Part shown: piece by piece, positions 1 through 64,000 of the stretch
How the letters are laid out: every line of letters begins with the position of its first letter
How positions within the stretch are numbered: position 1 is the first letter of the stretch
IMG/VR virus record: IMGVR_UViG_3300027710_001068
Location: 1-64,000 of that record
Length of the DNA stretch: 64,000 nt
Direction: 5' to 3' (one strand)
Origin: a virus
The notes under the pieces: generated by a model
The model's input: only the letters and a program-made list of their open reading frames with translations
Told to the model about the DNA's origin: nothing
Database searches by the model: none
Translations under genes and position numbers: made by a program

Positions 1-47
1 AACTCACCAAGCGCACGGTTTAGTACTAACCGTGCGCTTGGTGAGTT
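1..47. repeat. Perfect 20-bp fold-back inverted repeat at window start
   Basis: Bases 1-20 are the exact reverse complement of bases 28-47, with a 7-base loop whose last six bases (agtact) are themselves palindromic. The right arm is coding: it reads N-R-A-L-G-E-L, continuing into the GHPDG motif of the prohead protease. The left arm is therefore an antisense copy of gene sequence. Such a fold-back exactly at a sequence end is typical of an amplification or assembly chimera, although a real hairpin cannot be excluded. Confidence 0.85.
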
Positions 48-498
48 GGGTCATCCCGACGGTCCTTCTATTAACCTTGATAGAGTCTCACATAAGATTG
101 TTAGCTTAACTCAAGAAGGCAACGATTTTATTGGTAAGGCAGAAATTCTTGGAACACCAATGGGCGTGATTGCAAGAAACCTGTTGGAGAGTGGTGTTCG
201 TCTTGGTGTCTCTACTCGAGGCATGGGTTCTGTGTCTCAGAAGAATGGTGTTACTTACGTTCAGGATGACTTCCATTTGGCAACTGCTGCTGACATTGTT
301 GCAGATCCCTCCGCTCCCGATGCTTTCGTGCAAGGTATCATGGAAGGTGTTGAGTGGGTGTGGGATAACGGTATCCTTAAACAGCAACAAATTGAGAGAT
401 ATAAGGAAGTGGTAGATAGCAGAATCAGTAAAAAAGATTACGAAGAAACCGCTATCAAAGTTTTTGAACACTTCCTCGGTTCTATAAGAAATAAATAA
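28..498 (+). CDS. 21: Prohead core protease gp21, 5'-truncated
   Basis: This is the C-terminal part of the T4-type prohead protease, the serine protease that cleaves scaffold and capsid precursor inside the prohead. Visible family signatures are the GELGHPDGP and INLDRVSH stretches and the following SxG region (VRLGVSTRGMGSVSQ). The frame stays open to base 1, but the first 27 bases belong to the fold-back artefact, so the true N-terminus is lost. The TTG at 46 is a codon inside the GELGHP motif, not a start. Its position directly before gp22 and gp23 matches the conserved head-gene order. Family identity is strong; only the 5' end is uncertain. Confidence 0.9.
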   Translation, partial: NRALGELGHPDGPSINLDRVSHKIVSLTQEGNDFIGKAEILGTPMGVIARNLLESGVRLGVSTRGMGSVSQKNGVTYVQDDFHLATAADIVADPSAPDAFVQGIMEGVEWVWDNGILKQQQIERYKEVVDSRISKKDYEETAIKVFEHFLGSIRNK

Positions 499-501
499 TA
501 T

Positions 502-509
502 TATAAATA
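502..509 (+). promoter_or_regulatory. T4-type late promoter TATAAATA before gp22
   Basis: An exact TATAAATA octamer lies 27 bases before the gp22 start. Transcription would begin about 7 bases downstream, leaving room for the AAGGAGAA Shine-Dalgarno sequence. A gp55 late sigma homologue encoded at 5879-6418 is the expected reader of this box. Confidence 0.75.
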
Positions 510-535
510 AATTAAATAGTTTAAGGAGAAACTAA

Positions 536-1576
536 ATGGCTAAAGGAAAATCATTCGGAGACATTGTTAAATCAGTGCTATCTGAACAGACAATCGAAGA
601 GAAAGTTGAAGTGGGCGGTGGCGCTACTGGTACAGCACATGGTGTTGATCCTGATGGCGGACAAGCTCCTGCTCGTAAAGGTGACAAGCGTAATAGCGAG
701 TCAGCTAGCAAGGGTCAGAACCCTGATGGCACACCTATCGAAGATACAAGCACAGAAAACAATGCTAAGCCTACAGGTGATGCATCTGGTGCTAATAAAG
801 CTTCGATCAAGGCTAAGCCTAGCGCAGCTTCTGGTTCAATGAAAGAACACATCGATGCTATTTTCAATAACGAAGATCTTTCAGAAGATTTCCGCACGAA
901 AGCATCTACAATTTTCGAAGCTGCTGTACAAGCACAGCTTCAAGAAGAGAAGACTAAGTTGGAAGAAGAGTTTGCTACTTCATTGGCTAAAGCCAAAGAA
1001 GAGTTGCAGGCTGACTTAGTTGAAAAACTAGACCAGTATACTACGTATGCTGCAGAACAGTGGATGGAAGAGAATCGCGTTGCGATCGAATCGTCACTGA
1101 AGTCTGAGATCACAGAAGATTTTATCAATGGACTCAAAGGTTTGTTCACAGAACATTACATCGAGATTCCAGAAGATAAGGTGGACGTGTTAGGCCAGAT
1201 GGCAGAGAAAGTCCAAGAACTCGAAGAGAAGCTCAATAGAGCTATCAACGAGAACATGGAACTCAAAGGCCAAGTGGACGAAAGCGTTCGTGAAAGAATC
1301 CTTGCAGATGTATCGGAAGGCCTTGCTGCGACTCAAGTAGAGAAGCTAGCAGCTTTAGCCGAAGGTGTCGACTTTGACAATTCTGATAACTTTAGAAAGA
1401 AATTGGAACTTGTTAAAGAGAACTACTTCCCTTCAACGACTTCGTCCAAGAAATTGAATGAAGAAGCAGAAGATGAAGCTCTAGCATTGAACGAGGAAAC
1501 TACGGCAAGTCCTAAGACAGGGGATAAAGCAGTTAATGCATACGTCTCAGCGTTGTCTAGAACTCTTAAGAAATAA
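536..1576 (+). CDS. 22: Prohead scaffolding core protein gp22
   Basis: This 346-residue protein lies between the protease and the major capsid protein, the place of the gp22 scaffold in T4-like phages. Gp22 forms the internal core on which capsid protein assembles and is later degraded by gp21. The N-terminal 100 residues are low-complexity (G, A, K, D rich). Residues about 120-260 are strongly acidic and heptad-like, consistent with coiled coils, including stretches rich in EELQADLVEKL and EKVQELEEKLN. A good Shine-Dalgarno sequence (AAGGAGAA) precedes the ATG and a late promoter stands upstream. Scaffold sequences diverge quickly, so context carries much of this call. Confidence 0.85.
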   Translation: MAKGKSFGDIVKSVLSEQTIEEKVEVGGGATGTAHGVDPDGGQAPARKGDKRNSESASKGQNPDGTPIEDTSTENNAKPTGDASGANKASIKAKPSAASGSMKEHIDAIFNNEDLSEDFRTKASTIFEAAVQAQLQEEKTKLEEEFATSLAKAKEELQADLVEKLDQYTTYAAEQWMEENRVAIESSLKSEITEDFINGLKGLFTEHYIEIPEDKVDVLGQMAEKVQELEEKLNRAINENMELKGQVDESVRERILADVSEGLAATQVEKLAALAEGVDFDNSDNFRKKLELVKENYFPSTTSSKKLNEEAEDEALALNEETTASPKTGDKAVNAYVSALSRTLKK

Positions 1577-1580
1577 GATT

Positions 1581-1588
1581 TATAAATA
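1581..1588 (+). promoter_or_regulatory. T4-type late promoter TATAAATA before gp23
   Basis: A second exact TATAAATA octamer lies just after the gp22 stop codon and about 40 bases before the capsid gene. It gives gp23 its own strong late transcription start, as in T4. The leader that follows contains the AAAGGGGAA ribosome-binding site. Confidence 0.8.
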
Positions 1589-1626
1589 AATCAACTTAAC
1601 CTGAAATTTTAAAGGGGAAAACTAAA

Positions 1627-2952
1627 ATGTACGTAACTGAAGAACTACAATCTAAGTGGGGCCCAGTTCTTGATCACGAAGACTTACCTTCGATCAAGGA
1701 CACCCACAAGCGTAATGTGACTGCTACCATTCTCGAGAACACTGAACGTGCTCTTCGCGAATCTGGCGCACAAGGCGGATTCTTGACTGAGTCACCTATC
1801 AACGCTGTAACAAACGTTGCCAACTTCGATCCAGTTTTGATTAGCTTGGTTCGTCGTGCAATGCCTAACCTTGTCGCTTATGACATCTGCGGCGTTCAGC
1901 CAATGACTGGCCCTACAGGCTTGATCTTTGCTATGCGCAGCAAGTATGCTAACAGCACTGCTGTTGGTACAGAAAACTTCTACAACGAAGTTAACACTGC
2001 TTTCACTACCGTTAGAGGTGGTGGGGCTCAGTTGGGTAATGCTCACACTGGTACTGCAGTTGGTGGTGCTTCCAGCAACACTTTGAACTTGCCAGCTAAC
2101 GGATACAACTTCGCTGAAGGTATGTCCACAGCTACTGCTGAAGCCTTGGGTGACAGCGGCGGTAATGCATTCCCAGAAATGGCATTCACAATCGACAAAG
2201 TAACCGTTACTGCAAAGTCACGTGCTTTGAAGGCTGAGTACACAATGGAACTTGCACAAGACTTGAAAGCAATTCACGGTCTTGACGCTGAAACAGAATT
2301 GTCAAACATCTTGACTACAGAGATCTTGGCTGAGATCAACCGCGAAGTTATTCGTACAGTTAACGTTACTGCCGTTCGCGGTGCTAACACTGGCACGACA
2401 ACTGCTGGCGTGTTTGACCTTGACACTGACTCTAATGGTCGTTGGATGGTTGAGAAGTTCAAAGGCTTGATGTTCCAAATCGAACGTGAAGCTAACCAAA
2501 TTGCCAAAGACACACGTCGCGGTAAAGGTAACATCCTCATCTGCTCTTCAGACGTAGCGTCTGCATTGCAAATGGCTGGTGTGTTGGATTACGCTCCTGC
2601 TTTGAACAGCAACAACTTGCAAGTGGATGACACTGGCAATACATTTGCTGGCGTGTTGAACGGTCGTATGCGTGTTTACATCGATCCGTATGTCACCAAC
2701 AACTACATGACAATTGGTTACAAAGGTTCTAATCCTTTCGACGCCGGTCTATTCTACTGCCCATACGTTCCATTGCAAATGGTTCGCGCAGTTGACCAAG
2801 CTAACTTCCAACCAAAAATTGGATTTAAGACTCGTTACGGAATGGCTCCTAACCCATTCGCTAAGGGTATCACAGCAGCTAATGCAAGTGCTCTTATTGA
2901 AGTTGACTCTAACGTCTACTATCGTAGAGTTATTGTTTCCAACATATTGTAA
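1627..2952 (+). CDS. 23: Major capsid protein gp23
   Basis: This 441-residue protein is the T4-type major capsid protein, which builds the hexamers of the head and is cleaved near its N-terminus by gp21. Recognisable family stretches include LISLVRRAMPNLVAYDICGVQPM (residues about 74-96), the GLIFAMRSKYA region, and the C-terminal part with FKTRYGMAPNPFAKG. An internal glycine- and threonine-rich region (about 130-165) corresponds to the variable insertion region. It has a strong Shine-Dalgarno sequence, its own late promoter and a terminator directly after it, consistent with very high late expression as a single-gene unit. Confidence 0.97.
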   Translation: MYVTEELQSKWGPVLDHEDLPSIKDTHKRNVTATILENTERALRESGAQGGFLTESPINAVTNVANFDPVLISLVRRAMPNLVAYDICGVQPMTGPTGLIFAMRSKYANSTAVGTENFYNEVNTAFTTVRGGGAQLGNAHTGTAVGGASSNTLNLPANGYNFAEGMSTATAEALGDSGGNAFPEMAFTIDKVTVTAKSRALKAEYTMELAQDLKAIHGLDAETELSNILTTEILAEINREVIRTVNVTAVRGANTGTTTAGVFDLDTDSNGRWMVEKFKGLMFQIEREANQIAKDTRRGKGNILICSSDVASALQMAGVLDYAPALNSNNLQVDDTGNTFAGVLNGRMRVYIDPYVTNNYMTIGYKGSNPFDAGLFYCPYVPLQMVRAVDQANFQPKIGFKTRYGMAPNPFAKGITAANASALIEVDSNVYYRRVIVSNIL

Positions 2953-2981
2953 ACCGTACAATAATAATAAAGAACGGTATT

Positions 2982-3008
2982 AAAAAGGAGCTTCGGCTCC
3001 TTTTTTTT
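2982..3008 (+). terminator. Rho-independent terminator after gp23
   Basis: The stem GGAGC / GCTCC closes on a stable TTCG tetraloop and is followed by eight Ts. The stem is extended by A-T pairs from the AAAAA on the left. It insulates the capsid transcript from the next gene, which has its own promoter seven bases downstream. Confidence 0.93.
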
Positions 3009-3014
3009 CGTCTG

Positions 3015-3022
3015 TATAAATA
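3015..3022 (+). promoter_or_regulatory. Late promoter TATAAATA abutting the tail tube gene
   Basis: An exact TATAAATA box ends six bases before the ATG at 3028. A late transcript starting 6-7 bases after the box would begin at or beside the start codon. No Shine-Dalgarno sequence is present between box and ATG, so the message is predicted to be leaderless. Confidence 0.75.
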
Positions 3023-3027
3023 CATTC

Positions 3028-3549
3028 ATGAGTGTACTAGACAACCAACCAGCTAATAAGAATTTTCTTTCTCCACTTGGATTCAAGTTTCAGATTAAGA
3101 AAACTCCTCACCTGAACTACTTTGTTCAGTCTGTCAACCTGCCAGCAGTTTCCATCGGTACTGTTGAGGTGGGTACTCCGTTCACCAGGATTCCATTTCC
3201 AGGTGACAAGTTAACCTTTGGTCAGCTTGACGTTACGTTCAAGGTAGATGAAGATATGGAGAACTATACTGAGATCTTCAACTGGATGATTGCAATGGGT
3301 CACCCAGATAGTCTAACAGACAGTGCAACAATATACTCCGCTCCTGCTATGTCTGGTAATGGTGTTTATTCAGACTTATCTTTGGCAATACTTACAAATG
3401 GAATGCGTGGTAACAAGATGTTTAACTTCTCTGACGCATTTCCAATCAACCTTTCAGACATTACTTTCGATTCAACGTTATCAGATGTCGAGTATGTCAC
3501 TGCAACTGCTACGTTTGCTTATAGAAGATTTACACTAGCCTCGTTGTAA
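3028..3549 (+). CDS. gp19-like tail tube protein
   Basis: The 173-residue product looks like the T4 gp19 tail tube family: length near 163-175 residues, an N-terminal NFLSPLGFKFQIKK strand, then the PGDKLTFGQLDVTFKVDEDM segment and a C-terminal TATFAYRRFTL strand. Gp19 stacks in hexamer rings to form the inner tail tube through which DNA passes. Its location after gp23 rather than after a sheath gene leaves open that it is a paralogue, for example a tube initiator or neck protein of the same fold. The start is fixed by the conserved N-terminal segment, yet no ribosome-binding site precedes it. Confidence 0.8.
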   Translation: MSVLDNQPANKNFLSPLGFKFQIKKTPHLNYFVQSVNLPAVSIGTVEVGTPFTRIPFPGDKLTFGQLDVTFKVDEDMENYTEIFNWMIAMGHPDSLTDSATIYSAPAMSGNGVYSDLSLAILTNGMRGNKMFNFSDAFPINLSDITFDSTLSDVEYVTATATFAYRRFTLASL

Positions 3550-3590
3550 TTTAAACAATAATGTTGTATACTCCCTGCAATTGCGAGGGA
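3544..3590 (+). promoter_or_regulatory. uvsY promoter with start-site hairpin
   Basis: TTGTAA (3544-3549), a 17-base spacer and TATACT (3567-3572) form a bacterial-type promoter. A hairpin with arms TCCCT (3572-3576) and AGGGA (3586-3590) follows. The right arm holds the uvsY Shine-Dalgarno sequence. Transcription from this promoter would start near 3579, past the left arm, freeing the Shine-Dalgarno sequence that read-through transcripts would fold away (inference). Confidence 0.6.
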
Positions 3591-3593
3591 ATT

Positions 3594-4028
3594 ATGAAGC
3601 TAGAAGATATTGAAACGAATTGGGGCCAGGATAGTAAGATCAATTCTGCTGATCTTGCAACCGAGAGCCTGCGCATTCCAGAACTGCATCACAAGTACTT
3701 TAAGATCTTTACACAAGAGCGTTTGCTTTTGAAAAAGTTTGAACAGGAGTATAAGCAGATGTACAAATTAAAGTATGAATATTTTATGGGTATTTTGGAT
3801 GAGGGTGAACTAAAATCTAATGGTTGGGAACCTTTTGCATTGAAGGTTTTGAAGACTGATCTTTCCATCTACATGGAAGGTGACCAGGATCTTGGTAACA
3901 TCACAAACAAAATAGAATTTCAAAAAGAGAAGATCGCTTTGCTCGAGTCAATCATTAAGACTGTTATTAATAGAGGCTTTTTGATTAAGAACGCAATTGA
4001 TTGGAATAGATTTACTACTGGTTCATGA
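3594..4028 (+). CDS. uvsY: UvsY recombination mediator
   Basis: The 144-residue product matches T4 UvsY (137 residues) in length, N-terminus (MKLEDIETNW) and charged helical character. UvsY loads the UvsX recombinase on single-stranded DNA coated with gp32 during recombination-dependent replication and repair. The ATG at 3594 is preferred over an upstream in-frame ATG at 3561 because it follows a GAGGGA ribosome-binding site and gives the family N-terminus. It overlaps the following uvsW start by four bases (ATGA), so the two are translationally coupled. Confidence 0.9.
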   Translation: MKLEDIETNWGQDSKINSADLATESLRIPELHHKYFKIFTQERLLLKKFEQEYKQMYKLKYEYFMGILDEGELKSNGWEPFALKVLKTDLSIYMEGDQDLGNITNKIEFQKEKIALLESIIKTVINRGFLIKNAIDWNRFTTGS

Positions 4029-5476
4029 GTGAAGAAAATCTAGTCATCGAGAAAGTAGATGACGTCTATATGAAGGTTCATTGTGAACCAGGATTAGCAT
4101 TTGAGCTGAGTGAGTACTTTACATTCTCTGTTCCTGGTGCAAAGCATATGCCCATGTTTAAAAATAAAATGTGGGATGGTAAGATCCGTTTGTATAATCC
4201 TATGTCACGTACGTTGTATGTTGGACTGAGACAATATGTGGAAGAGTTTGCAAGACAACGTGACTACACAGTCAGTTATACAGAGCCAAGAGACTTCGCA
4301 GACAATCAGATCTCGTTGATCGAAGCTCAGGAGTGGGTTGCAAGTGAGAAGTCTTTAACAATGCAGCCACGTGACTATCAATTGGAAGCGGTGATCCATG
4401 CACTAAGATCTAAACGTGCTCTAATGATATCTCCAACTGCATCTGGTAAGTCTTTTATGATTTACTTAATATGCAAATACCTCAAGAGAAGAGTGTTGGT
4501 TGTTGTTCCCACTACAACACTTGTGCATCAGATGACAAGTGACTTTGTTGAGTATGGTGCAAAGGAAGCTTGGATTCATAAAATATATGAAGGCCAGGAA
4601 AAAATTAACAACAAACCAATTACTATAACCACTTGGCAATCTATCTACAAGCAGCCAAAAGGTTGGTTTGAAAAGTTTGAAGTTGTCATTGGTGATGAGG
4701 CTCATGGTTTCAAATCAAAAAGCTTGACAGGAATTATGTCTAAGCTAACCAAGTGTGAGTATAAATTTGGTTTCACTGGTACACTTGACGGTACACAAAC
4801 TCACAAGTTAGTTCTAGAGGGATTGTTTGGACCTGAGCGAATTGTTACAACAACATCAGAATTAATTGAACAAAAGCACTTAGCTGAATTCAGAATCAAG
4901 GCTATTGTTCTTAACCACACCGCTGAAGACAGAGACAAGGCAAAGAAGTATACCTATCCAGAAGAGATTGATTTTATTACTGGTAGTGAGAAGCGAAACA
5001 AGTTTCTAATGAACCTTGTGTTATCATTGAAAGGCAACACTCTGCTTTTGTTTAAGAATATTGATCATGGAATGACTTTACAAAACTATATCAGCACCAA
5101 AGCTAAGGACCGTAAAGTGTTCTATGTTGACGGTGATGTTAAAGGTGATATACGAAATGATTACCGTGCTCAGATCGAGACAGAAACAAATGCCATTATT
5201 GTTGCTTCATTGGGAACATTCAGCACAGGTATTAATATCCGCAACCTACATAATGTGGTGTTCGCTAGTCCGAGCAAGTCAAGAGTTAAAGTATTGCAGT
5301 CTATTGGTCGTGGATTGAGAAAGAGCTCAATCAAAACCAGTGCAGTTTTGTATGATGTAGCTGATGACCTTTCATATAAGTCCCATAGAAACTTCACATT
5401 ACAGCATTTTGGTGAACGTATCAGGATGTATAATGAAGAGAAGTTTGAATATAAGATTTACAACGTTCAAATTTAG
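4025..5476 (+). CDS. uvsW: UvsW-type recombination helicase
   Basis: This is a 483-residue superfamily 2 helicase of the UvsW family, which unwinds branched recombination intermediates and R-loops and helps switch from origin-dependent to recombination-dependent replication. An N-terminal UvsW-type domain (about 1-110) precedes a Q-motif-like PRDYQLEAV. Walker A is PTASGKS near residue 137, the DEAH box lies near 223, the TGTLDG motif follows, and helicase motif VI is SIGRGLRKS near 425. It sits between uvsY and gp55 as in aquatic T4-like phages. Confidence 0.95.
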   Translation: MSEENLVIEKVDDVYMKVHCEPGLAFELSEYFTFSVPGAKHMPMFKNKMWDGKIRLYNPMSRTLYVGLRQYVEEFARQRDYTVSYTEPRDFADNQISLIEAQEWVASEKSLTMQPRDYQLEAVIHALRSKRALMISPTASGKSFMIYLICKYLKRRVLVVVPTTTLVHQMTSDFVEYGAKEAWIHKIYEGQEKINNKPITITTWQSIYKQPKGWFEKFEVVIGDEAHGFKSKSLTGIMSKLTKCEYKFGFTGTLDGTQTHKLVLEGLFGPERIVTTTSELIEQKHLAEFRIKAIVLNHTAEDRDKAKKYTYPEEIDFITGSEKRNKFLMNLVLSLKGNTLLLFKNIDHGMTLQNYISTKAKDRKVFYVDGDVKGDIRNDYRAQIETETNAIIVASLGTFSTGINIRNLHNVVFASPSKSRVKVLQSIGRGLRKSSIKTSAVLYDVADDLSYKSHRNFTLQHFGERIRMYNEEKFEYKIYNVQI

Positions 5477-5481
5477 GAGCT

Positions 5482-5871
5482 ATGATGATTAAAATTATCA
5501 AACTTATTAGTGGTGTTGAGGTAGCAGGTGAATTGACAAAAGAGGATGAGTACGGAATCGTTCTCAAATATCCTCTCCAACTCAATTACAAATACTATAT
5601 GTCTTCATATCCCTCCGTCAACCTTTCCAAGTATATAATGTTTGCTGGTGAGGATGATATACATTTCCCATATACTACTATTATCAATATGGTTGATCCG
5701 AGATCAGCTTTCGAGGAATATTACATTAAAGCCGTCGCAGAGACAAAAAGTGAATTGGATATTATGATTGATAGACAACTATTAGATATGGTTGAATCTA
5801 CCGTCGTTACTAAAGATGAAATGTTGGCAGCGCTATTGGAAGCTATGCCAACACCTGAGTTGGTTAATTAA
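5482..5871 (+). CDS. Small conserved protein, Sm-like N-terminus
   Basis: This 129-residue protein of unknown function starts with a short beta-rich segment, IKLISGVEVAGEL followed by a KYPLQL strand, which resembles an Sm/LSm-type barrel. The C-terminal third is acidic and helical. Two ATGs lie in tandem after AGGAGCT, so the start may be 5482 or 5485. A second protein with the same opening pattern is encoded at 25061-25372. The Sm-like reading is an inference from pattern alone; RNA or protein binding has not been shown by anything in the sequence. Confidence 0.7.
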   Translation: MMIKIIKLISGVEVAGELTKEDEYGIVLKYPLQLNYKYYMSSYPSVNLSKYIMFAGEDDIHFPYTTIINMVDPRSAFEEYYIKAVAETKSELDIMIDRQLLDMVESTVVTKDEMLAALLEAMPTPELVN

Positions 5872-5878
5872 GGATTTT

Positions 5879-6418
5879 ATGGCTACACATTACGTTGATA
5901 ATAAACATTTGTATCAAGTTATTATTGAACACAAAAAGAACATTAAGGAAGCGGCAGAACAAGGAAAAGATAAACCAACAATTCCTAACTATGTTGGTCA
6001 TTGTATTCTTTTGATTGCTAAACGGTTATCTCTAAAACCAAACTTTGTGAACTATTCATATCGTGAAGAGATGATTAGTGATGGTATTGAGAACTGTATC
6101 AGCTACTTCGATAACTTTGATCCTGAAAAATCAACTAACCCTTTCGCATACTTTACACAGATTATCTACTTTGCTTTTCTCAGGAGAATACAAAGAGAGA
6201 AGAAGCAGTTATACATCAAGCACAAGTCTTTTGAGAACAGTATGTTGTTTGAAGGGTCTGCTGAAAACCACGAACTCGATGAGAACGACTTCTCACCAAA
6301 CATTGCTGTCGGTAATGACAACATGCTTGACTTTATTAAAACATTCGAAGACAATCTCGACAAGAAGAAAATTAAACGTAAACAAGGTTTAGAAAAGTTT
6401 TTTGAAGAGGAACAGTAA
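5879..6418 (+). CDS. 55: Late-transcription sigma factor gp55
   Basis: This 179-residue protein matches the gp55 family of very short sigma factors that bind host RNA polymerase and recognise the TATAAATA late promoter. The sigma region 2-like core is visible as YREEMISDGIENCISYFDNFDP followed by FAYFTQIIYFAFLRRIQREKKQ, which contains the -10 recognition helix. The ATG at 5879 follows AAGGATTTT and gives a usual family N-terminus; an upstream in-frame ATG lies inside the preceding gene. Several exact TATAAATA boxes in this window support an active late system. The C-terminus is lysine- and glutamate-rich. Confidence 0.92.
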   Translation: MATHYVDNKHLYQVIIEHKKNIKEAAEQGKDKPTIPNYVGHCILLIAKRLSLKPNFVNYSYREEMISDGIENCISYFDNFDPEKSTNPFAYFTQIIYFAFLRRIQREKKQLYIKHKSFENSMLFEGSAENHELDENDFSPNIAVGNDNMLDFIKTFEDNLDKKKIKRKQGLEKFFEEEQ

Positions 6419-7477
6419 ATGTTAGTGGCCGTACTGGGCGACACCCACTTCGGTGCTCGTAATGATAGTGTGCACTTCTCAGTATTCTTTGAGAAGTTTT
6501 ATAAAGAGATCTTTTTTCCATACATGGAACAACATAATATCAAACACGTCATCCAACTAGGAGATGTATTTGATAGAAGAAAGTATATTAACTTTCAGAC
6601 TCTAAACCATTGTAAAGATTACTTCTTCAAGAAGCTAAACAATGAATACTCATCATGGCTGCTTGTTGGTAACCATGATGCCTACTATAAGAATACCAAT
6701 GATGTAAATTCTTTGGATATGCTTCTAGGTGAATATAAGAATATTAATCTAATAACCAAACCAACTGAGATTGAGTTGGATCGAACAAGTGTGGTGTTGC
6801 TTCCTTGGATATGTGATGATAATATGAGCGATACGATGCAAACAGTTAACTCTACAAAAGCACAAGTTGCTTTTGGACACTTGGAGTTGACTGGTTTTGA
6901 AATGTACAAGGGACAGTTGATGGATCATGGTATGGATCCAAATCTGTTCAGCAAGTTTGACATGGTTGTCTCTGGTCACTACCACCACAAGTCTCATGCT
7001 AAGAATGTTACCTACACAGGGACACCATATGAGATGACATGGTCGGACTATGGTGACTTAAAAGGGTTCCATATCTTTAATACAGAAACGAGAGAGCTTG
7101 AATTCATTAGCAATCCGTTCAAGATGTTTCATAAGTTGCATTATGATGACTTGAACCAACCTGTAGGCTACATTAATGCTTGGGATCTTACAGAGATGGC
7201 TGGTGCTTATGTCAAAGTAATTGTAAGAAACAAGACAAACACTTTATGGTTTGATTCGTTGATTGATAGGCTGGAGAAATCTGGTGTGTCAGATGTTCAG
7301 GTTGTAGAAGATCACTTCCACTTGGATTTGGAGAGTGATGATGATATTGTTAGTCAAGCAGAGGACACTCTGACCATATTGCGTAAGTATGTTGACCAGA
7401 TTGACTCTTCAGTTAACAAACCAAGATTAGAGAACTTATTGAGAACGCTTTACAGTGAGGCTTTGAGTATAGAGTGA
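6419..7477 (+). CDS. 47: gp47 recombination endonuclease subunit (SbcD/Mre11-like)
   Basis: The 352-residue product is the nuclease half of the gp46/gp47 complex, the phage equivalent of Mre11-Rad50 that resects DNA ends for recombination-dependent replication and host DNA breakdown. Metal-binding phosphoesterase motifs are in order: GDTHFG (about residue 8), GDVFDRR (48), GNHDAYY (83) and GHYHHKS (185). The start codon abuts the gp55 stop, and the stop overlaps the gp46 start by four bases, consistent with coupled production of the two subunits. Confidence 0.97.
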   Translation: MLVAVLGDTHFGARNDSVHFSVFFEKFYKEIFFPYMEQHNIKHVIQLGDVFDRRKYINFQTLNHCKDYFFKKLNNEYSSWLLVGNHDAYYKNTNDVNSLDMLLGEYKNINLITKPTEIELDRTSVVLLPWICDDNMSDTMQTVNSTKAQVAFGHLELTGFEMYKGQLMDHGMDPNLFSKFDMVVSGHYHHKSHAKNVTYTGTPYEMTWSDYGDLKGFHIFNTETRELEFISNPFKMFHKLHYDDLNQPVGYINAWDLTEMAGAYVKVIVRNKTNTLWFDSLIDRLEKSGVSDVQVVEDHFHLDLESDDDIVSQAEDTLTILRKYVDQIDSSVNKPRLENLLRTLYSEALSIE

Positions 7478-9192
7478 TAGAATTCAAAACTTTAAAATGG
7501 ATGAATCTTTTAAGTACAGGAAATGCGTTTACAGAAGTTAGCTTGAACACCCACAAGTCGACTTTAATTGTAGGACAGAATGGAGCTGGTAAGAGTACTA
7601 TTCTCGATGCATTGTCTTTTGTGCTTTATGGAAAGCCGTTCCGTAAAATTAATAAACCTCAATTAATCAATACAATCAATGGAAAGAATTGTGTTGTTGA
7701 AGTTGAGTTTGATGTTGGTAAGAAGAAGTACCGAGTAGTACGAGGTATCAAGCCAAACATATTTGAGATTTATCACAACGGTGAGATGATCAACCAATCA
7801 GCTGATGTGAAGGATTATCAGGAGTTGTTGGAGAAGACAATCCTCAAACTGAACCACAAGTCTTTCAATCAGATTGTGATCCTTGGTAGTGCATCGTTTG
7901 TTCCGTTCATGCAACTACCAGCTGCTCACCGTAGAGAGATCATTGAAGATCTTTTGGACATTCAGATCTTCTCTGTGATGAATAGTTTGCTAAAAGACAA
8001 AATTGCAGCCAATAGAACAACAATCACTGATAACAAATACAAGTTGGAAATGGTTATCGACAAGATTGATATCCATAAGAAGCATTTGGAAGCGCAGAAA
8101 GTTGACAACACTCAGCTGATTGCTGATAAACAATCTAAGATTATAAAGCTAACTAATGATGTTACCATAATTAAAAAGAACGTCGAAGCTTTTAATAAAG
8201 AGATTGAAGAGCTCCGCACAAAGCTGATTAACAAAGATAAGTTGTCAGCTAAGCAATCTAAACTGCAAACATTACAGAGACAGATTGGTGAGCGTGTAAA
8301 GAAAACAACAAAAGAGATTGACTTCTTTACTGATAATGATACTTGCCCTACTTGCAATCAAGATATCAGCCAAGAATTCAAAGATAACATGATTGGGGAT
8401 AGAACGAATCAGCAAACCCAGCTTGTGGACGGTTTAAACAAGCTACAAGAGGAGCTCAGCATTGTAGTGGAGTCAATGCAGGAGTTTGCTGAGATAAACG
8501 ATTCTATCGTGGAATTAAACAAGAATGTAGCGGTTAGTAACAATAACGCTAAGTTTTCAAATGAAGCAATCCAGGAATTGCAGATAGAAGTTACTGCTCT
8601 TCAAGAGAAGACAATGAACATTGAGAACAACTCAGCTGAGATCAAAACTCTTTTGGAAGACCAAAAGGCTTTAGGTTTGGCTAAGATTGAGCTTGAAGAT
8701 GAGAAGAGTGTATATGACGTTGCTTCTGTTCTGTTGAAAGATAGTGGAATAAAGACTAAGATCATCAAACAGTACATTCCTGTGATCAATAAACTGATCA
8801 ACAAGTATCTGGCTTCAATGGACTTCTTTGTCAACTTTGAGCTGGATGAGAATTTTGAAGAGAAAATTAAATCGAGGTTTAGAGATGAATTCAGTTACGC
8901 ATCTTTCTCAGAAGGTGAAAAAGCAAGATTGGATCTTGCTCTTTTGTTCACTTGGAGATCAATTGCTAAGTTACGCAACAGCGCTAGTACCAATCTTCTT
9001 ATTCTCGACGAAGTATTTGATGGATCTCTAGACAATACTGGCAACGACGAATTGCTTGGTATCCTTCAAGCATTGACTCAAGGTAATAATGTGTTTGTTA
9101 TTAGTCACAAGACTGATGCATACTTGGATAAGTTTGAAAAGGTGTTGAAGTTTGAAAAGCATAAAAACTTCTCACGTATTGCGGAGGTATAA
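7474..9192 (+). CDS. 46: gp46 recombination ATPase subunit (SbcC/Rad50-like)
   Basis: This 572-residue SMC-type ATPase partners gp47. Walker A is GQNGAGKST near residue 34, and the ABC signature SEGEKARLDLALL lies near 480. Walker B is LLILDEVFDGS near 508, and two long coiled coils flank a zinc-hook CPTC near residue 290. The lengths of the coiled arms are typical of phage gp46 rather than the much longer cellular SbcC. It overlaps gp47 at its start and peptide deformylase at its stop by one base. Confidence 0.97.
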   Translation: MIEFKTLKWMNLLSTGNAFTEVSLNTHKSTLIVGQNGAGKSTILDALSFVLYGKPFRKINKPQLINTINGKNCVVEVEFDVGKKKYRVVRGIKPNIFEIYHNGEMINQSADVKDYQELLEKTILKLNHKSFNQIVILGSASFVPFMQLPAAHRREIIEDLLDIQIFSVMNSLLKDKIAANRTTITDNKYKLEMVIDKIDIHKKHLEAQKVDNTQLIADKQSKIIKLTNDVTIIKKNVEAFNKEIEELRTKLINKDKLSAKQSKLQTLQRQIGERVKKTTKEIDFFTDNDTCPTCNQDISQEFKDNMIGDRTNQQTQLVDGLNKLQEELSIVVESMQEFAEINDSIVELNKNVAVSNNNAKFSNEAIQELQIEVTALQEKTMNIENNSAEIKTLLEDQKALGLAKIELEDEKSVYDVASVLLKDSGIKTKIIKQYIPVINKLINKYLASMDFFVNFELDENFEEKIKSRFRDEFSYASFSEGEKARLDLALLFTWRSIAKLRNSASTNLLILDEVFDGSLDNTGNDELLGILQALTQGNNVFVISHKTDAYLDKFEKVLKFEKHKNFSRIAEV

Positions 9193-9770
9193 TGATTTTA
9201 GAATTAGTAAGTAGTGATCATCCTTTGTTGAGAACAAAGTTAGAAAAGTGGGACTTTACCAATCCTCCTATGGATGCAAATGAGTTAGCTAATAACTTAA
9301 TTGAGACCATGGTGGATAGAGAAGGACTAGGTTTGTCTGCAAATCAATGTGGACTTCCTTATAGAGTGTTTGTGATGTGGTCTAATCCAACTAAGGTTTG
9401 TATCAATCCGAGAATTGTTAATCATATTGGGGAAACAATTCCTTTCTCAGAGGGTTGCCTATCTTATCCAAACCTCTATGTAAAGATTAAAAGACCAATG
9501 GGTGTTCGGGTTCGATACCAGACACCAGATGGCGAGACACATACAGAGGACTTCAATGGTATGACAGCTCGTGTATTCCAACACGAGCTTGATCATTTAG
9601 ATGGTATTGTGTATACTTCTAGAGCAAACAAAATTCATTTAGATAGAGCCATGAGAACAAAGAAGGCTCACGACCGTATTATTAAGAACACACCAAAACA
9701 AGTTGTACCAACAAGTATGGTTCAACGCATTATAGAAAAGGCAAATAAAGAAAATGGAAGTACAACCTAA
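9192..9770 (+). CDS. def: Peptide deformylase
   Basis: The 192-residue enzyme removes formyl groups from nascent proteins. All three family motifs are present: GLGLSANQCG (about 46-55), EGCLSYP (about 87) and the metal-binding HELDHLDG (about 131). Peptide deformylases are recurrent in marine T4-like phages, where they are thought to keep up with high protein output or host-specific proteins during infection. The gene overlaps gp46 by one base (TAATG). The C-terminal 40 residues beyond the catalytic core are lysine-rich and not needed for the family fold. Confidence 0.95.
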   Translation: MILELVSSDHPLLRTKLEKWDFTNPPMDANELANNLIETMVDREGLGLSANQCGLPYRVFVMWSNPTKVCINPRIVNHIGETIPFSEGCLSYPNLYVKIKRPMGVRVRYQTPDGETHTEDFNGMTARVFQHELDHLDGIVYTSRANKIHLDRAMRTKKAHDRIIKNTPKQVVPTSMVQRIIEKANKENGSTT

Positions 9771-9921
9771 AGATCCAAGTAAGAATCACTTTTATGCTAG
9801 TTTGATTAAGAGTGGTTTAAGAATTGCAGCTGCATTTATGTTGATGTCCGGTGACTTTGCTTCAGCGGGAGTGATGTTTATTATTGCGGAAGCGGTTGGT
9901 ATTGTAGAGGAGCTTGTATAA
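9754..9921 (+). CDS. Small membrane protein, 55 aa
   Basis: A 55-residue reading frame fills the space between deformylase and queE, overlapping the former by 17 bases and the latter by one (TAATG). The middle of the protein (LIKSGLRIAAAFMLMSGD, then ASAGVMFIIAEAVGIV) holds one or two short hydrophobic helices, so a membrane or membrane-associated location is likely. The tight fit between neighbours and the absence of other coding potential support a real gene. No function is recognised. Confidence 0.65.
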   Translation: MEVQPKDPSKNHFYASLIKSGLRIAAAFMLMSGDFASAGVMFIIAEAVGIVEELV

Positions 9922-10772
9922 TGGCTAAGTTAAAAGTAGCGGAGTTGTTTTATAGTATCCAAGGGGAAGGTCGTTACATGGGAGTTCCTTCTGTGTTCCT
10001 TCGCACATTTGGATGCAACTTTAAATGTGAAGGCTTTGGAATGCCCAAAGGAGAAGTGAGTGATGAACGAAATGTTATCGCGCTTAAGGTGGATGGTATC
10101 GGAAGTTACAACAGCCTTCCACTTGTTAGTACTGGCTGTGACTCTTACGCTAGTTGGGATCCTCGCTTCAAGCATCTTAGTCCTGTTCTTAGTACTGATT
10201 CGATTTCCGATACAATTATGGATATGCTTCCGCACAAGAGGTGGGAAGACGAACATCTCGTGATCACTGGTGGTGAGCCTTTACTCGGTTGGCAACGTGC
10301 TTATCCAGAGTTGTTAGAGAATCCAAACATGCAAGCACTTGCAGAGTTGACATTTGAGACAAACGGTACACAGAAACTGGATCCAGCATTCTATGAATAT
10401 ATGCAAATGGAATGGGTAATGGAACGTGGTTATGATGCACTGACATTCTCTGTATCACCAAAGCTATCGGTATCTGGTGAGAAGTGGGATGAAGCAATCT
10501 GTCCTGATGTTGTAGCTGAATATAATAGTCTTGGTTACACATACTTAAAGTTTGTTGTTGCCTCACAGGATGATATCGATGAAGCTCAACAAGCAGTAGA
10601 TGAATATCGCAAAGCTGGTTTCACTGGACCTGTATATGTCATGCCTGTTGGTGGTGTAGAATCAGTTTACAATATGAACAGCCGTAACGTGGCGGAGTTT
10701 GCTATTAAGAAGGGTTGGAGATACTCTGACAGGTTGCAAGTTCCATTGTTTAAGAATGAGTGGGGAACATAA
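9921..10772 (+). CDS. queE: QueE-like 7-carboxy-7-deazaguanine synthase (radical SAM)
   Basis: The 283-residue protein resembles phage QueE enzymes, which convert 6-carboxytetrahydropterin into 7-carboxy-7-deazaguanine (CDG). The N-terminal SIQGEGRYMGVPSVFLR is the family signature, and TGGEPLL near residue 115 is the radical-SAM glycine motif. The cluster region reads C32-x3-C36, but the position of the usual third cysteine is Phe39; the nearest other candidate is Cys73 in TGCDSYASWD. QueD and FolE homologues lie downstream, supplying the rest of the pathway. QueC was not seen in this window. Confidence 0.85.
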   Translation: MAKLKVAELFYSIQGEGRYMGVPSVFLRTFGCNFKCEGFGMPKGEVSDERNVIALKVDGIGSYNSLPLVSTGCDSYASWDPRFKHLSPVLSTDSISDTIMDMLPHKRWEDEHLVITGGEPLLGWQRAYPELLENPNMQALAELTFETNGTQKLDPAFYEYMQMEWVMERGYDALTFSVSPKLSVSGEKWDEAICPDVVAEYNSLGYTYLKFVVASQDDIDEAQQAVDEYRKAGFTGPVYVMPVGGVESVYNMNSRNVAEFAIKKGWRYSDRLQVPLFKNEWGT

Positions 10773-11110
10773 TGAGTGAAAGACGTAGTTTTTTAAAAGG
10801 GGCTGGTATCATTAGTGCTTTTGTTATTGGTGCTGCTTCTTATAAGCAAGTGAAAGAGATTGCTAATGAAAACAAAGACATTAGTCATCTTGCACCACCA
10901 AGTGGTGCAACCTCATTACAAATTAATGGATCGTATGGACCTCCACCCGAGCTCGAACCCAGTTACGCGCACGTTGGTATTGGATCAGGATTCACTTTTG
11001 TTCCAATTAATACAATAACAACTCATAAGGTTGCAATGACTGTTGGTAAGGATAACAGGCTTTGGATCCAAGTAGGCGACGAGTGGCGCCGAGTAGCATT
11101 AGAAGGATAA
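10772..11110 (+). CDS. Tat-signal (twin-arginine) exported protein
   Basis: The 112-residue product opens with SERRSFLKGAG followed by a hydrophobic stretch (IISAFVIGAAS). This is an almost canonical twin-arginine translocation signal, whose consensus is S-R-R-x-F-L-K. The mature part, rich in proline and glycine, ends with a compact RLWIQVGDEWRRVAL segment. This suggests export of a folded protein by the host Tat system, unusual for a phage product. The ATG overlaps the queE stop by one base and is chosen because it places the RR pair at the N-terminus. No function is recognised. Confidence 0.75.
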   Translation: MSERRSFLKGAGIISAFVIGAASYKQVKEIANENKDISHLAPPSGATSLQINGSYGPPPELEPSYAHVGIGSGFTFVPINTITTHKVAMTVGKDNRLWIQVGDEWRRVALEG

Positions 11111-11111
11111 T

Positions 11112-11618
11112 ATGACACAACAACCAATTACATACAAGTATGTTTCCACAAAAGAGTACGTCGATGCCTTTCCAGTTGCATATCGTCAGTGGAAAGCAGA
11201 TAGCCATTGTAACTTGATTCATGGTTACAGCTTCTCAATGAAGTTTCACTTTGGAACGAACGATCTTGATGTTCGTAACTGGGCAGCTGACTATGGTGGT
11301 CTCAAAGAGTTGAAAGAAGTCCTACAAGATCAGTTTGATCATACATTGCTTGTTGCAGAGAATGATCCTGAGCTTGAACTATACAAAGAGATGGAGCGTC
11401 GCAAGATTGCTAAGTTGACTATCCTTCCTAAGTTAGGTTGTGAAGGTCTTGCTGATCAATTGTACAAGTACGTTAATGCTGTTTACATTCCTGACTATTG
11501 GGGTCCATCAGAAGCTAATCGTCTATGGTGTTATCGTGTTGAGGTTCGTGAGACACAAGCCAACATGGCGTTCCGTGAAGGACATCGTGAGTGGAATGAG
11601 GATCTGTTTAATGTTTAA
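11112..11618 (+). CDS. queD: QueD-like 6-carboxytetrahydropterin synthase
   Basis: The 168-residue product belongs to the 6-pyruvoyl-tetrahydropterin synthase/QueD T-fold family, which makes 6-carboxytetrahydropterin from dihydroneopterin triphosphate. Visible are the SHCNLIHGYSFSMKFHF region with catalytic cysteine and zinc histidines, GGLKELKEVLQDQFDHTLL with the conserved Asp-His, and the C-terminal WCYRVEVRET with the substrate-binding glutamate. It stands one base after the Tat-signal gene and feeds the QueE homologue upstream and receives from FolE downstream. Confidence 0.88.
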   Translation: MTQQPITYKYVSTKEYVDAFPVAYRQWKADSHCNLIHGYSFSMKFHFGTNDLDVRNWAADYGGLKELKEVLQDQFDHTLLVAENDPELELYKEMERRKIAKLTILPKLGCEGLADQLYKYVNAVYIPDYWGPSEANRLWCYRVEVRETQANMAFREGHREWNEDLFNV

Positions 11619-11820
11619 GCAGTTCAAGTGGGTACCTGATGGGACCTACGATTCAACTGAGTACCTTGTTCGATATGTGATTGTTGAAGGCAACGCTAAG
11701 ACAGTCATTTCGAAAATGTGGGTTGATGAAGGTGGACATGCTACTCTTGGTAAAGAGTTGAGACAGCCTTGGGGAGCATTCCCAGACTTTCCACTAAGGC
11801 CACCAAAGAAAGTTGACTAA
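11611..11820 (+). CDS. Small hypothetical protein, 69 aa
   Basis: A 69-residue frame starts inside the last codons of queD (8-base overlap) and ends 27 bases before the next gene. It is rich in aromatic and charged residues (FKQFKWVPDG, KMWVDEGGH) and ends in PLRPPKKVD. It has no membrane segment, cysteine pair or recognised motif. The overlap suggests translational coupling with queD. The -35 box of the next promoter lies within its 3' end. Confidence 0.6.
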   Translation: MFKQFKWVPDGTYDSTEYLVRYVIVEGNAKTVISKMWVDEGGHATLGKELRQPWGAFPDFPLRPPKKVD

Positions 11821-11841
11821 AGGTCTGAATTGTGTTATAAT
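11813..11841 (+). promoter_or_regulatory. Strong extended -10 promoter for the SWIM gene
   Basis: TTGACT (11813-11818), a 17-base spacer and TATAAT (11836-11841) with the extended TGT just upstream make a near-consensus bacterial promoter. The ATG at 11848 is 7 bases after the -10 box, where transcription would start, so the message is predicted to be leaderless. Confidence 0.85.
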
Positions 11842-11847
11842 CTCCTT

Positions 11848-12729
11848 ATGGAAAACACAATTCAAATTCCTTCTGCAAATTCAATAGTTAAAGTTACAGT
11901 TTCTAAAAGAAACATTAATTATTATACTAGTGAATCTAAACCATTCGAAGATTATATTATCGAAGGTGTAGTAGTTAATAATCCTAAATGGGCTGATGCT
12001 AATTCGATCACAATAGAAACTGGTAATAAAGATTTTCCTGTTTCAATGATATTGATTAAGAATATCAAAAATGTTGAGATTATTAAAGGTAGCACTTCTG
12101 ACTCAACGAAGTATTTTAACATTCAAGGTTCCAAAGGTAGCACTTATGTGGTATCTGTTCGTGAAAACCAATATTCCTGCACGTGTACTGGGTTCAAATA
12201 CCACGGGAAATGTAAGCATGGAGAAGAGGTAATGTCCCCTAAAATCAACAAGTTACAATCGTTGACCTTTTTGGACAAAGCGGATATAATAGACATATCA
12301 ACTAAGGAAACAACCATGAAACAAACTTATTCAGTCAGCTACGATAACAACTTTCTGCAACGCAAACTTGACCACTACAATGCTTGGTTATTGAATCCTA
12401 AGCGTAAGGTTGAGGACGGTCCTTACCAGGGCTTTCCTGAAGAAGTAGAGCGTGCAGCTAAGCTTGCTAAGGGCCGTGCTATTATGGAAGCTGAGCGTGC
12501 AGCTAAGCCTGTAAAGCCTGCTAAAGTTGTTAAGACTAAAGTAGCAGCCAAGCGTCCCCGTGCAGATGGTCCTACCAAGCAAGAACGTGCCATTGAGATC
12601 TACCGTGATTTCATGGGTCAGTCTAAAGATAATGTCGTTGCTAAGATCCGTGAGCAGTTAGATATGTCGTTGGCAGGTGCAACCACTTATTATTATAACG
12701 CTAAGAAATTTTACAAAGGTTTACTATGA
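11848..12729 (+). CDS. SWIM zinc-finger protein
   Basis: This 293-residue protein has three parts. Residues about 1-95 form a beta-rich domain, and about 95-130 hold a SWIM-type zinc finger, YSCTCTGFKYHGKCKHGE (CxC then CxH). From residue 157 a basic alanine/lysine/proline linker leads to a C-terminal helical domain (QERAIEIYRDFMG...KIREQLDMSLAGATTYYYNAKK) of the kind found alone in small phage proteins. SWIM domains bind DNA or protein. The start is placed at 11848, beside a strong promoter, rather than the upstream in-frame codon, because that codon overlaps the promoter. A second promoter and ribosome-binding site lie inside the gene. Confidence 0.75.
   Translation: MENTIQIPSANSIVKVTVSKRNINYYTSESKPFEDYIIEGVVVNNPKWADANSITIETGNKDFPVSMILIKNIKNVEIIKGSTSDSTKYFNIQGSKGSTYVVSVRENQYSCTCTGFKYHGKCKHGEEVMSPKINKLQSLTFLDKADIIDISTKETTMKQTYSVSYDNNFLQRKLDHYNAWLLNPKRKVEDGPYQGFPEEVERAAKLAKGRAIMEAERAAKPVKPAKVVKTKVAAKRPRADGPTKQERAIEIYRDFMGQSKDNVVAKIREQLDMSLAGATTYYYNAKKFYKGLL
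12262..12290 (+). promoter_or_regulatory. Internal promoter inside the SWIM gene
   Basis: TTGACC (12262-12267), a 17-base spacer and TATAAT (12285-12290) lie in the coding sequence. An AAGGA Shine-Dalgarno sequence and an in-frame ATG (12316) follow at proper distances. The boxes are as good as those of the intergenic promoters in this window, so chance is less likely. Confidence 0.6.
12316..12729 (+). CDS. Nested in-frame product: C-terminal domain of the SWIM protein
   Basis: An in-frame ATG with AAGGA seven bases upstream, behind its own promoter, would give a 137-residue protein lacking the SWIM finger. It would keep the basic linker and the C-terminal helical domain. The start falls at the boundary between the two domains, as expected if the C-terminal domain was once, or still is, an independent small gene. 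This is an additional translation product of the same frame, not a separate locus. It is inferred from promoter, ribosome-binding site and domain layout. Confidence 0.4.
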   Translation: MKQTYSVSYDNNFLQRKLDHYNAWLLNPKRKVEDGPYQGFPEEVERAAKLAKGRAIMEAERAAKPVKPAKVVKTKVAAKRPRADGPTKQERAIEIYRDFMGQSKDNVVAKIREQLDMSLAGATTYYYNAKKFYKGLL

Positions 12730-12953
12730 GTTACAAATTGTCCGAGGTGAGTTACATTAAGGAAAATTTTGATCCAAACAACTTGGATCATGTCAATCAT
12801 TATAAGTATTTTTTAGAGCATAGTCGGTGGAGTGGCTCTTGTCCTTTTAGGGTCGAGTGGCCATTTGTCACAGTCCCCGAACTGATTAAAGATCGACTGA
12901 TTAAAAAATACCTTGATAACATCATTGAACATATTGAAGCACAACATGCTTGA
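12726..12953 (+). CDS. Small hypothetical protein, 75 aa
   Basis: A 75-residue protein begins in the last four bases of the SWIM gene (ATGA). The sequence has an aromatic N-terminal half (HYKYFLEHSRWSGSCPFRVEWPF) and a helical C-terminus (RLIKKYLDNIIEHIEAQHA). No domain is recognised. The -35 box of the folE promoter overlaps its stop codon, so it is the last gene of its unit, with a terminator directly after it. Confidence 0.7.
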   Translation: MSYKLSEVSYIKENFDPNNLDHVNHYKYFLEHSRWSGSCPFRVEWPFVTVPELIKDRLIKKYLDNIIEHIEAQHA

Positions 12954-12978
12954 CAAATAAGTTTTATTATTTTATAAT
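12950..12978 (+). promoter_or_regulatory. Consensus sigma-70 promoter for folE
   Basis: TTGACA (12950-12955), exactly 17 bases, and TATAAT (12973-12978) make a perfect-consensus housekeeping-sigma promoter. The predicted start, about 12985, falls at the end of the left arm of the terminator stem that follows. New transcripts therefore lack that arm while read-through transcripts carry the full hairpin. Confidence 0.92.
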
Positions 12979-13006
12979 AACCTCCACACGCGGGAGGTTT
13001 CTTTTT
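12979..13006 (+). terminator. Terminator overlapping the folE promoter start site
   Basis: AACCTCC (12979-12985) pairs with GGAGGTT (12993-12999) around a 7-base loop, followed by TTTCTTTTT. It would stop transcription coming from the SWIM gene unit. Its left arm occupies the interval between the -10 box and the folE start site. Confidence 0.85.
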
Positions 13007-13019
13007 ATATGGAGAATAC

Positions 13020-13724
13020 ATGAGTAAAAGTGAAAAGGGTGAGTATTTTGTTTCCAAGACAATTAGAGATCGATTGGTAAAGAATGGGGTGCGGTTCTTT
13101 GCTAACGACAACATTGCTGATTACATTGATCACGACAACAAAGAACTTGATCAGCTGGTGGATGAGCTGGCAGTTAAATTTAAAGATGTCTTATCTTCTT
13201 TAGTGATCGATGTTGAAAATGATCCTAACAGTATGGATACAGGCAGACGTCTAGCAAAGATGTATGTGCATGAATTGATGGAGGGTCGTTACTCTAAAGA
13301 GCCTAAGGCTACATCATTCCCCAACGAAGGTCCAGAACGGTTTGAAGGAATGCTTTGCGTTCGTGCTGAGCTAACTTCCATGTGCTCACATCACCACCAG
13401 CCTGTTCGTGGAATTGCCGTCATTGGTATCATTCCTACAGGACGTGTGATTGGTTTATCCAAGTATGTTCGTATTGCACAATGGTGTGCTCGTCGTGGAC
13501 AGTTGCAAGAAGACTTAGTCAACCAGATCTCTAAAGCTATCATGCAGAATTGTGACACAGAGAATGTTGCTGTGTACATTCAAGCAACTCATGGCTGTAT
13601 GGAGAACCGTGGAGTAGAAGCACACTCCAGCTTAACACAAACATCCGTAGTACATGGATTGTTCCACAACGATTCAGTTAAAGCTGAATTCTTCAACAAC
13701 GTCAAACTTCAAATGGGTTGCTAA
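13020..13724 (+). CDS. folE: GTP cyclohydrolase I
   Basis: The 234-residue enzyme converts GTP to dihydroneopterin triphosphate, the first step toward tetrahydrofolate and 7-deazaguanine compounds. Zinc and active-site motifs are visible: C-S-H-H-H-Q-P-V near residue 121 and GLSKYVRIAQWCARR near 143. The C-terminal ATHGCMENRGVEAHSSLTQT carries the second zinc cysteine. A TGGAGAA ribosome-binding site precedes the ATG, and the gene has its own perfect promoter. With QueD and QueE homologues nearby it most plausibly supplies 7-deazaguanine synthesis rather than folate. Confidence 0.95.
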   Translation: MSKSEKGEYFVSKTIRDRLVKNGVRFFANDNIADYIDHDNKELDQLVDELAVKFKDVLSSLVIDVENDPNSMDTGRRLAKMYVHELMEGRYSKEPKATSFPNEGPERFEGMLCVRAELTSMCSHHHQPVRGIAVIGIIPTGRVIGLSKYVRIAQWCARRGQLQEDLVNQISKAIMQNCDTENVAVYIQATHGCMENRGVEAHSSLTQTSVVHGLFHNDSVKAEFFNNVKLQMGC

Positions 13725-13725
13725 A

Positions 13726-14178
13726 ATGAGTGATCGTCTTGTAAAGCATTGGACTCCCACACTTGAAGAAGCTTTTGGTACTTCTGGCATTAAAGGTCGT
13801 GAAGGTGAGATGTTTGTTAAAGAAGCCGTTGAGAGTTGGGGTTGGGATGTGATTGACAACGAAGCCAGTTACGAAGAACAACTTGCTGGCCAAGACTTGT
13901 GGATCAAAAAACCATCCTGGCATAACTACTACAGCATTGATGTTAAGAACAACATGAATGACTTTGGTGCATTCTATGTTGATCCAGTTGAATGGATGAA
14001 ACCAGAAAAGAAGAATCATCGGTTTTGGCACGTCAATATTGAAACAGGTTGGATGGCTTGGTATGCTCGTGAAGAAATGCAAAATTATATTATAACCAAG
14101 AACAAGACAAAAGGGTTTTGGATTGGAGTGAAAGATAGACCAGCAGTTAATATTACAAGGAGACACTATGGAAAATAA
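13726..14178 (+). CDS. Putative PD-(D/E)XK-fold nuclease
   Basis: This 150-residue protein has the pattern of a restriction-endonuclease-like fold. An N-terminal helix (GREGEMFVKEAVESWGWDVID) carries a glutamate, then AGQDLWIK supplies an aspartate strand, and SIDVKNN is a D-x-K motif near residue 84. Such folds serve as nucleases or resolvases; the catalytic set here is D...D-x-K. The ATG at 13726 lies one base after the folE stop; an earlier in-frame ATG is inside folE. The assignment is from motif spacing only and could be wrong if the aligned residues are not catalytic. Confidence 0.6.
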   Translation: MSDRLVKHWTPTLEEAFGTSGIKGREGEMFVKEAVESWGWDVIDNEASYEEQLAGQDLWIKKPSWHNYYSIDVKNNMNDFGAFYVDPVEWMKPEKKNHRFWHVNIETGWMAWYAREEMQNYIITKNKTKGFWIGVKDRPAVNITRRHYGK

Positions 14179-14578
14179 AAGTTTTATTTGGGTAACATTT
14201 CAAAAAGAAGGCATTCATCGCTACCCTGGTGCCGATACTGACCCAACGCTAGCAACCGAAGATTGGTTAGATGTATCATTCCTTGGTGTTCCTCATCGAC
14301 ACATCTTTCACTTCCGTTTAGAGATGGAAGTGTTTCACGACAACCGTGATGTTGAGTTTATTCAATTGAAACGAATCCTTGAGAACTTCTATGCTGATGG
14401 CACATTACAAATGAACCACAAGTCCTGTGAGATGATGGCTCGTGAATTGCATGAGCGTGCTTACAATGCTTGGCCTGATCGTGATTATGTGATCGAGGTA
14501 TCGGAGGATGGGGAGAATGGTTGCAGAATGTATTTTCCTTGTAAAGAAAATCTTGCAATGAAAGTGTATGCAGCATGA
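14168..14578 (+). CDS. Conserved protein, possible QueD-like T-fold
   Basis: The 136-residue protein belongs to a type common in aquatic T4-like phages, with the signature DVSFLGVPHRHIFHFRLEMEV. The order of elements recalls the 6-pyruvoyl-tetrahydropterin synthase T-fold: a histidine-bearing strand (HRHIFHF), a helix after DVEFIQLKR, SCEMMARELHE, and a final strand ending YVIEVSEDGE. That likeness is my inference; the family is normally called hypothetical. It lies inside the 7-deazaguanine block, overlapping both neighbours by 4-11 bases, so a role in the same pathway is plausible. Confidence 0.7.
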   Translation: MENKSFIWVTFQKEGIHRYPGADTDPTLATEDWLDVSFLGVPHRHIFHFRLEMEVFHDNRDVEFIQLKRILENFYADGTLQMNHKSCEMMARELHERAYNAWPDRDYVIEVSEDGENGCRMYFPCKENLAMKVYAA

Positions 14579-15423
14579 TCAACTTTTGCCACATCTCCCC
14601 CACTCCATTCCTAGAAGTGTTCGCTCCTATGAATGGAGCTCATCTAATCCTTGCTCACTTAGTTGAGTCTGATCCAACCTATGCTAAGTTCTATGCTGAA
14701 CTGGATGACGGTAAACCAAAGATTATGGACAACTCAGCTTTTGAGATGTTTAAGCTCGGTAAGCCAATGTACCCATCTGAGAGGCTAATTGCACTTGGAA
14801 GTGAAGTTGATGCAGATTATATCGTGATGACCGACTATCCAAAAGAGGCATCACAAAAGACAATCGACAAAGCTAAAGAAATGATCAATCCTTTAAGGAG
14901 TGCTGGGTTCAAAACTTTCTTCTGTCCGCAAAGCGAGTTAGGAGATCAAGAAGGTTTGTTATCCTCTATTGAATGGGCATTAACTAATCCTTGTATTGAT
15001 TTGATTGGTCTTTCAATACTAGCTTGTCCAATCGCTTGTGGTGTCAATGAAACAACGTTCAATGGTGGTAAGCGTAGCGATGCTTACAAGATGCAACGAT
15101 TCATGTCTCGTTGGAAAATTTTGACTGAGTTAAAGAAGCGTGGTTCATTGGATTTTGTGCACAATAAATTCCATTGTTTAGGAATGGTAGATGGTCCAAA
15201 TGAAATTGATTTGCTAAGCGAATTCCACAATTCAATATTCAGTTGGGATTCGAGTGCAGCTGTATGGGCTGGTTTAAATTACATTCGCTTTGATCAATCA
15301 CCTACAGGTTTGATAGAGGGTAAGTTTGAGCATGAAGTTAATTTTGATCATAACGTTTGTGATATTGACTCTATCAAAGATGCAATGTATAATTGCTCCT
15401 TCATTAATAAGAAAGTGAAGTAA
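14575..15423 (+). CDS. tRNA-guanine transglycosylase-like protein (DpdA-type candidate)
   Basis: The 282-residue protein shows a TGT-superfamily pattern. Asp52 lies in MDNSAFE, where TGT has DSGGFQ. Asp87 is in MTDYP, Gln119 in FFCPQSE, a glycine-rich LIGLSILACP strand follows, and Asp225 in SWDSSAAVWAGLN aligns with the TGT nucleophile. TGT enzymes exchange guanine for a 7-deazaguanine base in tRNA; the phage DpdA branch does so in DNA. Neighbouring FolE, QueD and QueE make a DNA-modifying role attractive. There is no C-terminal RNA-binding (PUA) domain and no obvious zinc site. DpdA membership is inferred from motif order, not from a database match. Confidence 0.65.
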   Translation: MINFCHISPTPFLEVFAPMNGAHLILAHLVESDPTYAKFYAELDDGKPKIMDNSAFEMFKLGKPMYPSERLIALGSEVDADYIVMTDYPKEASQKTIDKAKEMINPLRSAGFKTFFCPQSELGDQEGLLSSIEWALTNPCIDLIGLSILACPIACGVNETTFNGGKRSDAYKMQRFMSRWKILTELKKRGSLDFVHNKFHCLGMVDGPNEIDLLSEFHNSIFSWDSSAAVWAGLNYIRFDQSPTGLIEGKFEHEVNFDHNVCDIDSIKDAMYNCSFINKKVK

Positions 15424-15734
15424 TGTACAAGTATTCAGAACACATTTACATTCAAGATATCCAAGACTATGTTGACTCAACTTATGGTCAGCATTATGTT
15501 AATGATGGTATTCAAGTGATTGATGTTTGGCAATCTCGTGGCACGTTGAGTACCACATCTGCCGATACAGCTATTAAGTATATTATGCGTTACGGTAAGA
15601 AAGATGGAAAGAACCGTAAAGATTTGTTGAAAGCCGTTCACTACATTATGTTAATGATGTATGCTGACGATAATATAGAGGAGAAAAAGATTGAAACACG
15701 TACTCGGACCTTTGTCCCGGTCGACCCTAACTGA
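15423..15734 (+). CDS. DUF3310-like small protein
   Basis: This 103-residue protein has the DUF3310 pattern of phage proteins: an N-terminal YVDSTYGQHYVND region, then SADTAIKYIMRYGKKDGKNRKDLLKAVHYI. The function of the family is unknown, though it often lies among nucleotide-metabolism genes, as here before a dCTP deaminase-like gene. It starts one base inside the TGT-like gene (TAATG) and its end overlaps the next start by 44 bases. Confidence 0.75.
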   Translation: MYKYSEHIYIQDIQDYVDSTYGQHYVNDGIQVIDVWQSRGTLSTTSADTAIKYIMRYGKKDGKNRKDLLKAVHYIMLMMYADDNIEEKKIETRTRTFVPVDPN

Positions 15735-16191
15735 GGTCAAGGAAGGCGACTCACAACCCAATGCTGTTGATTTGAGATTGGGAACAGTCTTTAAGATCAG
15801 TGATAATCTATTTGAGATTTCCAATGAACATAAAAGACACAGAGGGACAAAGTTCGAGCTCGTCCCAGACCACCTCGGATACTACACGCTCCAGCTTGGA
15901 CGATATGAGGTTGTTATGGAGAACGTCATCAACGTGGGAGCTGGCGAAGCTGGTTGGGTCATCACTCGTTCTACTCTTAATCGTAATGGTTTGTTTCTCA
16001 CTAGTGGCCTTTATGACTCAGGTTATCATGGTGTTATGGCTGCCGTGCTCCATGTTACTACTGGTGTGGCACGGATTAAGAAGGGGACGAGGATTGGACA
16101 GTACATTAGCTTCGAAGCAGAAGCATTGAGTAGTTACGATGGTGACTATGGAATTAATAAACAACACGACCAAAAATATGGAGTTAAATAA
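15691..16191 (+). CDS. dcd: dCTP deaminase / dUTPase-family protein
   Basis: The 166-residue protein carries the trimeric dCTP deaminase/dUTPase signatures: PNAVDLRLG, a WVITRSTLNRNGLFLTSG segment corresponding to the R-S-S-L-x-R motif, and GLYDSGYHG. Such enzymes make dUMP precursors for thymidylate synthesis, fitting with ThyX and dCMP deaminase elsewhere in this window. The start is a TTG with a good AGGAGA ribosome-binding site six bases upstream; an ATG start is not available. Whether it is a deaminase or a pure dUTPase cannot be decided by eye. Confidence 0.8.
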   Translation: MKHVLGPLSRSTLTEVKEGDSQPNAVDLRLGTVFKISDNLFEISNEHKRHRGTKFELVPDHLGYYTLQLGRYEVVMENVINVGAGEAGWVITRSTLNRNGLFLTSGLYDSGYHGVMAAVLHVTTGVARIKKGTRIGQYISFEAEALSSYDGDYGINKQHDQKYGVK

Positions 16192-17048
16192 TGGCCTTTG
16201 AAGTAAAAGTATCTATTGAAGAGTTGCGTACACGCAAGCTGTTCCTTGCAACACCGATGTACGGTGGTAACTGTGTAGGAATGTATACACGCGCAATTGC
16301 TGACTTGTCAGCTGTATGTGCAAAGTATGGCATTCCTTTGCAGTTGTATTTCCTGTTCAATGAATCATTGATTACACGCGCACGTAATTATTGTGCTGAT
16401 GAGTTCTTGCGTAGTGATGCTACTCATATGTTGTTCATCGATAGTGACATTGGTTTCAATCCGCAAGATGTTTTAGCATTGCTTGCCATCCAGGATGATG
16501 ATAGTCCGTATGATGTGATTGGTGCTCCATATCCCAAGAAGTGTATTAGTTGGGAGAAGGTCAAGCAAGCAGTGGACAAGGGTTTTGCTGATGAAGATCC
16601 AAACAAGTTGGAGAAGTTTGTTGGCGACTATGTGTTCAATCCAAAAGGTGGTCAGAAAGAAATTCCTATCGGTGAGCCTGTAGAGGTGATGGAGATGGGG
16701 ACTGGTTTTATGATGATCCGTCGTAAAACGTTTGACAAATACAAAGAAGTGTTTCCACACTTGCATTACAAGCCCGATCACATTCGCACAGAAGCTTTTG
16801 ATGGCTCACGTGAGATTATGGCTTACTTTGATTGTATCATCGATCCAGTATCTAAACGTTACTTGTCGGAGGACTATATGTTCTGCTACAATGTTCAGAA
16901 GGCTGGTATGAAGGTTTGGTTCTGCCCATGGATGCAAACACAACACGTAGGCACTTATGTGTTCGGTGGTAGCTTGGCTGACTTAGCATCGATTGGTGCC
17001 TCTGCTACAGCTGACTCTAGTAAGTTAAAGAAAGAAAAGGCTCAGTAA
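16191..17048 (+). CDS. Glycosyltransferase-like protein, GT-A type
   Basis: The 285-residue protein has a GT-A glycosyltransferase layout: an N-terminal LFLATPMYGGNCVGMYTRAI, the acidic DSD metal site in MLFIDSDIGF near residue 86, and a C-terminal LSEDYMFCYNVQKAGMKVW acceptor region. It would transfer a sugar from a nucleotide-sugar donor, to phage DNA, a capsid protein or the cell surface; the substrate is unknown. It sits immediately upstream of the sliding clamp with a one-base overlap. The sugar cassette near 56.7-60.8 kb could supply a donor. Confidence 0.75.
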   Translation: MAFEVKVSIEELRTRKLFLATPMYGGNCVGMYTRAIADLSAVCAKYGIPLQLYFLFNESLITRARNYCADEFLRSDATHMLFIDSDIGFNPQDVLALLAIQDDDSPYDVIGAPYPKKCISWEKVKQAVDKGFADEDPNKLEKFVGDYVFNPKGGQKEIPIGEPVEVMEMGTGFMMIRRKTFDKYKEVFPHLHYKPDHIRTEAFDGSREIMAYFDCIIDPVSKRYLSEDYMFCYNVQKAGMKVWFCPWMQTQHVGTYVFGGSLADLASIGASATADSSKLKKEKAQ

Positions 17049-17710
17049 TGAAATTATCAAGTAGAACGCTTCAAGTATTGAAGAACTTTTCTACTATCAA
17101 CCCTTCTCTGTTGTTCAAGAGTGGTAGTGTAATAACTACCATGTCACCAAACAAAACGGTGATGGCTAGAGCAACAGTAGGAGAGGTCTTTCCACAGACC
17201 TATGCAATTTATGAGTTGTCACGGTTCATTGGCGTTCTGTCAATGTTCGAAGATCCTGATATTGCAATTGGAGATAGTTTCTTGGTTATCTCAGAAGGCA
17301 ATCGTGTAGTCAATTACACTTATGCTGATCCTGAAATGATTGTAACACCACCCGATAAGCCAATCAAGTTTCCTGAGGATGCTGAGATTGAATTCACAAT
17401 GTCAGCAGATGTGTTGTCTAGTGTGTTGAAAGCAATTAACATTTTACAGATGCCTGAGCTCTCGATTAGTGGCGAAGAAGGTAAAGTGTATGTTGGTGCT
17501 GTCAATTCTAAGAACCCAACTGGTGATACATTCAAGATTGAAGTTGGTACAACAGAACATAGCTTTAGTATGATGTTCAAAGCTGAGAACATTAAAATCA
17601 TTAGTGGTGACTATACGGTAAAAATTACTTCAAGAGGATTAGCGTACTTTCGAGGAGACAGTGTAGAATACTGGATCCCTACAGAAGCCAGCTCATCATT
17701 CGGAGGCTAA
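17048..17710 (+). CDS. 45: Sliding clamp gp45
   Basis: The 220-residue protein is the T4-type sliding clamp, a trimeric ring that tethers gp43 to DNA and also activates late transcription through gp55. Length matches T4 gp45 (228). Recognisable stretches are LSSRTLQVLKNFSTINPSLL at the N-terminus, SRFIGVLSMFEDPDI and the C-terminal YFRGDSVEYWIPTE. It precedes the clamp loader subunit gp44 as in T4, though gp62 is displaced. Confidence 0.95.
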   Translation: MKLSSRTLQVLKNFSTINPSLLFKSGSVITTMSPNKTVMARATVGEVFPQTYAIYELSRFIGVLSMFEDPDIAIGDSFLVISEGNRVVNYTYADPEMIVTPPDKPIKFPEDAEIEFTMSADVLSSVLKAINILQMPELSISGEEGKVYVGAVNSKNPTGDTFKIEVGTTEHSFSMMFKAENIKIISGDYTVKITSRGLAYFRGDSVEYWIPTEASSSFGG

Positions 17711-17711
17711 T

Positions 17712-18653
17712 TTGCGTGAAGACTATCTCTGGGTTGAAAAGTATCGCCCACGTACCATTGCCGATACAATTCTTCCCATCAACTTAAAGAAGACCCTTCA
17801 ACAGTTTGTTGATGATAAGAATGTTCCAAACCTCTTGCTGACAGGCAGGGCTGGTATTGGAAAGACAACTGTTGCACGTGCAATGTTGGATCAACTTGAA
17901 AGCGATTACATTGTTATCAATGGATCGTTGAATGGCAACATTGATACACTGAGGAATGACATTATGTCGTTTGCCTCATCTGTATCGTTTCATGGTGGTC
18001 GAAAGTATGTAATCCTGGATGAAGCGGATTACTTGAATCCAAACAGCACTCAGCCTGCTCTTCGTAATTTTATGGAAGAGTTTAGTAAGAACTGTGGGTT
18101 CATTTTAACTTGCAACTTTAAGAATAAGATTATTGATCCTTTGCACTCACGGTGCTCTGTGGTTGAGTTTAATATTCCAAAAGAAGATAAACCTAAGTTA
18201 GCTGCTAAGTTCTTTAATCGTGCTATAGACATTTTAAAAAAGGAAAATGTAGAGCATGTTCCCAAAGCTGTTGCTGCAGTTATTGAAAAACACTTCCCCG
18301 ATTTCCGTAGGACTCTTAATGAGTTACAACGGTATAGTGCTACTGGTAGTATTGATACTGGAATTCTTTCCAACTTTGAAGAAGATAATTTTAAAACACT
18401 TATAGACTTCATGAAGAAGAAGGACTTCACAAATGTCCGCAAATGGGTAGGTGAGAACACGGATGTTGATCCAGTTGTCCTTTTCCGAAAACTGTATGAT
18501 AATGCATCTATGTTACTTGCTGACAATGCTAATGTTGCTCACTTGGTCATGATCTTGGCCAACTATCAACACAAGGCTGCGTTTGTTGCTGATCAAGAGA
18601 TCAACACTACAGCATGTATGGCTGAGATTATGGTTAACATGGAATGGAAATGA
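17712..18653 (+). CDS. 44: Clamp loader large subunit gp44
   Basis: The 313-residue AAA+ ATPase loads the gp45 ring with gp62. It has the family N-terminus EKYRPRTIADTILP, Walker A GRAGIGKTT near residue 45, Walker B LDEADYL near 102, and the SRC arginine-finger motif in PLHSRCSVVEF near 147. Translation starts with TTG after a strong CGGAGG ribosome-binding site; no ATG is available without losing the conserved N-terminus. Four genes separate it from gp62 except for the inserted oxidoreductase. Confidence 0.95.
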   Translation: MREDYLWVEKYRPRTIADTILPINLKKTLQQFVDDKNVPNLLLTGRAGIGKTTVARAMLDQLESDYIVINGSLNGNIDTLRNDIMSFASSVSFHGGRKYVILDEADYLNPNSTQPALRNFMEEFSKNCGFILTCNFKNKIIDPLHSRCSVVEFNIPKEDKPKLAAKFFNRAIDILKKENVEHVPKAVAAVIEKHFPDFRRTLNELQRYSATGSIDTGILSNFEEDNFKTLIDFMKKKDFTNVRKWVGENTDVDPVVLFRKLYDNASMLLADNANVAHLVMILANYQHKAAFVADQEINTTACMAEIMVNMEWK

Positions 18654-18871
18654 ACAAGTATAGTTACGGCTTAAAGAAAGTCCAGTGCGTTGATGGTTCT
18701 ATTGGATATGAGGATTGCAACTTCGGTAACGGAACTTACCGGATTCGTATTCCTAATAAGCACTGGCCCTTTCCTGAAGTCGTAACTCTACCTCGCTCTG
18801 CTTTTACATATTGCAAAGACCAGGATCACATGAAACCAAGTTTTGATAACCTAGAAGAGGCTCCATTTTGA
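18644..18871 (+). CDS. Small hypothetical protein, 75 aa
   Basis: A 75-residue protein overlaps the gp44 end by ten bases. Two in-frame ATGs (18644 and 18650) could serve. The sequence has two cysteines and a KKVQCVDGSIGYEDCNFGNGTYRIRIP core suggesting small antiparallel strands. No domain is recognised. The gene is part of a run of small genes between gp44 and gp62 that is usual in aquatic T4-like phages. Confidence 0.7.
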   Translation: MEMNKYSYGLKKVQCVDGSIGYEDCNFGNGTYRIRIPNKHWPFPEVVTLPRSAFTYCKDQDHMKPSFDNLEEAPF

Positions 18872-19329
18872 ATACCACTTATAAATTAGATATTGTTGAA
18901 GGTGACAATGGCGATCAACTGCTCCAGTTGTCTGAAGAGTTCTGCAAAGAACAAGATTGGCGTGAGGGTGATGTAATCAACTGGGACACTAAGGATGGTG
19001 CTATCATTGCTACAAACAAGTGTGCTCAAGAAAGAAAGAATCATCCCAACAAGAAATTGGTTCTTGTGGAAGCTGTTTCAATGTTCCGTACTCGTTATGT
19101 TGTTGAGTGTGATGAAGAAGAACATGCTGCAGATGAGGTTGTTATGAATAAAGGTGATGAAACCTTTCAAGAGTTCTCACAGCAACACCTAGATGAGGTT
19201 ATTACATCCACACGTGTGATTACAGAACAAGAATATTCTGATTTGTTTGATAAGGATAATGGATATCTTGCAGCCTGGGACACCCATAAGAAGAAAAGTT
19301 TTATAAACAAGATCAATTACAATGCATGA
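18868..19329 (+). CDS. Conserved phage protein with AbrB-like N-terminus
   Basis: This 153-residue protein has an N-terminal segment (LLQLSEEFCKEQDWREGDVINWD) resembling the swapped-hairpin AbrB/MazE fold. It is followed by a conserved module with LVLVEAVSMFRTRYVVECDEE and a C-terminal DNGYLAAWDTHKKK. Proteins with this second module are common near gp44/gp62 in aquatic T4-like phages and have no assigned role. A TTG start is preceded by AGAGG seven bases upstream. DNA binding by the AbrB-like part is only an inference. Confidence 0.75.
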   Translation: MNTTYKLDIVEGDNGDQLLQLSEEFCKEQDWREGDVINWDTKDGAIIATNKCAQERKNHPNKKLVLVEAVSMFRTRYVVECDEEEHAADEVVMNKGDETFQEFSQQHLDEVITSTRVITEQEYSDLFDKDNGYLAAWDTHKKKSFINKINYNA

Positions 19330-19612
19330 TATATTCATAAACACATTTAAGTGGATCAAAGATGACTGGTATAGCAATCGTTTTCGTTTCTGCATTGAGC
19401 TTATTGCTTGGGGCATCAGTATTGGGTGTTCTGTTACCATGGCTCTCACTGTCCCGAATCCGCCCTTACTTTCTCTTTACCCTATATGGATCCTCGGCTG
19501 TGGTCTCTATGCTTGGGCTGCTTTTACTCGGAAATCTTTTGGGATGTTGGCTAACTACTTGCTCTTAACAACGATAGATAGTATTGGACTTATTCGTATG
19601 CTAATGGGATAG
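19322..19612 (+). CDS. Conserved membrane protein, 96 aa
   Basis: The 96-residue protein has a soluble N-terminus (FINTFKWIKDDWYSNRFRF) and about three hydrophobic helices: ELIAWGISIGCSVTMALTV, LLSLYPIWILGCGLYAWAAF and MLANYLLLTTIDSIGLIRM. The pattern VPNPPLLSLYPIWILG is widely shared in aquatic T4-like phages. The location near clamp-loader genes is also conserved. Function is unknown; an inner-membrane position in the host is likely. Confidence 0.8.
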   Translation: MHDIFINTFKWIKDDWYSNRFRFCIELIAWGISIGCSVTMALTVPNPPLLSLYPIWILGCGLYAWAAFTRKSFGMLANYLLLTTIDSIGLIRMLMG

Positions 19613-19614
19613 AA

Positions 19615-20829
19615 ATGAAATATGATGCTATAGTTTTGGGCGGTGGTGTTGTTGGTATCACTACCGCTTTTTATTTGTGGGAAAGAGGTCTAGAAGTTGC
19701 AGTTGTTGAAAGACAACCAGAGGCAGCTGAAGAGACCTCTTTTGCTAATGGTGGACAGATTTCCGTTTCACATGCTGAGCCTTGGGCTAATCCAGGAGCT
19801 CAGTGGCAAGTTCTAAAATGGTTAATGAAGAAGGATAGCCCTCTTTACTTTAAACCAAAAGCTGACCTGCACCAATTGAAATGGATTGCTCAATGGTTAC
19901 GCAACTGTTCACGCACTAGAACAGACGAGAACACAACCAATCTGGTTCACCTAGCCATGGAGTCACGCAGAGAGTTGATTCGTGTTAGAAGAAGGTCTAA
20001 GGTAAAGTACGATCACTTAACCAAGGGTATCCTTCACTTCTACCAAAATCAAAAAGATTATGATAAAGCTCTTTATGCAATGGATGTAATGAGACAAGCT
20101 GGGTTAACAATTGAACCAACTTCGTTCAGTGAGATGTCTGTGATGGAGCCAGCACTTGCTCATCTGGGTGACAGGATTGTTGGTGGAACGTTTGCTCCTA
20201 ATGATGAGAGTGGTGACTGTAATTTGTTTACTAAGAATCTTGCTCACTTCTTAGAGTCTAATGGTGTGAGGTTCTTTTATGATTCTGCTGCTGTTGCATT
20301 GAAAGACAACCGCGTTGAAGTTCACCAAACTAATGGTGATCATGGTTTTGTTCTTTCAGCAAAACAGTTTGTAGTAGCGATGGGTTCCTACAGTTATCAA
20401 TTTGTGAAAGCAAACTTTGGTAAAGAGCTGATGATTTACCCTGCTAAAGGTAGTTCTGTGACTGTTCCTGTTATAGATAATAAAAAGGCACCTACTATAA
20501 GTCTAACAGATGATGAAAACAAGCTGGTATTTTCTCGCTTCGGTAATAGGTTGCGCATTGCTGGCACTGCTGAACTTGCTGGATGGGATTCTTCAGTCAA
20601 CGTTGAACGCTGTAAAGTGGTTCACAATAAAGCTAGAGACCTATTTGGAGACGGATGCGAGTGGTCAAACGCGCTATACTGGTCGGGACTGAGACCGACC
20701 ACACCTTCTAACTTACCTTACACAGAACGTCTCAACGATACTGTGGTCTTAAACTGCGGCCACGGAACGTTGGGCTGGACGTTGGCTTGTGGATCTGCAA
20801 AGCGTGTAGCGGATATAATTATAAAATGA
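19615..20829 (+). CDS. dadA: D-amino-acid dehydrogenase-like FAD oxidoreductase
   Basis: The 404-residue protein resembles bacterial DadA, the FAD enzyme that oxidises D-alanine and other D-amino acids to keto acids and ammonia, passing electrons to the respiratory chain. Residues 6-34 form the Rossmann GGGVVGITTAFYLWERG with a terminal VVER acid. FANGGQISVSHAEPWANPGA is the DadA-type substrate/FAD region, and the C-terminus CGHGTLGWTLACGSAKRVADI is the family FAD-binding end. Length is slightly below bacterial DadA (about 430). Such a gene is unusual in a phage and looks like an acquired metabolic gene set between gp44-linked genes and gp62. Confidence 0.88.
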   Translation: MKYDAIVLGGGVVGITTAFYLWERGLEVAVVERQPEAAEETSFANGGQISVSHAEPWANPGAQWQVLKWLMKKDSPLYFKPKADLHQLKWIAQWLRNCSRTRTDENTTNLVHLAMESRRELIRVRRRSKVKYDHLTKGILHFYQNQKDYDKALYAMDVMRQAGLTIEPTSFSEMSVMEPALAHLGDRIVGGTFAPNDESGDCNLFTKNLAHFLESNGVRFFYDSAAVALKDNRVEVHQTNGDHGFVLSAKQFVVAMGSYSYQFVKANFGKELMIYPAKGSSVTVPVIDNKKAPTISLTDDENKLVFSRFGNRLRIAGTAELAGWDSSVNVERCKVVHNKARDLFGDGCEWSNALYWSGLRPTTPSNLPYTERLNDTVVLNCGHGTLGWTLACGSAKRVADIIIK

Positions 20830-21251
20830 ACCCCTTTGATTATGTAAACGCAATCAATTATTCCAAGAAGGATTTGATGACTGGAACAGATAACGATGAG
20901 TTAGCTGAAAAAGATTATCAACCATTTCTTGTCAATAGGGCATTGTCATACTTCCCTGATACATTAATGCACGCGCATGCAATGTCAGGGTTCCAAACGT
21001 TGGATAATAAACTCCAATACTCTTATCTTCTAAATATCGTCAGACCATCTAAGCGTTTTGCTAAGTGGGTGAAGAAGCAAGACAATAACGATATTGAAGC
21101 TGTTAAACAATATTATGGGTATGGGAATGAGAAGGCTTTAGAAGCGTTATCGATACTGTCTGGTGAGCAATTAACTATAATAAAGAATAAACTTGCTAAG
21201 GGTGGAAATAATGAATGTGATCGACAACCTCATAGAGGTGACTCTTCCTAG
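20826..21251 (+). CDS. 62: Clamp loader small subunit gp62
   Basis: The 141-residue protein matches the gp62 family, the non-ATPase subunit that joins four gp44 subunits to load gp45. Characteristic stretches are YQPFLVNRALSYFPDTLMHA and the KLQYSYLLNIVRPSKRFAKW segment. The ATG overlaps the dadA stop by four bases. It has no Shine-Dalgarno sequence, and a TATAAT at 20814-20819 lies seven bases ahead but without a matching -35 box. In T4 this gene follows gp44 directly; here five genes intervene. Confidence 0.88.
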   Translation: MNPFDYVNAINYSKKDLMTGTDNDELAEKDYQPFLVNRALSYFPDTLMHAHAMSGFQTLDNKLQYSYLLNIVRPSKRFAKWVKKQDNNDIEAVKQYYGYGNEKALEALSILSGEQLTIIKNKLAKGGNNECDRQPHRGDSS

Positions 21252-21606
21252 TGAGGAAGATTTTTTAAAGATTAAAGAGACCTTAACTCGAATTGGTGTG
21301 GCATCAAAAAAAGACCAGAAACTTTATCAGTCTTGTCATATCTTACATAAACAGGGAAAATACTATATCGTTCACTTTAAAGAGTTGTTTGCTCTTGATG
21401 GTAAGCCTTCCAATTTTTCTGAAGAAGACATGGGAAGACGAAACACAATTGTAAACCTTCTTGCAGAGTGGGGACTTTTAAAAATTGTTGTTGTTGAAAA
21501 AGCAAAAGAGCCTCGCACTCCTCTATCACAAATTAAGATTTTAGCTTATAAGGATAGAAATGATTGGGAGCTTGTTGCAAAATATAATATTGGTAGAAAA
21601 CTTTGA
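21211..21606 (+). CDS. regA: RegA translational repressor
   Basis: The 131-residue protein closely follows T4 RegA, which binds the start regions of early mRNAs and blocks their translation. Shared stretches include EDFLKIKETLTRIGVASKKD and LYQSCHILHKQGKYYIVHFKE, both nearly identical in T4, and the C-terminal DWELVAKYNIG. The ATG at 21211 follows AAGGGTGG and gives the family N-terminus. It overlaps gp62 by 41 bases and dCMP deaminase by one. Many starts in this window lack Shine-Dalgarno sequences, which may interact with this mode of control. Confidence 0.97.
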   Translation: MNVIDNLIEVTLPSEEDFLKIKETLTRIGVASKKDQKLYQSCHILHKQGKYYIVHFKELFALDGKPSNFSEEDMGRRNTIVNLLAEWGLLKIVVVEKAKEPRTPLSQIKILAYKDRNDWELVAKYNIGRKL

Positions 21607-22082
21607 TGAGTAATATTTGGGATGAACGTTTTTTAGGATTGGCACAGCATGTATCCACCTGGTCTAAAGATCCAAGAACCAAAGTTGGCGCAGTATTGGT
21701 CAATGAAACTAACCAAGTTCTTAGTGTTGGTTATAACGGCTTTCCTCGTGGAGTATTTGATTTGGAAGCTAGGTACGAAGATAGACGAACAAAACTAATG
21801 TTTGTTGCTCACGCAGAGCGCAATGCTTTGGACAACTGCTTTACAGATACACGTGGATCGACTTTGTATGTTACACTTCCCCCTTGCAACGAATGTGTCA
21901 AGTCCATTATTCAAAAGGGTGTGAAACGAATTGTGATGTTGACCTCAGATGCGAGGCCACAGGATAATAGTGATATAGCAATGACGATGCTTGCAGAAGC
22001 AGGCATCTTACTTCAGTACATACATCATGATCCTAACTCACAAATTCAGCAAGACAAATCCCAGCGAAGTTTTATTTTTTAA
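21606..22082 (+). CDS. cd: dCMP deaminase
   Basis: The 158-residue zinc enzyme converts dCMP to dUMP, feeding the thymidylate synthase ThyX encoded at 50 kb. Zinc-binding motifs are HAERNALDN near residue 68 (His plus catalytic Glu) and PPCNECVK near 92 (two Cys). The N-terminal DPRTKVGAVLVNE is also typical of the family. The gene begins in the regA stop (TGATG). Confidence 0.95.
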   Translation: MSNIWDERFLGLAQHVSTWSKDPRTKVGAVLVNETNQVLSVGYNGFPRGVFDLEARYEDRRTKLMFVAHAERNALDNCFTDTRGSTLYVTLPPCNECVKSIIQKGVKRIVMLTSDARPQDNSDIAMTMLAEAGILLQYIHHDPNSQIQQDKSQRSFIF

Positions 22083-22347
22083 ACGAGACCGCTCTATAGC
22101 TATTGGTGAGTACACCGATCAATCGTTTGTATTGTTAGAGGATGGTAATGGTGAGCTTAAGAGCTTTGCCAATGCCATGCAAGCATTCTCATATTTACGC
22201 TCTATCCATGAGCCCACCAAAGCAAGTCCTAAGACTATTGCTGTATTCGAAACTCCATCAAGAGCTATTGATAACCTTTCAAAGTATAAAGGCAGTCTAG
22301 CTCTCAAGGAAGTAACTAAAGACGTATTTTTTGCACATCGATCATGA
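22027..22347 (+). CDS. Hypothetical protein, 106 aa
   Basis: The 106-residue protein begins within the 3' end of the dCMP deaminase gene (56-base overlap) and overlaps the phosphoesterase start by four bases. It shows alternating strands (SIAIGEYTDQSFVLLEDGNG) and helices, no cysteine pairs and no membrane segment. No motif is recognised. A later start is possible, but no better ribosome-binding site was seen. Confidence 0.65.
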   Translation: MILTHKFSKTNPSEVLFFKRDRSIAIGEYTDQSFVLLEDGNGELKSFANAMQAFSYLRSIHEPTKASPKTIAVFETPSRAIDNLSKYKGSLALKEVTKDVFFAHRS

Positions 22348-23195
22348 AAATTCAATTAGCCAGTGATGTCCATCTTGAGTTTGGATCTATTTCGTTTGAC
22401 AACCACGGAGCAGACGTTCTTGTGTTGTCTGGCGACATTTGCGTTGCAGCTGACCTTATAGCTGTAGATGATAGTGGTGTCCTTGATCGGTTCAACAGAT
22501 CATCAACAATTCATACTTTCTTCCAAGAGTGCTGTGCTCGTTTCAAGCATGTAATTTATATCATGGGTAACCATGAACATTACCATGGTGACTTTGCAAC
22601 CACATTTAATATTCTTAAAGAACGTTTGGGTTACTTGGTCAATCTTCACATCCTTGAGAAAGAATCAGTTATCATTGATGATGTGACTTTTGTTTGTGGT
22701 ACTCTTTGGACCAACATGAACAAAGAAGATCCAATGACACTAGCTCACGTTCGTGGTGTAATGAATGACTATAGAGTCATTAATGACTCTCGTGAGCCAG
22801 TACACTATAAGGATGTTGATGGTAAATTCCATACACGTACTGGTAAGTTCTCTGCTATGGGTTCTGTAGTGGAACATAAAGAGATGCTTGCGTTTATTAA
22901 GAAGACTGTTGATAAGAATCCAACAGGGAAGTTTGTAGTAGTCGGACACCATTCACCAAGCAAGCTGTCTACAAAGCCAATGTACGAAAGAGAAGTGATT
23001 ATGAATGGAGCATATAGCTCAGATCTATCAGAATTCATTCTCGACCACCCACAAATCAAGTTGTGGACTCACGGACATACCCACCATTCGTTTGATTATA
23101 TGATTGGATCAACTCGCATTGTCTGCAATCCTCGTGGTTATGATGGTTATGAAGATGATACTGGATTTGACATTACGAAGATTCTTGAAGTCTAA
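22344..23195 (+). CDS. Calcineurin-like metallophosphoesterase
   Basis: The 283-residue protein has all metallophosphoesterase motifs: SDVHLEFG (residues 7-14), LSGDIC (near 31), MGNHEHYHGD (near 74), VVGHHSPS (near 197) and THGHTHHSFDY (near 238). The family includes phosphatases, phosphodiesterases and nucleases; the substrate cannot be told from sequence. It differs from gp47 in lacking an SbcC partner gene and in its C-terminal region. It overlaps the preceding gene by four bases and is followed by a hairpin, so it ends a unit. Confidence 0.9.
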   Translation: MKIQLASDVHLEFGSISFDNHGADVLVLSGDICVAADLIAVDDSGVLDRFNRSSTIHTFFQECCARFKHVIYIMGNHEHYHGDFATTFNILKERLGYLVNLHILEKESVIIDDVTFVCGTLWTNMNKEDPMTLAHVRGVMNDYRVINDSREPVHYKDVDGKFHTRTGKFSAMGSVVEHKEMLAFIKKTVDKNPTGKFVVVGHHSPSKLSTKPMYEREVIMNGAYSSDLSEFILDHPQIKLWTHGHTHHSFDYMIGSTRIVCNPRGYDGYEDDTGFDITKILEV

Positions 23196-23208
23196 CGAAG
23201 TGATAGAG

Positions 23209-23232
23209 AAAACCAATTGAAAAATTGGTTTT
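23209..23232 (+). terminator. AT-rich hairpin, weak terminator candidate
   Basis: AAAACCAAT (23209-23217) and ATTGGTTTT (23224-23232) form a 9-bp stem with a 6-base loop just after the phosphoesterase gene. The T tract is only four bases on each strand. It could work in either direction as a weak terminator or as a mRNA-end stabiliser. Confidence 0.5.
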
Positions 23233-23271
23233 GGCTTGATAGATAATATAGATGTTTTTGAAAGGAAGATA

Positions 23272-23721
23272 ATGTCTGCAACAATGTATAATTTGGAAAA
23301 GGCTTTGGCTGGTGAGTCAATGGCCCATATTAAGTATCGCTACTTTGCAAGGATCGCTCGTGAAGAGGGTTTTGAAGATGTAGCAAAACATTTTGAACAA
23401 ACCGCTGATCAGGAGATCAAACATGCTTGGGGTCACCTGGAGTTGTTGATTGGTAAGCCATCCACAAAGGAATGCTTACAAAAAGCAATCGAAGGTGAAA
23501 CTTATGAGTTTACAGAAATGTATCCCGACTTCCATGCAATTGCTGTTCGTGAAGGTGAATTACAAGCTGCTGAAGAAGCACAAGATCAAATTGCTGAATC
23601 AAAAGAGCATGCTGAGCAGTTTAAGAAAATTCTTGCATTGGCAGAGAAACGCTTTGCAGCTTTGAAGAAAGTTGAAGAACGCCATGCTGCTGCCTACACA
23701 AAAGTATTGGAGGCACTATAA
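23272..23721 (+). CDS. Rubrerythrin-like diiron protein (rubredoxin domain absent)
   Basis: The 149-residue protein is the four-helix ferritin-like domain of a rubrerythrin, a non-haem diiron peroxidase that removes hydrogen peroxide. The iron-ligand pattern is visible: Glu15 in GESMAHIKY, Glu48 and His51 in DQEIKHAWGH, and a second pair in the EGELQAAEEAQDQIAESKEH region. The usual C-terminal rubredoxin domain is missing but is encoded as a separate gene directly after, in a TAATG overlap. An AAGGAAG ribosome-binding site fixes the start. Confidence 0.9.
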   Translation: MSATMYNLEKALAGESMAHIKYRYFARIAREEGFEDVAKHFEQTADQEIKHAWGHLELLIGKPSTKECLQKAIEGETYEFTEMYPDFHAIAVREGELQAAEEAQDQIAESKEHAEQFKKILALAEKRFAALKKVEERHAAAYTKVLEAL

Positions 23722-23852
23722 TGTCTGAGAAAGTTTACGTTTGTATCGTTTGTGGCCACACGCTTTCTGAAGCTGACTGGTTGAGCTTGCCTGATGAAGT
23801 CAATTGTCCTGAATGTGGCGTGTCAAAAAGTGACTACGTCTTGATGGATTAA
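23721..23852 (+). CDS. Rubredoxin
   Basis: A 43-residue protein has two CxxC knuckles, VCIVCGH near residues 8-11 and CPECGV near 29-32, spaced as in rubredoxin-type iron-binding domains. It would carry electrons to the rubrerythrin-like protein encoded immediately upstream. The one-base overlap (TAATG) suggests the pair arose by splitting a single rubrerythrin gene, or is a rubrerythrin assembled from two parts. The spacing between knuckles is shorter than in free rubredoxins and fits the rubrerythrin-type domain. Confidence 0.88.
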   Translation: MSEKVYVCIVCGHTLSEADWLSLPDEVNCPECGVSKSDYVLMD

Positions 23853-23860
23853 TATAAATA
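23853..23860 (+). promoter_or_regulatory. Late promoter TATAAATA
   Basis: An exact TATAAATA box lies directly after the rubredoxin stop. The predicted start, near 23867, is followed within 70 bases by a terminator, so it may serve a small RNA as well as, or instead of, the phasin-like and Hsp20 genes. Confidence 0.7.
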
Positions 23861-23865
23861 CCTCA

Positions 23866-23937
23866 TCTCATCGGGATGGGAACTAGGCTGGTAACCTAGT
23901 TAAAACTACCACTAACGCCTTCGGGGTTAGTTTTTAT
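23866..23937 (+). ncRNA. Candidate late small RNA of about 70 nt
   Basis: Between an exact late promoter and a terminator lies a non-coding stretch with an AACTAGG / CCTAGTT hairpin (23881-23887 with 23895-23901) and the terminator stem. The unit promoter-hairpin-terminator without an open frame is the layout of a small RNA gene. The alternative is an attenuated leader for the genes that start at 23963. No family is recognised. Confidence 0.4.
23911..23936 (+). terminator. Terminator upstream of the phasin-like gene
   Basis: ACTAACGCC pairs with GGGGTTAGT, with one G-G mismatch, over a TTC loop, followed by TTTTTATTT. The position 26 bases before the next start codon makes it either the end of a small RNA or an attenuator. 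Confidence 0.75.
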
Positions 23938-23962
23938 TTAACTCGCTTAATAGGAGAACTAT

Positions 23963-24184
23963 ATGTTTTACGCAAACATGGCTATTGATTCAATTCAAAA
24001 CGCCAAAATCAACTTCCTCAAACAAACAGTCAAGGAAGATACCCTTCAAAAACCTTTAGTCGATTTCGTTGAGGCACAACGTGTTTTTACAAAACAAGTT
24101 GCTAAGTCTTACAGCGACGTAATGAGTATTACTGCAGAAACTTTTGCTAACGCAATTTCAGGTATTACGAAAAAAGGAGATTGA
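23963..24184 (+). CDS. Phasin-like small protein
   Basis: The 73-residue, all-helical protein has a composition and pattern like bacterial phasins, which coat polyhydroxyalkanoate granules: an N-terminal AIDSIQNAKINFLKQTV, then PLVDFVEAQRVFTKQVAKSY. It is shorter than typical phasins (100-190 residues). It has a strong TAGGAGAA ribosome-binding site and is followed two bases later by hsp20, whose products also associate with granules and aggregates. The phasin assignment is a pattern-based inference; a generic helical protein is the alternative. Confidence 0.6.
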   Translation: MFYANMAIDSIQNAKINFLKQTVKEDTLQKPLVDFVEAQRVFTKQVAKSYSDVMSITAETFANAISGITKKGD

Positions 24185-24185
24185 T

Positions 24186-24698
24186 ATGACATTAGGTAAT
24201 ATTGCTTTTGGTCCTGCTTTCAAAGACATGGACAAGTTCTTTGTAGGATTTGACGATCAATTCAATCGTCTTGCAAGACTACATGATGATGTAACAAAGA
24301 ACATTCCTAACTACCCACCTTACAACATCAAGAAAACTGGTGATACAACATATGTTATTGAGTTAGCTGTTGCTGGTTTTGCTAAGCAAGATATTGAAAT
24401 CGAGTTAGCTGATGGTAAGATGGTTATTAAAGGCAATGTTAAAAATGGGGAACAAGAAGATCACTTCCTGTTCAAAGGTATTGCAAACCGTGCATTCACA
24501 CGTACATTTGCATTAGAAGATCAGATTGAAGTAAAAAATGCTGAGATGATCAATGGTATGCTTCAAGTGTTTTTGGAAAGAATTATTCCAGATCACAAGA
24601 AACCAAAGAAGATTGAAGTAAAAGAGCCTGGAGCTAAAAAGCAAAAAGCCAGACCAATGGGTGAGTTGCTTCTAGAAGAAGACGAACGTAACCTGTAA
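24186..24698 (+). CDS. hsp20: Hsp20 small heat-shock protein
   Basis: The 170-residue protein contains an alpha-crystallin domain: PPYNIKKTGDTTYVIELAVAGF opens it, and IEIELADGKMVIKGN and AFTRTFALEDQIEVKNAEMINGMLQVFL complete the beta-sandwich. Such ATP-independent chaperones hold unfolded proteins; Hsp20 homologues are common in marine T4-like phages. The start at 24186 follows AAAGGAG. A lysine-rich tail follows the domain and a clear terminator closes the unit. Confidence 0.95.
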   Translation: MTLGNIAFGPAFKDMDKFFVGFDDQFNRLARLHDDVTKNIPNYPPYNIKKTGDTTYVIELAVAGFAKQDIEIELADGKMVIKGNVKNGEQEDHFLFKGIANRAFTRTFALEDQIEVKNAEMINGMLQVFLERIIPDHKKPKKIEVKEPGAKKQKARPMGELLLEEDERNL

Positions 24699-24705
24699 AC
24701 CAAGC

Positions 24706-24738
24706 AGCCAGCATCCACAAGGTGCTGGCTATTATTTT
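24706..24738 (+). terminator. Rho-independent terminator after hsp20
   Basis: AGCCAGCA (24706-24713) pairs perfectly with TGCTGGCT (24723-24730) over a 9-base loop, followed by ATTATTTT. It ends the phasin-like/Hsp20 unit. Confidence 0.9.
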
Positions 24739-24763
24739 GTTCAAAAGACATATGGGTAGAAAC

Positions 24764-24949
24764 ATGCATAAAGAATTAGAACCTCTAGGTGGAGTTGAGG
24801 TCCCACAAGTAAACCAGTTTTGGCAATGGTGCAAACAGATGTTCACACCAGCATATCAGAATGAGATTGAAGCATACCTTTCAGAAAGCGTTGATCATTC
24901 TGATTTGGAAAAGAGACAAGAGCGTTTAATCAGAAGAGGTTTAATATGA
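24764..24949 (+). CDS. Small conserved phage protein, 61 aa
   Basis: The 61-residue protein belongs to a type common in aquatic T4-like phages, with VNQFWQWCKQMFTPAYQNEIEAYL and a final DLEKRQERLIRRGLI. The start at 24764 gives the family-like N-terminus; an upstream in-frame ATG at 24752 is possible. Neither has a strong ribosome-binding site. It overlaps the next small gene by four bases. Function is unknown. Confidence 0.7.
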   Translation: MHKELEPLGGVEVPQVNQFWQWCKQMFTPAYQNEIEAYLSESVDHSDLEKRQERLIRRGLI

Positions 24950-25044
24950 AAATAATTAAAAGATTTGTTGACTGGATGATAGAAATAGGTGAAGCTAGAG
25001 CTCGTCATTTACGAGACCATCCTTCACTAATGAGATGGTATTAA
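24946..25044 (+). CDS. Very small basic protein, 32 aa
   Basis: A 32-residue frame begins in the stop of the preceding gene (ATGA) with AGAGG upstream. The sequence begins MKIIKRFVDWMIEIGEARARH, an amphipathic helix with basic residues. Small proteins with an EARAR-type helix are common at this place in relatives. Function unknown; short length limits certainty. Confidence 0.55.
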   Translation: MKIIKRFVDWMIEIGEARARHLRDHPSLMRWY

Positions 25045-25060
25045 TTTAAGGAAATATATT

Positions 25061-25372
25061 ATGGCTTTTATTATGGGTATCCAGTTAGTTAACGGTACAG
25101 ATTTGATTGGCACTATTACTGGTCTTAATGATAACAGTGCTTCAACTATCACTATTGAAGATCCAGCACAAGTTGCAATGATGCCTGGCCAAAGTGGTTC
25201 TCCAAACTCCATGAGTATAGGATTACTTCCTTGGGTTCCGTATAGTGAAGAGAGTAAGTTTGTAATCCAAAAGGACAAGATTGTTACATCTTTTACACCC
25301 TCTGTTGACTTGATTAACAATTACAACCGGATCTTTGGTTCCGGTATCCAAATCGCTTCCTCTATCAAGTAA
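25061..25372 (+). CDS. Small Sm-like protein
   Basis: The 103-residue protein starts with IQLVNGTDLIGTITGL, a strand-turn-strand pattern of Sm/LSm folds. A second part follows with VQKDKIV-like strands and a C-terminal helix. It has an AAGGAAA ribosome-binding site. The opening resembles that of the protein at 5482-5871, so the phage may carry two members of one family. RNA binding is possible by analogy with Hfq-like proteins but is not shown by any residue signature. Confidence 0.75.
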   Translation: MAFIMGIQLVNGTDLIGTITGLNDNSASTITIEDPAQVAMMPGQSGSPNSMSIGLLPWVPYSEESKFVIQKDKIVTSFTPSVDLINNYNRIFGSGIQIASSIK

Positions 25373-25396
25373 GTAGATTTATTCTGTTGGTTGAGG

Positions 25397-25420
25397 TACA
25401 ATACCCCTTCATTACAAGGG
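25397..25420 (+). promoter_or_regulatory. gp43 promoter -10 box with start-site hairpin
   Basis: TACAAT (25397-25402) is a plausible -10 box but its -35 region (TAGATT) is weak. Arms CCCTT (25405-25409) and AAGGG (25416-25420) form a hairpin whose right arm is the gp43 Shine-Dalgarno sequence. The predicted start, about 25409, removes most of the left arm from local transcripts. Confidence 0.5.
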
Positions 25421-25424
25421 TTAC

Positions 25425-28016
25425 ATGAATTTTTATACGAATATCCACATTCGCGGCAACGAGGTATTGCTTAGGGGTGTAGAAGATGGTGAGAAGATCC
25501 AACTTGCTATTCCTTATAAGCCATACCTCTTCGTTCCTTCACACGACAGCAACACACCATACAAGACCTTGAAAGGTCAGCCTGTCAAACGTATTGACTT
25601 TGAGTCTATGCGTGAAGCTCGTGACTATGTTGCTCGTTACAAAGAGGTTAACAACTTTCCAATATATGGATTGACTAACTACGGTTATACTTTCATTAAC
25701 GACAAGTATAAAGGTGAGATTAAGTATGATGTGTCTAAAATATCTGTAGTCACAATCGATATCGAGACCGCCTCAGATGATGGATTCCCAGATATTGAAA
25801 CTGCAAACAAGCAGATCACTGCTATCACACTCCGTAAGAATGATCAAGTTGTATCGTTTGGATTGAATCCGTATGAGCCAGAGCTGCCTAACGTAAAGTA
25901 CTTCCACTGTGAGAGTGAAGCTCATATGCTTGAGCAATTCATCCAAGTGTGGTCCTCCAAGCAGTTCAGCCCTGACATCATTACAGGCTGGAACGTTGAG
26001 TTCTTTGACATGCCGTACATCGTTAACCGCATACGTCGTGTGCTTGGTGACTACAGTGTGAAGAAGTTATCTCCATGGGGGATTATGAGTTCCCGTGAGT
26101 TTGAGATTATGGGTAAGACGTATAACCTTGAGCAACCGGTTGGCATTACGATTCTCGACTACATGGCTTTGTACAAGAAGTTTTCGTTCTCACAGCAAGA
26201 AAGCTTCAAGCTCGATCACATTGCCTTTGTGGAACTTGGCGAGCGTAAGTTGGACTTTACTGAGCTTGGGTTTGAGACACTCGATGACTTCTACAAAGGT
26301 GACTTCCGCAACTACATGAATTATAACATTCGAGATGTGGATTTGGTTTATCGTTTGGATCAGAAGCTGAAGCTGATTGAGCAAGTGTTTGCAATTGCAT
26401 ACGATGGTAAGGTTAACTACATCGACACCCTTGCTACTGTTCGTATGTGGGATACAATCATTCACAACTACCTAATGGAAAAAAACATTGTGGTAGAGAA
26501 TCCTAAAGTGATTGAGAAACAACGTCAGATTGAAGGAGCTTATGTCAAAGATCCTCAAGTTGGTAAACACAACTGGGTTGTATCTTTTGACTTGAACAGT
26601 TTGTATCCTCACTTGATCATGCAATACAATATCAGTCCTGAAACATTGACTGGTCAATACTCAAGGTTCGCTAACAGTGAACGGTTCGATGATGATGGCA
26701 CGCTGGTTGATTACAAAGTAACAGATTCGATTGGAATGATTATTGAGGAAAAGGTTCTTGATGATCTTTCGATTCGCAACCAGCTAACTCAACAGAATGT
26801 TACAATCACTCCCACTGGCTGTATGTTCGATCGTGACTACCAAGGGTTCTTACCCAAGCTGATGGAGACGATGTATAACGATCGTTCTACATGGAAGAAG
26901 CGGATGATCGAAGCTAAGAAGCAATACGAGAAGACTCCTACCGAAGAGCTTGCTAACGAAATTGCACGTTGCCATAACATGCAACTTGCAAAGAAGATTC
27001 AACTGAACAGTGCTTATGGTGCTTTATCTAACGTATACTTCCGATGGTTTGATCCCCGACTGGCTGAGTCTATTACAAAGGCTGGCCAGCTATCAATCCG
27101 TTGGGTAGAGAAGAAGATGAACGAGCATCTTAACAAGCTATTTAAGACGACTGGTGAGGATTATGTAATTGCTTGTGATACAGACTCGTTGTACATCCGG
27201 TTTGAGAGGTTGGTTGACATGGTGTTCAAAGATCAGACTGATCACCAGAAGATTGTTGGTTTCCTCGATAAGGCTTGCGAAGAAAAGTTCGAGCCTTTCA
27301 TTGATAAGTGCTACGAAGAGCTTGCTGTTCACGTTAATGGTTATCAACAGAAGATGAAGATGAAGCGTGAAGCGATTGCTAACAAAGGCATTTGGACTGC
27401 AAAGAAGCACTACATCCTGAATGTGTATAACAACGAAGGTGTTTCCTACAAGGAGCCTAAACTAAAGATGCAGGGGATTGAGGCTGTAAGAAGCTCCACT
27501 CCATCTGCATGCCGTGAGTACATTAAGAAGGCTCTTGGTGTGATTATGAACGGTACACAAGAAGAACTAATATCATACATCGAGAGGAGTAGGGTTGAGT
27601 TTAAGAAGAAACCTTTTGAAGAGATTGCATTCCCTCGAAGTGTGAGAGGTCTGAGCAAGTACTACGATTCAAGGAATGGTTACAAGAAAGCTTCTAGGGC
27701 TGGTGTCCCTATTCACGTTAGAGCTGCTCTTGTTCACAATCACTTAATCAAAACCAAGAAGCTAGATAGTACCATCAGTCCAATATACGAAGGTGAAAAG
27801 ATTAAGTTCGCTTACCTGACTATGCCCAATCCTGTTCATGAGAATGTCTTTGCTACTACGGGATCTTTACCTAAGCAATTTGGACTAGAGAGATTCATAG
27901 ATCATGAAACACAGTTCGACAAAGCATTCGTCGAACCAATCAGAACAATTGTCAACGTGATGGGTTGGACTACTGAAAAGGCCAGCTCTACATTGGATGA
28001 CTTTTTTGGGGACTAA
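25425..28016 (+). CDS. 43: DNA polymerase gp43, family B
   Basis: The 863-residue replicative polymerase copies the phage genome with proofreading. The exonuclease site begins with DIETASDDGFP near residue 112. Polymerase motifs are A, DLNSLYPHLIMQYN near 388; B, KIQLNSAYG near 525; and C, ACDTDSLYI near 583. The C-terminus ends with the short acidic/aromatic tail (STLDDFFGD) that in T4 binds the sliding clamp. Length matches T4-like gp43 (about 900). The gene is uninterrupted: no intron or intein was seen. Confidence 0.99.
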   Translation: MNFYTNIHIRGNEVLLRGVEDGEKIQLAIPYKPYLFVPSHDSNTPYKTLKGQPVKRIDFESMREARDYVARYKEVNNFPIYGLTNYGYTFINDKYKGEIKYDVSKISVVTIDIETASDDGFPDIETANKQITAITLRKNDQVVSFGLNPYEPELPNVKYFHCESEAHMLEQFIQVWSSKQFSPDIITGWNVEFFDMPYIVNRIRRVLGDYSVKKLSPWGIMSSREFEIMGKTYNLEQPVGITILDYMALYKKFSFSQQESFKLDHIAFVELGERKLDFTELGFETLDDFYKGDFRNYMNYNIRDVDLVYRLDQKLKLIEQVFAIAYDGKVNYIDTLATVRMWDTIIHNYLMEKNIVVENPKVIEKQRQIEGAYVKDPQVGKHNWVVSFDLNSLYPHLIMQYNISPETLTGQYSRFANSERFDDDGTLVDYKVTDSIGMIIEEKVLDDLSIRNQLTQQNVTITPTGCMFDRDYQGFLPKLMETMYNDRSTWKKRMIEAKKQYEKTPTEELANEIARCHNMQLAKKIQLNSAYGALSNVYFRWFDPRLAESITKAGQLSIRWVEKKMNEHLNKLFKTTGEDYVIACDTDSLYIRFERLVDMVFKDQTDHQKIVGFLDKACEEKFEPFIDKCYEELAVHVNGYQQKMKMKREAIANKGIWTAKKHYILNVYNNEGVSYKEPKLKMQGIEAVRSSTPSACREYIKKALGVIMNGTQEELISYIERSRVEFKKKPFEEIAFPRSVRGLSKYYDSRNGYKKASRAGVPIHVRAALVHNHLIKTKKLDSTISPIYEGEKIKFAYLTMPNPVHENVFATTGSLPKQFGLERFIDHETQFDKAFVEPIRTIVNVMGWTTEKASSTLDDFFGD

Positions 28017-28017
28017 G

Positions 28018-28293
28018 ATGGATTTAAACGAAGACGATGACTTTGGTTTTTCAGCTGTTAGTGAGGAAGAGCTCAAGAAGTATGAGAACGAACTCAAAGC
28101 AGCTGTTGACGAAACCACAACAACTGCTGTACAATTGGAAGATAGATTGGCAAAGCTGTATGCAGCAATTATTCCACTGCTTAACAATCTAGAAAAGAAT
28201 CCAGATAAAGAATACATTCTTTGGCCTGGCCGTGATAAGAAAATTAAGCAATTTAAAATCAAGCTTAAAAACATCTACGAAGGTAAATCATGA
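28018..28293 (+). CDS. Small acidic conserved protein, 91 aa
   Basis: The 91-residue protein starts with an acidic segment (MDLNEDDDFGF), followed by a long helix (EEELKKYENELKAAVDE) and a C-terminal signature EKNPDKEYILWPGRDKKIKQF. The last motif is shared by small proteins next to gp43 in many T4-like phages. Function is unknown. The start codon lies one base after the gp43 stop. Confidence 0.75.
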   Translation: MDLNEDDDFGFSAVSEEELKKYENELKAAVDETTTTAVQLEDRLAKLYAAIIPLLNNLEKNPDKEYILWPGRDKKIKQFKIKLKNIYEGKS

Positions 28294-28469
28294 GTGATTT
28301 TGAAGTACATCCAATTGGTACAACAGAAGAGATTCGTTTGTCGAGGGCTCTTGCAAGAGAAATTCAACAAATAACAGAACAGTATGGTGGAGTGGTCCCT
28401 CATAATGTTATGACAGCGTATAATAAACTTTACGAGTGCTATATTAAACACATTAAAGAGGAAGTGTAG
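28290..28469 (+). CDS. Small conserved protein, 59 aa
   Basis: A 59-residue frame overlaps its upstream neighbour by four bases. The product begins MSDFEVHPIGTTEEIRLSRA, a segment conserved in small aquatic T4-like phage proteins, and continues as two helices. No function is known. It ends one base before the methyltransferase gene. Confidence 0.7.
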   Translation: MSDFEVHPIGTTEEIRLSRALAREIQQITEQYGGVVPHNVMTAYNKLYECYIKHIKEEV

Positions 28470-28470
28470 G

Positions 28471-29115
28471 ATGTTGAGTCCACAAGATTATAAAGATATT
28501 TTGTTACAAACGGTATCGCAAGAAATTGTTGATGCTGACGTAGCTCGCTACTATAATGATGTACCTGTAGTAAGTAATATTAACTCGGCTCTGTTTATGA
28601 AGTGTTTTGAACACAACCCTCTCACAGATGGGCTTGTTGCTGAGTTTGGTGTGCACACCGGTGGTTCTACTGTATTATTAAAAAACATTTTCCAAACTAC
28701 CACCCACGCATTTGACTCTTTCTTAGGATTACCTGAAGATGATGGGCACTTTTTAAAGGGTTGGTTTAACTTAGATGGTAACATTCCTGATTTGCTGGTT
28801 AACGATCCAGACATTGAAGTTTATCCAGGATGGTTCAGCGAATCGATTCCTCCTTTTGCTGAGAAGTATAAAGAACATTTGAGAATGGTTAGTGTTGATT
28901 GTGACACATACATTGGAGCAAAAGATATCTTTACATTGTTGAAAGATCGTTTTGTTAGCGGCACAACAATCTACTTTGATGAGATGGGTCTTTATTATGG
29001 ATGGGAGATTAGAGAGTACAGAGCCTTCCTTGAGTTTATTCAAGAGACTGGATTTGATTATAAGTACATTGGAAAATCAGACAATGATGAAAGATGTGCG
29101 GTAATTTTATTGTAA
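28471..29115 (+). CDS. TylF/MycF-like methyltransferase
   Basis: The 214-residue protein resembles the macrocin O-methyltransferase (TylF) group. Motif I is LVAEFGVHTGGS near residue 54-65, followed by THAFDSFLGLPED, and VSVDCDTYIGAKDI carries the metal-binding acids; IYFDEMG is the later motif. Members methylate sugars or small molecules. A glycan or sugar substrate would fit the glycosyltransferases encoded elsewhere in this window. Its place between polymerase and recombinase genes is unusual for such an enzyme. Confidence 0.8.
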   Translation: MLSPQDYKDILLQTVSQEIVDADVARYYNDVPVVSNINSALFMKCFEHNPLTDGLVAEFGVHTGGSTVLLKNIFQTTTHAFDSFLGLPEDDGHFLKGWFNLDGNIPDLLVNDPDIEVYPGWFSESIPPFAEKYKEHLRMVSVDCDTYIGAKDIFTLLKDRFVSGTTIYFDEMGLYYGWEIREYRAFLEFIQETGFDYKYIGKSDNDERCAVILL

Positions 29116-29129
29116 TTGTGGAGTAATTA

Positions 29130-30155
29130 ATGAGTGATTTTTTAAAAGCGTTGGTCAAAGACCTGAAGGATGAAAATACATCTATTTTGGAAGATGGTGA
29201 GTCTTCTGCTGAGTTTAGTGGTTGTATTGATACTGGTTCGTTTGCACTGAACGCTGTGCTGTCTGGAAGCCTGTACGGTGGTGTCCCTAACAACAAGATC
29301 ACTGCATTTGCAGGTGAGTCTGCCACCGGTAAGACGTTCTTTGTACTAGGCGTTGTTAAACAGTTCCTACAAGACAATCCAACGGGTGGTGTGATCTATT
29401 ATGATACTGAGGCTGCTGTCACTAGAGACATGATGGCAACTCGTGGTATTGATCCTAAGCGAGTGATCATTGCAGAGCCTGATACAATTCAGAAATTCCG
29501 TACTCATGCTTTGAAGGTCATTGAGTCATATGAGAAAGCACCGAAGGATACTCGTCCTCCGATGCTGATGGTACTAGATAGTCTTGGTCTGTTGTCAACA
29601 TCAAAAGAAGTTGAAGACTCTACTGAAGGCAAAGATGTTCGTGACATGACGAAGTCCCAATTGATCAAGGGAGCTTTCCGTGTCCTTACTTTGAAGCTAG
29701 CACAAGTTGGTATTCCAATGCTAGTAACAAATCACGTGTATGAAGTCATTGGTTCTTATGTACCTACGAAGGAGATGGGTGGTGGTTCAGGTCTCAAATA
29801 TGCAGCTAGCACGATTGCTTTTCTCGGAAAGAAAAAGGAAAAAGATGGAGATGGAGATGTTGTTGGCAACATCATCAAAATCAAAATGCAAAAGTCCCGA
29901 TTTACCAAAGAGCACAGTCAAGTCGAAGTGTTACTTACTTTTAACAAAGGACTCGACAGGTACTATGGTCTTTTAGATATTGCAGAAAAGTATGGTATTT
30001 TTAAGAAGGTATCTACTCGGTACGAATTGCCTGACGGCAAGACTGCTTTTGGTAAGCAGATTAACAGTGATCCTGAAAAGTATTACACCACAGAAGTAAT
30101 GGAGCAACTAGAAAAAGCAGTTGCTAAAGAATTCAAGTACGGTAACAACGAATGA
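29130..30155 (+). CDS. uvsX: UvsX recombinase (RecA-like)
   Basis: The 341-residue protein is the phage RecA/Rad51-type recombinase that drives strand exchange and starts recombination-dependent replication, assisted by UvsY. Walker A is GESATGKT near residue 61, Walker B is MLMVLDSLG near 146, and TNHVYE plus KEMGGGSGLKYAAS are the DNA-binding loop region. Length fits T4 UvsX (391) less a shorter C-terminus. It overlaps the following methyltransferase by four bases. Confidence 0.96.
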   Translation: MSDFLKALVKDLKDENTSILEDGESSAEFSGCIDTGSFALNAVLSGSLYGGVPNNKITAFAGESATGKTFFVLGVVKQFLQDNPTGGVIYYDTEAAVTRDMMATRGIDPKRVIIAEPDTIQKFRTHALKVIESYEKAPKDTRPPMLMVLDSLGLLSTSKEVEDSTEGKDVRDMTKSQLIKGAFRVLTLKLAQVGIPMLVTNHVYEVIGSYVPTKEMGGGSGLKYAASTIAFLGKKKEKDGDGDVVGNIIKIKMQKSRFTKEHSQVEVLLTFNKGLDRYYGLLDIAEKYGIFKKVSTRYELPDGKTAFGKQINSDPEKYYTTEVMEQLEKAVAKEFKYGNNE

Positions 30156-30745
30156 TTGAAGATAAAGTCAGACAGGTATTAGCAGGCATTCCTTCTGCTT
30201 GGGGTGATGGAAACACAACAGGCCACGTAGTGTTTGTTGATTGGTTGATTGAAGAGATGAAACCTAAAGTTACTGTAGACTTGGGGATCGATTATGGATA
30301 TTCATTGATTGCTTTTGCCCATAACAATCCAGGTAAGGTATTTGGCATTGATGGATTTGAAGGGGATGAATGGACTGGTAACAGAAACACATACGATCAA
30401 GTATGTGGTCATATTGCAAATCTACAATTAAATAATGTAACTTTAATTAAAGGTTACTTTGATGATGTTGTTAAGACTTGGGATACTAATATCGATCTGT
30501 TACACATTGATGGATTCCATTCCTATGAAGCAGTTAAGAACGACTTTGAAAAGTGGTCAGGATTTGTTCCTAACACAGGGGTGATATTGTTCCATGATAC
30601 TGATAGTCATGATGCACGGTTTGGTGTCAAGCAGTTCTTCAATGAAATCGATATGCCTAAACATGAGTTGATGGGGTTCCAAGGTTTAGGTATAGTATCT
30701 AATAACAAAAAACTAATGAAGAAGATTAAAGAATATACACCATGA
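30152..30745 (+). CDS. Class I SAM methyltransferase
   Basis: The 197-residue protein has a Rossmann methyltransferase core: VTVDLGIDYGYSLIAFA is motif I, KVFGIDGFEGDEWTGN follows, DLLHIDGFHSYEAVKND carries the substrate-side acid and ILFHDTDSHDARFGV closes. It resembles the Methyltransf_24 group found in sugar and surface-polymer gene clusters. It overlaps uvsX and gp41 by four bases each, so it is embedded in a replication operon. Its target is unknown. Confidence 0.82.
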   Translation: MIEDKVRQVLAGIPSAWGDGNTTGHVVFVDWLIEEMKPKVTVDLGIDYGYSLIAFAHNNPGKVFGIDGFEGDEWTGNRNTYDQVCGHIANLQLNNVTLIKGYFDDVVKTWDTNIDLLHIDGFHSYEAVKNDFEKWSGFVPNTGVILFHDTDSHDARFGVKQFFNEIDMPKHELMGFQGLGIVSNNKKLMKKIKEYTP

Positions 30746-32121
30746 TCGAACAAAGTATTCTCTCTAACCTAATCAACAATGAGCAATACTTCCGCAAATC
30801 AATTCCCTTCCTTAAACAAGATTACTTTCAAGACCGATCACACAAACTAGCTTTCAAGTTGATAGATGACTACGTTAGAAAGTATTCATCGCAACCAACA
30901 ACCAAAGCACTTGTTATTGATCTTGAGAACGAACCTCTTAATCAAGATGAGATTGATAATGTAAGGATGTTGATCAACAACTTTGATGTTGAGCCGATCA
31001 AAGATAATGAATGGTTGTTAGATCAGACTGAGAAGTTTTGCCAAGACAAAGCGATCTACAATGCTATCATGAGTAGTATTACTATCTTGGATGGTAAGAC
31101 TGATAAGACAAAGAATGCTATTCCTCAAATACTATCAGATGCGTTGGCTGTATCTTTTGATACTAATATTGGCCACGACTTTTTAGAAGATGCAGAATCA
31201 CGTTATGAATTTTATCACAAGAAAGAGCAAAGAATTCCTTTCGACCTTGAGTACTTTAATAAGATTACAAAAGGCGGCGTCCCTAATAAGACTCTCAATA
31301 TTGCACTTGCTGGTACTGGTGTTGGTAAGTCTTTGTTCATGTGTCATTGTGCAGCAGCAAATCTCACAAGGGGAAATAATGTACTTTACATTACGCTAGA
31401 GATGTCTGAAGAGAAGATTGCTGAACGTATTGATGCTAACCTTCTCAATGTGACCGTTGATGAGCTTGCCATGCTTCCTAAGGATGCTTACGATAAGAAG
31501 ATTGAACGGGTAAGAGGTAAGACGACTGGTAAACTGATCATTAAAGAATACCCAACAGCAACAGCTGGTTCTGCTAACTTTAGACATTTGTTTAATGAGC
31601 TGAAGATCAAAAAGGGTTTTACTCCTGATATTGTTTACATTGACTATTTGAATATTTGTAATTCTTCTAGGATGAAACAAGGTGGCAGCGTTAACAGTTA
31701 CACATATATTAAGGCGATTGCGGAGGAGCTTCGTGGTTTGGCGGTCGAGCAGAATGTACCGATTATCTCGGCGACTCAGACTACTCGTTCTGGATTCACA
31801 AATACAGACCTTGGACTCGAAGATACAAGTGAGTCGTTTGGACTACCAGCAACAGCAGACTTCATGTTCGCACTCATCAGCTCAGAAGAGCTCCAAGACT
31901 TAAACCAGATGATGGTCAAGCAGTTGAAGAATCGTTATAGCGATCCATCAACCAATAGAAAGTTTGTGATTGGTGTTGACCGTCCTAAGATGAAACTTTA
32001 TGATGTTGAGCAAAAAGCTCAAGCTGACCTTGCTGATGATAAGAAGGACGATGATTCACCTTTGTTTGACAGGTCTAAAAACTCTAAGTTCGACAAGAAC
32101 TTGTTCAAAGCGTTTAGTTAA
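30742..32121 (+). CDS. 41: Replicative helicase gp41 (DnaB-like)
   Basis: The 459-residue hexameric helicase unwinds DNA at the fork and pairs with primase gp61. Walker A is AGTGVGKS near residue 190, Walker B is PDIVYIDYLN near 297, and SATQTTRSGF and SAPATAD-like motifs (here DTSESFGLPATAD) follow as in DnaB. The N-terminal third corresponds to the primase-binding collar. Its end overlaps the next start by one base. Confidence 0.97.
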   Translation: MIEQSILSNLINNEQYFRKSIPFLKQDYFQDRSHKLAFKLIDDYVRKYSSQPTTKALVIDLENEPLNQDEIDNVRMLINNFDVEPIKDNEWLLDQTEKFCQDKAIYNAIMSSITILDGKTDKTKNAIPQILSDALAVSFDTNIGHDFLEDAESRYEFYHKKEQRIPFDLEYFNKITKGGVPNKTLNIALAGTGVGKSLFMCHCAAANLTRGNNVLYITLEMSEEKIAERIDANLLNVTVDELAMLPKDAYDKKIERVRGKTTGKLIIKEYPTATAGSANFRHLFNELKIKKGFTPDIVYIDYLNICNSSRMKQGGSVNSYTYIKAIAEELRGLAVEQNVPIISATQTTRSGFTNTDLGLEDTSESFGLPATADFMFALISSEELQDLNQMMVKQLKNRYSDPSTNRKFVIGVDRPKMKLYDVEQKAQADLADDKKDDDSPLFDRSKNSKFDKNLFKAFS

Positions 32122-32306
32122 TGTCTAACTTTATTTTTGCAAGTATCTTCTTTATTATTATTTTTCCATTGGCTGTGTTTCTAAACACACTGTTAGTTTT
32201 GTATGAGTACTGTATATTCTTGTTCCACCTTCCTATAAATATTTACAAATTATGTTTAGAAGTTGTAGTAACAATAAAGACACGCCATGGTTCTGATATT
32301 CAATGA
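32121..32306 (+). CDS. Small membrane protein, 61 aa
   Basis: A 61-residue protein begins at the gp41 stop (TAATG). Most of it is hydrophobic (FIFASIFFIIIFPLAVFLN and VLYEYCIFLFHLPI), indicating one or two membrane helices, with a short polar C-terminus. It overlaps the SprT-like gene by 20 bases. No function is recognised. A late-type TATAAATA box occurs inside it. Confidence 0.65.
   Translation: MSNFIFASIFFIIIFPLAVFLNTLLVLYEYCIFLFHLPINIYKLCLEVVVTIKTRHGSDIQ
32234..32241 (+). promoter_or_regulatory. Possible late promoter TATAAATA before sprT-like gene
   Basis: An exact TATAAATA octamer lies within the small membrane protein gene, 46 bases upstream of the SprT-like start. It may drive that gene late, but the match could be fortuitous in AT-rich coding sequence. 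Confidence 0.45.
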
Positions 32307-32892
32307 CAAATTTAGCGAACAACTTCAACAAGAGGTCTGCGATGCAGTTAACTTCTTTTCCGATCAACTCTTCTCTACCAAACTCTGCAAGCACATAGTC
32401 ATTGAGCTTGAATTAAAAAGTAACTTCAAGGACCATGGCGATTGCGAAGTATTAGAGTACAACTCCCAACGCAAGCCCAGATCGTTTAAGATTCGTCTTC
32501 GAAAGAAGAAGAGTCATAAATCTTTAATTAAAACTCTTGCACATGAACTTGTCCACGTCAAGCAATTTGCGTTGGGTGAGATGTCTGAGTTCCATGATCG
32601 TTGGAGAGATGGTGTTGACCATAAAGATACTGAATACTTCGATCTTCCTTGGGAAATAGAAGCAAGGATGATGGAGCACGTTTTGTATGATAAGTATAAG
32701 AATAGTGGGTTGCCTAAAAGGCAGGACGCTGTTATAATAGAAGATAGTATGCGGGGTTCGTATAGTGGTAATACCTTAGCCTTCCAAGCTAAAGCTGACA
32801 GTTCGATTCTGTTACCCCGCTCCAATCAGGAGTATCATGGAATTAATCTTTCTAGTGATGTTTGTTCTAGTAATGCTTTACAGGAACAGTAG
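32287..32892 (+). CDS. SprT-like zinc metalloprotease
   Basis: The 201-residue protein has the SprT-family HExxH zinc site in TLAHELVHVKQFALGEMSEFHDRW (about residues 79-102) and an IEARMMEHVL helix with a later zinc-side glutamate. SprT/Spartan proteins degrade DNA-protein crosslinks or act as proteases. After residue 150 the frame runs straight through a complete tRNA-Gly gene and on for another 68 bases. The last 45 residues are therefore unlike the family and are likely read-through of sequence selected for RNA. No Shine-Dalgarno sequence precedes the ATG. Confidence 0.8.
   Translation: MVLIFNDKFSEQLQQEVCDAVNFFSDQLFSTKLCKHIVIELELKSNFKDHGDCEVLEYNSQRKPRSFKIRLRKKKSHKSLIKTLAHELVHVKQFALGEMSEFHDRWRDGVDHKDTEYFDLPWEIEARMMEHVLYDKYKNSGLPKRQDAVIIEDSMRGSYSGNTLAFQAKADSSILLPRSNQEYHGINLSSDVCSSNALQEQ
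32710..32738 (+). promoter_or_regulatory. tRNA-Gly promoter inside the SprT-like gene
   Basis: TTGCCT (32710-32715), 17 bases and TATAAT (32733-32738) with the extended TGT upstream form a good bacterial promoter. The predicted start is about six bases before the mature tRNA 5' end. It lies entirely in coding sequence. Confidence 0.75.
32751..32824 (+). tRNA. tRNA-Gly (anticodon TCC)
   Basis: A full cloverleaf is visible: acceptor GCGGGGT / ACCCCGC, a D arm with TAGTGGTAAT, anticodon stem TTAGC / GCTAA around loop CTTCCAA (anticodon TCC), T arm ACAG-TTCGATT-CTGT, discriminator T and an encoded CCA end. It reads GGA and GGG codons, frequent in AT-rich phage genes. It is embedded in the 3' end of the SprT-like reading frame and has its own promoter. 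Confidence 0.95.
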
Positions 32893-33136
32893 CCAATCAT
32901 TACAACAAGAAGAGTTGGATGATGAGGAAGAAATTTCTGTTGTGTTAATCAAAGTAGAGAAATATAATGATCAAATATATTTTTGGGATAAGGAGACCGG
33001 AGACTTTCTTATCCAAGGCAGAGATATGAATGAAATTGTTGCTAAGGCCAAAAAGTATTTCCCTGAGCAATACTTTTGTATTGAACAAGAAGATGTTGAT
33101 AAGTATAATTTAAGAGTGGAAGAAACTCCTGTTTGA
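32837..33136 (+). CDS. Small protein with N-terminal membrane helix
   Basis: The 99-residue protein begins with a hydrophobic helix (MELIFLVMFVLVMLY), then an acidic stretch (LDDEEEI), then a soluble domain IKVEKYNDQIYFWDKETGDFL with KYFPEQYFCIEQE. The soluble part resembles small conserved proteins found beside sprT-like genes in aquatic T4-like phages. An AGGAG sequence precedes the ATG. It overlaps the SprT-like frame by 56 bases. Function unknown. Confidence 0.75.
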   Translation: MELIFLVMFVLVMLYRNSSQSLQQEELDDEEEISVVLIKVEKYNDQIYFWDKETGDFLIQGRDMNEIVAKAKKYFPEQYFCIEQEDVDKYNLRVEETPV

Positions 33137-33142
33137 TCCATC

Positions 33143-33218
33143 GCGCTGGTAGCTCAATGGTCAGAGCAGCGGACTCATAATCCGTTGGTTAGGGGTTCAA
33201 GTCCCTTCCGGCGTACCA
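33143..33218 (+). tRNA. tRNA with CAT anticodon (Met, or Ile after lysidine modification)
   Basis: The cloverleaf has acceptor GCGCTGG / CCGGCGT (with G-T pairs), D arm AGCTCAATGGTCAGAGC, anticodon stem GCGGA / TCCGT around loop CTCATAA, T arm AGGGG-TTCAAGT-CCCTT and an encoded CCA. The anticodon is CAT, so it is an elongator tRNA-Met, or a tRNA-Ile if the C is changed to lysidine. A TATAAT box lies at its 3' end, 10 bases before the next gene. Confidence 0.92.
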
Positions 33219-33234
33219 TATAATAGAGTAGTAC

Positions 33235-33702
33235 ATGAAATTTGATCTTGAAGAAATTAAAACGTTTATCGATGCACAGTCTCCAGAGACCAAGATATAC
33301 ATTGGTTGTGATTCGGAACGCTTTAAGAACAAGGGTCAGTGGTACGCTCATTACACTCTAGTGGTTGTTGTTCACATTGACGGCAACCACGGATGTAAAA
33401 TATTTGGTGAAGTTCAAACAGAAAAAGATTATGATCAAAAAGCAAGTAAGCCTTCGTTCCGTTTAATGAATGAAGTGTTTAAGATTTCAGAATTATATTT
33501 GAAGCTTGCTGATGTGATCGCTGATCGTGAGTTTGAAGTTCACTTAGACATTAACCCTAAAGAAGAACACAACAGTAGCGTAGTGTTGTCTCAAGCTGTT
33601 GGTTACATTAAAGGTACTTGCAACGTCACACCTTTAGTTAAACCAAACGCTTTTGCAGCTAGCTATGCAGCTGACCGTTTAAGAGATTTGAGAGCAGCAT
33701 GA
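33235..33702 (+). CDS. RNase H-like DUF458/YkuK-family protein
   Basis: The 155-residue protein shows the DUF458 (YkuK) RNase H-like layout: IYIGCDSERFK supplies the first catalytic acid, HYTLVVVVHIDG and FEVHLDINPKEEHNS the following strand and acids, and VKPNAFAASYAADRL the C-terminal helix. YkuK-type proteins have no firmly known role; a nuclease activity on nucleic acid is plausible by fold. It overlaps the HAD-like gene by four bases. Confidence 0.75.
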   Translation: MKFDLEEIKTFIDAQSPETKIYIGCDSERFKNKGQWYAHYTLVVVVHIDGNHGCKIFGEVQTEKDYDQKASKPSFRLMNEVFKISELYLKLADVIADREFEVHLDINPKEEHNSSVVLSQAVGYIKGTCNVTPLVKPNAFAASYAADRLRDLRAA

Positions 33703-34013
33703 TATACATTGTAGACATTGACAACACAATTTGCACAACCGTTAAAGATCGTTTTGGCAACCAGGATTATGAAAACTCAACCCCAATCCAAGAGCGAATT
33801 GATTATGTCAACAAGCTTTGGGAACAAGGTCATGTGATTCATTATTGGACCGCTCGTGGATCATCTTCTGGTATTGATTGGTTGGAGTTGACCCAGTCTC
33901 AGCTATTCAAGTGGGGTTGCAAATACCATACAGTTAAATGTGGTAAGCCAAGCTACGATGTTTGGATTGATGACAAAGCAATCAACGCAGGAGACATTCC
34001 TCCAGTTCTCTAA
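33699..34013 (+). CDS. HAD-superfamily phosphatase-like protein
   Basis: The 104-residue protein opens with the HAD motif I DIDNTICTT, includes HYWTARGS (motif II serine/threonine) and ends with DVWIDDKAIN (motif IV acids). This minimal form resembles small capsule/LPS-type HAD hydrolases and phage proteins. A sugar phosphate would be a reasonable substrate given the heptose-type genes at 59-61 kb, though distance makes that a guess. Confidence 0.85.
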   Translation: MIYIVDIDNTICTTVKDRFGNQDYENSTPIQERIDYVNKLWEQGHVIHYWTARGSSSGIDWLELTQSQLFKWGCKYHTVKCGKPSYDVWIDDKAINAGDIPPVL

Positions 34014-34037
34014 ATAATAAAAACTACGGGAGCTGAG

Positions 34038-34241
34038 TTGTCATCACAATCAACACAAAAATTAGTTTCATTTAGACCAATCCTTTGCAGAAATTGGATT
34101 ATCAAAGCGAGCTCGCTCAATGATGGCATCTGTGTTGTTATGACAAACATCAGCACCCGCTCAACTTTAGTTAACTATTTTAATAATGAGATGGATGCAG
34201 CTCTGCACATTGAGTATTGGATTGAAAACTATAGTGCATAA
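34038..34241 (+). CDS. Small hypothetical protein, 67 aa, TTG start
   Basis: A 67-residue frame starts with TTG eight bases after a GGGAG ribosome-binding site. The C-terminal NYFNNEMDAALHIEYWIENY resembles a short C-terminal helix pattern found in small phage proteins that precede the nuclease-like gene. No ATG is available upstream. No motif is recognised. Confidence 0.55.
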   Translation: MSSQSTQKLVSFRPILCRNWIIKASSLNDGICVVMTNISTRSTLVNYFNNEMDAALHIEYWIENYSA

Positions 34242-34244
34242 ATA
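34237..34244 (+). promoter_or_regulatory. Possible variant late promoter CATAAATA
   Basis: CATAAATA differs by one base from the late consensus and lies 18 bases before the start at 34263, with TGGAGA between. A chance match in AT-rich sequence is quite possible. Confidence 0.3.
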
Positions 34245-34262
34245 TCTTCTAATGGAGATTTT

Positions 34263-35006
34263 ATGGCAGCACAACAAGGCTTTCAATACGAAATAAACGC
34301 AGCTAAGGTTCTTAAACCTATGGGTTTGGTGCCTAAGGACTTTGTTCCTGCAGGAGCTGGGCATGATCAACCCGACCTTATGTTGGTCCATAAAAACATT
34401 AAAGCTGGATGTGAATTGAAGATTACCGCCGCTTCTGCTGGTTCTCTTGTTTTAAAATACAACACTAAAAATAAAGCCAATCCTTGGTCCTTTGGTGATG
34501 TCAAGGAAGCAGAAGATGAAAAGCAGTTCATTATGGATCTTGCAAAAGAAGTAAAGCTGTTTGACATTATTAAGAAGCAATGGAAAACTGTTCCCTTCAA
34601 GCGCGAGAAAGATGCTTTGTGGGAAGCTACTGCTGGTAAGATGACACCTAAGAAGAGGTATGAACGTGATCGTGATACGTTTAAAGACATTAGAGGTGAA
34701 ATCTCAGCAACAAAGATTGAGCAGTACTACAACAGAAAAGATACTTACTATGTTAATGTGGGAACACATGGGTTCTACACAATGGGTAGGAGAAACCCAT
34801 TAATGTTGGAAGGTGTTCCGATGTTTGGCAATTCAGCTAAAGCTACTTACAGAGCTAGGGTACAGTACAAAGGTAATGATAATTATCAGTTTACTTTTGA
34901 AATGCAATTCAGTATGAAGACGAAGTCACCTTTTAATATTGCCCCTGTCAACGGTAAGAGTGTAGAAATTATTAAAAAAGATATTAATGCGAGTTGCTTT
35001 GTATGA
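34263..35006 (+). CDS. Putative PD-(D/E)XK nuclease-like protein
   Basis: The 247-residue protein has an N-terminal helix (GFQYEINAAKVL), then PAGAGHDQPDLMLVHKN and CELKIT, giving the D...E-x-K pattern of restriction-endonuclease-like folds. The rest is rich in lysine and aromatic residues and includes TYYVNVGTHGFYTMG. This resembles conserved aquatic T4-like phage proteins of unknown role. Packaging, DNA breakdown or resolvase-type activity are possible by fold only. A TGGAGA ribosome-binding site precedes the ATG. Confidence 0.7.
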   Translation: MAAQQGFQYEINAAKVLKPMGLVPKDFVPAGAGHDQPDLMLVHKNIKAGCELKITAASAGSLVLKYNTKNKANPWSFGDVKEAEDEKQFIMDLAKEVKLFDIIKKQWKTVPFKREKDALWEATAGKMTPKKRYERDRDTFKDIRGEISATKIEQYYNRKDTYYVNVGTHGFYTMGRRNPLMLEGVPMFGNSAKATYRARVQYKGNDNYQFTFEMQFSMKTKSPFNIAPVNGKSVEIIKKDINASCFV

Positions 35007-35029
35007 TAAACCAACTAGAAAGTGCTATG

Positions 35030-35058
35030 TTGACCAACTCGTCGTTTTCGGGTATAAT
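35030..35058 (+). promoter_or_regulatory. Strong promoter for the DUF6267-like/nucleotidyltransferase fusion
   Basis: TTGACC (35030-35035), 17 bases and TATAAT (35053-35058) form a near-consensus promoter. The -35 and -10 boxes are the same as in the internal promoter at 12262. The ATG at 35066 lies 8 bases after the -10 box, where transcription should start, with no Shine-Dalgarno sequence. Confidence 0.85.
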
Positions 35059-35065
35059 AGGTAAT

Positions 35066-36883
35066 ATGAGAAGAATTACAGAAGCCGCTGACGAATCAAA
35101 ACTAACACATTTAGAGCACCCAGAAGATCACATGCTGAATGCAGGCTATGCCGGCTTCCATCATGCAGTTAACACTCTAACACATGCTCACCATATCCTT
35201 TCTGGTAAGGAAACGGATGCTAAGACATCTGAGAAGTATGACGGCTCTCCTTCCATTGTGTTTGGACATCATCCTGACACGGGTAGATTCTTTGTTGCGT
35301 CCAAGTCTGCTTTCAATGCAAACCCAAAGATCAACTACTCAGAAGCTGATATTGAAAAGAACCATGGCCATGCTCCTGGTTTAGTTGAGAAGTTAAAGTC
35401 TTCTCTCAAGCATCTTCCTAAGATTATGCCTAAGAAGAAATCATCTAAGGGTGGTATCTATCAAGGCGATGTTATGTACACCAAGGATGGCAAGAGTGAT
35501 GTGACCACTAAAGGCAACAAGCACCACTTTACTCCTAACACGATTACATACTCTACTGATAAGAACAGTGAAGAAGGTAAGAAGATTACCAAAGCAAAGT
35601 TTGGTGTTGCTATTCACACAAGATACAAAGGCAAGAACTTTGAAGATCTTAAAGCTGAATACAATCCCGATCTGAGCGACTTATCCGAACACCACGATGT
35701 TCATGCGATCCTTCCTGGCCAGCACATTGATCCTAAGAAGTACTCACCAGCAGAGCAAACTAAGTTCCAAAACGAATTAAAGAAAGCTGACAATGCTTAT
35801 AAGAGTGTTAATCACGAACCACCTGCGGAAGTTGAAAAGCACCATGCCACTTTTAAGTCCTACCTCAACCAGACAATCAACGCTCAAGGAAGCCCAACAG
35901 TTGAAGGATACAAAAAGTGGTCTAGTGACAAGGCTAAAAAAGAGATTGACAAAGTAAAGACACCAGCTGTCAAGGCTGCTAAGCTTGCTCAGCACAATGT
36001 TGCTATGAAGCACGTCGATACTCATCGTCAACACTTTGATGCATTGATTGAGACACACAAGCACTTGGTCACAGCTAAAAACATGCTTGTCAAACACTTT
36101 AATCAATCTGCCAAGTTTGAAACGCACGTTGGCGACACTCCTGTTAAGACAGAAGGGACTGTGATCTCTGTTAACAACCGTCCTTCTAAGTTGAATGACC
36201 GTGAAGAGTTTAACAGACTGAATGCGTTGAAGTCTAAAAATGCTAAGCAGTCTGCTGAAAAGAAACCTGAAGACAAGAAACACGTTACGTTTGCTTTCGG
36301 TAGAATGAACCCTCCTACAACAGGCCACGAGAAGGTTGTGCAGAAGATGCATGATGTTGCTCACGAAAAAGGTGGCGATATCAAGCTGGTGGTTTCTCAC
36401 ACACAGGATTCTGCTAAGAACCCGTTGTCCGCTGCGCAGAAACTGAAGCACGTTAAGAGCTTCTTCCCTAACACTCCTACCGAAGCTGCATCGAAAGAAG
36501 CACCAACATTCTTGCACCACTTGGCTAAGTTGCATGACCAGGGTTACAAGCACGTAACGATGGTTGCTGGTTCAGACCGTGCTGACGAATACAAAAAACT
36601 TATTCATAAGTACAACGGAGTCAAAGGTGCCCATGGCCACTTTAATTTCGAAAAGATTGATGTACAATCATCCGGTGAGAGAGATCCAGACTCGGAAGGT
36701 ACAGAAGGAATGTCTGCTTCTAAGATGCGTGAGCATGCTAAGAAAGGCAACTTTGCTGAATTTAAAAAAGGTGTTCCACACCATGTACCAGAGAAGCATT
36801 CTAAAGAGATGTACAATGATGTCCGTAAGGGAATGGGTCTGACAGAATCGTTATCGTTTATGAAATTCTTTAAGCATGGATAA
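35066..36883 (+). CDS. DUF6267-like protein fused to a nucleotidyltransferase
   Basis: The 605-residue protein has an N-terminal region of the type seen in marine T4-like phages as DUF6267 (LTHLEHPEDHMLNAGYAGF, then EKYDGSPSIVFGHHP and GGIYQGDVMY). This half recalls nucleotidyltransferase/ligase folds around the EKYDGSPS lysine. Residues from about 408 form a second module, FAFGRMNPPTTGHEKVV, a HxGH-type cytidylyl/adenylyltransferase site with MSASKMREHAKKG as the later motif. The middle is lysine- and histidine-rich and helical. The start at 35066 is chosen over in-frame codons upstream because of the promoter. Substrates are unknown. Confidence 0.75.
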   Translation: MRRITEAADESKLTHLEHPEDHMLNAGYAGFHHAVNTLTHAHHILSGKETDAKTSEKYDGSPSIVFGHHPDTGRFFVASKSAFNANPKINYSEADIEKNHGHAPGLVEKLKSSLKHLPKIMPKKKSSKGGIYQGDVMYTKDGKSDVTTKGNKHHFTPNTITYSTDKNSEEGKKITKAKFGVAIHTRYKGKNFEDLKAEYNPDLSDLSEHHDVHAILPGQHIDPKKYSPAEQTKFQNELKKADNAYKSVNHEPPAEVEKHHATFKSYLNQTINAQGSPTVEGYKKWSSDKAKKEIDKVKTPAVKAAKLAQHNVAMKHVDTHRQHFDALIETHKHLVTAKNMLVKHFNQSAKFETHVGDTPVKTEGTVISVNNRPSKLNDREEFNRLNALKSKNAKQSAEKKPEDKKHVTFAFGRMNPPTTGHEKVVQKMHDVAHEKGGDIKLVVSHTQDSAKNPLSAAQKLKHVKSFFPNTPTEAASKEAPTFLHHLAKLHDQGYKHVTMVAGSDRADEYKKLIHKYNGVKGAHGHFNFEKIDVQSSGERDPDSEGTEGMSASKMREHAKKGNFAEFKKGVPHHVPEKHSKEMYNDVRKGMGLTESLSFMKFFKHG

Positions 36884-36997
36884 AAATAAACTTACCACTA
36901 CCTTAGGACCTTTGCGTTATAAGTGGTAAAAGGAGCGTCCCTGCCTACTACATAGTAGCACGCCAACTACTAAGACACAAGTGGGACACTAACAACA
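36884..36997 (+). other. Non-coding 114-bp gap with predicted RNA hairpins
   Basis: No convincing gene is present. TTACCACT (36892-36899) pairs with AGTGGTAA (36922-36929). Further on, CTACT (36945-36949) pairs with AGTAG (36954-36958) inside GCGT / ACGC (36935-36938 with 36960-36963). GTCCC (36937-36941) could alternatively pair with GGGAC near 36983. The stretch may be a structured 5' leader for the gene at 36998 or a small RNA. No late box or T tract was seen. Confidence 0.45.
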
Positions 36998-37642
36998 ATG
37001 AGCTCAGTTATTCTTACAGATAATCAATTTGATCCTAATGGTTACTGGGCCAAGCCAATCGCTAAGTTGCTTTATGAGCCAACTTATGAAGATGTTAGTT
37101 TGTTTGATCAGAATGGCTATGACTTAACTGTTATTGAGCAACACTTTGCTTATGGCAATTTTAAAAAGTCTAAAAAGCATAGAGAACATCACCACCAGAC
37201 TTTGAAGCAAGACTGGTTCACTCAGTTTGTTAGAATAGAAGGTGCAGTTCTCAATCACAGTCTTCTGTTTGAGCGCAAAGGTTATACTGGTGAAGCACTC
37301 GATCAGTTAAAACACTGGGCTGAAAAGCTTCCACTACTCCATAAAATAATTGCGATCCGTCCTAAGTGGGGATTGGATTTTAGTATGGATTATGTTGACA
37401 GGCAAGGCAACTCATTTGAGGTATTGCATTGGGAGTATGATGGGTTCAGCTTTGGAGAGATTAATCAAGTTAAGTTATACATTCAAGATAAGTTAGCTGG
37501 GATTGACTGGGACCATGCAGGTGAGCAGATGCTCCTACATAAAGATAAATGGCATCACTTGGGGTTCTTTGAACAAAGTGATTGGAAGTGTAATTTTTTT
37601 GGAATCCCTAAAGAGAGATTCAAAATGGTAATATGGAGCTAA
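36998..37642 (+). CDS. Hypothetical protein, 214 aa
   Basis: The 214-residue protein has a mixed composition with many aromatic and histidine residues (KKHREHHHQTLKQDWF, VLHWEYDGFSFGEI, KWHHLGFFEQSDW). The WEYD and DWDHA segments are notable. No signal peptide, membrane helix or known domain is recognised. It directly precedes the superoxide dismutase-like gene with a one-base gap, so they are probably co-transcribed. The structured gap upstream may regulate both. Confidence 0.7.
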   Translation: MSSVILTDNQFDPNGYWAKPIAKLLYEPTYEDVSLFDQNGYDLTVIEQHFAYGNFKKSKKHREHHHQTLKQDWFTQFVRIEGAVLNHSLLFERKGYTGEALDQLKHWAEKLPLLHKIIAIRPKWGLDFSMDYVDRQGNSFEVLHWEYDGFSFGEINQVKLYIQDKLAGIDWDHAGEQMLLHKDKWHHLGFFEQSDWKCNFFGIPKERFKMVIWS

Positions 37643-37643
37643 T

Positions 37644-38180
37644 ATGTTGTATTCATTTAAGTTAATGTTAGAAGGTAAGCAGCCATTGGAGTTGCTTAAA
37701 CTTCCATACAAACGAACAGATCTTGAACCTGTCATGAGTAAAGCCACCATTGATTATCATTATGCAGAGTTGGCTGGTGGATATGTTAAAAGATTCAATA
37801 AGAATGAAGGTGATCCTGTATTCAACAAAGCAGGTGCATTCCTTCATAACATTTTCTTTCCTCAACTTCAACCACCAAAGCCAAACAACAAGCCAACAGG
37901 CAAAAGTTTAGAGTTGATTAATAAAAAATATGGATCATTTGAAAACTTCAAAAAAGAGTTTGCTACTGTTGCAATGAAGATTCAAGGATCTGGTTGGGTT
38001 TATATGGATGTTGATGGAAACATTAAGACAATTGTCAATCATGAAATTAAGGATGGAATAGCCTTGTTGGTTGATTGGTGGGAGCATGCATGGGCTTTGG
38101 ACTATCAAGCAAATAAGAAAAAATACTTAGAGAACATCTGGCAAATTATTAATTGGGATGTTGTGAATCAAAAACTATAA
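37644..38180 (+). CDS. sod: Iron/manganese superoxide dismutase-like protein
   Basis: The 178-residue protein follows the Fe/Mn superoxide dismutase pattern: LPYKRTDLEPVMSKATIDYHY at the N-terminus, SFENFKKEF and QGSGWVYM in the middle, and LLVDWWEHAWALDYQANKKKYLENIWQIINW at the C-terminus. Metal ligands are His39, His68 (FLHNIFF), Asp143 and His147 (DWWEH), all kept. The second-shell K-H-H pair that follows the first ligand in cellular enzymes (GKHH) is AELA here. The enzyme would convert superoxide to hydrogen peroxide and oxygen. A short N-terminal extension precedes the domain. Confidence 0.85.
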   Translation: MLYSFKLMLEGKQPLELLKLPYKRTDLEPVMSKATIDYHYAELAGGYVKRFNKNEGDPVFNKAGAFLHNIFFPQLQPPKPNNKPTGKSLELINKKYGSFENFKKEFATVAMKIQGSGWVYMDVDGNIKTIVNHEIKDGIALLVDWWEHAWALDYQANKKKYLENIWQIINWDVVNQKL

Positions 38181-38183
38181 ATA
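38176..38183 (+). promoter_or_regulatory. Late promoter TATAAATA before the structural block
   Basis: An exact TATAAATA octamer overlaps the stop codon of the SOD-like gene and lies 42 bases before the next start, which has an AGGAACA ribosome-binding site. It would drive the block of probable virion genes downstream. Confidence 0.75.
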
Positions 38184-38224
38184 AACCATGTAGATAAGGC
38201 CAAGGTAGACTCTACGAGGAACAA

Positions 38225-39772
38225 ATGGAAAAAAATGAAATTGACGGCAAACCAGCTAAGAAGCTGAAGGTCATTGCCAAAAAACCAGATCAAATTATCC
38301 TTAACCCTAAGACGGTTGAGGACAACAATAAGCTCAACGAGCGTGTTGTTGAGTTAGCTCAAAGACGTAAACGTGCGTCCTTAATGCGTAGAGTACAAGC
38401 TAAGCTCCGTAGACGTAAAGAGCTATCCAGAAGCAAATTACATTCCCAGAGTCAACTTACTCAAAAATCTAGCCGAATAGCTAAAAGCATTCTTCGTAAG
38501 AGGTTTGCTGGTGGTCAGGGCGCCAATTACCAACACCTCTCTCCTTCCAATAAGATTCAAGTCGATAAGATTGTTGACAAAAAAGCAATCCTTATTAGAT
38601 CAATGGCTAAGAGAATGATCCCCCGTCTCCGCTCTGCTGATGTTAAGAGACTTCAAGCCGTGAGATCTGGTGGTTCTGTTCACGGAATTCAATCATACCT
38701 TAGTAATAGACAGCTGAACATGGGGGATGATTTTGATTTAGACCATCTGGTTGGTATGTTTGAACAAATTACAGAAAAGGATATAATAGCGCTAGAAGCA
38801 AAAGCTTCTTTGCATGGTATTCCTGAAGAAGTTTTAGAGATGGTTTTCTTGCGCGGTCTGTACGAAGGTGACAAAAATAAGGCATTTAACAGAGTCAATT
38901 CTTTTATTGCGCTTGGTGAAGCTGCAAAAGTTGATGCTGACCTAGAACAAGATTCTAAGCCATCTGATCGTTTAGAGGGTTCCAATAGCTTAGCTAAAGT
39001 ATACAAGAAAGAAACTCCTGGTCAATCTGTCAAAGAGGAAGTCTGGGATGAGCCAAACCCTAAGAAGAAGCATTCAACAATGTCTCCATCACAAAAAGCA
39101 TCAGCAAAAGCCAGAGCAAAGGCTGCTGGCCGTCCATATCCTAACTTGGTAGATAACATGGCAGCAATGAAAGAAGCAAAAGATCCTAGAGAGTATGATT
39201 ACGAAGGTGACATGGCTAAGTCTCAACTGAGATCTATTATTGCCAATGCGCAAGCCGTTCATGATATGTTAAAAGATGATACTAATATGGCTGAATGGGT
39301 TCAAAGTAAGATTACTTTAAGTGCAGACTATATTAGCACAGTTCGAGATTATATGATGTCTGAAACTAATGAAGAAGTTAAATGTATTGACGAATTGAAG
39401 TCTTCTACACTGACATCTTACATTGATAAAGTTGCAACTGGTCCATCCAGGGGCAAGACACAATCAGGGTTACTTAAGAGTATCAAAGCAATCACCGGTG
39501 TCACAAAAGCGATTCGTAAGAGATCAGAAAATGATATGAAAGAAGATGAGTTGAAAGAAATCAGCTTAGGCATGGTCCACAACTACATGGTTGCAGCTCA
39601 TAAGAAGTTTGCTTCATCTTCTGATGAAAAGAAAGCCAAGTTGGAAAAAGGTATTAAACAAGCTTCAAAAAGACGCGAGCCAAAGCCACGTCCAGCAGAA
39701 GTTAATAAAGATGATGGTAGCCCAGGTGGCTACTATGCAGGTAAGAAGCCTGGTGAGTATACAGGAGACTAA
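38225..39772 (+). CDS. Probable virion-associated protein, 515 aa
   Basis: The N-terminal 150 residues are very basic (RRVQAKLRRRKELSRSK, KRMIPRLRSADVKRLQ), and a central region ends with an alanine/lysine linker. Residues about 325-385 contain YDYEGDMAKSQLRSI through MAEWVQSKITLSADYI. That last module is found in structural proteins of aquatic T4-like phages. A late promoter lies upstream. The basic head could bind packaged DNA. The final 60 residues are lysine- and proline-rich. Confidence 0.75.
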   Translation: MEKNEIDGKPAKKLKVIAKKPDQIILNPKTVEDNNKLNERVVELAQRRKRASLMRRVQAKLRRRKELSRSKLHSQSQLTQKSSRIAKSILRKRFAGGQGANYQHLSPSNKIQVDKIVDKKAILIRSMAKRMIPRLRSADVKRLQAVRSGGSVHGIQSYLSNRQLNMGDDFDLDHLVGMFEQITEKDIIALEAKASLHGIPEEVLEMVFLRGLYEGDKNKAFNRVNSFIALGEAAKVDADLEQDSKPSDRLEGSNSLAKVYKKETPGQSVKEEVWDEPNPKKKHSTMSPSQKASAKARAKAAGRPYPNLVDNMAAMKEAKDPREYDYEGDMAKSQLRSIIANAQAVHDMLKDDTNMAEWVQSKITLSADYISTVRDYMMSETNEEVKCIDELKSSTLTSYIDKVATGPSRGKTQSGLLKSIKAITGVTKAIRKRSENDMKEDELKEISLGMVHNYMVAAHKKFASSSDEKKAKLEKGIKQASKRREPKPRPAEVNKDDGSPGGYYAGKKPGEYTGD

Positions 39773-40186
39773 ATGAAATCATTTACTCAATTCCTAAAAG
39801 ATCCTTGCTGTGATGAGTGTGGGTCTGTTGATGAGCAGTTCACACCTACTGGTGATGAGCAGTATGAGGATTGGGGTGAGTCCATGATTTCTGAAGAAGA
39901 AATTGGAGGAAGAAAAGTAACACTTGGTAAACCTTTTCTGACACCTGGTGGTCCAAAGAAGCGTTCTGTCTATGTTAAGAATGACAAAGGCAATGTTGTC
40001 AAAGTTAACTTCGGTGACACAACTGGTTTGACTATTAAGACAGACAATCCAGAAAGAAGAAAAGCGTACCGTAGTCGTCATAATTGTGACAACCCTGGCC
40101 CAAGACATAAAGCAAACTACTGGAGCTGCAAAGCCTGGTCAAAGAAGTCAGTTTCAGCAGGTTTAGGAGGCGCAGGTGGTACTTAA
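39773..40186 (+). CDS. Conserved basic protein, probable virion component
   Basis: The 137-residue protein starts with a cysteine-rich patch (PCCDECGS) and then contains GRKVTLGKPFLTPGGPKKRSVYV, KGNVVKVNFGDTTGL and HNCDNPGPRHKANYWSCKAW. The second half is a conserved module in aquatic T4-like phages. Its cysteines and histidines in CDNPGPRHKANYWSC could form a metal site. It abuts the upstream structural gene without a gap. Confidence 0.75.
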   Translation: MKSFTQFLKDPCCDECGSVDEQFTPTGDEQYEDWGESMISEEEIGGRKVTLGKPFLTPGGPKKRSVYVKNDKGNVVKVNFGDTTGLTIKTDNPERRKAYRSRHNCDNPGPRHKANYWSCKAWSKKSVSAGLGGAGGT

Positions 40187-40601
40187 ATTTTCACACTTTC
40201 TTTTTGAGAAAGAAACTGGTTGTCCAATTGAGACACATGATCTCGTAAAGAATTTAGAAAACAGACAAACTGCAATTGACAAATATGGATATGGCCCAGC
40301 CAATCCAGACGACAACGTTGCGGACAACGATATGTTTTGGCAAGCGAAAGCTAAAATGTGGAAATGTTCTGTTGAGAATGTTAAAACAATGAAGTGTGGT
40401 AACTGTGCTGCATTCAATATCTCTGATCAAGCCCGAGATTGTATCGCCAAAGGAATGGACGAACATGAGAAGGACAGCAGAGGGGTAATTAATCTTGCTG
40501 ATTTGGGATACTGTGAAATATTACACTTTAAGTGCGCTGGTGACAGAACGTGCGATGCATGGTTGGTCGGTGGCCCTCTTGATAATAAGGATTTGAAATG
40601 A
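40176..40601 (+). CDS. Cysteine-rich conserved protein
   Basis: The 141-residue protein holds a cluster of cysteines: KCGNCAAFN, ARDCIAK, GYCEILHFKCAGDRTCDAW. The spacing suggests binding of a metal or iron-sulfur cluster, reminiscent of small high-potential iron proteins, though I cannot confirm a family. The start is GTG with an AGGAGG ribosome-binding site five bases upstream, overlapping the preceding gene by 11 bases. An iron-related role would fit the Dps-like neighbour. Confidence 0.7.
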   Translation: MVLKFSHFLFEKETGCPIETHDLVKNLENRQTAIDKYGYGPANPDDNVADNDMFWQAKAKMWKCSVENVKTMKCGNCAAFNISDQARDCIAKGMDEHEKDSRGVINLADLGYCEILHFKCAGDRTCDAWLVGGPLDNKDLK

Positions 40602-41032
40602 CAACGGCTGATACATTAAAAGTAGCTTTAGCAGATACATTTGCATTTTATCTCAAAGCTCATTACTTTCACTGGAACGTAACGGGTTCAGATTTTTCCA
40701 TGTACCACGACTTCCTTGGTGAATTATATCAAGAAGTATACGGAGCTGTAGATCCAATAGCTGAGTTAATTAGAACGACCGGTGATTATGCTCCTGGTTC
40801 ATTTTCTCGCTACTCAGAGTTAACTTCCATTTTCGAACAAACGGGTATTCCTTCTGCAGAAGATATGATTGTTGAGTTGCTATCAGACAATTACAAAGTT
40901 ATTAACACTTTAACTAATGCTTATAACACTGCTGAAGATGAGAAGCGTTTTGGCGTTTCTAATTTCGTTCAAGACAGATTAACTGCTCACGATAAACACA
41001 AGTGGATGCTAACAGCATTCAGTAAGAGATAA
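40598..41032 (+). CDS. dps: Dps-like ferritin protein
   Basis: The 144-residue protein resembles Dps-family ferritins, which oxidise and store iron with peroxide and can protect DNA. The ferroxidase pattern is seen in FYLKAHYFHWNVTGSDFSMYHDFLGELYQEVYGAVDPIAEL: His-Trp, then His, then Glu and Asp at the usual spacing. The C-terminal half lacks a long basic DNA-binding tail. It is encoded among late virion genes and just after a cysteine-rich protein. Confidence 0.85.
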   Translation: MTTADTLKVALADTFAFYLKAHYFHWNVTGSDFSMYHDFLGELYQEVYGAVDPIAELIRTTGDYAPGSFSRYSELTSIFEQTGIPSAEDMIVELLSDNYKVINTLTNAYNTAEDEKRFGVSNFVQDRLTAHDKHKWMLTAFSKR

Positions 41033-41034
41033 AA

Positions 41035-41616
41035 ATGTCATACAAAACACTTGGAAGAATTATTAAAGAAGTTGTTGGAGGTACAAGCCAACCTAACAAC
41101 TACTCTAACCTTGATACTGCTATTAAAGCTATGATGAGGGGTCCTGCTGAAAAGATTGAAAGACACAAAGACGATCAGATCTCTGCTGGAACATACCTCA
41201 CAAAAAACTTTGATGCTAGTCCAGAAGCTCAAAAGTATTTCACTACAGTTCCTAAAACTGTTGATGCTAACTATATTGAGAAGTCTGCAATGTTCCATGA
41301 TAAGTTGTATTCAATCTTGAAAAAGGTTAGGTCAACTGGAACTGCTGACGAAGGTGATGTTCGCACTGCTGAACTTTACAAAAAGAATATCGAGGCTTTA
41401 AAACCTCATATACCAGACGCTCCTGAGCCCGCTCACTTGGGTAAAGAAGTGGATGAAATCAGAGGCAAGGTCGGTAAAGAGGGGTCGCCATTGGGCACCA
41501 ATCCCGCTGCAGAAACAGGGGAAATTGGAAATGACCTAGATATAGATAACAAAAAATTACCAGTTTCGAGAAAATCGAAAATGGACCGCAAAATTAAAAT
41601 TTTCGATGACGATTAA
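41035..41616 (+). CDS. Hypothetical protein, 193 aa, late block
   Basis: The 193-residue protein is polar and mainly helical (KAMMRGPAEKIERHKDD, AMFHDKLYSILKKVRS) with a glycine/proline-rich C-terminal part (EGSPLGTNPAAETGEIGND) and ends in lysine/aspartate-rich residues. No domain is recognised. It sits two bases after the Dps-like gene in the probable structural block, and is likely expressed late. Confidence 0.7.
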   Translation: MSYKTLGRIIKEVVGGTSQPNNYSNLDTAIKAMMRGPAEKIERHKDDQISAGTYLTKNFDASPEAQKYFTTVPKTVDANYIEKSAMFHDKLYSILKKVRSTGTADEGDVRTAELYKKNIEALKPHIPDAPEPAHLGKEVDEIRGKVGKEGSPLGTNPAAETGEIGNDLDIDNKKLPVSRKSKMDRKIKIFDDD

Positions 41617-41627
41617 GGAGCAACCAA

Positions 41628-42755
41628 ATGTATAAAGATATAACGGCTAGTTTAGTAGCTGCAACCAGAAAAGTAGTTGAAGCTTCTAGCATCAAAGCTG
41701 CTAACGAAGCTGCTCAAAAAGAGCAGTCTTCTAACCTTTCTAAGTCAATGAGACCAGCTTATGAGGGCAGTGCTCCTCGTAACGCTCAAGAGATCTCTTT
41801 GCTTAGAGAAAAGGCTCACACTGTTCCTAAGACACCTAAAGAGAAATCTTTGGCTGCCTTGGCAGATGATGGTAAAAAAGATGTTATTACACACGCTGAC
41901 GTTATGGTTGGCCGTGGTGTGAAAAAAGAAGAAATGTCTTCCAAAGAAAAAATGAAGAAGGGTCTTTATAATAAAGAGGAAGCTGAACAAGTTGATGAAA
42001 CTATGGTCAACGGCAAGCTAGTAAACAACAAGATCTACAAGCCTGGTAAGTCGGACGCCGCTTTTGATTACAAAACACCTCGTAAGCCACAAGATGCACC
42101 TAACCGTAAGTCTGGTGATGTGACTTCTACTGGTCATGATGTTAAGAAGATCTCTACTGGTATGGTTTACACTAAGCGTTTTGAAGAAGTTGAAACCATT
42201 GAAGAAGGCATGCACGTGATGCCTCGAAATATTGCTAAAGCAGACAGTCGCTATGATGCTGTTATTGCTCATGCTAAAAAAATGGGTTATAATGTCCATC
42301 ATGCTGAACATTATACTGATGAGAAAAGTGGTAACAAGGGAAGTCCTGATGTTACTATTCACTATCAACGTGGCGATGATCGTCATAGTGCTGCAGCTGA
42401 AGCAATAGAAATTCACAAAAGCGGCAAGGCTGCTAAAGACAAGACATTGAGAGCTCATGCTAGTGGTAAAGCAGTCAGTGAAGAAGTTGAACAAATTGCA
42501 GAAGCTCCAGTTGATGGTGTTGCACCAGGTTCAATGGAAGGCGACAAGCATATGTGTGCTTCCAAAGTAATGCACAAAGAGTGGAAAGAAGGTACAACTC
42601 TATTCAGTCAACATGCTGAGCCAAATGAAATTGGTTTGATTGAGTGGTATGATGTTATGTTTGATCACGGTATTGAGAAGAGAGTTCCAACACGTGACTT
42701 GGAAATCATGGTTTCTGAGAGCCACATGAGCCACTCTAAAAAGAAGAAGATGTAA
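41628..42755 (+). CDS. Probable structural protein, 375 aa
   Basis: The protein is lysine- and glutamate-rich. An N-terminal half is low-complexity (MRPAYEGSAPRNAQE, VPKTPKEKSLAAL), while residues about 195-275 form a compact domain (DSRYDAVIAHAKKMGYNVHHAE, SPDVTIHYQRGDDRHSAAAEA). The C-terminal segment HEGIEKRVP-like (here DHGIEKRVPTRDLEIMV) resembles parts of aquatic T4-like phage virion proteins. A strong TAAGGAGC ribosome-binding site precedes it. The exact role in the particle is unknown. Confidence 0.65.
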   Translation: MYKDITASLVAATRKVVEASSIKAANEAAQKEQSSNLSKSMRPAYEGSAPRNAQEISLLREKAHTVPKTPKEKSLAALADDGKKDVITHADVMVGRGVKKEEMSSKEKMKKGLYNKEEAEQVDETMVNGKLVNNKIYKPGKSDAAFDYKTPRKPQDAPNRKSGDVTSTGHDVKKISTGMVYTKRFEEVETIEEGMHVMPRNIAKADSRYDAVIAHAKKMGYNVHHAEHYTDEKSGNKGSPDVTIHYQRGDDRHSAAAEAIEIHKSGKAAKDKTLRAHASGKAVSEEVEQIAEAPVDGVAPGSMEGDKHMCASKVMHKEWKEGTTLFSQHAEPNEIGLIEWYDVMFDHGIEKRVPTRDLEIMVSESHMSHSKKKKM

Positions 42756-42756
42756 T

Positions 42757-43386
42757 ATGAAAAAGCTAAGAGAAATCGTTGAGGCTACGAAAAGCCTGCA
42801 CCCAATGGCTCTCCATGTAAAGCCTGTTATGGTTAACGGTCAACAGAAGTACAAAGTACACGCTGTTGGTAAAGACTTAGCTGATGGTATCCAGCACGGT
42901 GAGCACTTGTCTGACTCAGAGTTAGACGATGCTCATGAGATGGGCGCTAAGGTCAAGCACGTTAAAGAGTCTGTTGACGAAGCAATGAGTCATCAAGCTA
43001 AAACAACAATGAAGCACATCCCCAACGCTTCTCCAGCTATGAAAAAGGCTGCTAAAGATATCAAGCCCGGTATCAAAGGTTATGCTGATCGTATCGCCAT
43101 GCTCAAAGCTGGTGGTGTTAAGGAAGAAGCTGATTTTGGTCCAGAAGCTGACAAGAACATTACAGTTCAGCTCAAGAAGGCAATGGACATGATGGAACAC
43201 GGTGAGAAAAGTGGTTCTGAAATTGAATTCGCTGATGGTCAAAAATACTTTGTAGAAGGTGTTGTTGCCCATAAGATATTGGTAGCAATGGAACAGATGA
43301 AGCCAGAAGTTAGAGCGCAAGCTCAGAATGCTGTTTATCAATCGTTTGCTCATTTGATGGCAGCTCACCAAATGTTGAGCAAATAA
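42757..43386 (+). CDS. Probable structural protein, 209 aa
   Basis: The 209-residue protein has an N-terminal beta segment (VKPVMVNGQQKYKVHAVGKDL), a histidine-rich helix and a C-terminal domain EIEFADGQKYFVEGVVAHKILVAMEQMKPE. The last part recalls small modules repeated in neighbouring virion proteins of related phages. It starts one base after the preceding gene. No enzymatic motif is seen. Confidence 0.65.
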   Translation: MKKLREIVEATKSLHPMALHVKPVMVNGQQKYKVHAVGKDLADGIQHGEHLSDSELDDAHEMGAKVKHVKESVDEAMSHQAKTTMKHIPNASPAMKKAAKDIKPGIKGYADRIAMLKAGGVKEEADFGPEADKNITVQLKKAMDMMEHGEKSGSEIEFADGQKYFVEGVVAHKILVAMEQMKPEVRAQAQNAVYQSFAHLMAAHQMLSK

Positions 43387-43390
43387 TTAG

Positions 43391-43398
43391 AATAAATA
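43391..43398 (+). promoter_or_regulatory. Possible variant late promoter AATAAATA
   Basis: AATAAATA, one base away from the late consensus, lies 29 bases before the structural gene at 43427, with TTAGGAGAA between. It would give that abundant protein its own late start, but the match is imperfect. Confidence 0.35.
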
Positions 43399-43426
43399 GA
43401 AGAATAATCCTTAGGAGAATCGAAAA

Positions 43427-44518
43427 ATGGCTCAATGGTCCAATAAAGATGCTAGCTCTAACAGTGTACTGTGGGCTCCAGCACAATTCAACACGGTAGC
43501 TAACACTACTACTCGTGACAATCTATATGGCAACTCAACAGTTAATGCATTCGTTGTAGGTCAAGAAGTTGGTATGTTCGGCGTCGACGTAACAGAAGTT
43601 GCTGTAAGTAATGGATCTGTTACGGAGTTCCTCATTACCAGCGCTGGTTCTGGTTACTCTGCTAACGCCGCTGTAACTCTTGCTGGTGGCGGTGGTTCAA
43701 GTGCTACAGCAAATGCTACAGCTAATGCAACTGGTTATATTTCAATTGTTAATGTATCAGCAGCTGGTTCTAGCTATGAAACAAAACCAACAGTAACAAT
43801 TGATCCTCCAACTGGTAAGACATTCAACGCAAGCTCTGCCACACAAGAAGATGCAACGTTTAATGCCAATTCGGGTGTTGCTAACACTACAGAGTTTATT
43901 ACAACTAGCTCAGCTCACAATTTTACAAACGGCACAATGCTCCAGTACATTGTGGCTGCTGGCAATACTGCTATTGGTGGTTTGGCTAATGGTACTGTTT
44001 ACTTTGCCGTTAGTGCCAACTCTACCGCGTTGAAGTTAGCATCTACTGAAAATGGTTCTGCAATCAACATCACTGCTATTACTACAAGTGAGTCAGGTCA
44101 CACATTACGTCGTAGAAACTTTATTGAAGTGTCCTCAAACGTATTCCAAAACAATGACATTCTAACTTACACAGTTGCAACTGGTAATACAGCTGTTGCT
44201 GGTTTGACTAACGCAACTTCATATTTTGTTGTTTACGCTAACTCTGCAGGTTTATCTCTTTCAAGTAGCCGTGATGGTGAAAGAATCACTTTGACTCCTG
44301 GCTCTTCTGAAACTGGTCACACGTTGACTGGTCAGACAGCTACTGCTGAAGCAGTTATCAGCTCTGCTAACAAAGGTGTTGCACACGCTGGTTGGGTTAT
44401 CCGTACGGTTGGTACTGGTGGTCGTGCTGGTCGTATCACTCACGAGACATTGGTCGCGATGGGTTCTATGAATAACTCTGATGCTGACGCAGAAGATACA
44501 ATCTTTAAAGACGCATAA
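43427..44518 (+). CDS. Virion structural protein with tandem repeat domains
   Basis: The 363-residue protein is alanine-, serine-, threonine- and asparagine-rich and beta-like throughout, typical of virion decoration or tail-fibre parts. Residues about 160-225 and 233-300 are two related modules. The first has NFTNGTMLQYIVAAGNTAIGG, the second NDILTYTVATGNTAVAG, each ending in SGHTLRR or TGHTLTG. The C-terminal module GWVIRTVGTGGRAGRITHET is seen in aquatic T4-like structural proteins. An AGGAGAA ribosome-binding site precedes the ATG. Confidence 0.8.
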   Translation: MAQWSNKDASSNSVLWAPAQFNTVANTTTRDNLYGNSTVNAFVVGQEVGMFGVDVTEVAVSNGSVTEFLITSAGSGYSANAAVTLAGGGGSSATANATANATGYISIVNVSAAGSSYETKPTVTIDPPTGKTFNASSATQEDATFNANSGVANTTEFITTSSAHNFTNGTMLQYIVAAGNTAIGGLANGTVYFAVSANSTALKLASTENGSAINITAITTSESGHTLRRRNFIEVSSNVFQNNDILTYTVATGNTAVAGLTNATSYFVVYANSAGLSLSSSRDGERITLTPGSSETGHTLTGQTATAEAVISSANKGVAHAGWVIRTVGTGGRAGRITHETLVAMGSMNNSDADAEDTIFKDA

Positions 44519-44523
44519 TCTAA

Positions 44524-44808
44524 ATGGCTGATAAAGCTCTTAAGATATCAGAACTAACTGCCATCACTGCTCCAAGCGGTGATGACATTCTAGTTATTGT
44601 TGATGATCCATCAGGGACACCTACTACTAAAAAAGTAACTGTAGCAAACCTGTTGGGTAATTCATCTGCCAATGTCGTTATTCAGAATGTTACACCTGCA
44701 AACGGTACTATTACCGTTAAAAAGGGAACAATTATGTTTGATAATAGTTTCATTTACATTGCTACTGCTAATAATGTTATTAAAAAGGTGGCACTAAGCG
44801 CATTCTAA
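44524..44808 (+). CDS. Small conserved structural protein, 94 aa
   Basis: The 94-residue protein follows the conserved pattern KISELTAITAPSGDDILVIVDDPSGTP with TKKVTVANLLGN, known in aquatic T4-like phages beside virion genes. The remaining half is beta-rich (GTITVKKGTIMFDNSFIYIA). It is probably a small tail or fibre component. Function is not established. Confidence 0.75.
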   Translation: MADKALKISELTAITAPSGDDILVIVDDPSGTPTTKKVTVANLLGNSSANVVIQNVTPANGTITVKKGTIMFDNSFIYIATANNVIKKVALSAF

Positions 44809-44810
44809 TA

Positions 44811-45203
44811 ATGATTGATAAACTTGATGAGGCCAATTTCTTTTTGTATGCGGCCAAACATTATGAAAACCCATATTGTTATGATACTTTAGAATTTTAT
44901 GACGACCTTAATAGGTTTAAGTACCTAAAGAGGTTGTTTAGTAGATATGAAGAGACTGGTGAGTTGAAGGAGAGACTGATTCTCAATCACATCATCGTCT
45001 TGTATAATATTTTTGGAGTAGAACCTACAACAAGAATGTTATTTTTAAAACTTAGAGGAAGCTATCCCGCGTTGAAGCCATTCTTAGTTTTTCTTAATTT
45101 CATGCCCGAAGTAGTAACACGGATTGGGATAGAAGGCAAGGATATTATTAGTTCGGACATCGCAATGGATGAAAAGATAGTAGACAAGCTGAGACAAATT
45201 TAA
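44811..45203 (+). CDS. Conserved T4-like phage protein, 130 aa
   Basis: The 130-residue protein contains EFYDDLNRFKYLKRLFSRYEETGELKERLILNHIIVLYNIFG, a well-conserved stretch of aquatic T4-like phages, usually annotated as hypothetical. The rest is helical (YPALKPFLVFLNFMPE). It overlaps the next gene by one base and likely belongs with the late virion block. Confidence 0.8.
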   Translation: MIDKLDEANFFLYAAKHYENPYCYDTLEFYDDLNRFKYLKRLFSRYEETGELKERLILNHIIVLYNIFGVEPTTRMLFLKLRGSYPALKPFLVFLNFMPEVVTRIGIEGKDIISSDIAMDEKIVDKLRQI

Positions 45204-45775
45204 TGAACAAGAATTTAGATTTATACATTGTATATCAATTCCTTAAGAAGCTTTCCACTCCATTCAAGGACTGGAAAGCTTTTGATTTGGGGATCATTGA
45301 TGAAAAAGGCAATGTACTTAAATCAAGAGATCAACTAACAGACAAAGAGTTGAAAGACTGGACATACTTTGATTTGTTGGTGACAAATATCAAGAAACTA
45401 ATTTCTGCTATCCCTGCTGGCAATCAAAAGATGGCTAATATGGTGATGGCTCTTTACCTGACTAAAGAATACAAAGGCAAGAAGGCTATTGTGTCTGAAC
45501 CAGGATTGAAGAAAACACAAGGCCAAGTAATTGGTTATGCTAGAATGAAAGAGCAACATCAGCTTGCTGATATGCTTGAACAAGTGAAATTGAATGAGGA
45601 TGGGGGAGCTCCTATCAACAGTGCTGGTAGCGGTAACGTTGCTGGAATTGGTGTAGGACAACAAGGCGAGCCCGGAGTCAAATTAGCCATGATTAGAAGA
45701 TATATTAAGAAAAACAAATCTGACATGGTGAAATATGCTAACACTCAACCAACTAAAACAATTAATCCCAGGTAA
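45203..45775 (+). CDS. Conserved T4-like phage protein, 190 aa
   Basis: The N-terminal part (LYIVYQFLKKLSTPFKDWKAFDLGIIDEKG) and the LVTNIKKLISAIPAGN region are conserved in aquatic T4-like relatives, where the gene usually precedes lysis or virion genes. The C-terminus has a glycine-rich linker (SAGSGNVAGIGVGQQGEPG). Function is unknown. The end overlaps the endolysin gene by 41 bases. Confidence 0.75.
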   Translation: MNKNLDLYIVYQFLKKLSTPFKDWKAFDLGIIDEKGNVLKSRDQLTDKELKDWTYFDLLVTNIKKLISAIPAGNQKMANMVMALYLTKEYKGKKAIVSEPGLKKTQGQVIGYARMKEQHQLADMLEQVKLNEDGGAPINSAGSGNVAGIGVGQQGEPGVKLAMIRRYIKKNKSDMVKYANTQPTKTINPR

Positions 45776-46349
45776 CCCGTACGTCGACCACTGGCACGAA
45801 GCCCTGGAGATTCTTCTCCCTGATTACGACATCAACACTCCTCAACGGATTGCTGCGTTCGTTGCACAATGTGCACACGAGTCTGGCAACTTCAGAGTGT
45901 TAAAAGAGAACCTCAACTACAGAGCTGTTACTCTTCGTAAGATTTTCCCTCGTTACTTCCCCGATGATCAGATTGCCGCAGCTTATGCTGGTAAGCAAGA
46001 AGCTATTGCAAATAAGGTTTATGGTAACCGTATGGGCAATGGTGATGAGGCATCTGGTGATGGTTTTAGATACTGCGGCCGTGGACTAATTCAATTGACA
46101 GGCAAAAACAACTATCGAGCTTTTGCTGATAGTTTGGAGATGGATGTCGAAGACGTTCCCGAGTACCTTGCAACATTTGAAGGAGCTGCTCAATCAGCTT
46201 GCTGGTTCTGGGAAACAAACAATTTAAATCAATGGGCTGATAGAGGAGACATTGTCACTCTAACTAAGCGCATTAACGGCGGTACAATCGGTTTAGAAGA
46301 TCGTATCAAACACTATGAACATGCACTGCATGTGTTGGGAGCTCACTAA
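45735..46349 (+). CDS. Endolysin, GH19 chitinase-like
   Basis: The 204-residue enzyme resembles family 19 glycoside hydrolase endolysins that cut peptidoglycan. The catalytic region is AQCAHESGNFRVLKENLNY (catalytic Glu near residue 49), with the conserved RYCGRGLIQLTGKNNY near 110-126. No signal peptide is present, so it needs a holin to reach the wall. It opens a lysis cassette with the nuclease and holin-like genes that follow. Its start overlaps the upstream gene. Confidence 0.93.
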   Translation: MLTLNQLKQLIPGNPYVDHWHEALEILLPDYDINTPQRIAAFVAQCAHESGNFRVLKENLNYRAVTLRKIFPRYFPDDQIAAAYAGKQEAIANKVYGNRMGNGDEASGDGFRYCGRGLIQLTGKNNYRAFADSLEMDVEDVPEYLATFEGAAQSACWFWETNNLNQWADRGDIVTLTKRINGGTIGLEDRIKHYEHALHVLGAH

Positions 46350-46783
46350 TGAAAAAATTCCTTTTGCTTTTGGCCCTGTTGCCTTTGTTTGCTTTTGCTC
46401 AAAAAGAAAAAGCTGGTGTCACTTATGATGTTGTCCTTACTAGAGTGATTGATGGAGATACAGTTGCTTTCCAAGCTAACTGGTTGCCTGAGCCATTGAA
46501 AAAGGAATTATCAATTCGTGTATTTGGTGTCGATACTCCTGAAAAGAGTTTCCGTGCCAAGTGCCCAAGTGAGGCTGCACGTGGTGAAGCGGCGTCTGCT
46601 TTTACTAAACAAATGATTAATGCATCTACCAAACGTCAGATCGTAATGATGGATTGGGATAAGTATGGTGGAAGAGTGTTGGGAGATGTCTTGCTTGATG
46701 GTAAGAGTCTTCGTCAACAATTAATTGCTAATGGTTTTGCTCGTGAGTATTACGGCGAAGCTAAAACATCTTGGTGTGAATAA
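46349..46783 (+). CDS. Exported thermonuclease (SNase-like)
   Basis: The 144-residue protein has a clear signal peptide (MKKFLLLLALLPLFAFAQ) followed by a staphylococcal-nuclease domain: VIDGDTVAF near residue 31, FGVDTPEKSF with conserved Arg/Asp, and DKYGGRVLGDVLLDG with Arg. These enzymes degrade DNA and RNA with calcium. Export to the periplasm during lysis would break down released host DNA or free DNA. It overlaps the endolysin gene by one base, suggesting co-expression at lysis. Confidence 0.9.
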   Translation: MKKFLLLLALLPLFAFAQKEKAGVTYDVVLTRVIDGDTVAFQANWLPEPLKKELSIRVFGVDTPEKSFRAKCPSEAARGEAASAFTKQMINASTKRQIVMMDWDKYGGRVLGDVLLDGKSLRQQLIANGFAREYYGEAKTSWCE

Positions 46784-46792
46784 GGAATAAAA

Positions 46793-47314
46793 ATGTTCGG
46801 AAAAAAAGAAGAAAAAGTAGAAGAAGTTAAAAAGCCCGATGAAGATTGGATGACCAAAAAATGGCGTCCGATGATGGCCATGATGTACATGACGTGCTGT
46901 TTGTTTGACTTTGCTCTATTCCCAATCATGTTTACAATTGTTCAGTTCTGGGAAGTCCAGGCTGCCAACGATGCATTTCGTCAATGGGTTCCTATCACAC
47001 TACAAGGCGGTGGGTTGTTCCACGTTGCCATGGGTGGTGTGTTAGGTGTTTCAGCTTACGGTAGAACACAAGAAAAAGTAGCAGGAGCTGCAAATGTATC
47101 AACAAGTACGCAAACAATCAGTGCTCCAGCACCTAGCTTATCTGCGCCAATACCGTCAGCCGCCCCTGCTCCCGCACCAAGTTGGACTCCCCCTCCAGCC
47201 CAGCAGTTTGCAGCCGCAGCTCCGACGCCAGCATTTGAACAACCTCTAAATAATATATCGGCTGGTTTCGGTGGCAAAAAAGCTCCTCCAGCAGCTCCAG
47301 AACCATTACTGTAA
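46793..47314 (+). CDS. Holin-like membrane protein
   Basis: The 173-residue protein has a charged N-terminus (FGKKEEKVEEVKKPDEDW), then WRPMMAMMYMTCCLFDFALF and following hydrophobic segments, about two to three membrane helices over residues 28-92. A long proline/alanine-rich tail follows. The layout matches three-helix phage holins of the RP..Y type. Its place after endolysin and nuclease genes strongly supports a holin or antiholin role. The proline tail is unusual. Confidence 0.7.
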   Translation: MFGKKEEKVEEVKKPDEDWMTKKWRPMMAMMYMTCCLFDFALFPIMFTIVQFWEVQAANDAFRQWVPITLQGGGLFHVAMGGVLGVSAYGRTQEKVAGAANVSTSTQTISAPAPSLSAPIPSAAPAPAPSWTPPPAQQFAAAAPTPAFEQPLNNISAGFGGKKAPPAAPEPLL

Positions 47315-47322
47315 GGTAACTT

Positions 47323-47541
47323 ATGAAAAAAATCATTAACACAACAGCCGCTATTGCTTTAGCACTTTTTTTTACTACATCGGCTATGGCTGGTGGTGAG
47401 ATGAAAGAAGTTTGTCACGATAAGGTGGACAAAGCTGGTAAGCCAGTGATGGACAAGAAGACTGGCAAGCCAGCACAAGAGTGCAAAATGATCAAGGTTC
47501 ATAAGAAACTTGAAGGGACTAAAGTCCCTGACAAGAAGTAA
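47323..47541 (+). CDS. Small secreted protein, 72 aa
   Basis: A cleavable-type signal peptide (MKKIINTTAAIALALFF then TTSAMAGG) leads a 48-residue basic, lysine-rich mature part with two cysteines (EVCHDKVDKAGKPV, PAQECKMIKVHKK). The pair could form a disulphide in the periplasm. No family is recognised. It lies in the lysis region between two membrane protein genes and may aid lysis or protect against superinfection. Confidence 0.7.
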   Translation: MKKIINTTAAIALALFFTTSAMAGGEMKEVCHDKVDKAGKPVMDKKTGKPAQECKMIKVHKKLEGTKVPDKK

Positions 47542-47543
47542 TC

Positions 47544-47771
47544 ATGGAACTATTTGACACAACCTCAAGGATTGCTGTTTTGGAAAATCAACTTACAAAC
47601 CTTGGATCTGAACTGAAAGAATTTAGACACGATTCTAAAGAACAGCACAAGCAGATGATGGAGAAGATCAGTGATATTGATGAACGCCTAACAGTCCTTG
47701 AAAAATGGCGTTGGATGATTATTGGTGGTGCTGCTGTACTAGGCTTCATGGCTGCTCATTTTATAAAGTAG
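47544..47771 (+). CDS. Coiled-coil protein with C-terminal membrane anchor
   Basis: The 75-residue protein has a helical coiled-coil region (ISRIAVLENQLTNLGSEL-like, with SDIDERLTVLEKWRW) and ends with a hydrophobic segment MIIGGAAVLGFMAAHFIK. This layout is that of XhlA/hemolysin-type small lysis proteins. It is the last gene before the inverted GIY-YIG insertion. Lysis function is inferred from layout and neighbourhood. Confidence 0.65.
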   Translation: MELFDTTSRIAVLENQLTNLGSELKEFRHDSKEQHKQMMEKISDIDERLTVLEKWRWMIIGGAAVLGFMAAHFIK

Positions 47772-47799
47772 TTGACCCAAAAATGTAAACTTGTATAAT
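47772..47799 (+). promoter_or_regulatory. Promoter originally serving the primase gene
   Basis: TTGACC (47772-47777), 16 bases and TATAAT (47794-47799) make a strong promoter. CAGCTC (47800-47805) directly after it pairs with GAGCTG (47830-47835) across the ATG of the left repeat copy. The GIY-YIG element now separates the promoter from the primase gene. Confidence 0.8.
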
Positions 47800-47822
47800 C
47801 AGCTCTGCGCCCTGAAAGATCT

Positions 47823-48404
47823 TTATAATGAGCTGGTTGTATCGTGTTTGTGCCATCTGGCCAGGTTTCCAAGATTGGTTACCTTACCACATATTGGACA
47901 TTCCAGGAAGCAATTGAGCTTTTTGGCATTTCCTACTTTACCGTAATTGGGATTTAATGGTCCTCTCTTACTCAGACTTATTTTAGCATTTCTTTCCGGA
48001 GTAATTACGGGGCGATCGCCCTTAACAAAAGAACCTTTATTAGTTCTTAATATACTCATTGGATTATGTTTCTTCATTCTTTCGCTAGCAGCTTTCCTTT
48101 TCTCCAAGCTATTGGAGTCACCTCCACCCTCATTCATGTTGTATCCACCACGCCCAAAGGAATCGTATTCCTTTATGAAAAAGGGTTCCATCTCGTTAAG
48201 TGTGTGAAGCTTATCAAGTGATTCATACAACACTTCAAATGTAAAGTTAGACAGTCCATACTTTTTTATGGCTCTATACAAAGCTTTTGATTGTGAACCA
48301 TTGCACGATTTGTGTGCAATCCACCTTCTCTTGACATTTTCAGTAAAACCAATATAATGTTTGTTATTAACTGTATTTGTTATTTTGTAAATTGAAAAAA
48401 CCAT
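47823..48404 (-). CDS. GIY-YIG homing endonuclease
   Basis: This is the only convincing minus-strand gene in the window. The 193-residue protein starts with the GIY-YIG core (SIYKITNTVNNKHYIGFT, then RRWIAHKS with catalytic Arg) and contains FEVLYESLDKLHTLNEMEPFFI with the catalytic Glu. It ends with a zinc-finger-like CPICGKVTNLGNLARWHKHDT that probably binds the target DNA. Such free-standing enzymes cut alleles lacking them to copy themselves. Its last codons lie in the left direct repeat, so its C-terminus is made from target sequence. Confidence 0.92.
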   Translation of the reverse strand: MVFSIYKITNTVNNKHYIGFTENVKRRWIAHKSCNGSQSKALYRAIKKYGLSNFTFEVLYESLDKLHTLNEMEPFFIKEYDSFGRGGYNMNEGGGDSNSLEKRKAASERMKKHNPMSILRTNKGSFVKGDRPVITPERNAKISLSKRGPLNPNYGKVGNAKKLNCFLECPICGKVTNLGNLARWHKHDTTSSL

Positions 48405-48451
48405 TTGTGCCCTTTGTGTGCAGATAAGGTATATATTATTATGAGCTGGTT
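47828..48451. mobile_element. GIY-YIG homing endonuclease insertion with flanking direct repeats
   Basis: The 11-base sequence ATGAGCTGGTT occurs at 47828-47838 and again at 48441-48451, where it is the start of the primase gene. With one mismatch the repeat extends to 15 bases. Everything between is an opposite-strand GIY-YIG gene and little else. The layout is what insertion with duplication of the target would leave: the primase start codon is rebuilt on the right side, and the left copy and original promoter are left behind. Confidence 0.75.
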
Positions 48452-49457
48452 AGAAGAAAAATATATTAATCTTTTATCGAATAGGTTTTCTAGGTTTGTT
48501 AGAAAAGGTGCCAACCTTTGGAATTTTAGGTGTTATCTTTGTGGTGATTCCCAAAAGAACAAACTAAAAGCCAGAGGGTACCTGTTCGCACAGAACGGTG
48601 AGTACTTCTATCGCTGTCACAATTGCTCAGCGTCACTTAACTTCAAACAATTCCTTAACAGCGTCGATCCGATCATAGCTGATGAGTTCTCTAAAGAGAA
48701 GTTCATGGAGAAAACTGGGATTGTAGCAACTGCAAAGCCTGTTGAGAAGGACATTGGCAAGTTCTTGCAACCTAAGTTCATTAAGTACACCGCTTTAAAC
48801 ACGTTAAAAAAGGTTTCTCAGCTCGATCCTGCACATCCTGTTAAGAGATACGTGATGAGCCGGAAAATCCCTTCTACGATGCATTTCAAGCTGTTCTATG
48901 CACCAAAATTCAAACAGTTTGTTAATTCTCTGATCCCTGACAAGTTTAACACCGATATTGATGAGCCAAGGTTAATTATCCCGTTTGTTGATCAAAATCA
49001 ACAACTGATAGGATTTCAAGGCAGAAACTTTAGTAAAGATGGTATCCGGTACATAACTATCATGTTGGATGAGACGAAGCCTAAGGTTTACGGACTTGAG
49101 AGTGTCAACCTTAACGAGACGTTTTATGTGTTTGAGGGTCCAATTGATTCTATGTTCATCAAGAACTCGATTGCAATGGCTGGAGCTAGCTTGGATAAAC
49201 TTTTAGAGCCACATAAATCAAAGGCTGTCATGGTGTTTGATAATGAGCCAAGGAATAAGGAAATCGTTCGAACAATTGAGAAGTATATACAGAATGGATA
49301 TAATGTTGTGATATGGCCTGATCATATCCTGCAAAAGGATGTCAATGATATGGTGTTAGCTGGGTTCAAGCCTGTTGATCTAAAACTAATTATAGACAAT
49401 AATACGTTCAAGGGTTTAGCTGCTCTTGTTAAATTTAATAACTGGAAAAAAATATGA
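48441..49457 (+). CDS. 61: DNA primase gp61
   Basis: The 338-residue primase makes RNA primers for lagging-strand synthesis with helicase gp41. A zinc-binding domain is seen as CYLCGDSQKNK and CHNCSASL (residues about 29-62), followed by the TOPRIM-like catalytic part with FYVFEGPIDSMFI near 228 and AVMVFDNEPRNK near 262. The start at 48441 is the right copy of the repeat that flanks the inserted endonuclease. Only a weak -10-like TATATA precedes it and no Shine-Dalgarno sequence, consistent with a displaced regulatory region. Confidence 0.93.
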   Translation: MSWLEEKYINLLSNRFSRFVRKGANLWNFRCYLCGDSQKNKLKARGYLFAQNGEYFYRCHNCSASLNFKQFLNSVDPIIADEFSKEKFMEKTGIVATAKPVEKDIGKFLQPKFIKYTALNTLKKVSQLDPAHPVKRYVMSRKIPSTMHFKLFYAPKFKQFVNSLIPDKFNTDIDEPRLIIPFVDQNQQLIGFQGRNFSKDGIRYITIMLDETKPKVYGLESVNLNETFYVFEGPIDSMFIKNSIAMAGASLDKLLEPHKSKAVMVFDNEPRNKEIVRTIEKYIQNGYNVVIWPDHILQKDVNDMVLAGFKPVDLKLIIDNNTFKGLAALVKFNNWKKI

Positions 49458-50026
49458 TGAAGTATAAGAATTATGACTACGTAGCTGGTCAAGAAGCATT
49501 TTTGAGTAGCGCAGAGGTCGAACTCTTACAGAGATACGCAGGCAAGCTACCAGCTCAACCCGGTAAAATGGGCGTTGATGGTGCTACAGAAGACGAGTCA
49601 ATGAGAAAATCAGTAGTTAAGTGGATAGGCAATGATCCTGAAGTAAAATGGCTCAATGATAAAATATTCAATATGGTTAGAAATGTTAATGAAGAATTCT
49701 TTCATATGGATATTACAAGCTTTGAAGATTTACAACACACAACATACAAAGCTGGTGGTGGGTTCTACGGTGTCCATATGGATACATTCATAAATGCTTT
49801 CCCACAAAGAAAGATATCGTTTACAATCCAATTGAGTGATGCTGTTGATTATGAGGGTGGGCAAATGAAGATTTATAACAAAGACTTTATAAACCCATTC
49901 ATTGCTTCTAAATCTAAAGGATCGTTGGTTATATTTCACTCAATGATGCTCCATGAAGTTACACCAGTTACAAAGGGTGTGAGAAGCTCTCTTGTAGGAT
50001 GGGTTTCTGGCCCCCCAATGAAATAA
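49454..50026 (+). CDS. 2-oxoglutarate/Fe(II) oxygenase, prolyl hydroxylase-like
   Basis: The 190-residue protein resembles PKHD-type dioxygenases. The iron site is H-x-D in GVHMDTF near residue 108, with a distal His in LHEVTPVTKGVRSSLVGWV where Arg binds 2-oxoglutarate. RKISFTIQLSDAVDYEGGQM is the central strand region. Enzymes of this type hydroxylate proline in proteins or other substrates. Related oxygenases are frequent in aquatic T4-like phages. The ATG overlaps the primase stop by four bases; a second ATG follows directly. Confidence 0.9.
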   Translation: MMKYKNYDYVAGQEAFLSSAEVELLQRYAGKLPAQPGKMGVDGATEDESMRKSVVKWIGNDPEVKWLNDKIFNMVRNVNEEFFHMDITSFEDLQHTTYKAGGGFYGVHMDTFINAFPQRKISFTIQLSDAVDYEGGQMKIYNKDFINPFIASKSKGSLVIFHSMMLHEVTPVTKGVRSSLVGWVSGPPMK

Positions 50027-50036
50027 GAGATATACA

Positions 50037-50711
50037 ATGAAGGCTAAGTTAGTATCGTATAGTCAGACAGACCCATCGGATCCAATCCTCAACGCCGCTC
50101 TCAATCAACAAGAGCTTATTGCTTACTGTGCTAGGGTATCAAACCCAACCAATCAACAAAGCAATCAAACAAGCGACAAGCTGTTGCAGTATCTGATCAA
50201 TCATAAGCACTGGTCACCTTTTGAGATGGTCAGTGTTTGTATGGAAATTGAAACGACACGTGACATTGCTCGTCAGTTACTTCGTCATCGCTCATTCAGT
50301 TTTCAAGAGTATAGTCAGCGTTATGCTGATCCAACTAAAGACCTAGATTTTGTAATACGGGAAGCACGTCTCCAAGATCCAAAAAATCGTCAAAATAGTA
50401 TTGAGACTGATGATTTTTGGCTCAAACTGCAGTGGGATAAGGCACAACAACGTGTAATTATGGCTGCTCGTGAAGAATATAATTGGGCAATTAGTATGGG
50501 AATTGCTAAGGAACAAGCCCGCGCCGTCCTGCCGGAAGGATTGACTGTTTCACGTCTTTTAGTCAACGGAACTTTGCGCTCATGGATCCACTATATAGAG
50601 CTCAGATCCGGAAACGGGACTCAGTTGGAGCATATTGAAATTGCTATAGAATGTGCTAAAGCGATTGCAAAAATATTCCCGATGGTTGACAATTTTGTAC
50701 AGAAAAATTAA
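50037..50711 (+). CDS. thyX: Flavin-dependent thymidylate synthase ThyX
   Basis: The 224-residue enzyme makes dTMP from dUMP using FAD and methylene-tetrahydrofolate. The ThyX signature RHRSFSFQEYSQRYADP lies near residues 83-99. LRSWIHYIELRSGNGTQLEHIEIA carries the C-terminal substrate-binding part. It links with dCMP deaminase and the dCTP-deaminase-like protein to form a dTMP supply line, and with ribonucleotide reductase genes downstream. Confidence 0.97.
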   Translation: MKAKLVSYSQTDPSDPILNAALNQQELIAYCARVSNPTNQQSNQTSDKLLQYLINHKHWSPFEMVSVCMEIETTRDIARQLLRHRSFSFQEYSQRYADPTKDLDFVIREARLQDPKNRQNSIETDDFWLKLQWDKAQQRVIMAAREEYNWAISMGIAKEQARAVLPEGLTVSRLLVNGTLRSWIHYIELRSGNGTQLEHIEIAIECAKAIAKIFPMVDNFVQKN

Positions 50712-50717
50712 TAAATA
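50710..50717 (+). promoter_or_regulatory. Possible variant late promoter before spanin genes
   Basis: AATAAATA, one base off the late consensus, ends seven bases before the ATG at 50725, and no Shine-Dalgarno sequence is present. The spacing equals that of the leaderless tail tube gene. Late expression would suit lysis genes, but the box is imperfect. Confidence 0.35.
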
Positions 50718-50724
50718 ATCCACG

Positions 50725-51171
50725 ATGTGGTTTCTATCTTTTATTCCTTCTTGGTATGTCCATATCATTCCTCTCTCAGCATTGGCGATCATCTTCGCCA
50801 GTATGTTTCTCAAAGTAATTCCCTTTGTAAGTACTTACTACATTCCCATTAGAATAATAGGTTTTGTATTGCTTTGCTTTGGTATTTTCTTTGAGGGTGG
50901 TTTGTATATGAACCAACAGTGGACTGCTAAAGTTAAAGAGATGGAAGAGAAGATTGCTGTTGCAGAGGCAAAGAGCAAGGAAGAGAATGTAAGGATTGTT
51001 GAAAAGTTTATAGTTAAGCAGAATGTTATCAGGGAAAAGGGAGAAGAAATTATAAAGTACATTGATAAAGAAATTATTAAGTATGATGTGAAATTTGCTC
51101 CTGGTGGACAGTGTGAAATTCCTAAAGAGTTTGTTGAAGCTGTTAATAAAGTAGCAAAGGATGGTAAGTGA
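50725..51171 (+). CDS. Inner-membrane spanin candidate (Rz-like)
   Basis: The 148-residue protein has two hydrophobic N-terminal helices (WYVHIIPLSALAIIFASMFL and IRIIGFVLLCFGIFFEGG) followed by a periplasmic coiled coil (KVKEMEEKIAVAEAKSKEEN to EIIKYIDKEIIK). This is the layout of an i-spanin, which with an outer-membrane lipoprotein fuses the two membranes in the last lysis step. Classical Rz has one helix, so the extra helix is unusual. It overlaps the lipoprotein gene by four bases. Confidence 0.7.
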   Translation: MWFLSFIPSWYVHIIPLSALAIIFASMFLKVIPFVSTYYIPIRIIGFVLLCFGIFFEGGLYMNQQWTAKVKEMEEKIAVAEAKSKEENVRIVEKFIVKQNVIREKGEEIIKYIDKEIIKYDVKFAPGGQCEIPKEFVEAVNKVAKDGK

Positions 51172-51425
51172 AATACCTTGTTCTACCACTACTGCTGACA
51201 GGATGTGCTACTAACATTCCTGTTGTGATGAAGTTTCCTGAGGCTCCTACCGTGCTAATGGAAAAGTGTCCTCAGTTGAAGTTTTTAGAACAAGACCCTA
51301 AGTTAAGTGATGTTGCTAAAACGGTAGCAATCAACTATACTACTTACTATGAGTGTGCATTGAAAGTTGAGTCCTGGATCGGATGGTACCAGGCACAAAA
51401 AGTAATATTTGAGTCAGTTAAGTAA
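51168..51425 (+). CDS. Outer-membrane spanin lipoprotein candidate (Rz1-like)
   Basis: The 85-residue protein starts with a lipoprotein signal (MKYLVLPLLLTGCATN) whose lipobox is LTGC. The mature part begins with PVVMKFPEAPTVLMEKCPQL and then a short helix, as in o-spanins of T4-like phages. It overlaps the coiled-coil membrane protein gene by four bases. The pair is separated from the endolysin and holin genes by about 4 kb. Confidence 0.8.
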   Translation: MKYLVLPLLLTGCATNIPVVMKFPEAPTVLMEKCPQLKFLEQDPKLSDVAKTVAINYTTYYECALKVESWIGWYQAQKVIFESVK

Positions 51426-51462
51426 CTGCTCATTCGTTTAATAAAATAAGAAGATTGGAAAT

Positions 51463-53256
51463 ATGAGTACAGTACATGGTATAACGGTAGACTATTCTCG
51501 TGATGATTTGTTTGATGAGTTGGGAAAACTAAGACTGAAAGAAAGCTACATGAAGGATGATGAAGTGTCTCCTCAAGAAAGGTTTGCGTTTGTATCTAAT
51601 GCATTCGGTAGTGATAAAGAACATGCTCAACGTTTGTATGAGTATTCTAGTAAACATTGGCTTTCCTATAGTACACCTATTCTCAGTTTTGGGCGTAGTG
51701 CTCGTGGCCTTCCTATATCATGTTTCTTACCTTATCTACACGATAGTTCATCTGGGTTGGTGGATACGCTTTCAGAAGTAAATTGGCTCAGCATGCTGGG
51801 CGGAGGAGTTGGAATTGGTATTGGAATTCGCTCAGCGGATGATAAGTCGGTTGGAGTCATGCCCCACCTTCGCACATATGACGCATCATCTCTCGCTTAT
51901 CGACAAGGTAGGACTCGTCGTGGTAGTTATGCCGCTTATCTTGATATTAGTCATCCGGATATTCTCATATTTTTAGAGATGAGAAAACCAACTGGTGATC
52001 CCAATATGAGGACCCAGAACTTGCATCATGGTATCAACATACCAGATTCGTTTATGCAACTTGTTGAACGTTGTATGCTTGACCCAGAAGCTAATGATGA
52101 TTGGGAATTGAAAGATCCCCACAACGGTGAAGTACGTGAAGTGGTATCTGCTAAGCACTTGTGGCAATCTATCATGGAAATGAGAATGCATACAGGAGAA
52201 CCTTACTTGCATTTCATTGATACTAGTAACCGTGCTATGCCTGAGTTTCAAAAGAAGCTTGGGTTGAGTATCAAGCAATCAAATTTGTGCAGTGAAATTA
52301 TTTTACCAACAGATAAGGACCGTACGGCAGTATGTTGCTTATCTTCTTTGAACTTGGAGTATTATGATGATTGGAAAAATGACCGACTTTTTCTTCGGGA
52401 CGTTGCTGAGATGCTCGATAACGTCCTTCAGCATTTCATTGATAATGCTCCTGACAGCATATCGCGCGCAAGATTTAGTGCTACTCGCGAACGGTCTATT
52501 GGTATTGGTGCTCTCGGTTGGCATGCCTATCTACAAAGGAATAACATCCCGTGGGAATCGGCGCTCGCAGTAAGTACCAATCATAAAATCTTTGGTTATA
52601 TTAGAGGAGCACTTAACAATGCTAATGTCGAAATTGGAAGAGTTCGCGGAGAAGCACCTGATGCAATGGGGACAGGGCAGCGCTTTAGCCACCTTATGGC
52701 TATTGCTCCTAATGCTTCTAGTTCAATTATCATGGGTAACACTAGTCCTAGTATCGAGCCTTACAGAGCTAATGCCTATCGTCAAGACACTCTTTCAGGT
52801 TCTCATCTGACAAAGAATAAGTGGTTAGATAAAATCATTAAGGAAAAATGTGAAGAGAACAATAAGTTGGACTATAGCGAAGTCTGGTCAAGTATCATCG
52901 CCAACGATGGAAGTGTTCAACATCTCGAGTTCCTCGATGACTGGAGCAAAGACGTATTTAAGACCTCAATGGAAATTGATCAGCGATGGCTTGTACAGCA
53001 TGCAGCAGACAGACAAGTTTACATTGATCAAGCCCAGTCAGTTAACTTATTCTTCAGGCCTGACTCACACCTCAAGTATCTCCATGCAGTCCACTTTCAA
53101 GCCTGGAAGCAAGGTCTCAAGACGTTATATTATTGCAGATCTGAAAAGATTGGTAAGGCTGACAAAGTCTCTAAAAAGATCGAACGAAAAGTTATTGAAG
53201 AGATTGACATGAAGGCACTTGCTTCCGAAGACGTTTGTTTAGCTTGCGAAGGATAG
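51463..53256 (+). CDS. nrdA: Class I ribonucleotide reductase alpha subunit NrdA
   Basis: The 597-residue enzyme reduces ribonucleotides to deoxyribonucleotides. The catalytic N-x-C-x-E is NLCSE near residue 275. Redox cysteines appear in PISCFLPYL near 85 and at the end in DVCLACEG. It lacks the N-terminal ATP-cone of cellular NrdA (about 760 residues), so dATP feedback control through that domain would be lost. It is followed by a thioredoxin-like gene and nrdB, an organised unit. Confidence 0.96.
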   Translation: MSTVHGITVDYSRDDLFDELGKLRLKESYMKDDEVSPQERFAFVSNAFGSDKEHAQRLYEYSSKHWLSYSTPILSFGRSARGLPISCFLPYLHDSSSGLVDTLSEVNWLSMLGGGVGIGIGIRSADDKSVGVMPHLRTYDASSLAYRQGRTRRGSYAAYLDISHPDILIFLEMRKPTGDPNMRTQNLHHGINIPDSFMQLVERCMLDPEANDDWELKDPHNGEVREVVSAKHLWQSIMEMRMHTGEPYLHFIDTSNRAMPEFQKKLGLSIKQSNLCSEIILPTDKDRTAVCCLSSLNLEYYDDWKNDRLFLRDVAEMLDNVLQHFIDNAPDSISRARFSATRERSIGIGALGWHAYLQRNNIPWESALAVSTNHKIFGYIRGALNNANVEIGRVRGEAPDAMGTGQRFSHLMAIAPNASSSIIMGNTSPSIEPYRANAYRQDTLSGSHLTKNKWLDKIIKEKCEENNKLDYSEVWSSIIANDGSVQHLEFLDDWSKDVFKTSMEIDQRWLVQHAADRQVYIDQAQSVNLFFRPDSHLKYLHAVHFQAWKQGLKTLYYCRSEKIGKADKVSKKIERKVIEEIDMKALASEDVCLACEG

Positions 53257-53260
53257 AAAA

Positions 53261-53536
53261 ATGGAAGTATTAAGATTTACAGCATCATGGTGTCAACCAT
53301 GTAAGGCATTAGCTCAACAACTAAATGAGCTTGAATTGAATGAATATATTACAGTCATTGATATCGATGAGCAACCTGAAATAGCAAAGCAATATGGGGT
53401 AAATACTGTTCCTATGCTAATGGTAATTGATAATAATAAAGAAGTATCGAGACTCCGTGGTGTTAGAGCAAAAGATCTTTTAATAGATTGGTTTCCTAAA
53501 ACAATTAATAACAACATAGTCAAATTTAATAACTAA
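53261..53536 (+). CDS. Thioredoxin-like protein
   Basis: The 91-residue thioredoxin-fold protein has active site WCQPC at residues 10-14, and IDIDEQPEIAKQYGVNTVPMLMVIDN with the cis-proline in TVPM. Lying between nrdA and nrdB, it is the likely electron donor for ribonucleotide reductase, reducing the C-terminal CxxC of NrdA. Glutaredoxin-like alternatives are less likely because the WCxPC form is typical of thioredoxin. Confidence 0.92.
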   Translation: MEVLRFTASWCQPCKALAQQLNELELNEYITVIDIDEQPEIAKQYGVNTVPMLMVIDNNKEVSRLRGVRAKDLLIDWFPKTINNNIVKFNN

Positions 53537-53537
53537 A

Positions 53538-54530
53538 ATGAACGCAAAAAGAAAATCAAGACTAACAGATGAACGTAGTTCGTTCAAACCATTTAACTAT
53601 CCATGGGCTTACGATGCTTGGTTAAAGCATGAACAAAGCCACTGGCTTCATACAGAAGTTCCAATGCTTGAGGATGTCAAGGATTGGAAAGGTAAATTGT
53701 CCGTTGAAGAGAAGATGTTCCTCACACACATCTTTAGATTCTTCACACAAGGAGATATTGATGTTGCTGGTGGTTACGTTAACAACTACCTTCCTTACTT
53801 CCCACAACCAGAAGTGCGAATGATGTTGCTTGGATTTGCTGCTCGCGAAGCTCTACACATCGCTGCTTACTCTCATTTGATTGAGACTCTTGGACTTCCA
53901 GAAACAATGTACAATCAGTTTCTTGAGTATGCAGAGATGAAAGAGAAGCATGACTATGTACTAGACATCTCTCAGCAAAACTCTACTAAAGAGAATACTG
54001 CCAAACACATTGCTGTATTTTCAGCCTTTACAGAAGGCATGCAGCTATTCAGCTCATTCATTATGTTGTTGAATTTCCCGCGTCATGGAAAGATGAAGGG
54101 GATGGGTCAAATTGTTACTTGGTCAATTGTTGATGAGACTCAACACTGTGAGGGTATGATTAAACTATTCAGAACATACATTCAAGAGAATCCGGAGATT
54201 TGGAACGATGAGCTTAAAGGACAATTGTATACAATTGCTGAAAAGATGGTTCTACTCGAAGACAGGTTTATTGATCTGGCATTCAGCATGGGCGGTATGG
54301 TTGGTCTTAACGCTGATGACGTTAAACGTTATATCCGCTATATTACTGACCGTCGCCTTATCAGTCTTGGTCTTAAGGGAATTATGAAGGTGAAGAAGAA
54401 TCCTCTACCATGGGTCGAGGAAATGATTAATGCTCCCACACACACTAACTTTTTTGAAAACAGAGCAACAGACTATGCTAAGGGTGCACACTCCGGCACA
54501 TGGGATGATGTTTGGGCAAAGGCCGCTTAA
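53538..54530 (+). CDS. nrdB: Class I ribonucleotide reductase beta subunit NrdB
   Basis: The 330-residue protein is the diiron radical subunit. Iron ligands and radical tyrosine are seen in order: FTQGDIDVAGGYVNNYLP, AREALHIAAYSHLIETL (Glu, His and Tyr), AFTEGMQLFSSF and DETQHCEGM (Glu and His). It starts one base after the thioredoxin-like stop. The C-terminal tail would bind NrdA. Confidence 0.96.
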   Translation: MNAKRKSRLTDERSSFKPFNYPWAYDAWLKHEQSHWLHTEVPMLEDVKDWKGKLSVEEKMFLTHIFRFFTQGDIDVAGGYVNNYLPYFPQPEVRMMLLGFAAREALHIAAYSHLIETLGLPETMYNQFLEYAEMKEKHDYVLDISQQNSTKENTAKHIAVFSAFTEGMQLFSSFIMLLNFPRHGKMKGMGQIVTWSIVDETQHCEGMIKLFRTYIQENPEIWNDELKGQLYTIAEKMVLLEDRFIDLAFSMGGMVGLNADDVKRYIRYITDRRLISLGLKGIMKVKKNPLPWVEEMINAPTHTNFFENRATDYAKGAHSGTWDDVWAKAA

Positions 54531-54531
54531 T

Positions 54532-54885
54532 ATGAAAAAACTACTACTATTACCTATTGTATTACTTTCTGGTTGTATGACATTTATTATACCAAAACCA
54601 CATGACGCTGTGTTGTTTGGTAACTTAGTTGATCTTAAAATCCTAAGTGGTCAAGTAACTTGTGATGATAAACAATATGGTTGGAAGGAAATGTTGGATA
54701 CAATTAACCATCTCAACGTTTATACTACATACCGAAATGATCCTCAAGCAGAAAACATTAAAGGTTTGCATGAAGCTGTAGGTAAAGCTTACACTTCTAG
54801 CAATCCTGTATTTTGCAAGTCACTCATGAATGTACAACAAAAACGCGTGGATGCCATCATCGATGCATGGAAGGAAAGAAAATGA
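54532..54885 (+). CDS. Lipoprotein, 117 aa
   Basis: A lipoprotein signal with lipobox LSGC (MKKLLLLPIVLLSGCMTF) is followed by a soluble helical domain with two cysteines (SGQVTCDDKQYGWKEML, SNPVFCKSLMNVQQKRVDAI). It lies one base after nrdB and overlaps the next gene by four bases. Export to the periplasmic side of a host membrane is expected. The function is unknown; a superinfection-exclusion or lysis role is possible but not shown. Confidence 0.75.
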   Translation: MKKLLLLPIVLLSGCMTFIIPKPHDAVLFGNLVDLKILSGQVTCDDKQYGWKEMLDTINHLNVYTTYRNDPQAENIKGLHEAVGKAYTSSNPVFCKSLMNVQQKRVDAIIDAWKERK

Positions 54886-55118
54886 CCGCTCTAGAAGCTT
54901 TGAGAGAAGCTGCGCAAGAACCTACTAAGTTGGGAACCTTGTCTTATGAAATGATGCTGATCGTTGATCAATATAATAATCAATTGATGTCGCGAGAAGA
55001 GTTTGAGTATCTCGTCAAAGAGATTGCTAGTGTTAAAGCTGCTCAGCACTTAGCTGATGATGAGAATGCAAGCCGTTGGATTGTATCAATTGCCTCCGCT
55101 TTACTTTCTGTTGCATAA
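54882..55118 (+). CDS. Small helical protein, 78 aa
   Basis: The 78-residue protein is helical and acidic (ALEALREAAQEPTKLGTLS, SREEFEYLVKEIASVKAAQHL). It starts in the lipoprotein stop (ATGA) with an AAGGAAAG ribosome-binding site. No motif, signal or membrane segment is recognised. It is part of a run of small genes after nrdB. Confidence 0.7.
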   Translation: MTALEALREAAQEPTKLGTLSYEMMLIVDQYNNQLMSREEFEYLVKEIASVKAAQHLADDENASRWIVSIASALLSVA

Positions 55119-55127
55119 GGAGCTACC

Positions 55128-55298
55128 ATGTTGGAAAAAGACAGTATAGAACACGTATGTTATGAGTGTGATGCTGAGTTTGTTGTAGAACCAATTGGTG
55201 AGACTGATGATGCAATCAGCTTTTGCCCATTCTGTGGTTCTGAACTAGATCTTGATCAAGATCTAGATGAAGATGAAGATGAAGATAGCTGGGATTGA
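55128..55298 (+). CDS. Zinc-ribbon protein, 56 aa
   Basis: A 56-residue frame, not overlapping its upstream neighbour, has two CxxC knuckles, CYECDAEF and FCPFCGSEL, that can hold one zinc ion. An acidic tail of aspartate and glutamate follows. AAGGAG precedes the ATG by six bases. The tail sequence contains a 22-base perfect palindrome at DNA level and overlaps the RuvC-like start. Zinc-ribbon proteins of this size often bind nucleic acid or polymerases. Confidence 0.75.
   Translation: MLEKDSIEHVCYECDAEFVVEPIGETDDAISFCPFCGSELDLDQDLDEDEDEDSWD
55245..55266. repeat. 22-bp perfect palindrome before the RuvC-like start
   Basis: The sequence reads CTAGATCTTGA then its reverse complement TCAAGATCTAG, without mismatch, and ends at the base before an ATG. 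In RNA it would give a 9-bp stem with a GATC loop adjoining the start codon. As DNA it is a symmetric site that a dimeric protein could bind. Confidence 0.8.
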
Positions 55299-55836
55299 TT
55301 TTTCCTTATCATCTCCTTCTATTTGTGTTTTCACTGGTACCAAATTTAACTACAAAGAATGCTCTTTTTATTTTTTAACAGATAGAAAAAAGAATGCGAA
55401 GTATTACAATACCAATCTAGTTGGCGCACCAATGGTTGGATATAGTTGTCAAGAAGAGAGATATCACAACATCTCTAGTTGGGCTTTAACTGTATTATCA
55501 AACCACCACATTGAAAAGGTCTTTATAGAGGATTATGCATTTGCCGCTAACGGAAGAGTATTCCATATTGCAGAGAATTGTGGTGTTTTAAAATACAAGA
55601 TGTGGATGGCCAATTATGAAATTACACCAATAGCACCTACACAAATAAAAAAGTTTGCTACTGGTCGTGGTAATGCCAACAAAGAAGATATGCAAGTTGC
55701 CTTCATTAATGAAACTGGGTATAATCCCAAGTTGGAGCTTAACTTAACTGATAAGCAATGGAACCCCAGTTCCGACATTATTGATAGTTATTACATTTGC
55801 AAATACGGAAACAATTTACTGACCATAGCTCAGTAG
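55267..55836 (+). CDS. RuvC-like Holliday junction resolvase
   Basis: The 189-residue protein has an RNase H-like RuvC fold: KIAGIDFSLSSPSICVF gives the first Asp, VFIEDYAF the Glu, and SSDIIDSYYICKYG the late acid pair; the APTQIKKFATGRGNANKEDM region is also typical. It would resolve branched DNA before packaging, the role of gp49 (endonuclease VII) in T4. Three in-frame ATGs (55267, 55273, 55279) could start it; the last gives the most compact N-terminus. Its final 18 bases overlap the tRNA-Arg gene. Confidence 0.8.
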   Translation: MKMKMKIAGIDFSLSSPSICVFTGTKFNYKECSFYFLTDRKKNAKYYNTNLVGAPMVGYSCQEERYHNISSWALTVLSNHHIEKVFIEDYAFAANGRVFHIAENCGVLKYKMWMANYEITPIAPTQIKKFATGRGNANKEDMQVAFINETGYNPKLELNLTDKQWNPSSDIIDSYYICKYGNNLLTIAQ

Positions 55837-55895
55837 GATAGAGCAACAGCCTTCTAAGCTGTCGGTCGGGAGTTCGAATCTCTCTGGTCAGGCCA
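55819..55895 (+). tRNA. tRNA-Arg (anticodon TCT)
   Basis: Acceptor CTGACCA / TGGTCAG, D arm TAGCTCAGTAGGATAGAGC, anticodon stem ACAGC / GCTGT around loop CTTCTAA (anticodon TCT), T arm CGGGAG-TTCGAAT-CTCTCT, discriminator G and encoded CCA form a complete tRNA. It reads AGA and AGG, codons frequent in AT-rich phages and often rare in hosts. The 5' end is shared with the last codons of the RuvC-like gene. Confidence 0.95.
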
Positions 55896-55901
55896 ATTAT
55901 T

Positions 55902-56099
55902 ATGTACACAAACCAACGCCCAATTTATAAAATCAAACCTAGCGTAAGGTTTAAGAACAACATCACTAACGAGGTGACTCGTGGTGACATTGTGAACGAG
56001 GAGTTCATTGATGGCAAGCAGTTTTATGTCGTCAAGGTTGGTCCTCGGTTTTTGAAGTTATCAAAAGAAGGTTATACTCTTTTGAAGACTTCTAATTAA
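55902..56099 (+). CDS. Small basic hypothetical protein, 65 aa
   Basis: The 65-residue protein is basic and beta-like (YKIKPSVRFKNNITNEVTRG, FYVVKVGPRFLKLSKEGYTLL). It starts six bases after the tRNA-Arg. A small barrel-like fold is plausible. No Shine-Dalgarno sequence is clear, so the message is perhaps processed from the tRNA transcript. Function unknown. Confidence 0.6.
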   Translation: MYTNQRPIYKIKPSVRFKNNITNEVTRGDIVNEEFIDGKQFYVVKVGPRFLKLSKEGYTLLKTSN

Positions 56100-56107
56100 T
56101 AGGTCTG

Positions 56108-56135
56108 TTGACTTATATTGAAGTATGCGTAGAAT
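56108..56135 (+). promoter_or_regulatory. Promoter for the small HTH-like gene
   Basis: TTGACT (56108-56113), 16 bases and TAGAAT (56130-56135) form a plausible promoter. The predicted start, near 56142, is followed directly by a short hairpin CTGC-ACAT-GCAG (56143-56154) and a T-rich stretch, then TATGGAG and the ATG at 56183. Confidence 0.6.
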
Positions 56136-56182
56136 AGGCTTTCTGCACATGCAGTTTATTTTTAATTTATTATGGAGTCTCT

Positions 56183-56437
56183 ATGACACAAAAACAACGC
56201 CTCGCTTCCGCCTTCTCTAATGGTGCTGAGTTGACAAGCAAGCAAATCCGTTCGCAGTTCAAGATTGCATCACCAACCAAGGTTGTTTCACAACTACGTT
56301 TGGAAGATGGCATGTCCATCTACTTGAACCAACGTACCGACACTAAGGGTCGTGTTACACAGAAGTACCGCTTGGGTACACCTAGCCGTGCAATCGTTGC
56401 AGCTGGCTACCGTGCTGCTTCTTTGGGTCTTGTCTAA
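56183..56437 (+). CDS. Small winged-helix/HTH-like protein
   Basis: The 84-residue protein is basic. Residues about 14-45 (ELTSKQIRSQFKIASPTKVVSQLRLEDG) have a helix-turn-helix pattern, followed by a wing-like YLNQRTDTKGRVTQKYRLG. This resembles small DNA-binding proteins of aquatic T4-like phages, though no characterised member comes to mind. It has its own promoter and is followed by the next promoter/terminator, so it is a one-gene unit that may act as a regulator. Confidence 0.7.
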   Translation: MTQKQRLASAFSNGAELTSKQIRSQFKIASPTKVVSQLRLEDGMSIYLNQRTDTKGRVTQKYRLGTPSRAIVAAGYRAASLGLV

Positions 56438-56458
56438 TTAATTTGGACTGGCTATAAT
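56430..56458 (+). promoter_or_regulatory. Promoter for the sugar cassette region
   Basis: TTGTCT (56430-56435), 17 bases and TATAAT (56453-56458) form a strong promoter. The predicted start, near 56465, lies at the end of the left arm of the terminator that follows. The genes from 56496 to at least 60823 could be transcribed from here. Confidence 0.85.
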
Positions 56459-56460
56459 CA

Positions 56461-56482
56461 GGGGACTTCGGTCCCCTTTTTT
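56461..56482 (+). terminator. Terminator overlapping the sugar-cassette promoter start
   Basis: GGGGAC (56461-56466), loop TTCG and GTCCCC (56471-56476) are followed by six Ts. The hairpin ends transcripts from the HTH-like gene. Initiation from the promoter two bases upstream would skip its left arm. Confidence 0.93.
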
Positions 56483-56495
56483 ATTGGAGAAACTA

Positions 56496-56768
56496 ATGGC
56501 ATTGACTGCAGATAAAGACACCTATGATTGGATTATTGGTTTGTTGAAGACTAATAAAGTTCAAGTTATTTTTACTAAAAGTGATGGTACCGAACGTACT
56601 ATGAACTGTACACTACGCGATGATATTGTTATTCCTTATGAAAGAAAGACAGAGAAAGTTAAAGCTGAAAACTTTGATATCGTTCCTTGTTGGGATATAG
56701 ATAAAGGGGAATGGAGATCATTTAAAATCTCCTCATTACTTTATGTTAATTTTAGTATAGGTGAGTGA
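56496..56768 (+). CDS. DUF2693-like small protein
   Basis: The 90-residue protein carries IFTKSDGTERTMNCTLRDD and a C-terminal VPCWDIDKGEWRSFKISSLLY. This is the pattern of DUF2693-type phage proteins, thought to fold as small SH3-like barrels. The ATG at 56496 follows TTGGAGAA; an upstream in-frame codon lies in the T tract of the terminator. The stop overlaps the following region, where the next ATG starts one base later. Function unknown. Confidence 0.8.
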   Translation: MALTADKDTYDWIIGLLKTNKVQVIFTKSDGTERTMNCTLRDDIVIPYERKTEKVKAENFDIVPCWDIDKGEWRSFKISSLLYVNFSIGE

Positions 56769-56769
56769 A

Positions 56770-57324
56770 ATGAAAATAGGATTCAATTGTAGTACGTTTG
56801 ATTTGTTTCATGCTGGTCATGTTACAATGTTAAAAGAAGAGAAACGTTTTTGTGATTATTTAATTGTGGCTATTCAAACAGACCCCACAATTGATAGGCC
56901 GACAACAAAGAACAAACCAGTTCAATCTATCTACGAGAGATTCAGTCAGGTATCAGCATGCAAATATGTTGATGAAGTTTTAGTATATTCTACAGAAGAA
57001 GATCTGATGAATATGCTTAAGACTCAACACATTAACATTCGCTTCCTTGGAGATGAGTATAAAACCAAACCATTTACTGGAAAGCAGTGGTGTTTGGATA
57101 ATGGTGTTGAACTTCACTATCACTTAAGAGAGCATCCTTATAGTAGCTCAGCTCTTCGTAAAAGAGTGTATGAAGCTGAGAACTTTAGAATGAGTGTTGC
57201 TAATACATCTAATGTCAGTACTATCCCCAGTGGATTCAACGGTACTACTGCTTCCGACTTATCAAGTCTTATGCCAAAATCTTACCAAAGCATTGTTTCG
57301 AGAGATTTGGGATATACAAAATGA
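56770..57324 (+). CDS. Cytidylyltransferase-like nucleotidyltransferase (RfaE/TagD type)
   Basis: The 184-residue protein begins with the HxGH nucleotidyltransferase motif, NCSTFDLFHAGHVTML, and continues with IYERFSQVSACKYVDEV and a C-terminal SSSALRKRVYEAE, corresponding to the ISSTxxR-type motif. Such enzymes activate sugars or polyols with CTP or ATP: glycerol-3-phosphate, heptose-1-phosphate. With the heptose-type genes downstream, a heptose nucleotidyltransferase is the preferred guess. The ATG start follows GGTGAG; an upstream GTG is possible. The final 40 residues are a serine-rich extension. Confidence 0.85.
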   Translation: MKIGFNCSTFDLFHAGHVTMLKEEKRFCDYLIVAIQTDPTIDRPTTKNKPVQSIYERFSQVSACKYVDEVLVYSTEEDLMNMLKTQHINIRFLGDEYKTKPFTGKQWCLDNGVELHYHLREHPYSSSALRKRVYEAENFRMSVANTSNVSTIPSGFNGTTASDLSSLMPKSYQSIVSRDLGYTK

Positions 57325-58262
57325 TGAAGCGAATTCTTGTTACAGGCCATAGAGGCTACATTGGTTCTGTTCTTTGCAAAATGCTCAAGGAGCAAGGTTA
57401 TTATGTAATTGGTACTGATAATGGTCCTGGTAGTCAATCAAAGTATGTTGATGAGGACTTTTATCTTTGCTTTTCTAATTGCATTCCCTCAGAGGTAGAT
57501 GGTATATTTCACTTAGCTGCTAACAGTTTGTTGGGACCTAGTGCGTATGATCCGATGGTGTATTTTGTTAACAACGTTGGTAATACTTCCAAGATGTTAA
57601 CTAAACTTGGATGGGATGGTAAACCTCTTCCCAAAGTAGTTTATGCTAGTAGTGCTGCTGTCTATGCTCCTAACTATGATAAGACTCCAATTAGTGAAGA
57701 CTTCCATAAAGACTCACCTAACAACTACGGACTGAGTAAGTGGATGAGTGAGCAGGTGATACAAGCGTATTGTAACGTGTTTAACACGCCTATAACTTGT
57801 TTTCGCTTCTTTAATGTAGCAGGAAGCTATGGTGACGTTGGAATTCAAGATAATACACCTCACTTGATTAGCAAACTGATCCAAGCTCAAAAAGATAAAG
57901 TTAACTTTAAGATCAATGGCGAACACTTTGATACACCAGATGGTACTTGTGTAAGAGATTATGTCCACGTTGTTGACATTTGCAGAGCAATGATCCATGC
58001 TTATGAAACAATTGACGATCCTGGTTATAGAGCTTACAATCTTGGCTTAGGTATGGGGACATCAGTACTAGAGATGGTTGAGAAGTATTATAATGTAACA
58101 GGCCACCGTCAGTATGACTTTGTTGGTAAACGTCAGGGTGATCCAGCTTACCTTGTTGCCAATCCCCATAAGTTCAAGGAAGAAACGGGGTTTGTATATC
58201 AACACCATCTGATTGAAGATATGATTAATGATGCTATTGAAGCAAGGAAATTAAATGTTTGA
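57321..58262 (+). CDS. NAD-dependent nucleotide-sugar epimerase
   Basis: The 313-residue protein is an extended short-chain dehydrogenase: the NAD-binding VTGHRGYIGSVLCKML at the N-terminus, YASSAAVYAPNYDKTPISED containing the serine of the catalytic triad, and NNYGLSKWMSEQVI with the YxxxK-type Tyr and Lys. RDYVHVVDICRAMIHAYE is typical of UDP-glucose 4-epimerases. The substrate may be UDP-sugar or a nucleotide-heptose. It overlaps the nucleotidyltransferase by four bases and the next gene by eight. Confidence 0.92.
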   Translation: MMKRILVTGHRGYIGSVLCKMLKEQGYYVIGTDNGPGSQSKYVDEDFYLCFSNCIPSEVDGIFHLAANSLLGPSAYDPMVYFVNNVGNTSKMLTKLGWDGKPLPKVVYASSAAVYAPNYDKTPISEDFHKDSPNNYGLSKWMSEQVIQAYCNVFNTPITCFRFFNVAGSYGDVGIQDNTPHLISKLIQAQKDKVNFKINGEHFDTPDGTCVRDYVHVVDICRAMIHAYETIDDPGYRAYNLGLGMGTSVLEMVEKYYNVTGHRQYDFVGKRQGDPAYLVANPHKFKEETGFVYQHHLIEDMINDAIEARKLNV

Positions 58263-59253
58263 AGAGAATGAGATTTCAATTAAGTCCAAAGGTGGGACTG
58301 AAATGGTTAAGCGTGGGCTAGCAGAACGTCTACCTGAAGGATTGGCCGATGACTTTCAAGTAATATGTTCACGTGTTCGCAATATTGAAGATGATAAGAT
58401 CCGGGTTTATTGGTTACATGATTTACCTGAAGACCCAGAAACTAATCACTTAAAGGATAAGTCTAGTCGAGACCGTTTTCATAAGTTGGTGTTTTGTGGT
58501 CATTGGCAGTACAATCAGTATGTGACAAAGCTTGGTGTGCCACAAGATGATAAGTGTGTTGTGATCGAGACTCCAATCGAGCCTATCCCGCTTATTCCTA
58601 AGTCTAAGGAAGAAATTCGTCTAATCTATACATCGACCCCACAACGTGGGTTGGAATTGTTATACCCCGTTTTTGAAAAGCTGTGTGAAAAGCATGACAA
58701 CATCCATCTAGATGTTTTTTCTAGTTTTGCAATTTATGGTTGGGGTGATGCTGATAAGAGATACTCAGAACTGTTTGATAAACTCAAAGCTCATCCAAAG
58801 GTCACTTATCATGGATTTGCAGACAACGACACAGTACGCGAATATCTACAAAAGAGTCACATCCTTGCTTACCCTTCTATTTGGTCAGAGTGTAACAGTC
58901 GTAGTGTCATTGAAGCAATGAGTGCTGGTTTAATGTGTGTTCATCCCAACTTGGCTGGTTTGTCAGACACAGCTGGTGGTTTAACATTCATGTACCAATG
59001 GGACGAAAACCCTCAAGTGCATGTTAATAAATTCTACCATGCTCTTGATCACGCAATAAGTGTTGTTAACAATGACGAAATGCAGAACTATTTGAGATTT
59101 GTTAAGATGTATGCGGATAGTAGATACAACTGGAGTAAAATTGCTGGCCAATGGGAAGATGTGATGCATCAATTGAAGGCTAGACATCCTGATGAGCAGT
59201 CTCGTAGAATGCAGAAGCAAGAACAAGCAATGTTCCATTACGTTGTAAAATGA
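58255..59253 (+). CDS. Glycosyltransferase, GT-B type
   Basis: The 332-residue protein has a GT4-like C-terminal half: IYTSTPQRGLELLYPVFEKL, then HGFADNDTVREYLQKSHILAYPS and WSECNSRSVIEAMSAGL, the E-x7-E nucleotide-sugar site. The N-terminal half is shorter than usual. It would attach the sugar made by the surrounding genes to an unknown acceptor such as DNA, virion protein or cell-surface polymer. It overlaps its neighbours by eight and four bases. Confidence 0.9.
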   Translation: MFEENEISIKSKGGTEMVKRGLAERLPEGLADDFQVICSRVRNIEDDKIRVYWLHDLPEDPETNHLKDKSSRDRFHKLVFCGHWQYNQYVTKLGVPQDDKCVVIETPIEPIPLIPKSKEEIRLIYTSTPQRGLELLYPVFEKLCEKHDNIHLDVFSSFAIYGWGDADKRYSELFDKLKAHPKVTYHGFADNDTVREYLQKSHILAYPSIWSECNSRSVIEAMSAGLMCVHPNLAGLSDTAGGLTFMYQWDENPQVHVNKFYHALDHAISVVNNDEMQNYLRFVKMYADSRYNWSKIAGQWEDVMHQLKARHPDEQSRRMQKQEQAMFHYVVK

Positions 59254-60224
59254 TTATCACAAAGACTCCACTGAGGGTCAGCTTCTTCGGAGGAGGGAGT
59301 GACATCCCTCAGTTTTATAACAACAACAGAGGATTGGTTATATCAACAACTATTGATAGACCGATCTACATTGCAGTTAATGGAACTCGTACAGCTCACA
59401 CCAAAGTAGTGTACTCTGAAATTGAAATCGTCAATCACTCATCCCTACTTAAGCATGATCGTGTAAGAGAAGTATTACTATACTACGGTATCGACAATCA
59501 TATTGAGATTGCTTCTTTCTCTGATATACCAACAAAAGGAACTGGACTAGGATCGTCTTCAACATTTACTGTTGGTTTGTTGAAGGCAATCCTGGAGATG
59601 TCTAAAACTCAATACAATAACTATGAACTAGCTGAGCTTGCTTGTCATATTGAAATTGAAAAGTGCAATCAACCAATTGGCAAACAAGATCAGTATGCCG
59701 CTGCCTTTGGTGGTTTCAATGCTATTACGTTTGAGGGTAACGATGCAACTGTTATCCCAATCAACATAACTACTGATACAGCTTCTAGGTTGAATGATAA
59801 CCTTATTTGTTTCAATACAGGAATCACTAGACAGGCTTCATCGATACTAGAAGATCAGGTAAAGGGGCTTAAAGATGTGGTTAATGTGGATAATACTGCT
59901 CATATGGTTGATATGGCGGAGGATGCATTCAAATTCCTAATCAAAGGACAGTTAGATGACTTTGGTTCTTTGTTGGGTGATTCATGGGACATTAAAAAGA
60001 AGTTGTCTAATAACATTTCTAACTCTACAATAGACGAGATGTATGGTAAAGCCATGAAGGCTGGTGCTTTGGGTGGTAAAATTTTAGGTGCTGGCGGTGG
60101 AGGTTACTTGTTAATGTATGTTCCTCTTAAGAGCCAAGCACGGGTCATTAAAGCCCTAAGTAACTATGAGATATTTGATTTTAATTTTACCAATCAAGGT
60201 AGTGTAGTGGAGATGAATAAATGA
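59250..60224 (+). CDS. hddA: GHMP-family sugar kinase (HddA-like heptose kinase)
   Basis: The 324-residue kinase starts with ITKTPLRVSFFGGGSDIPQFY, the signature of the D-glycero-alpha-D-manno-heptose-7-phosphate kinase branch. The ATP-binding GTGLGSSSTFTVGLLKA lies near residue 103 and LGGKILGAGGGGYLL near 270. It would phosphorylate heptose-7-phosphate at C1. GmhA, encoded next, makes that substrate. An L-fucose- or other GHMP kinase remains possible. Confidence 0.9.
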   Translation: MIITKTPLRVSFFGGGSDIPQFYNNNRGLVISTTIDRPIYIAVNGTRTAHTKVVYSEIEIVNHSSLLKHDRVREVLLYYGIDNHIEIASFSDIPTKGTGLGSSSTFTVGLLKAILEMSKTQYNNYELAELACHIEIEKCNQPIGKQDQYAAAFGGFNAITFEGNDATVIPINITTDTASRLNDNLICFNTGITRQASSILEDQVKGLKDVVNVDNTAHMVDMAEDAFKFLIKGQLDDFGSLLGDSWDIKKKLSNNISNSTIDEMYGKAMKAGALGGKILGAGGGGYLLMYVPLKSQARVIKALSNYEIFDFNFTNQGSVVEMNK

Positions 60225-60823
60225 AGTCATTCTTTTTTGATGCTTATGCTTCTGGTGTGACAGAGGCATTGAGTAAAATCGATAGGTATAAAATAAGTGA
60301 AGCTATCAAAGTGATTGAGATGTATGCTAAAGAGCAGTCACCAATCTATGTGTTTGGTAATGGAGGTTCAGCTGCTTTGTCTGAACACTTCTCATGTGAT
60401 CACACTAAAGGAGTAAGACATGATACTCCTTTGCAATCAAACATTATCAGCTTAGCTTCCAACATGGCTTTGATTACTGCTATTGCAAACGATTACAGTT
60501 ATGATGACATCTTTTCTAAACAAATAGAAGCATTCCCCAACAACAGAGGATTAGCAATTGCTATTTCAGCTAGTGGCAACTCAAAGAACATTGTTAAAGG
60601 TCTTCGTAAGGCTGGTGAAAAGGGTTTAGAAACAATGGCATTTGTTGGGTTCAACGGCGGACAAGTTGTTGACTATGAGTTGGCTGATTACATTGTTCAT
60701 GTCCCTTCTGATAACTACGGTATTGTTGAGGATTGTCATCAGATCCTAATGCATTCAATTGCTCAAGCTATTCGTTCTAAGCACTTCTTGGCTAAGGATG
60801 ATAACCACGAATTGAAGCTATGA
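60221..60823 (+). CDS. gmhA: GmhA-like sedoheptulose-7-phosphate isomerase
   Basis: The 200-residue SIS-domain protein follows the phosphoheptose isomerase pattern: VFGNGGSAALSEHFSCDHTKG, then NYSYDDIFSKQIEAF-like (here NDYSYDDIFSKQIEAF), AISASGNSKNIVKGLRKA and the C-terminal EDCHQILMHSIAQAI with metal-binding His. It converts sedoheptulose-7-phosphate into heptose-7-phosphate, the first step of nucleotide-heptose synthesis. It overlaps the kinase gene by four bases. Confidence 0.93.
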   Translation: MKSFFFDAYASGVTEALSKIDRYKISEAIKVIEMYAKEQSPIYVFGNGGSAALSEHFSCDHTKGVRHDTPLQSNIISLASNMALITAIANDYSYDDIFSKQIEAFPNNRGLAIAISASGNSKNIVKGLRKAGEKGLETMAFVGFNGGQVVDYELADYIVHVPSDNYGIVEDCHQILMHSIAQAIRSKHFLAKDDNHELKL

Positions 60824-61107
60824 GTAATAAAGTCCTTTTCTTTCCTAAGGAAAAACTAGACACTGCTCCTCAGTCGTTAGAGGAAGTGATTTCCAAGATT
60901 GATGAGAACCAAAGAGATGCAGTTGAAGCTGCACTTGATGAAGTGGTACCAGACCTCTTAAACCACCTAGGATCGTTTAACTTTTACATCCAGGATGAGA
61001 AAGACATTGGTATGGTGTTAGAGTCTATCAAGAGTGGTGTATTCCGTACAATGAACATTAAACATGAACTACAGGACGTCACTGATCAGTTGATTAAAAT
61101 TGTGTAA
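60820..61107 (+). CDS. Small acidic protein, 95 aa
   Basis: The 95-residue protein is acidic and helical (QSLEEVISKIDENQRDAVEAAL, DEVVPDLLNHLGSFNFY, DEKDIGMVLESIKSGVFRTM). Proteins of this kind near rnh are conserved among T4-like relatives without assigned role. It overlaps gmhA by four bases. The promoter of the next gene lies within its last codons. Confidence 0.75.
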   Translation: MSNKVLFFPKEKLDTAPQSLEEVISKIDENQRDAVEAALDEVVPDLLNHLGSFNFYIQDEKDIGMVLESIKSGVFRTMNIKHELQDVTDQLIKIV

Positions 61108-61118
61108 CGTGTTACAAT
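61090..61118 (+). promoter_or_regulatory. Extended -10 promoter for rnh
   Basis: TTGATT (61090-61095), 17 bases and TACAAT (61113-61118), with TGT just upstream, form a good promoter. The ATG at 61125 is seven bases after the -10 box, with no Shine-Dalgarno sequence, as for the SWIM gene. Confidence 0.8.
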
Positions 61119-61124
61119 ATTAAT

Positions 61125-61985
61125 ATGATAATCCTTGACCTAAACCAAATCATGATCTCCAATGTGCTTCAGCAACTTGGAAATCATACAAATGTAGAGA
61201 TTGAAGAAAACCTTGTTCGCCACATGGTTCTCAACTCTATCCGTAACCTTAAGACCAAATATAAAAGTTATGGTCAGCTTGTCATTGCTTGTGATGATAA
61301 GAAGTATTGGAGACGTGAGCAGTTTCCAGCTTACAAAGGCAATCGTAAGAAAGATAGAGAGAAGTCTGAGATTGATTGGACAACTCTTTTCAATACACTC
61401 AACACTATTAAACAAGAACTTAAAGAGTTCTTTCCTTACCCCATCATCCAGGTAGAAGGTGCAGAGGCAGATGACGTTATTGGTTGTCTGGTTGCGGAAT
61501 TTGGTGTTTCACTAAATAGTTCATCTGCTGAAAAGATTCTTATTTTGTCTGGCGATAAGGATTTTGTTCAGTTACAATCGTATGTAAATGTTAGCCAGTA
61601 TGATCCTATTCATAAAAAGAACATCACTTGCAAAGATCCAGCACAGTTCTTGAAAGAGTTAGTCCTTAAAGGTGATCGTGGGGATGGAATTCCAAACGTG
61701 TTATCGCCCGACAACTGCCTCATCGAAGGCGTTAGACAAAAGCCTCTTACTGCTAAGAAGATGGCTGAGCTCCTTGCTGTTGATCCATCCACATATAATT
61801 CAGAAATTAGATCAAACTTTATGAGAAACAACTCTCTCATCGATCTCACATTTACTCCTAAATCAATTTCCCAAGCTGTGATTGAACAGTATCGTTCTCA
61901 GCAAGATAAGCCTAGAGATAAGTTGTTCAATTACTTTGTTAAACATAAGCTCAAAACATTAATAGAGAGTATCAACGAGTTTTAA
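61125..61985 (+). CDS. rnh: RNase H (T4 Rnh-type 5' nuclease)
   Basis: The 286-residue protein is a FEN/5'-nuclease that removes RNA primers and adjoining DNA from lagging strands. Metal-binding acids appear in IILDLNQIMISN, LVIACDDKKYWRREQFPAYKGNRKK, VEGAEADDVIGCLV near residue 107 and ILSGDKDFVQL near 144; LKGDRGDGIPNVLSPDN is the H3TH DNA-binding part. Length is near T4 Rnh (305). The message is predicted to lack a leader. Confidence 0.93.
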   Translation: MIILDLNQIMISNVLQQLGNHTNVEIEENLVRHMVLNSIRNLKTKYKSYGQLVIACDDKKYWRREQFPAYKGNRKKDREKSEIDWTTLFNTLNTIKQELKEFFPYPIIQVEGAEADDVIGCLVAEFGVSLNSSSAEKILILSGDKDFVQLQSYVNVSQYDPIHKKNITCKDPAQFLKELVLKGDRGDGIPNVLSPDNCLIEGVRQKPLTAKKMAELLAVDPSTYNSEIRSNFMRNNSLIDLTFTPKSISQAVIEQYRSQQDKPRDKLFNYFVKHKLKTLIESINEF

Positions 61986-62000
61986 TATGGTGAATAGTAA

Positions 62001-62426
62001 ATGAGAAAACTTGGCATATCAGAGATCTTAAAGATTGTATCTGAACAAAAGACTACTGATGATAAAGTAAGGAAGCTTCAAGAGTTGAACTCTCCTGTCC
62101 TTCAACAAATATTGAAGTGTGCTTTAGATCCCTCTATCAAGTGGAAGTTGCCAGAAGGTCAGCCTCCTTATAATCCTAGTCCTTATGATGATACACAAGC
62201 CATGTTGTATCAAGAGGCTCGTAGATTATATTTGTTCTTAGAAGGTGGTAATGATAACCTTACTGCACTACGAAGAGAGCAATTGTTTATTAGTCTTTTA
62301 GAGAGCATTGATAAAGAAGATGCTAAGCTGATACTTGCTGCTAAAGATAAAAAGATTCCTTATAAAGGAATTACAACAAAGCTGGTTAACTCAGCTTTTC
62401 CAGGACTTATCTCACAGGAAAAATAA
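62001..62426 (+). CDS. DUF6433-like conserved protein
   Basis: The 141-residue protein matches a conserved T4-like phage family usually found near rnh and gp43-linked genes: LGISEILKIVSEQKTTDDKV, LQQILKCALDPSIKWKLPEGQPPYNP and ISLLESIDKEDAKLILAAKDKK. The family (I believe DUF6433) has no known role. It is helical and soluble. Confidence 0.82.
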   Translation: MRKLGISEILKIVSEQKTTDDKVRKLQELNSPVLQQILKCALDPSIKWKLPEGQPPYNPSPYDDTQAMLYQEARRLYLFLEGGNDNLTALRREQLFISLLESIDKEDAKLILAAKDKKIPYKGITTKLVNSAFPGLISQEK

Positions 62427-62432
62427 TAATAA

Positions 62433-62606
62433 ATGAATAAGCAACAGGATAAACGTAAGAAGAAGGATGACGATTATGATAGTCATCACGTTTATAAGCT
62501 CAAGCAGAGCTTTCATGATCGTAAGATGTATCGCAATATAGATAATGTATTGAAGAAGAAAGATCTTCGAGAACTTAAAAACTTAGAGTACGATGATTAT
62601 CGGTAA
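62433..62606 (+). CDS. Small highly charged protein, 57 aa
   Basis: A 57-residue frame fills the gap between two genes. The product is very rich in Lys, Asp, Tyr and Arg (MNKQQDKRKKKDDDYDSHH, RKMYRNIDNVLKKKDLREL). Small charged proteins with a tail like LKNLEYDDY are found at this site in relatives. A GGA sequence lies 12 bases upstream of the ATG. Function unknown. Confidence 0.6.
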   Translation: MNKQQDKRKKKDDDYDSHHVYKLKQSFHDRKMYRNIDNVLKKKDLRELKNLEYDDYR

Positions 62607-62615
62607 AGGAAATAT

Positions 62616-63026
62616 ATGAAGTGGTTGAAGAAATTATTAGGAATGGAACCTGTAGCAACTTCTACAGCTCCTGTTGATGCTGGTGCAAAAGCATTTGACA
62701 ATATGGCTAAGAACTTGGAGCAAGGTGCTGTTGGTTCATCCAATCCAGTTACAGCACATCCACCATCAGCTAATGGTGGAACAGAACCAGCTGTTATTGC
62801 TCAAGAAGTCAAAGAAGTTGTTCCGGAAGCTGTTAAACAAGAAGAGTATGGTAGTACTGCTATTCCATTAGCTGAAGTGCCTGCTGAGATTGTTTTAGCT
62901 AAGCCAAAAGCTCCTCGTAAGCCTCGTGCTAAGAAGGAAGAAAATCCAGCTGGATGGCCTTTCCCTGGTGATGCGCCAGCTGAAGGTAAAGCCAAGCCAG
63001 CTGCAAGATCAGTTAAGGCAAAGTAA
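62616..63026 (+). CDS. Alanine/proline-rich protein, 136 aa
   Basis: After a short basic amphipathic start (MKWLKKLLGMEPVATST) the protein is low-complexity, rich in Ala, Pro, Glu and Lys, with KPKAPRKPRAKKEENPAGWPF. The last part resembles the basic AKKEENPA-type motif of some phage virion or DNA-associated proteins. No fold is recognised. TAAAGGAAA serves as ribosome-binding site. Confidence 0.65.
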   Translation: MKWLKKLLGMEPVATSTAPVDAGAKAFDNMAKNLEQGAVGSSNPVTAHPPSANGGTEPAVIAQEVKEVVPEAVKQEEYGSTAIPLAEVPAEIVLAKPKAPRKPRAKKEENPAGWPFPGDAPAEGKAKPAARSVKAK

Positions 63027-63257
63027 TTGCCTACTTACAGTTTTCGCAATATTAAGACTGGTGAAGTCTTTGATAAGTTTATGTCCATGGGAGCTAAGGA
63101 TGATTACTTATCAGAGAATCCAGATCTTGAGTCAATAATGGGTGCTCCTTCCCTTGTTTATAGCCCAACCGGTAAGAAGCCAGATGATGGCTTCCGTGAT
63201 TTGCTCCGTAAAGTTAAAGCAGGTAGTGGTAGGAGAAATAGTATCAATACCTTTTGA
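63027..63257 (+). CDS. Small conserved protein (FmdB-like N-terminus, no zinc cysteines)
   Basis: The 76-residue protein starts with TTG (MPTYSFRNIKTGEVFDKFMS), recalling the MPTYxY opening of FmdB zinc-ribbon proteins, but the cysteines of that family are absent. ENPDLESIMGAPSLV and DDGFRDLLRKVKAGS complete a pattern shared by small aquatic T4-like phage proteins upstream of phoH. The start codon follows the previous stop directly. Confidence 0.75.
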   Translation: MPTYSFRNIKTGEVFDKFMSMGAKDDYLSENPDLESIMGAPSLVYSPTGKKPDDGFRDLLRKVKAGSGRRNSINTF

Positions 63258-63274
63258 ATCTTGTTAGGAAGCAT

Positions 63275-64000
63275 ATGGTAAGAAAAGCAACACTTAAATC
63301 TGTTGAAGCTGAGTCAGTCCATTCAGAGCGAGTCAGAGTTGTTAATAACTCATTGAAGCTTAGATTGGATGATCTAAAGACATTTGATCCTTTGACAGAC
63401 AATCAAAAGTTATTCTTTGATGCTTACAAACGAGGAGACTACTTTGTTGCATTGCATGGGGTAGCTGGAACTGGTAAAACGTTCTGTGCTTTGTATAAAG
63501 CATTAGAAGAGGTGATGGACAAGAGTAATCCCTTCAGAAAGATTATTGTTGTTCGTTCTGCTGTTCAGTCACGAGAGGTTGGGCATCTTCCTGGTGATGT
63601 CCATGAGAAGATGGAAATCTATCAACAACCTTATCGTCAGATCTGTGAGACTCTTTTTGACCGTAAGGATGCTTGGGATAGACTTGAGGAGCAAGGCTTT
63701 ATTGAGTTTATTTCTACATCATTTATTAGAGGAATGTCTTTCGATGATGCGATCATTATTGTTGATGAGATGCAGAACTTAACATTCGAAGAGATTGATA
63801 CTGTGATGACTCGAGTGGGTTACAGATCAAAGATTCTTTGGTGTGGTGACTATAGGCAGACTGACTTGAACAAGAAAAAGAATGATATGAGTGGCATTCT
63901 TAAGTTCTTTGATATTGCCTATCATATGTCTGCATTCACTAAAATAGAGTTTACTCCTGATGACATTGTACGAAGTTCATTGGTCAAAGACTATATCCTT
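63275..64000 (+). CDS. phoH: PhoH-like ATPase, 3' end cut by window
   Basis: The first 242 residues of a PhoH-family P-loop ATPase are present. Walker A is VAGTGKTFCAL near residue 67, followed by KIIVVRSAVQSREVGHLPGD and Walker B IIIVDEMQNL near 169, then CGDYRQTD. PhoH is often phosphate-stress linked in hosts and is very common in marine phages; the phage role, perhaps in RNA handling, is not established. A TAGGAAG ribosome-binding site precedes the ATG. The frame is open at the window end. Confidence 0.95.
   Translation, partial: MVRKATLKSVEAESVHSERVRVVNNSLKLRLDDLKTFDPLTDNQKLFFDAYKRGDYFVALHGVAGTGKTFCALYKALEEVMDKSNPFRKIIVVRSAVQSREVGHLPGDVHEKMEIYQQPYRQICETLFDRKDAWDRLEEQGFIEFISTSFIRGMSFDDAIIIVDEMQNLTFEEIDTVMTRVGYRSKILWCGDYRQTDLNKKKNDMSGILKFFDIAYHMSAFTKIEFTPDDIVRSSLVKDYIL

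Follow-up and report, generated by a model that had tools for sequence, protein, structure and literature searches.

The 64,000-nucleotide stretch of viral DNA analysed here (the window) comes from a T4-like environmental phage and carries a genuine, selectively maintained cassette of sugar genes, which is likely to make a nucleotide-activated heptose from the host's sedoheptulose-7-phosphate (S7P) and to transfer it. Phage heptose genes are already known; what is new is the candidates for the phosphatase step and the modular organisation of the locus around its glycosyltransferase. The cassette encodes a nucleotidyltransferase (NT), an epimerase (EPI), a glycosyltransferase (GT), HddA and GmhA. 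It is not a product of chance, since the profile matches of all the proteins are strong, dN/dS is low and the gene order recurs across dozens of viral contigs. Against relatives, dN/dS is 0.06-0.10 for EPI, GT, HddA, GmhA and the small HAD protein encoded at 33699, and saturated for NT.

A seven-gene run behind a promoter and hairpin

A sequence-only reading had described five genes overlapping by four to eight bases under one promoter, beginning at 56453. All five ORFs are present as described (overlaps of 4 b for NT/EPI, 8 b for EPI/GT, 4 b for GT/HddA and 4 b for HddA/GmhA); the operon, however, is actually an overlapping run of seven genes ahead of rnh, with the WYL_2 gene and a 95-aa gene also coupled (Table 1). 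NT may start at GTG 56761 or ATG 56770, the latter being likelier from comparison with relatives. Position 56453 is not a gene start: it is the -10 box of a promoter-like site, which a hairpin follows immediately.

Promoter-like sites alone are no commoner in the sequence than in shuffles. The promoter-hairpin pair is credible because the same position is kept in relatives despite different stem sequences, the hairpin being retained with differing stems in L002, L030, L032, L033 and L039. The arrangement matches that of a PeSL, in which an early promoter is directly followed by a terminator hairpin (defined via PMC4503421), its activity and timing being predictions. The T4 late promoter motif TATAAATA was not found near the cassette, and the operon is probably expressed early.

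Table 1. Positions of the cassette, its borders and the separate small HAD gene in the window
Feature	Position	Strand	Evidence or remark
Promoter-like site TTGTCT-17-TATAAT	56430..56458	+	L002, L032, L033 and L039 have a similar -10 box in the equivalent position
Terminator-like hairpin AGGGGAC-TTCG-GTCCCCT + T-run (PeSL-like)	56460..56482	+	Directly after the promoter
WYL_2 / DUF2693 protein	56484..56768	+	PF10902 53.1 bits; likely start ATG 56496; constant left border of the locus
NT, heptose-1-phosphate nucleotidyltransferase-like (HldE C-domain/TagD family)	56761..57324	+	TIGR02199 67.4 bits; phrog_7878 118 bits
EPI, GalE-like NDP-sugar 4-epimerase (extended SDR)	57321..58262	+	TIGR01179 218 bits
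GT, GT4-type GT-B glycosyltransferase	58255..59253	+	PF00534; phrog_2170 147 bits
HddA	59250..60224	+	NF049969 185 bits; PDB 4usm, 3k85, 4n3o
GmhA, S7P isomerase-like SIS protein	60221..60823	+	PRK13936 110, TIGR00441 107 bits; PDB GmhA
Conserved 95-aa protein, GmhA-coupled, right border	60820..61107	+	ORF; kept in relatives
T4-type rnh, locus anchor	61125..61985	+	PF09293, PF02739
Small HAD (AfhF/EcbF-like), candidate sugar-1,7-bisphosphate phosphatase, away from cassette	33699..34013	+	Profile and Foldseek 9iqw

A predicted heptose pathway and its phosphatase step

In the pathway that we infer, GmhA would convert S7P into D-glycero-D-manno-heptose-7-phosphate, HddA would phosphorylate the heptose at C1, and the small HAD or a host phosphatase would remove the 7-phosphate. 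NT would then couple heptose-1-phosphate with a nucleotide (ADP, CDP or UDP), the GalE-like EPI would alter the NDP-heptose, probably at C4, and the soluble GT4 enzyme would move the sugar onto an acceptor used during infection. GT would be the fixed part of the system, with the sugar-supply genes exchanged around it.

No protein of the window reaches an NCBIfam equivalog cut-off. HddA comes nearest to NF049969 (185 bits against a cut-off of 600), with fucokinase at just 83 bits; it contains the motifs GLGSSS and GAGGGG, and its top PDB matches are heptose kinases. GmhA scores 110 bits with PRK13936 (cut-off 276) and 107 bits with TIGR00441 (cut-off 209), and its closest PDB structures are GmhA proteins. 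Its aligned metal site reads H-D-E-H: H61 and H183 are kept, while D stands in for E65 and E for Q175. The protein therefore differs at two of the four metal ligands known from bacterial GmhA, which counts against a heptose product, and its substrate may differ. These altered ligands would fit a SIS isomerase and GHMP kinase acting on a C5/C6 sugar phosphate such as D-arabinose-5-phosphate, as would the lower score of HddA from the HAD-type clade (121 bits) and the small HAD's nearest relative, a D-arabinose-1,5-diphosphate phosphatase. We regard this as improbable: GmhA families are what the profile search lists for the SIS protein, without any KpsF/KdsD model among them, the kinase is best matched by HddA, and sister cassettes carry GmhB-type phosphatases. 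Nor did the profile searches point to a fucose or colitose pathway, which the sequence-only reading had named as the kind of result that would speak against heptose.

NT reaches 67 bits with TIGR02199 (cut-off 181) and has the HxGH motif. It was rejected as an STTR5 promiscuous heptose nucleotidyltransferase, as the Arg at position 5 of (F/L)xxGxSTT, the motif given in PMC11461863, is missing; the alignment places Y at this position of the window's protein, and viral relatives have Y, F or W. With the signature absent, ADP, CDP and UDP all stand as candidate nucleotides. The NT gene has been swapped between near relatives (the window and L002), and its nearest named relative, from cyanophage S-B43, belongs to a cluster in which HddA and GmhA are both absent, which counts against the heptose pathway. 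The earlier assignment of an epimerase stands, although not as an ADP-heptose 6-epimerase: EPI scores 83 bits with the HldD model TIGR02197 against 218 with the GalE model TIGR01179, and its best PDB match is also GalE. By profile and by its GxxGxxG and YxxxK motifs EPI is a GalE-type 4-epimerase with a predicted substrate; it misses the TIGR01179 cut-off of 262, which the L030 EPI reaches at 264.

A GmhB phosphatase had been noted as missing, and a search of G000 indeed gave none. In sister cassettes, by contrast, the space between NT and GT holds a GmhB-type gene of the HAD-IIIA kind. In L211 the order is NT-GmhB-EPI-GT-HddA-GmhA in a single overlapping run, which suggests, with GmhB beside EPI, that EPI acts in the same pathway. 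The profiles and, more strongly, the GmhB of these sister operons argue for the heptose pathway and transfer first proposed from the window, whose enzymatic steps are predictions.

It is plausible that the HAD at 33699 fills the place of the absent GmhB, as had been suggested. It belongs by sequence to the AfhF/EcbF-like HAD sugar phosphatases, with a predicted activity; its phrog name, 'phosphoheptose isomerase', is a misnomer. Profile search (E 5e-17) and Foldseek both place it nearest to 9iqw, the structure of AfhF, a D-arabinose-1,5-diphosphate phosphatase from phage HY126, and its four HAD motifs (D6, D8, T51, K83, D91 and D92) are invariant in 32 sequences. Homologues lie within HAD-GT-HddA-GmhA cassettes on dozens of viral contigs, heptose genes adjoin in 55 of 80 small-HAD loci, and in cyanophage SynMITS9220M01 the small HAD is fused to NT. 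Against the proposal, the small HAD is absent from the complete phage Cr30 and from near-complete EPI-type relatives (the contigs behind L195, L199 and L241, 151-164 kb), though cassette genes are present; it is therefore not obligatory. GmhB was not found in complete Cr30 either. The two phosphatases do not appear freely interchangeable, as an rnh tree, in which several branches are weak, gives one HAD-type clade and three changes for GmhB.

A constant glycosyltransferase and its acceptor

GT has a GT-B fold, predicted by AF2 (pLDDT 91.7) and compared by Foldseek, and an E-x7-E motif; with its PF00534 match, these place it in the GT4 family of retaining GT-B glycosyltransferases. In T4-superfamily phages it is constant at a fixed site, Grx-WYL_2-(module)-rnh, while the sugar genes vary around it. 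Of 43 GT loci flanked by 2.2 kb or more on each side, 33 carry HddA together with GmhA and 10 carry neither; in no case does one of the two occur alone. A GT search of GTDB genomes turned up mainly phage-like contigs within bins, plus a solitary copy in Caballeronia, so that no bacterial context points to the acceptor.

No one acceptor stands out clearly: phage DNA and the host envelope are about equal. One reading, less likely than not, is that a hydroxylated base of the phage DNA is heptosylated for protection from restriction, in parallel to arabinosylation in RB69-type phages. The site, by replication and nucleotide genes and with an early-type promoter, is consistent with this, as are Tet_JBP proteins in Cr30, DLP6 and G003, gp42-like enzymes of the thymidylate-synthase family in G004, G013 and G016, and the homology of the HAD to a phage arabinose-bisphosphate phosphatase. 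In Mosigvirus, moreover, genes for an isomerase, an epimerase, a kinase and an NTP-transferase accompany a putative DNA arabinosyltransferase (PMC13390438). However, complete phiM12 has GT and a canonical thymidylate synthase without Tet_JBP, neither Tet_JBP nor a gp42-like enzyme is found in G006 (149 kb), G015 (129 kb) or the 70-kb record of the window, and the best folds of GT are not the T4 DNA glucosyltransferases. The fuller proposal, a hypermodification of DNA by heptose or modified heptose on a base hydroxylated by TET/JBP, gp42-like or other enzymes, with the sugar genes swapped to evade restriction, is somewhat unlikely.

Heptose is a classical sugar of LPS and capsules, and a transfer to host LPS or another surface glycan, excluding other phages or avoiding readsorption, is practically as credible as one to DNA. 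GT has weak profile matches to LPS and exopolysaccharide glycosyltransferases, and the authors of pelagimyophage (PMC7029224) and cyanophage (PMC7378029) studies interpret such genes in this way. On the other hand, the genes next to GT include none for a membrane protein or flippase, and a constant GT amid widely variable donor genes is more like what a phage-encoded acceptor would give. One such acceptor, a capsid or tail protein of the phage, seems quite unlikely: the Foldseek neighbours of GT do include the protein O-glycosyltransferases SdgB and GtfA (also BshA, PimA, TarM and SenB), but the neighbouring genes serve replication and nucleotide metabolism, none being structural, and the late motif is lacking nearby.

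Relation to known systems

A DNA-level search of phages gave short matches only. The T4-superfamily Caulobacter phage Cr30 (NC_025422) shares a GalE-like epimerase, GT (48% identity), HddA and GmhA in the same order; unlike the window, it has NT beyond rnh and an extra small ORF inserted. Synechococcus phage SynMITS9220M01 (MT408532) has GT, HddA, GmhA and NT clustered in that order, announced as genes of heptose-related LPS synthesis (PMC7378029), but with the HAD-NT fusion, an annotated HldD 6-epimerase, a distantly similar GT and another genome site. RB69 (PMC6024577), Mosigvirus NP (PMC13390438) and HY126 AfhF share the isomerase-kinase-phosphatase-nucleotidyltransferase-GT logic and a homologous HAD; the sugar of RB69 and NP is another one, and arabinosylated DNA was measured in both, whereas the window is known from its genes. 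Compared with the HddC-type heptose pathway, GmhA and HddA are alike, as is GmhB in relatives, while an HldE-C/TagD-type NT replaces HddC and the epimerase is GalE-like.

Virus-encoded isomerases, kinases and nucleotidyltransferases of NDP-heptose synthesis were surveyed by Tang et al. 2024 (cited through PMC11461863), who report the phosphatase as absent in viruses; the loci described here differ from that set in their GmhB-type and AfhF-type candidates and in the absence of the STTR5 motif. Such enzymes had been described with no accompanying phosphatase and no known role, and this locus family adds two candidate phosphatases, the in-cassette GmhB and the AfhF-like HAD, together with a dedicated glycosyltransferase. 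The cultured relative Cr30, growing on Caulobacter crescentus, is a system where both product and acceptor are accessible. If the acceptor is DNA, the product would represent a new class of DNA sugar.

The phage and its coupled genes

Proteins along the window are 21-58% identical to counterparts in Caulobacter phage Cr30, among them gp46/47, the clamp loader, DNA polymerase, primase-helicase, T4-type rnh and the major head protein (58%), and we therefore place the window, bases 1-64000 of a 70,090-base IMG/VR record, in a T4-superfamily myovirus. The five genes that the sequence-only reading had assembled into a heptose cassette are all present, overlapping by 4, 8, 4 and 4 bases in order. 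The coupled run is longer, with the WYL_2 gene before the nucleotidyltransferase (NT) and a 95-residue gene (hyp95) after GmhA; rnh comes next. Since none of the enzymes reaches NCBIfam equivalog cut-offs, assignments are at family level. HddA has heptose kinases as its closest PDB structures, while the predicted GT-B fold of the glycosyltransferase GT (pLDDT 91.7) is closest to BshA, PimA, TarM and SdgB. Measured against the compared locus L002 (L065 for HAD, the small candidate phosphatase), dN/dS is 0.06-0.10 for WYL2, EPI, GT, HddA, GmhA and HAD; for hyp95 and for rnh it is 0.04, and the NT comparison is saturated.

Coordinates and family-level matches of features in the window
Feature	Position	Match
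Methyltransferase	28471-29115	TylF/Methyltransf_24 type
Methyltransferase	30152-30745	TylF/Methyltransf_24 type
HAD	33699-34013	AfhF/EcbF-like, 104 aa
2OG-Fe(II) oxygenase	49454-50711	PF13640, not Tet_JBP
WYL_2 gene	56484..56768	
NT	56761/56770-57324	HldE C-domain top, TagD just below
EPI	57321-58262	GalE 218 bits vs HldD 83
GT	58255-59253	GT4 family
HddA	59250-60224	NF049969 185 bits; second sugar kinase model 83
GmhA	60221-60823	PRK13936 110 bits; TIGR00441 107
hyp95	60820-61107	
rnh	61125..61985	

The sugar and its candidate phosphatases

The strongest argument that the sugar would be a heptose comes from comparison with sister cassettes. In these, a 180-residue HAD-IIIA protein with GmhB-like motifs lies between NT and GT, and one locus (L211) is a single overlapping run, NT-GmhB-EPI-GT-HddA-GmhA. 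HddA and GmhA occur jointly in 33 of 43 well-flanked GT loci, a sample picked via GT independently of the heptose genes, and neither ever occurs alone. In the phage GmhA family two bacterial metal ligands are altered, E65 to D and Q175 to E (numbering as in Burkholderia GmhA), and NT aligns an aromatic residue with an arginine of STTR5 enzymes; both substrate and nucleotide are thus tentative. The D and E are uniform among the phage proteins, that of the window included.

It had been suggested that the detached HAD might replace the missing GmhB. Its own profile matches PDB 9iqw (E 5e-17), an entry titled phage HY126 D-arabinose 1,5-diphosphate phosphatase. Heptose-pathway genes lie in the fetched flanks of 55 of the 80 viral loci found with HAD, usually as Grx-WYL2-HAD-GT-HddA-GmhA-hyp360-hyp95-rnh, the same genome site as the window cassette. 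A HAD homologue is fused to NT in SynMITS9220M01; in the window and two other genomes (G016, G025) HAD is detached and the cassette has no visible phosphatase. We found no GmhB in HAD-type records and no HAD in GmhB-type records, many of them fragments. Both are missing from Cr30, where the pathway, if it operates, must rely on a host enzyme for this step. The label 'phosphoheptose isomerase', carried by the HAD family in phrog_1238 and many phage annotations, is a naming error.

A constant glycosyltransferase and its border

In over 100 loci, a count that takes in redundant contigs, the genes generally follow the order Grx-WYL_2-[NT, HAD, GmhB, EPI or 4,6-dehydratase]-GT-HddA-GmhA-(hyp360)-hyp95-rnh; GT-HAD-EPI is one of the variants. 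GT stands alone at this site in some loci and in complete phiM12, and the L103 module carries a dTDP-glucose-4,6-dehydratase-like SDR. Outside NT, most of the cassette is 80-94% identical in nucleotides between the window and L002, but across NT (56750-57330) the figure drops to 48-64%; NT has therefore been replaced, a clean single-gene swap within the operon. Elsewhere, a GT29-like (sialyltransferase family) protein adjoins the conserved GT, glutaredoxin and methyltransferase in DLP6 (L045, 6940-7731), and Caballeronia grimmiae R27 (L150) holds a lone chromosomal bacterial copy of the phage GT, at 43% identity, beside a NUDIX-like gene.

Position 56453, previously taken as the cassette start, is a -10 box. 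Ahead of the cassette, TTGTCT-17-TATAAT is followed directly by AGGGGAC-TTCG-GTCCCCT and a T-run, a composite found once in the window and never in shuffles. Hairpins with other stem sequences occupy the same place in L002, L030, L032, L033 and L039, most with a recognisable -10 box. Judged by sequence, the promoter-like site and hairpin fit the PeSL elements of T4-like phages, described as places where modules are shuffled (PMC4503421, which cites Arbiol 2010 and Comeau 2014).

The acceptor and what is new

On pathway grounds, phage DNA and the host envelope are equally tenable acceptors; a virion protein is less likely. Support for DNA comes from the cassette's position among replication genes, the homology of HAD to AfhF, and the Tet_JBP proteins of Cr30, DLP6 and G003 and gp42-like enzymes of G004, G013 and G016; against it, both kinds of enzyme are absent from phiM12, G006 and G015, and the record that holds the window is not a complete genome. 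The Tet_JBP domain scores 77 bits in Cr30 (L154, 59353-60681) and 70 bits in DLP6 (L155, 27179-28507), with a homologue in G003 (L166); the family is possibly a DNA base oxidase, and the Cr30 protein is annotated as a putative SNF2 DNA repair protein. The window's own 2OG-Fe(II) oxygenase gene immediately precedes thyX. Its two methyltransferase genes lie close to those for DNA polymerase and helicase; enzymes of this type can methylate sugars, and the transferred glycan might be their target.

Heptose genes in phages are not new: the Cr30 annotation already lists them, and PMC7378029 announced them for SynMITS9220M01. A commentary (PMC11461863) on Tang et al. 2024 recounts assays of viral heptose enzymes and, in its account of that work, gives the phosphatase as absent from viruses. 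What is new here is the candidate phosphatases, the modular GT-centred locus and the promoter-hairpin border.
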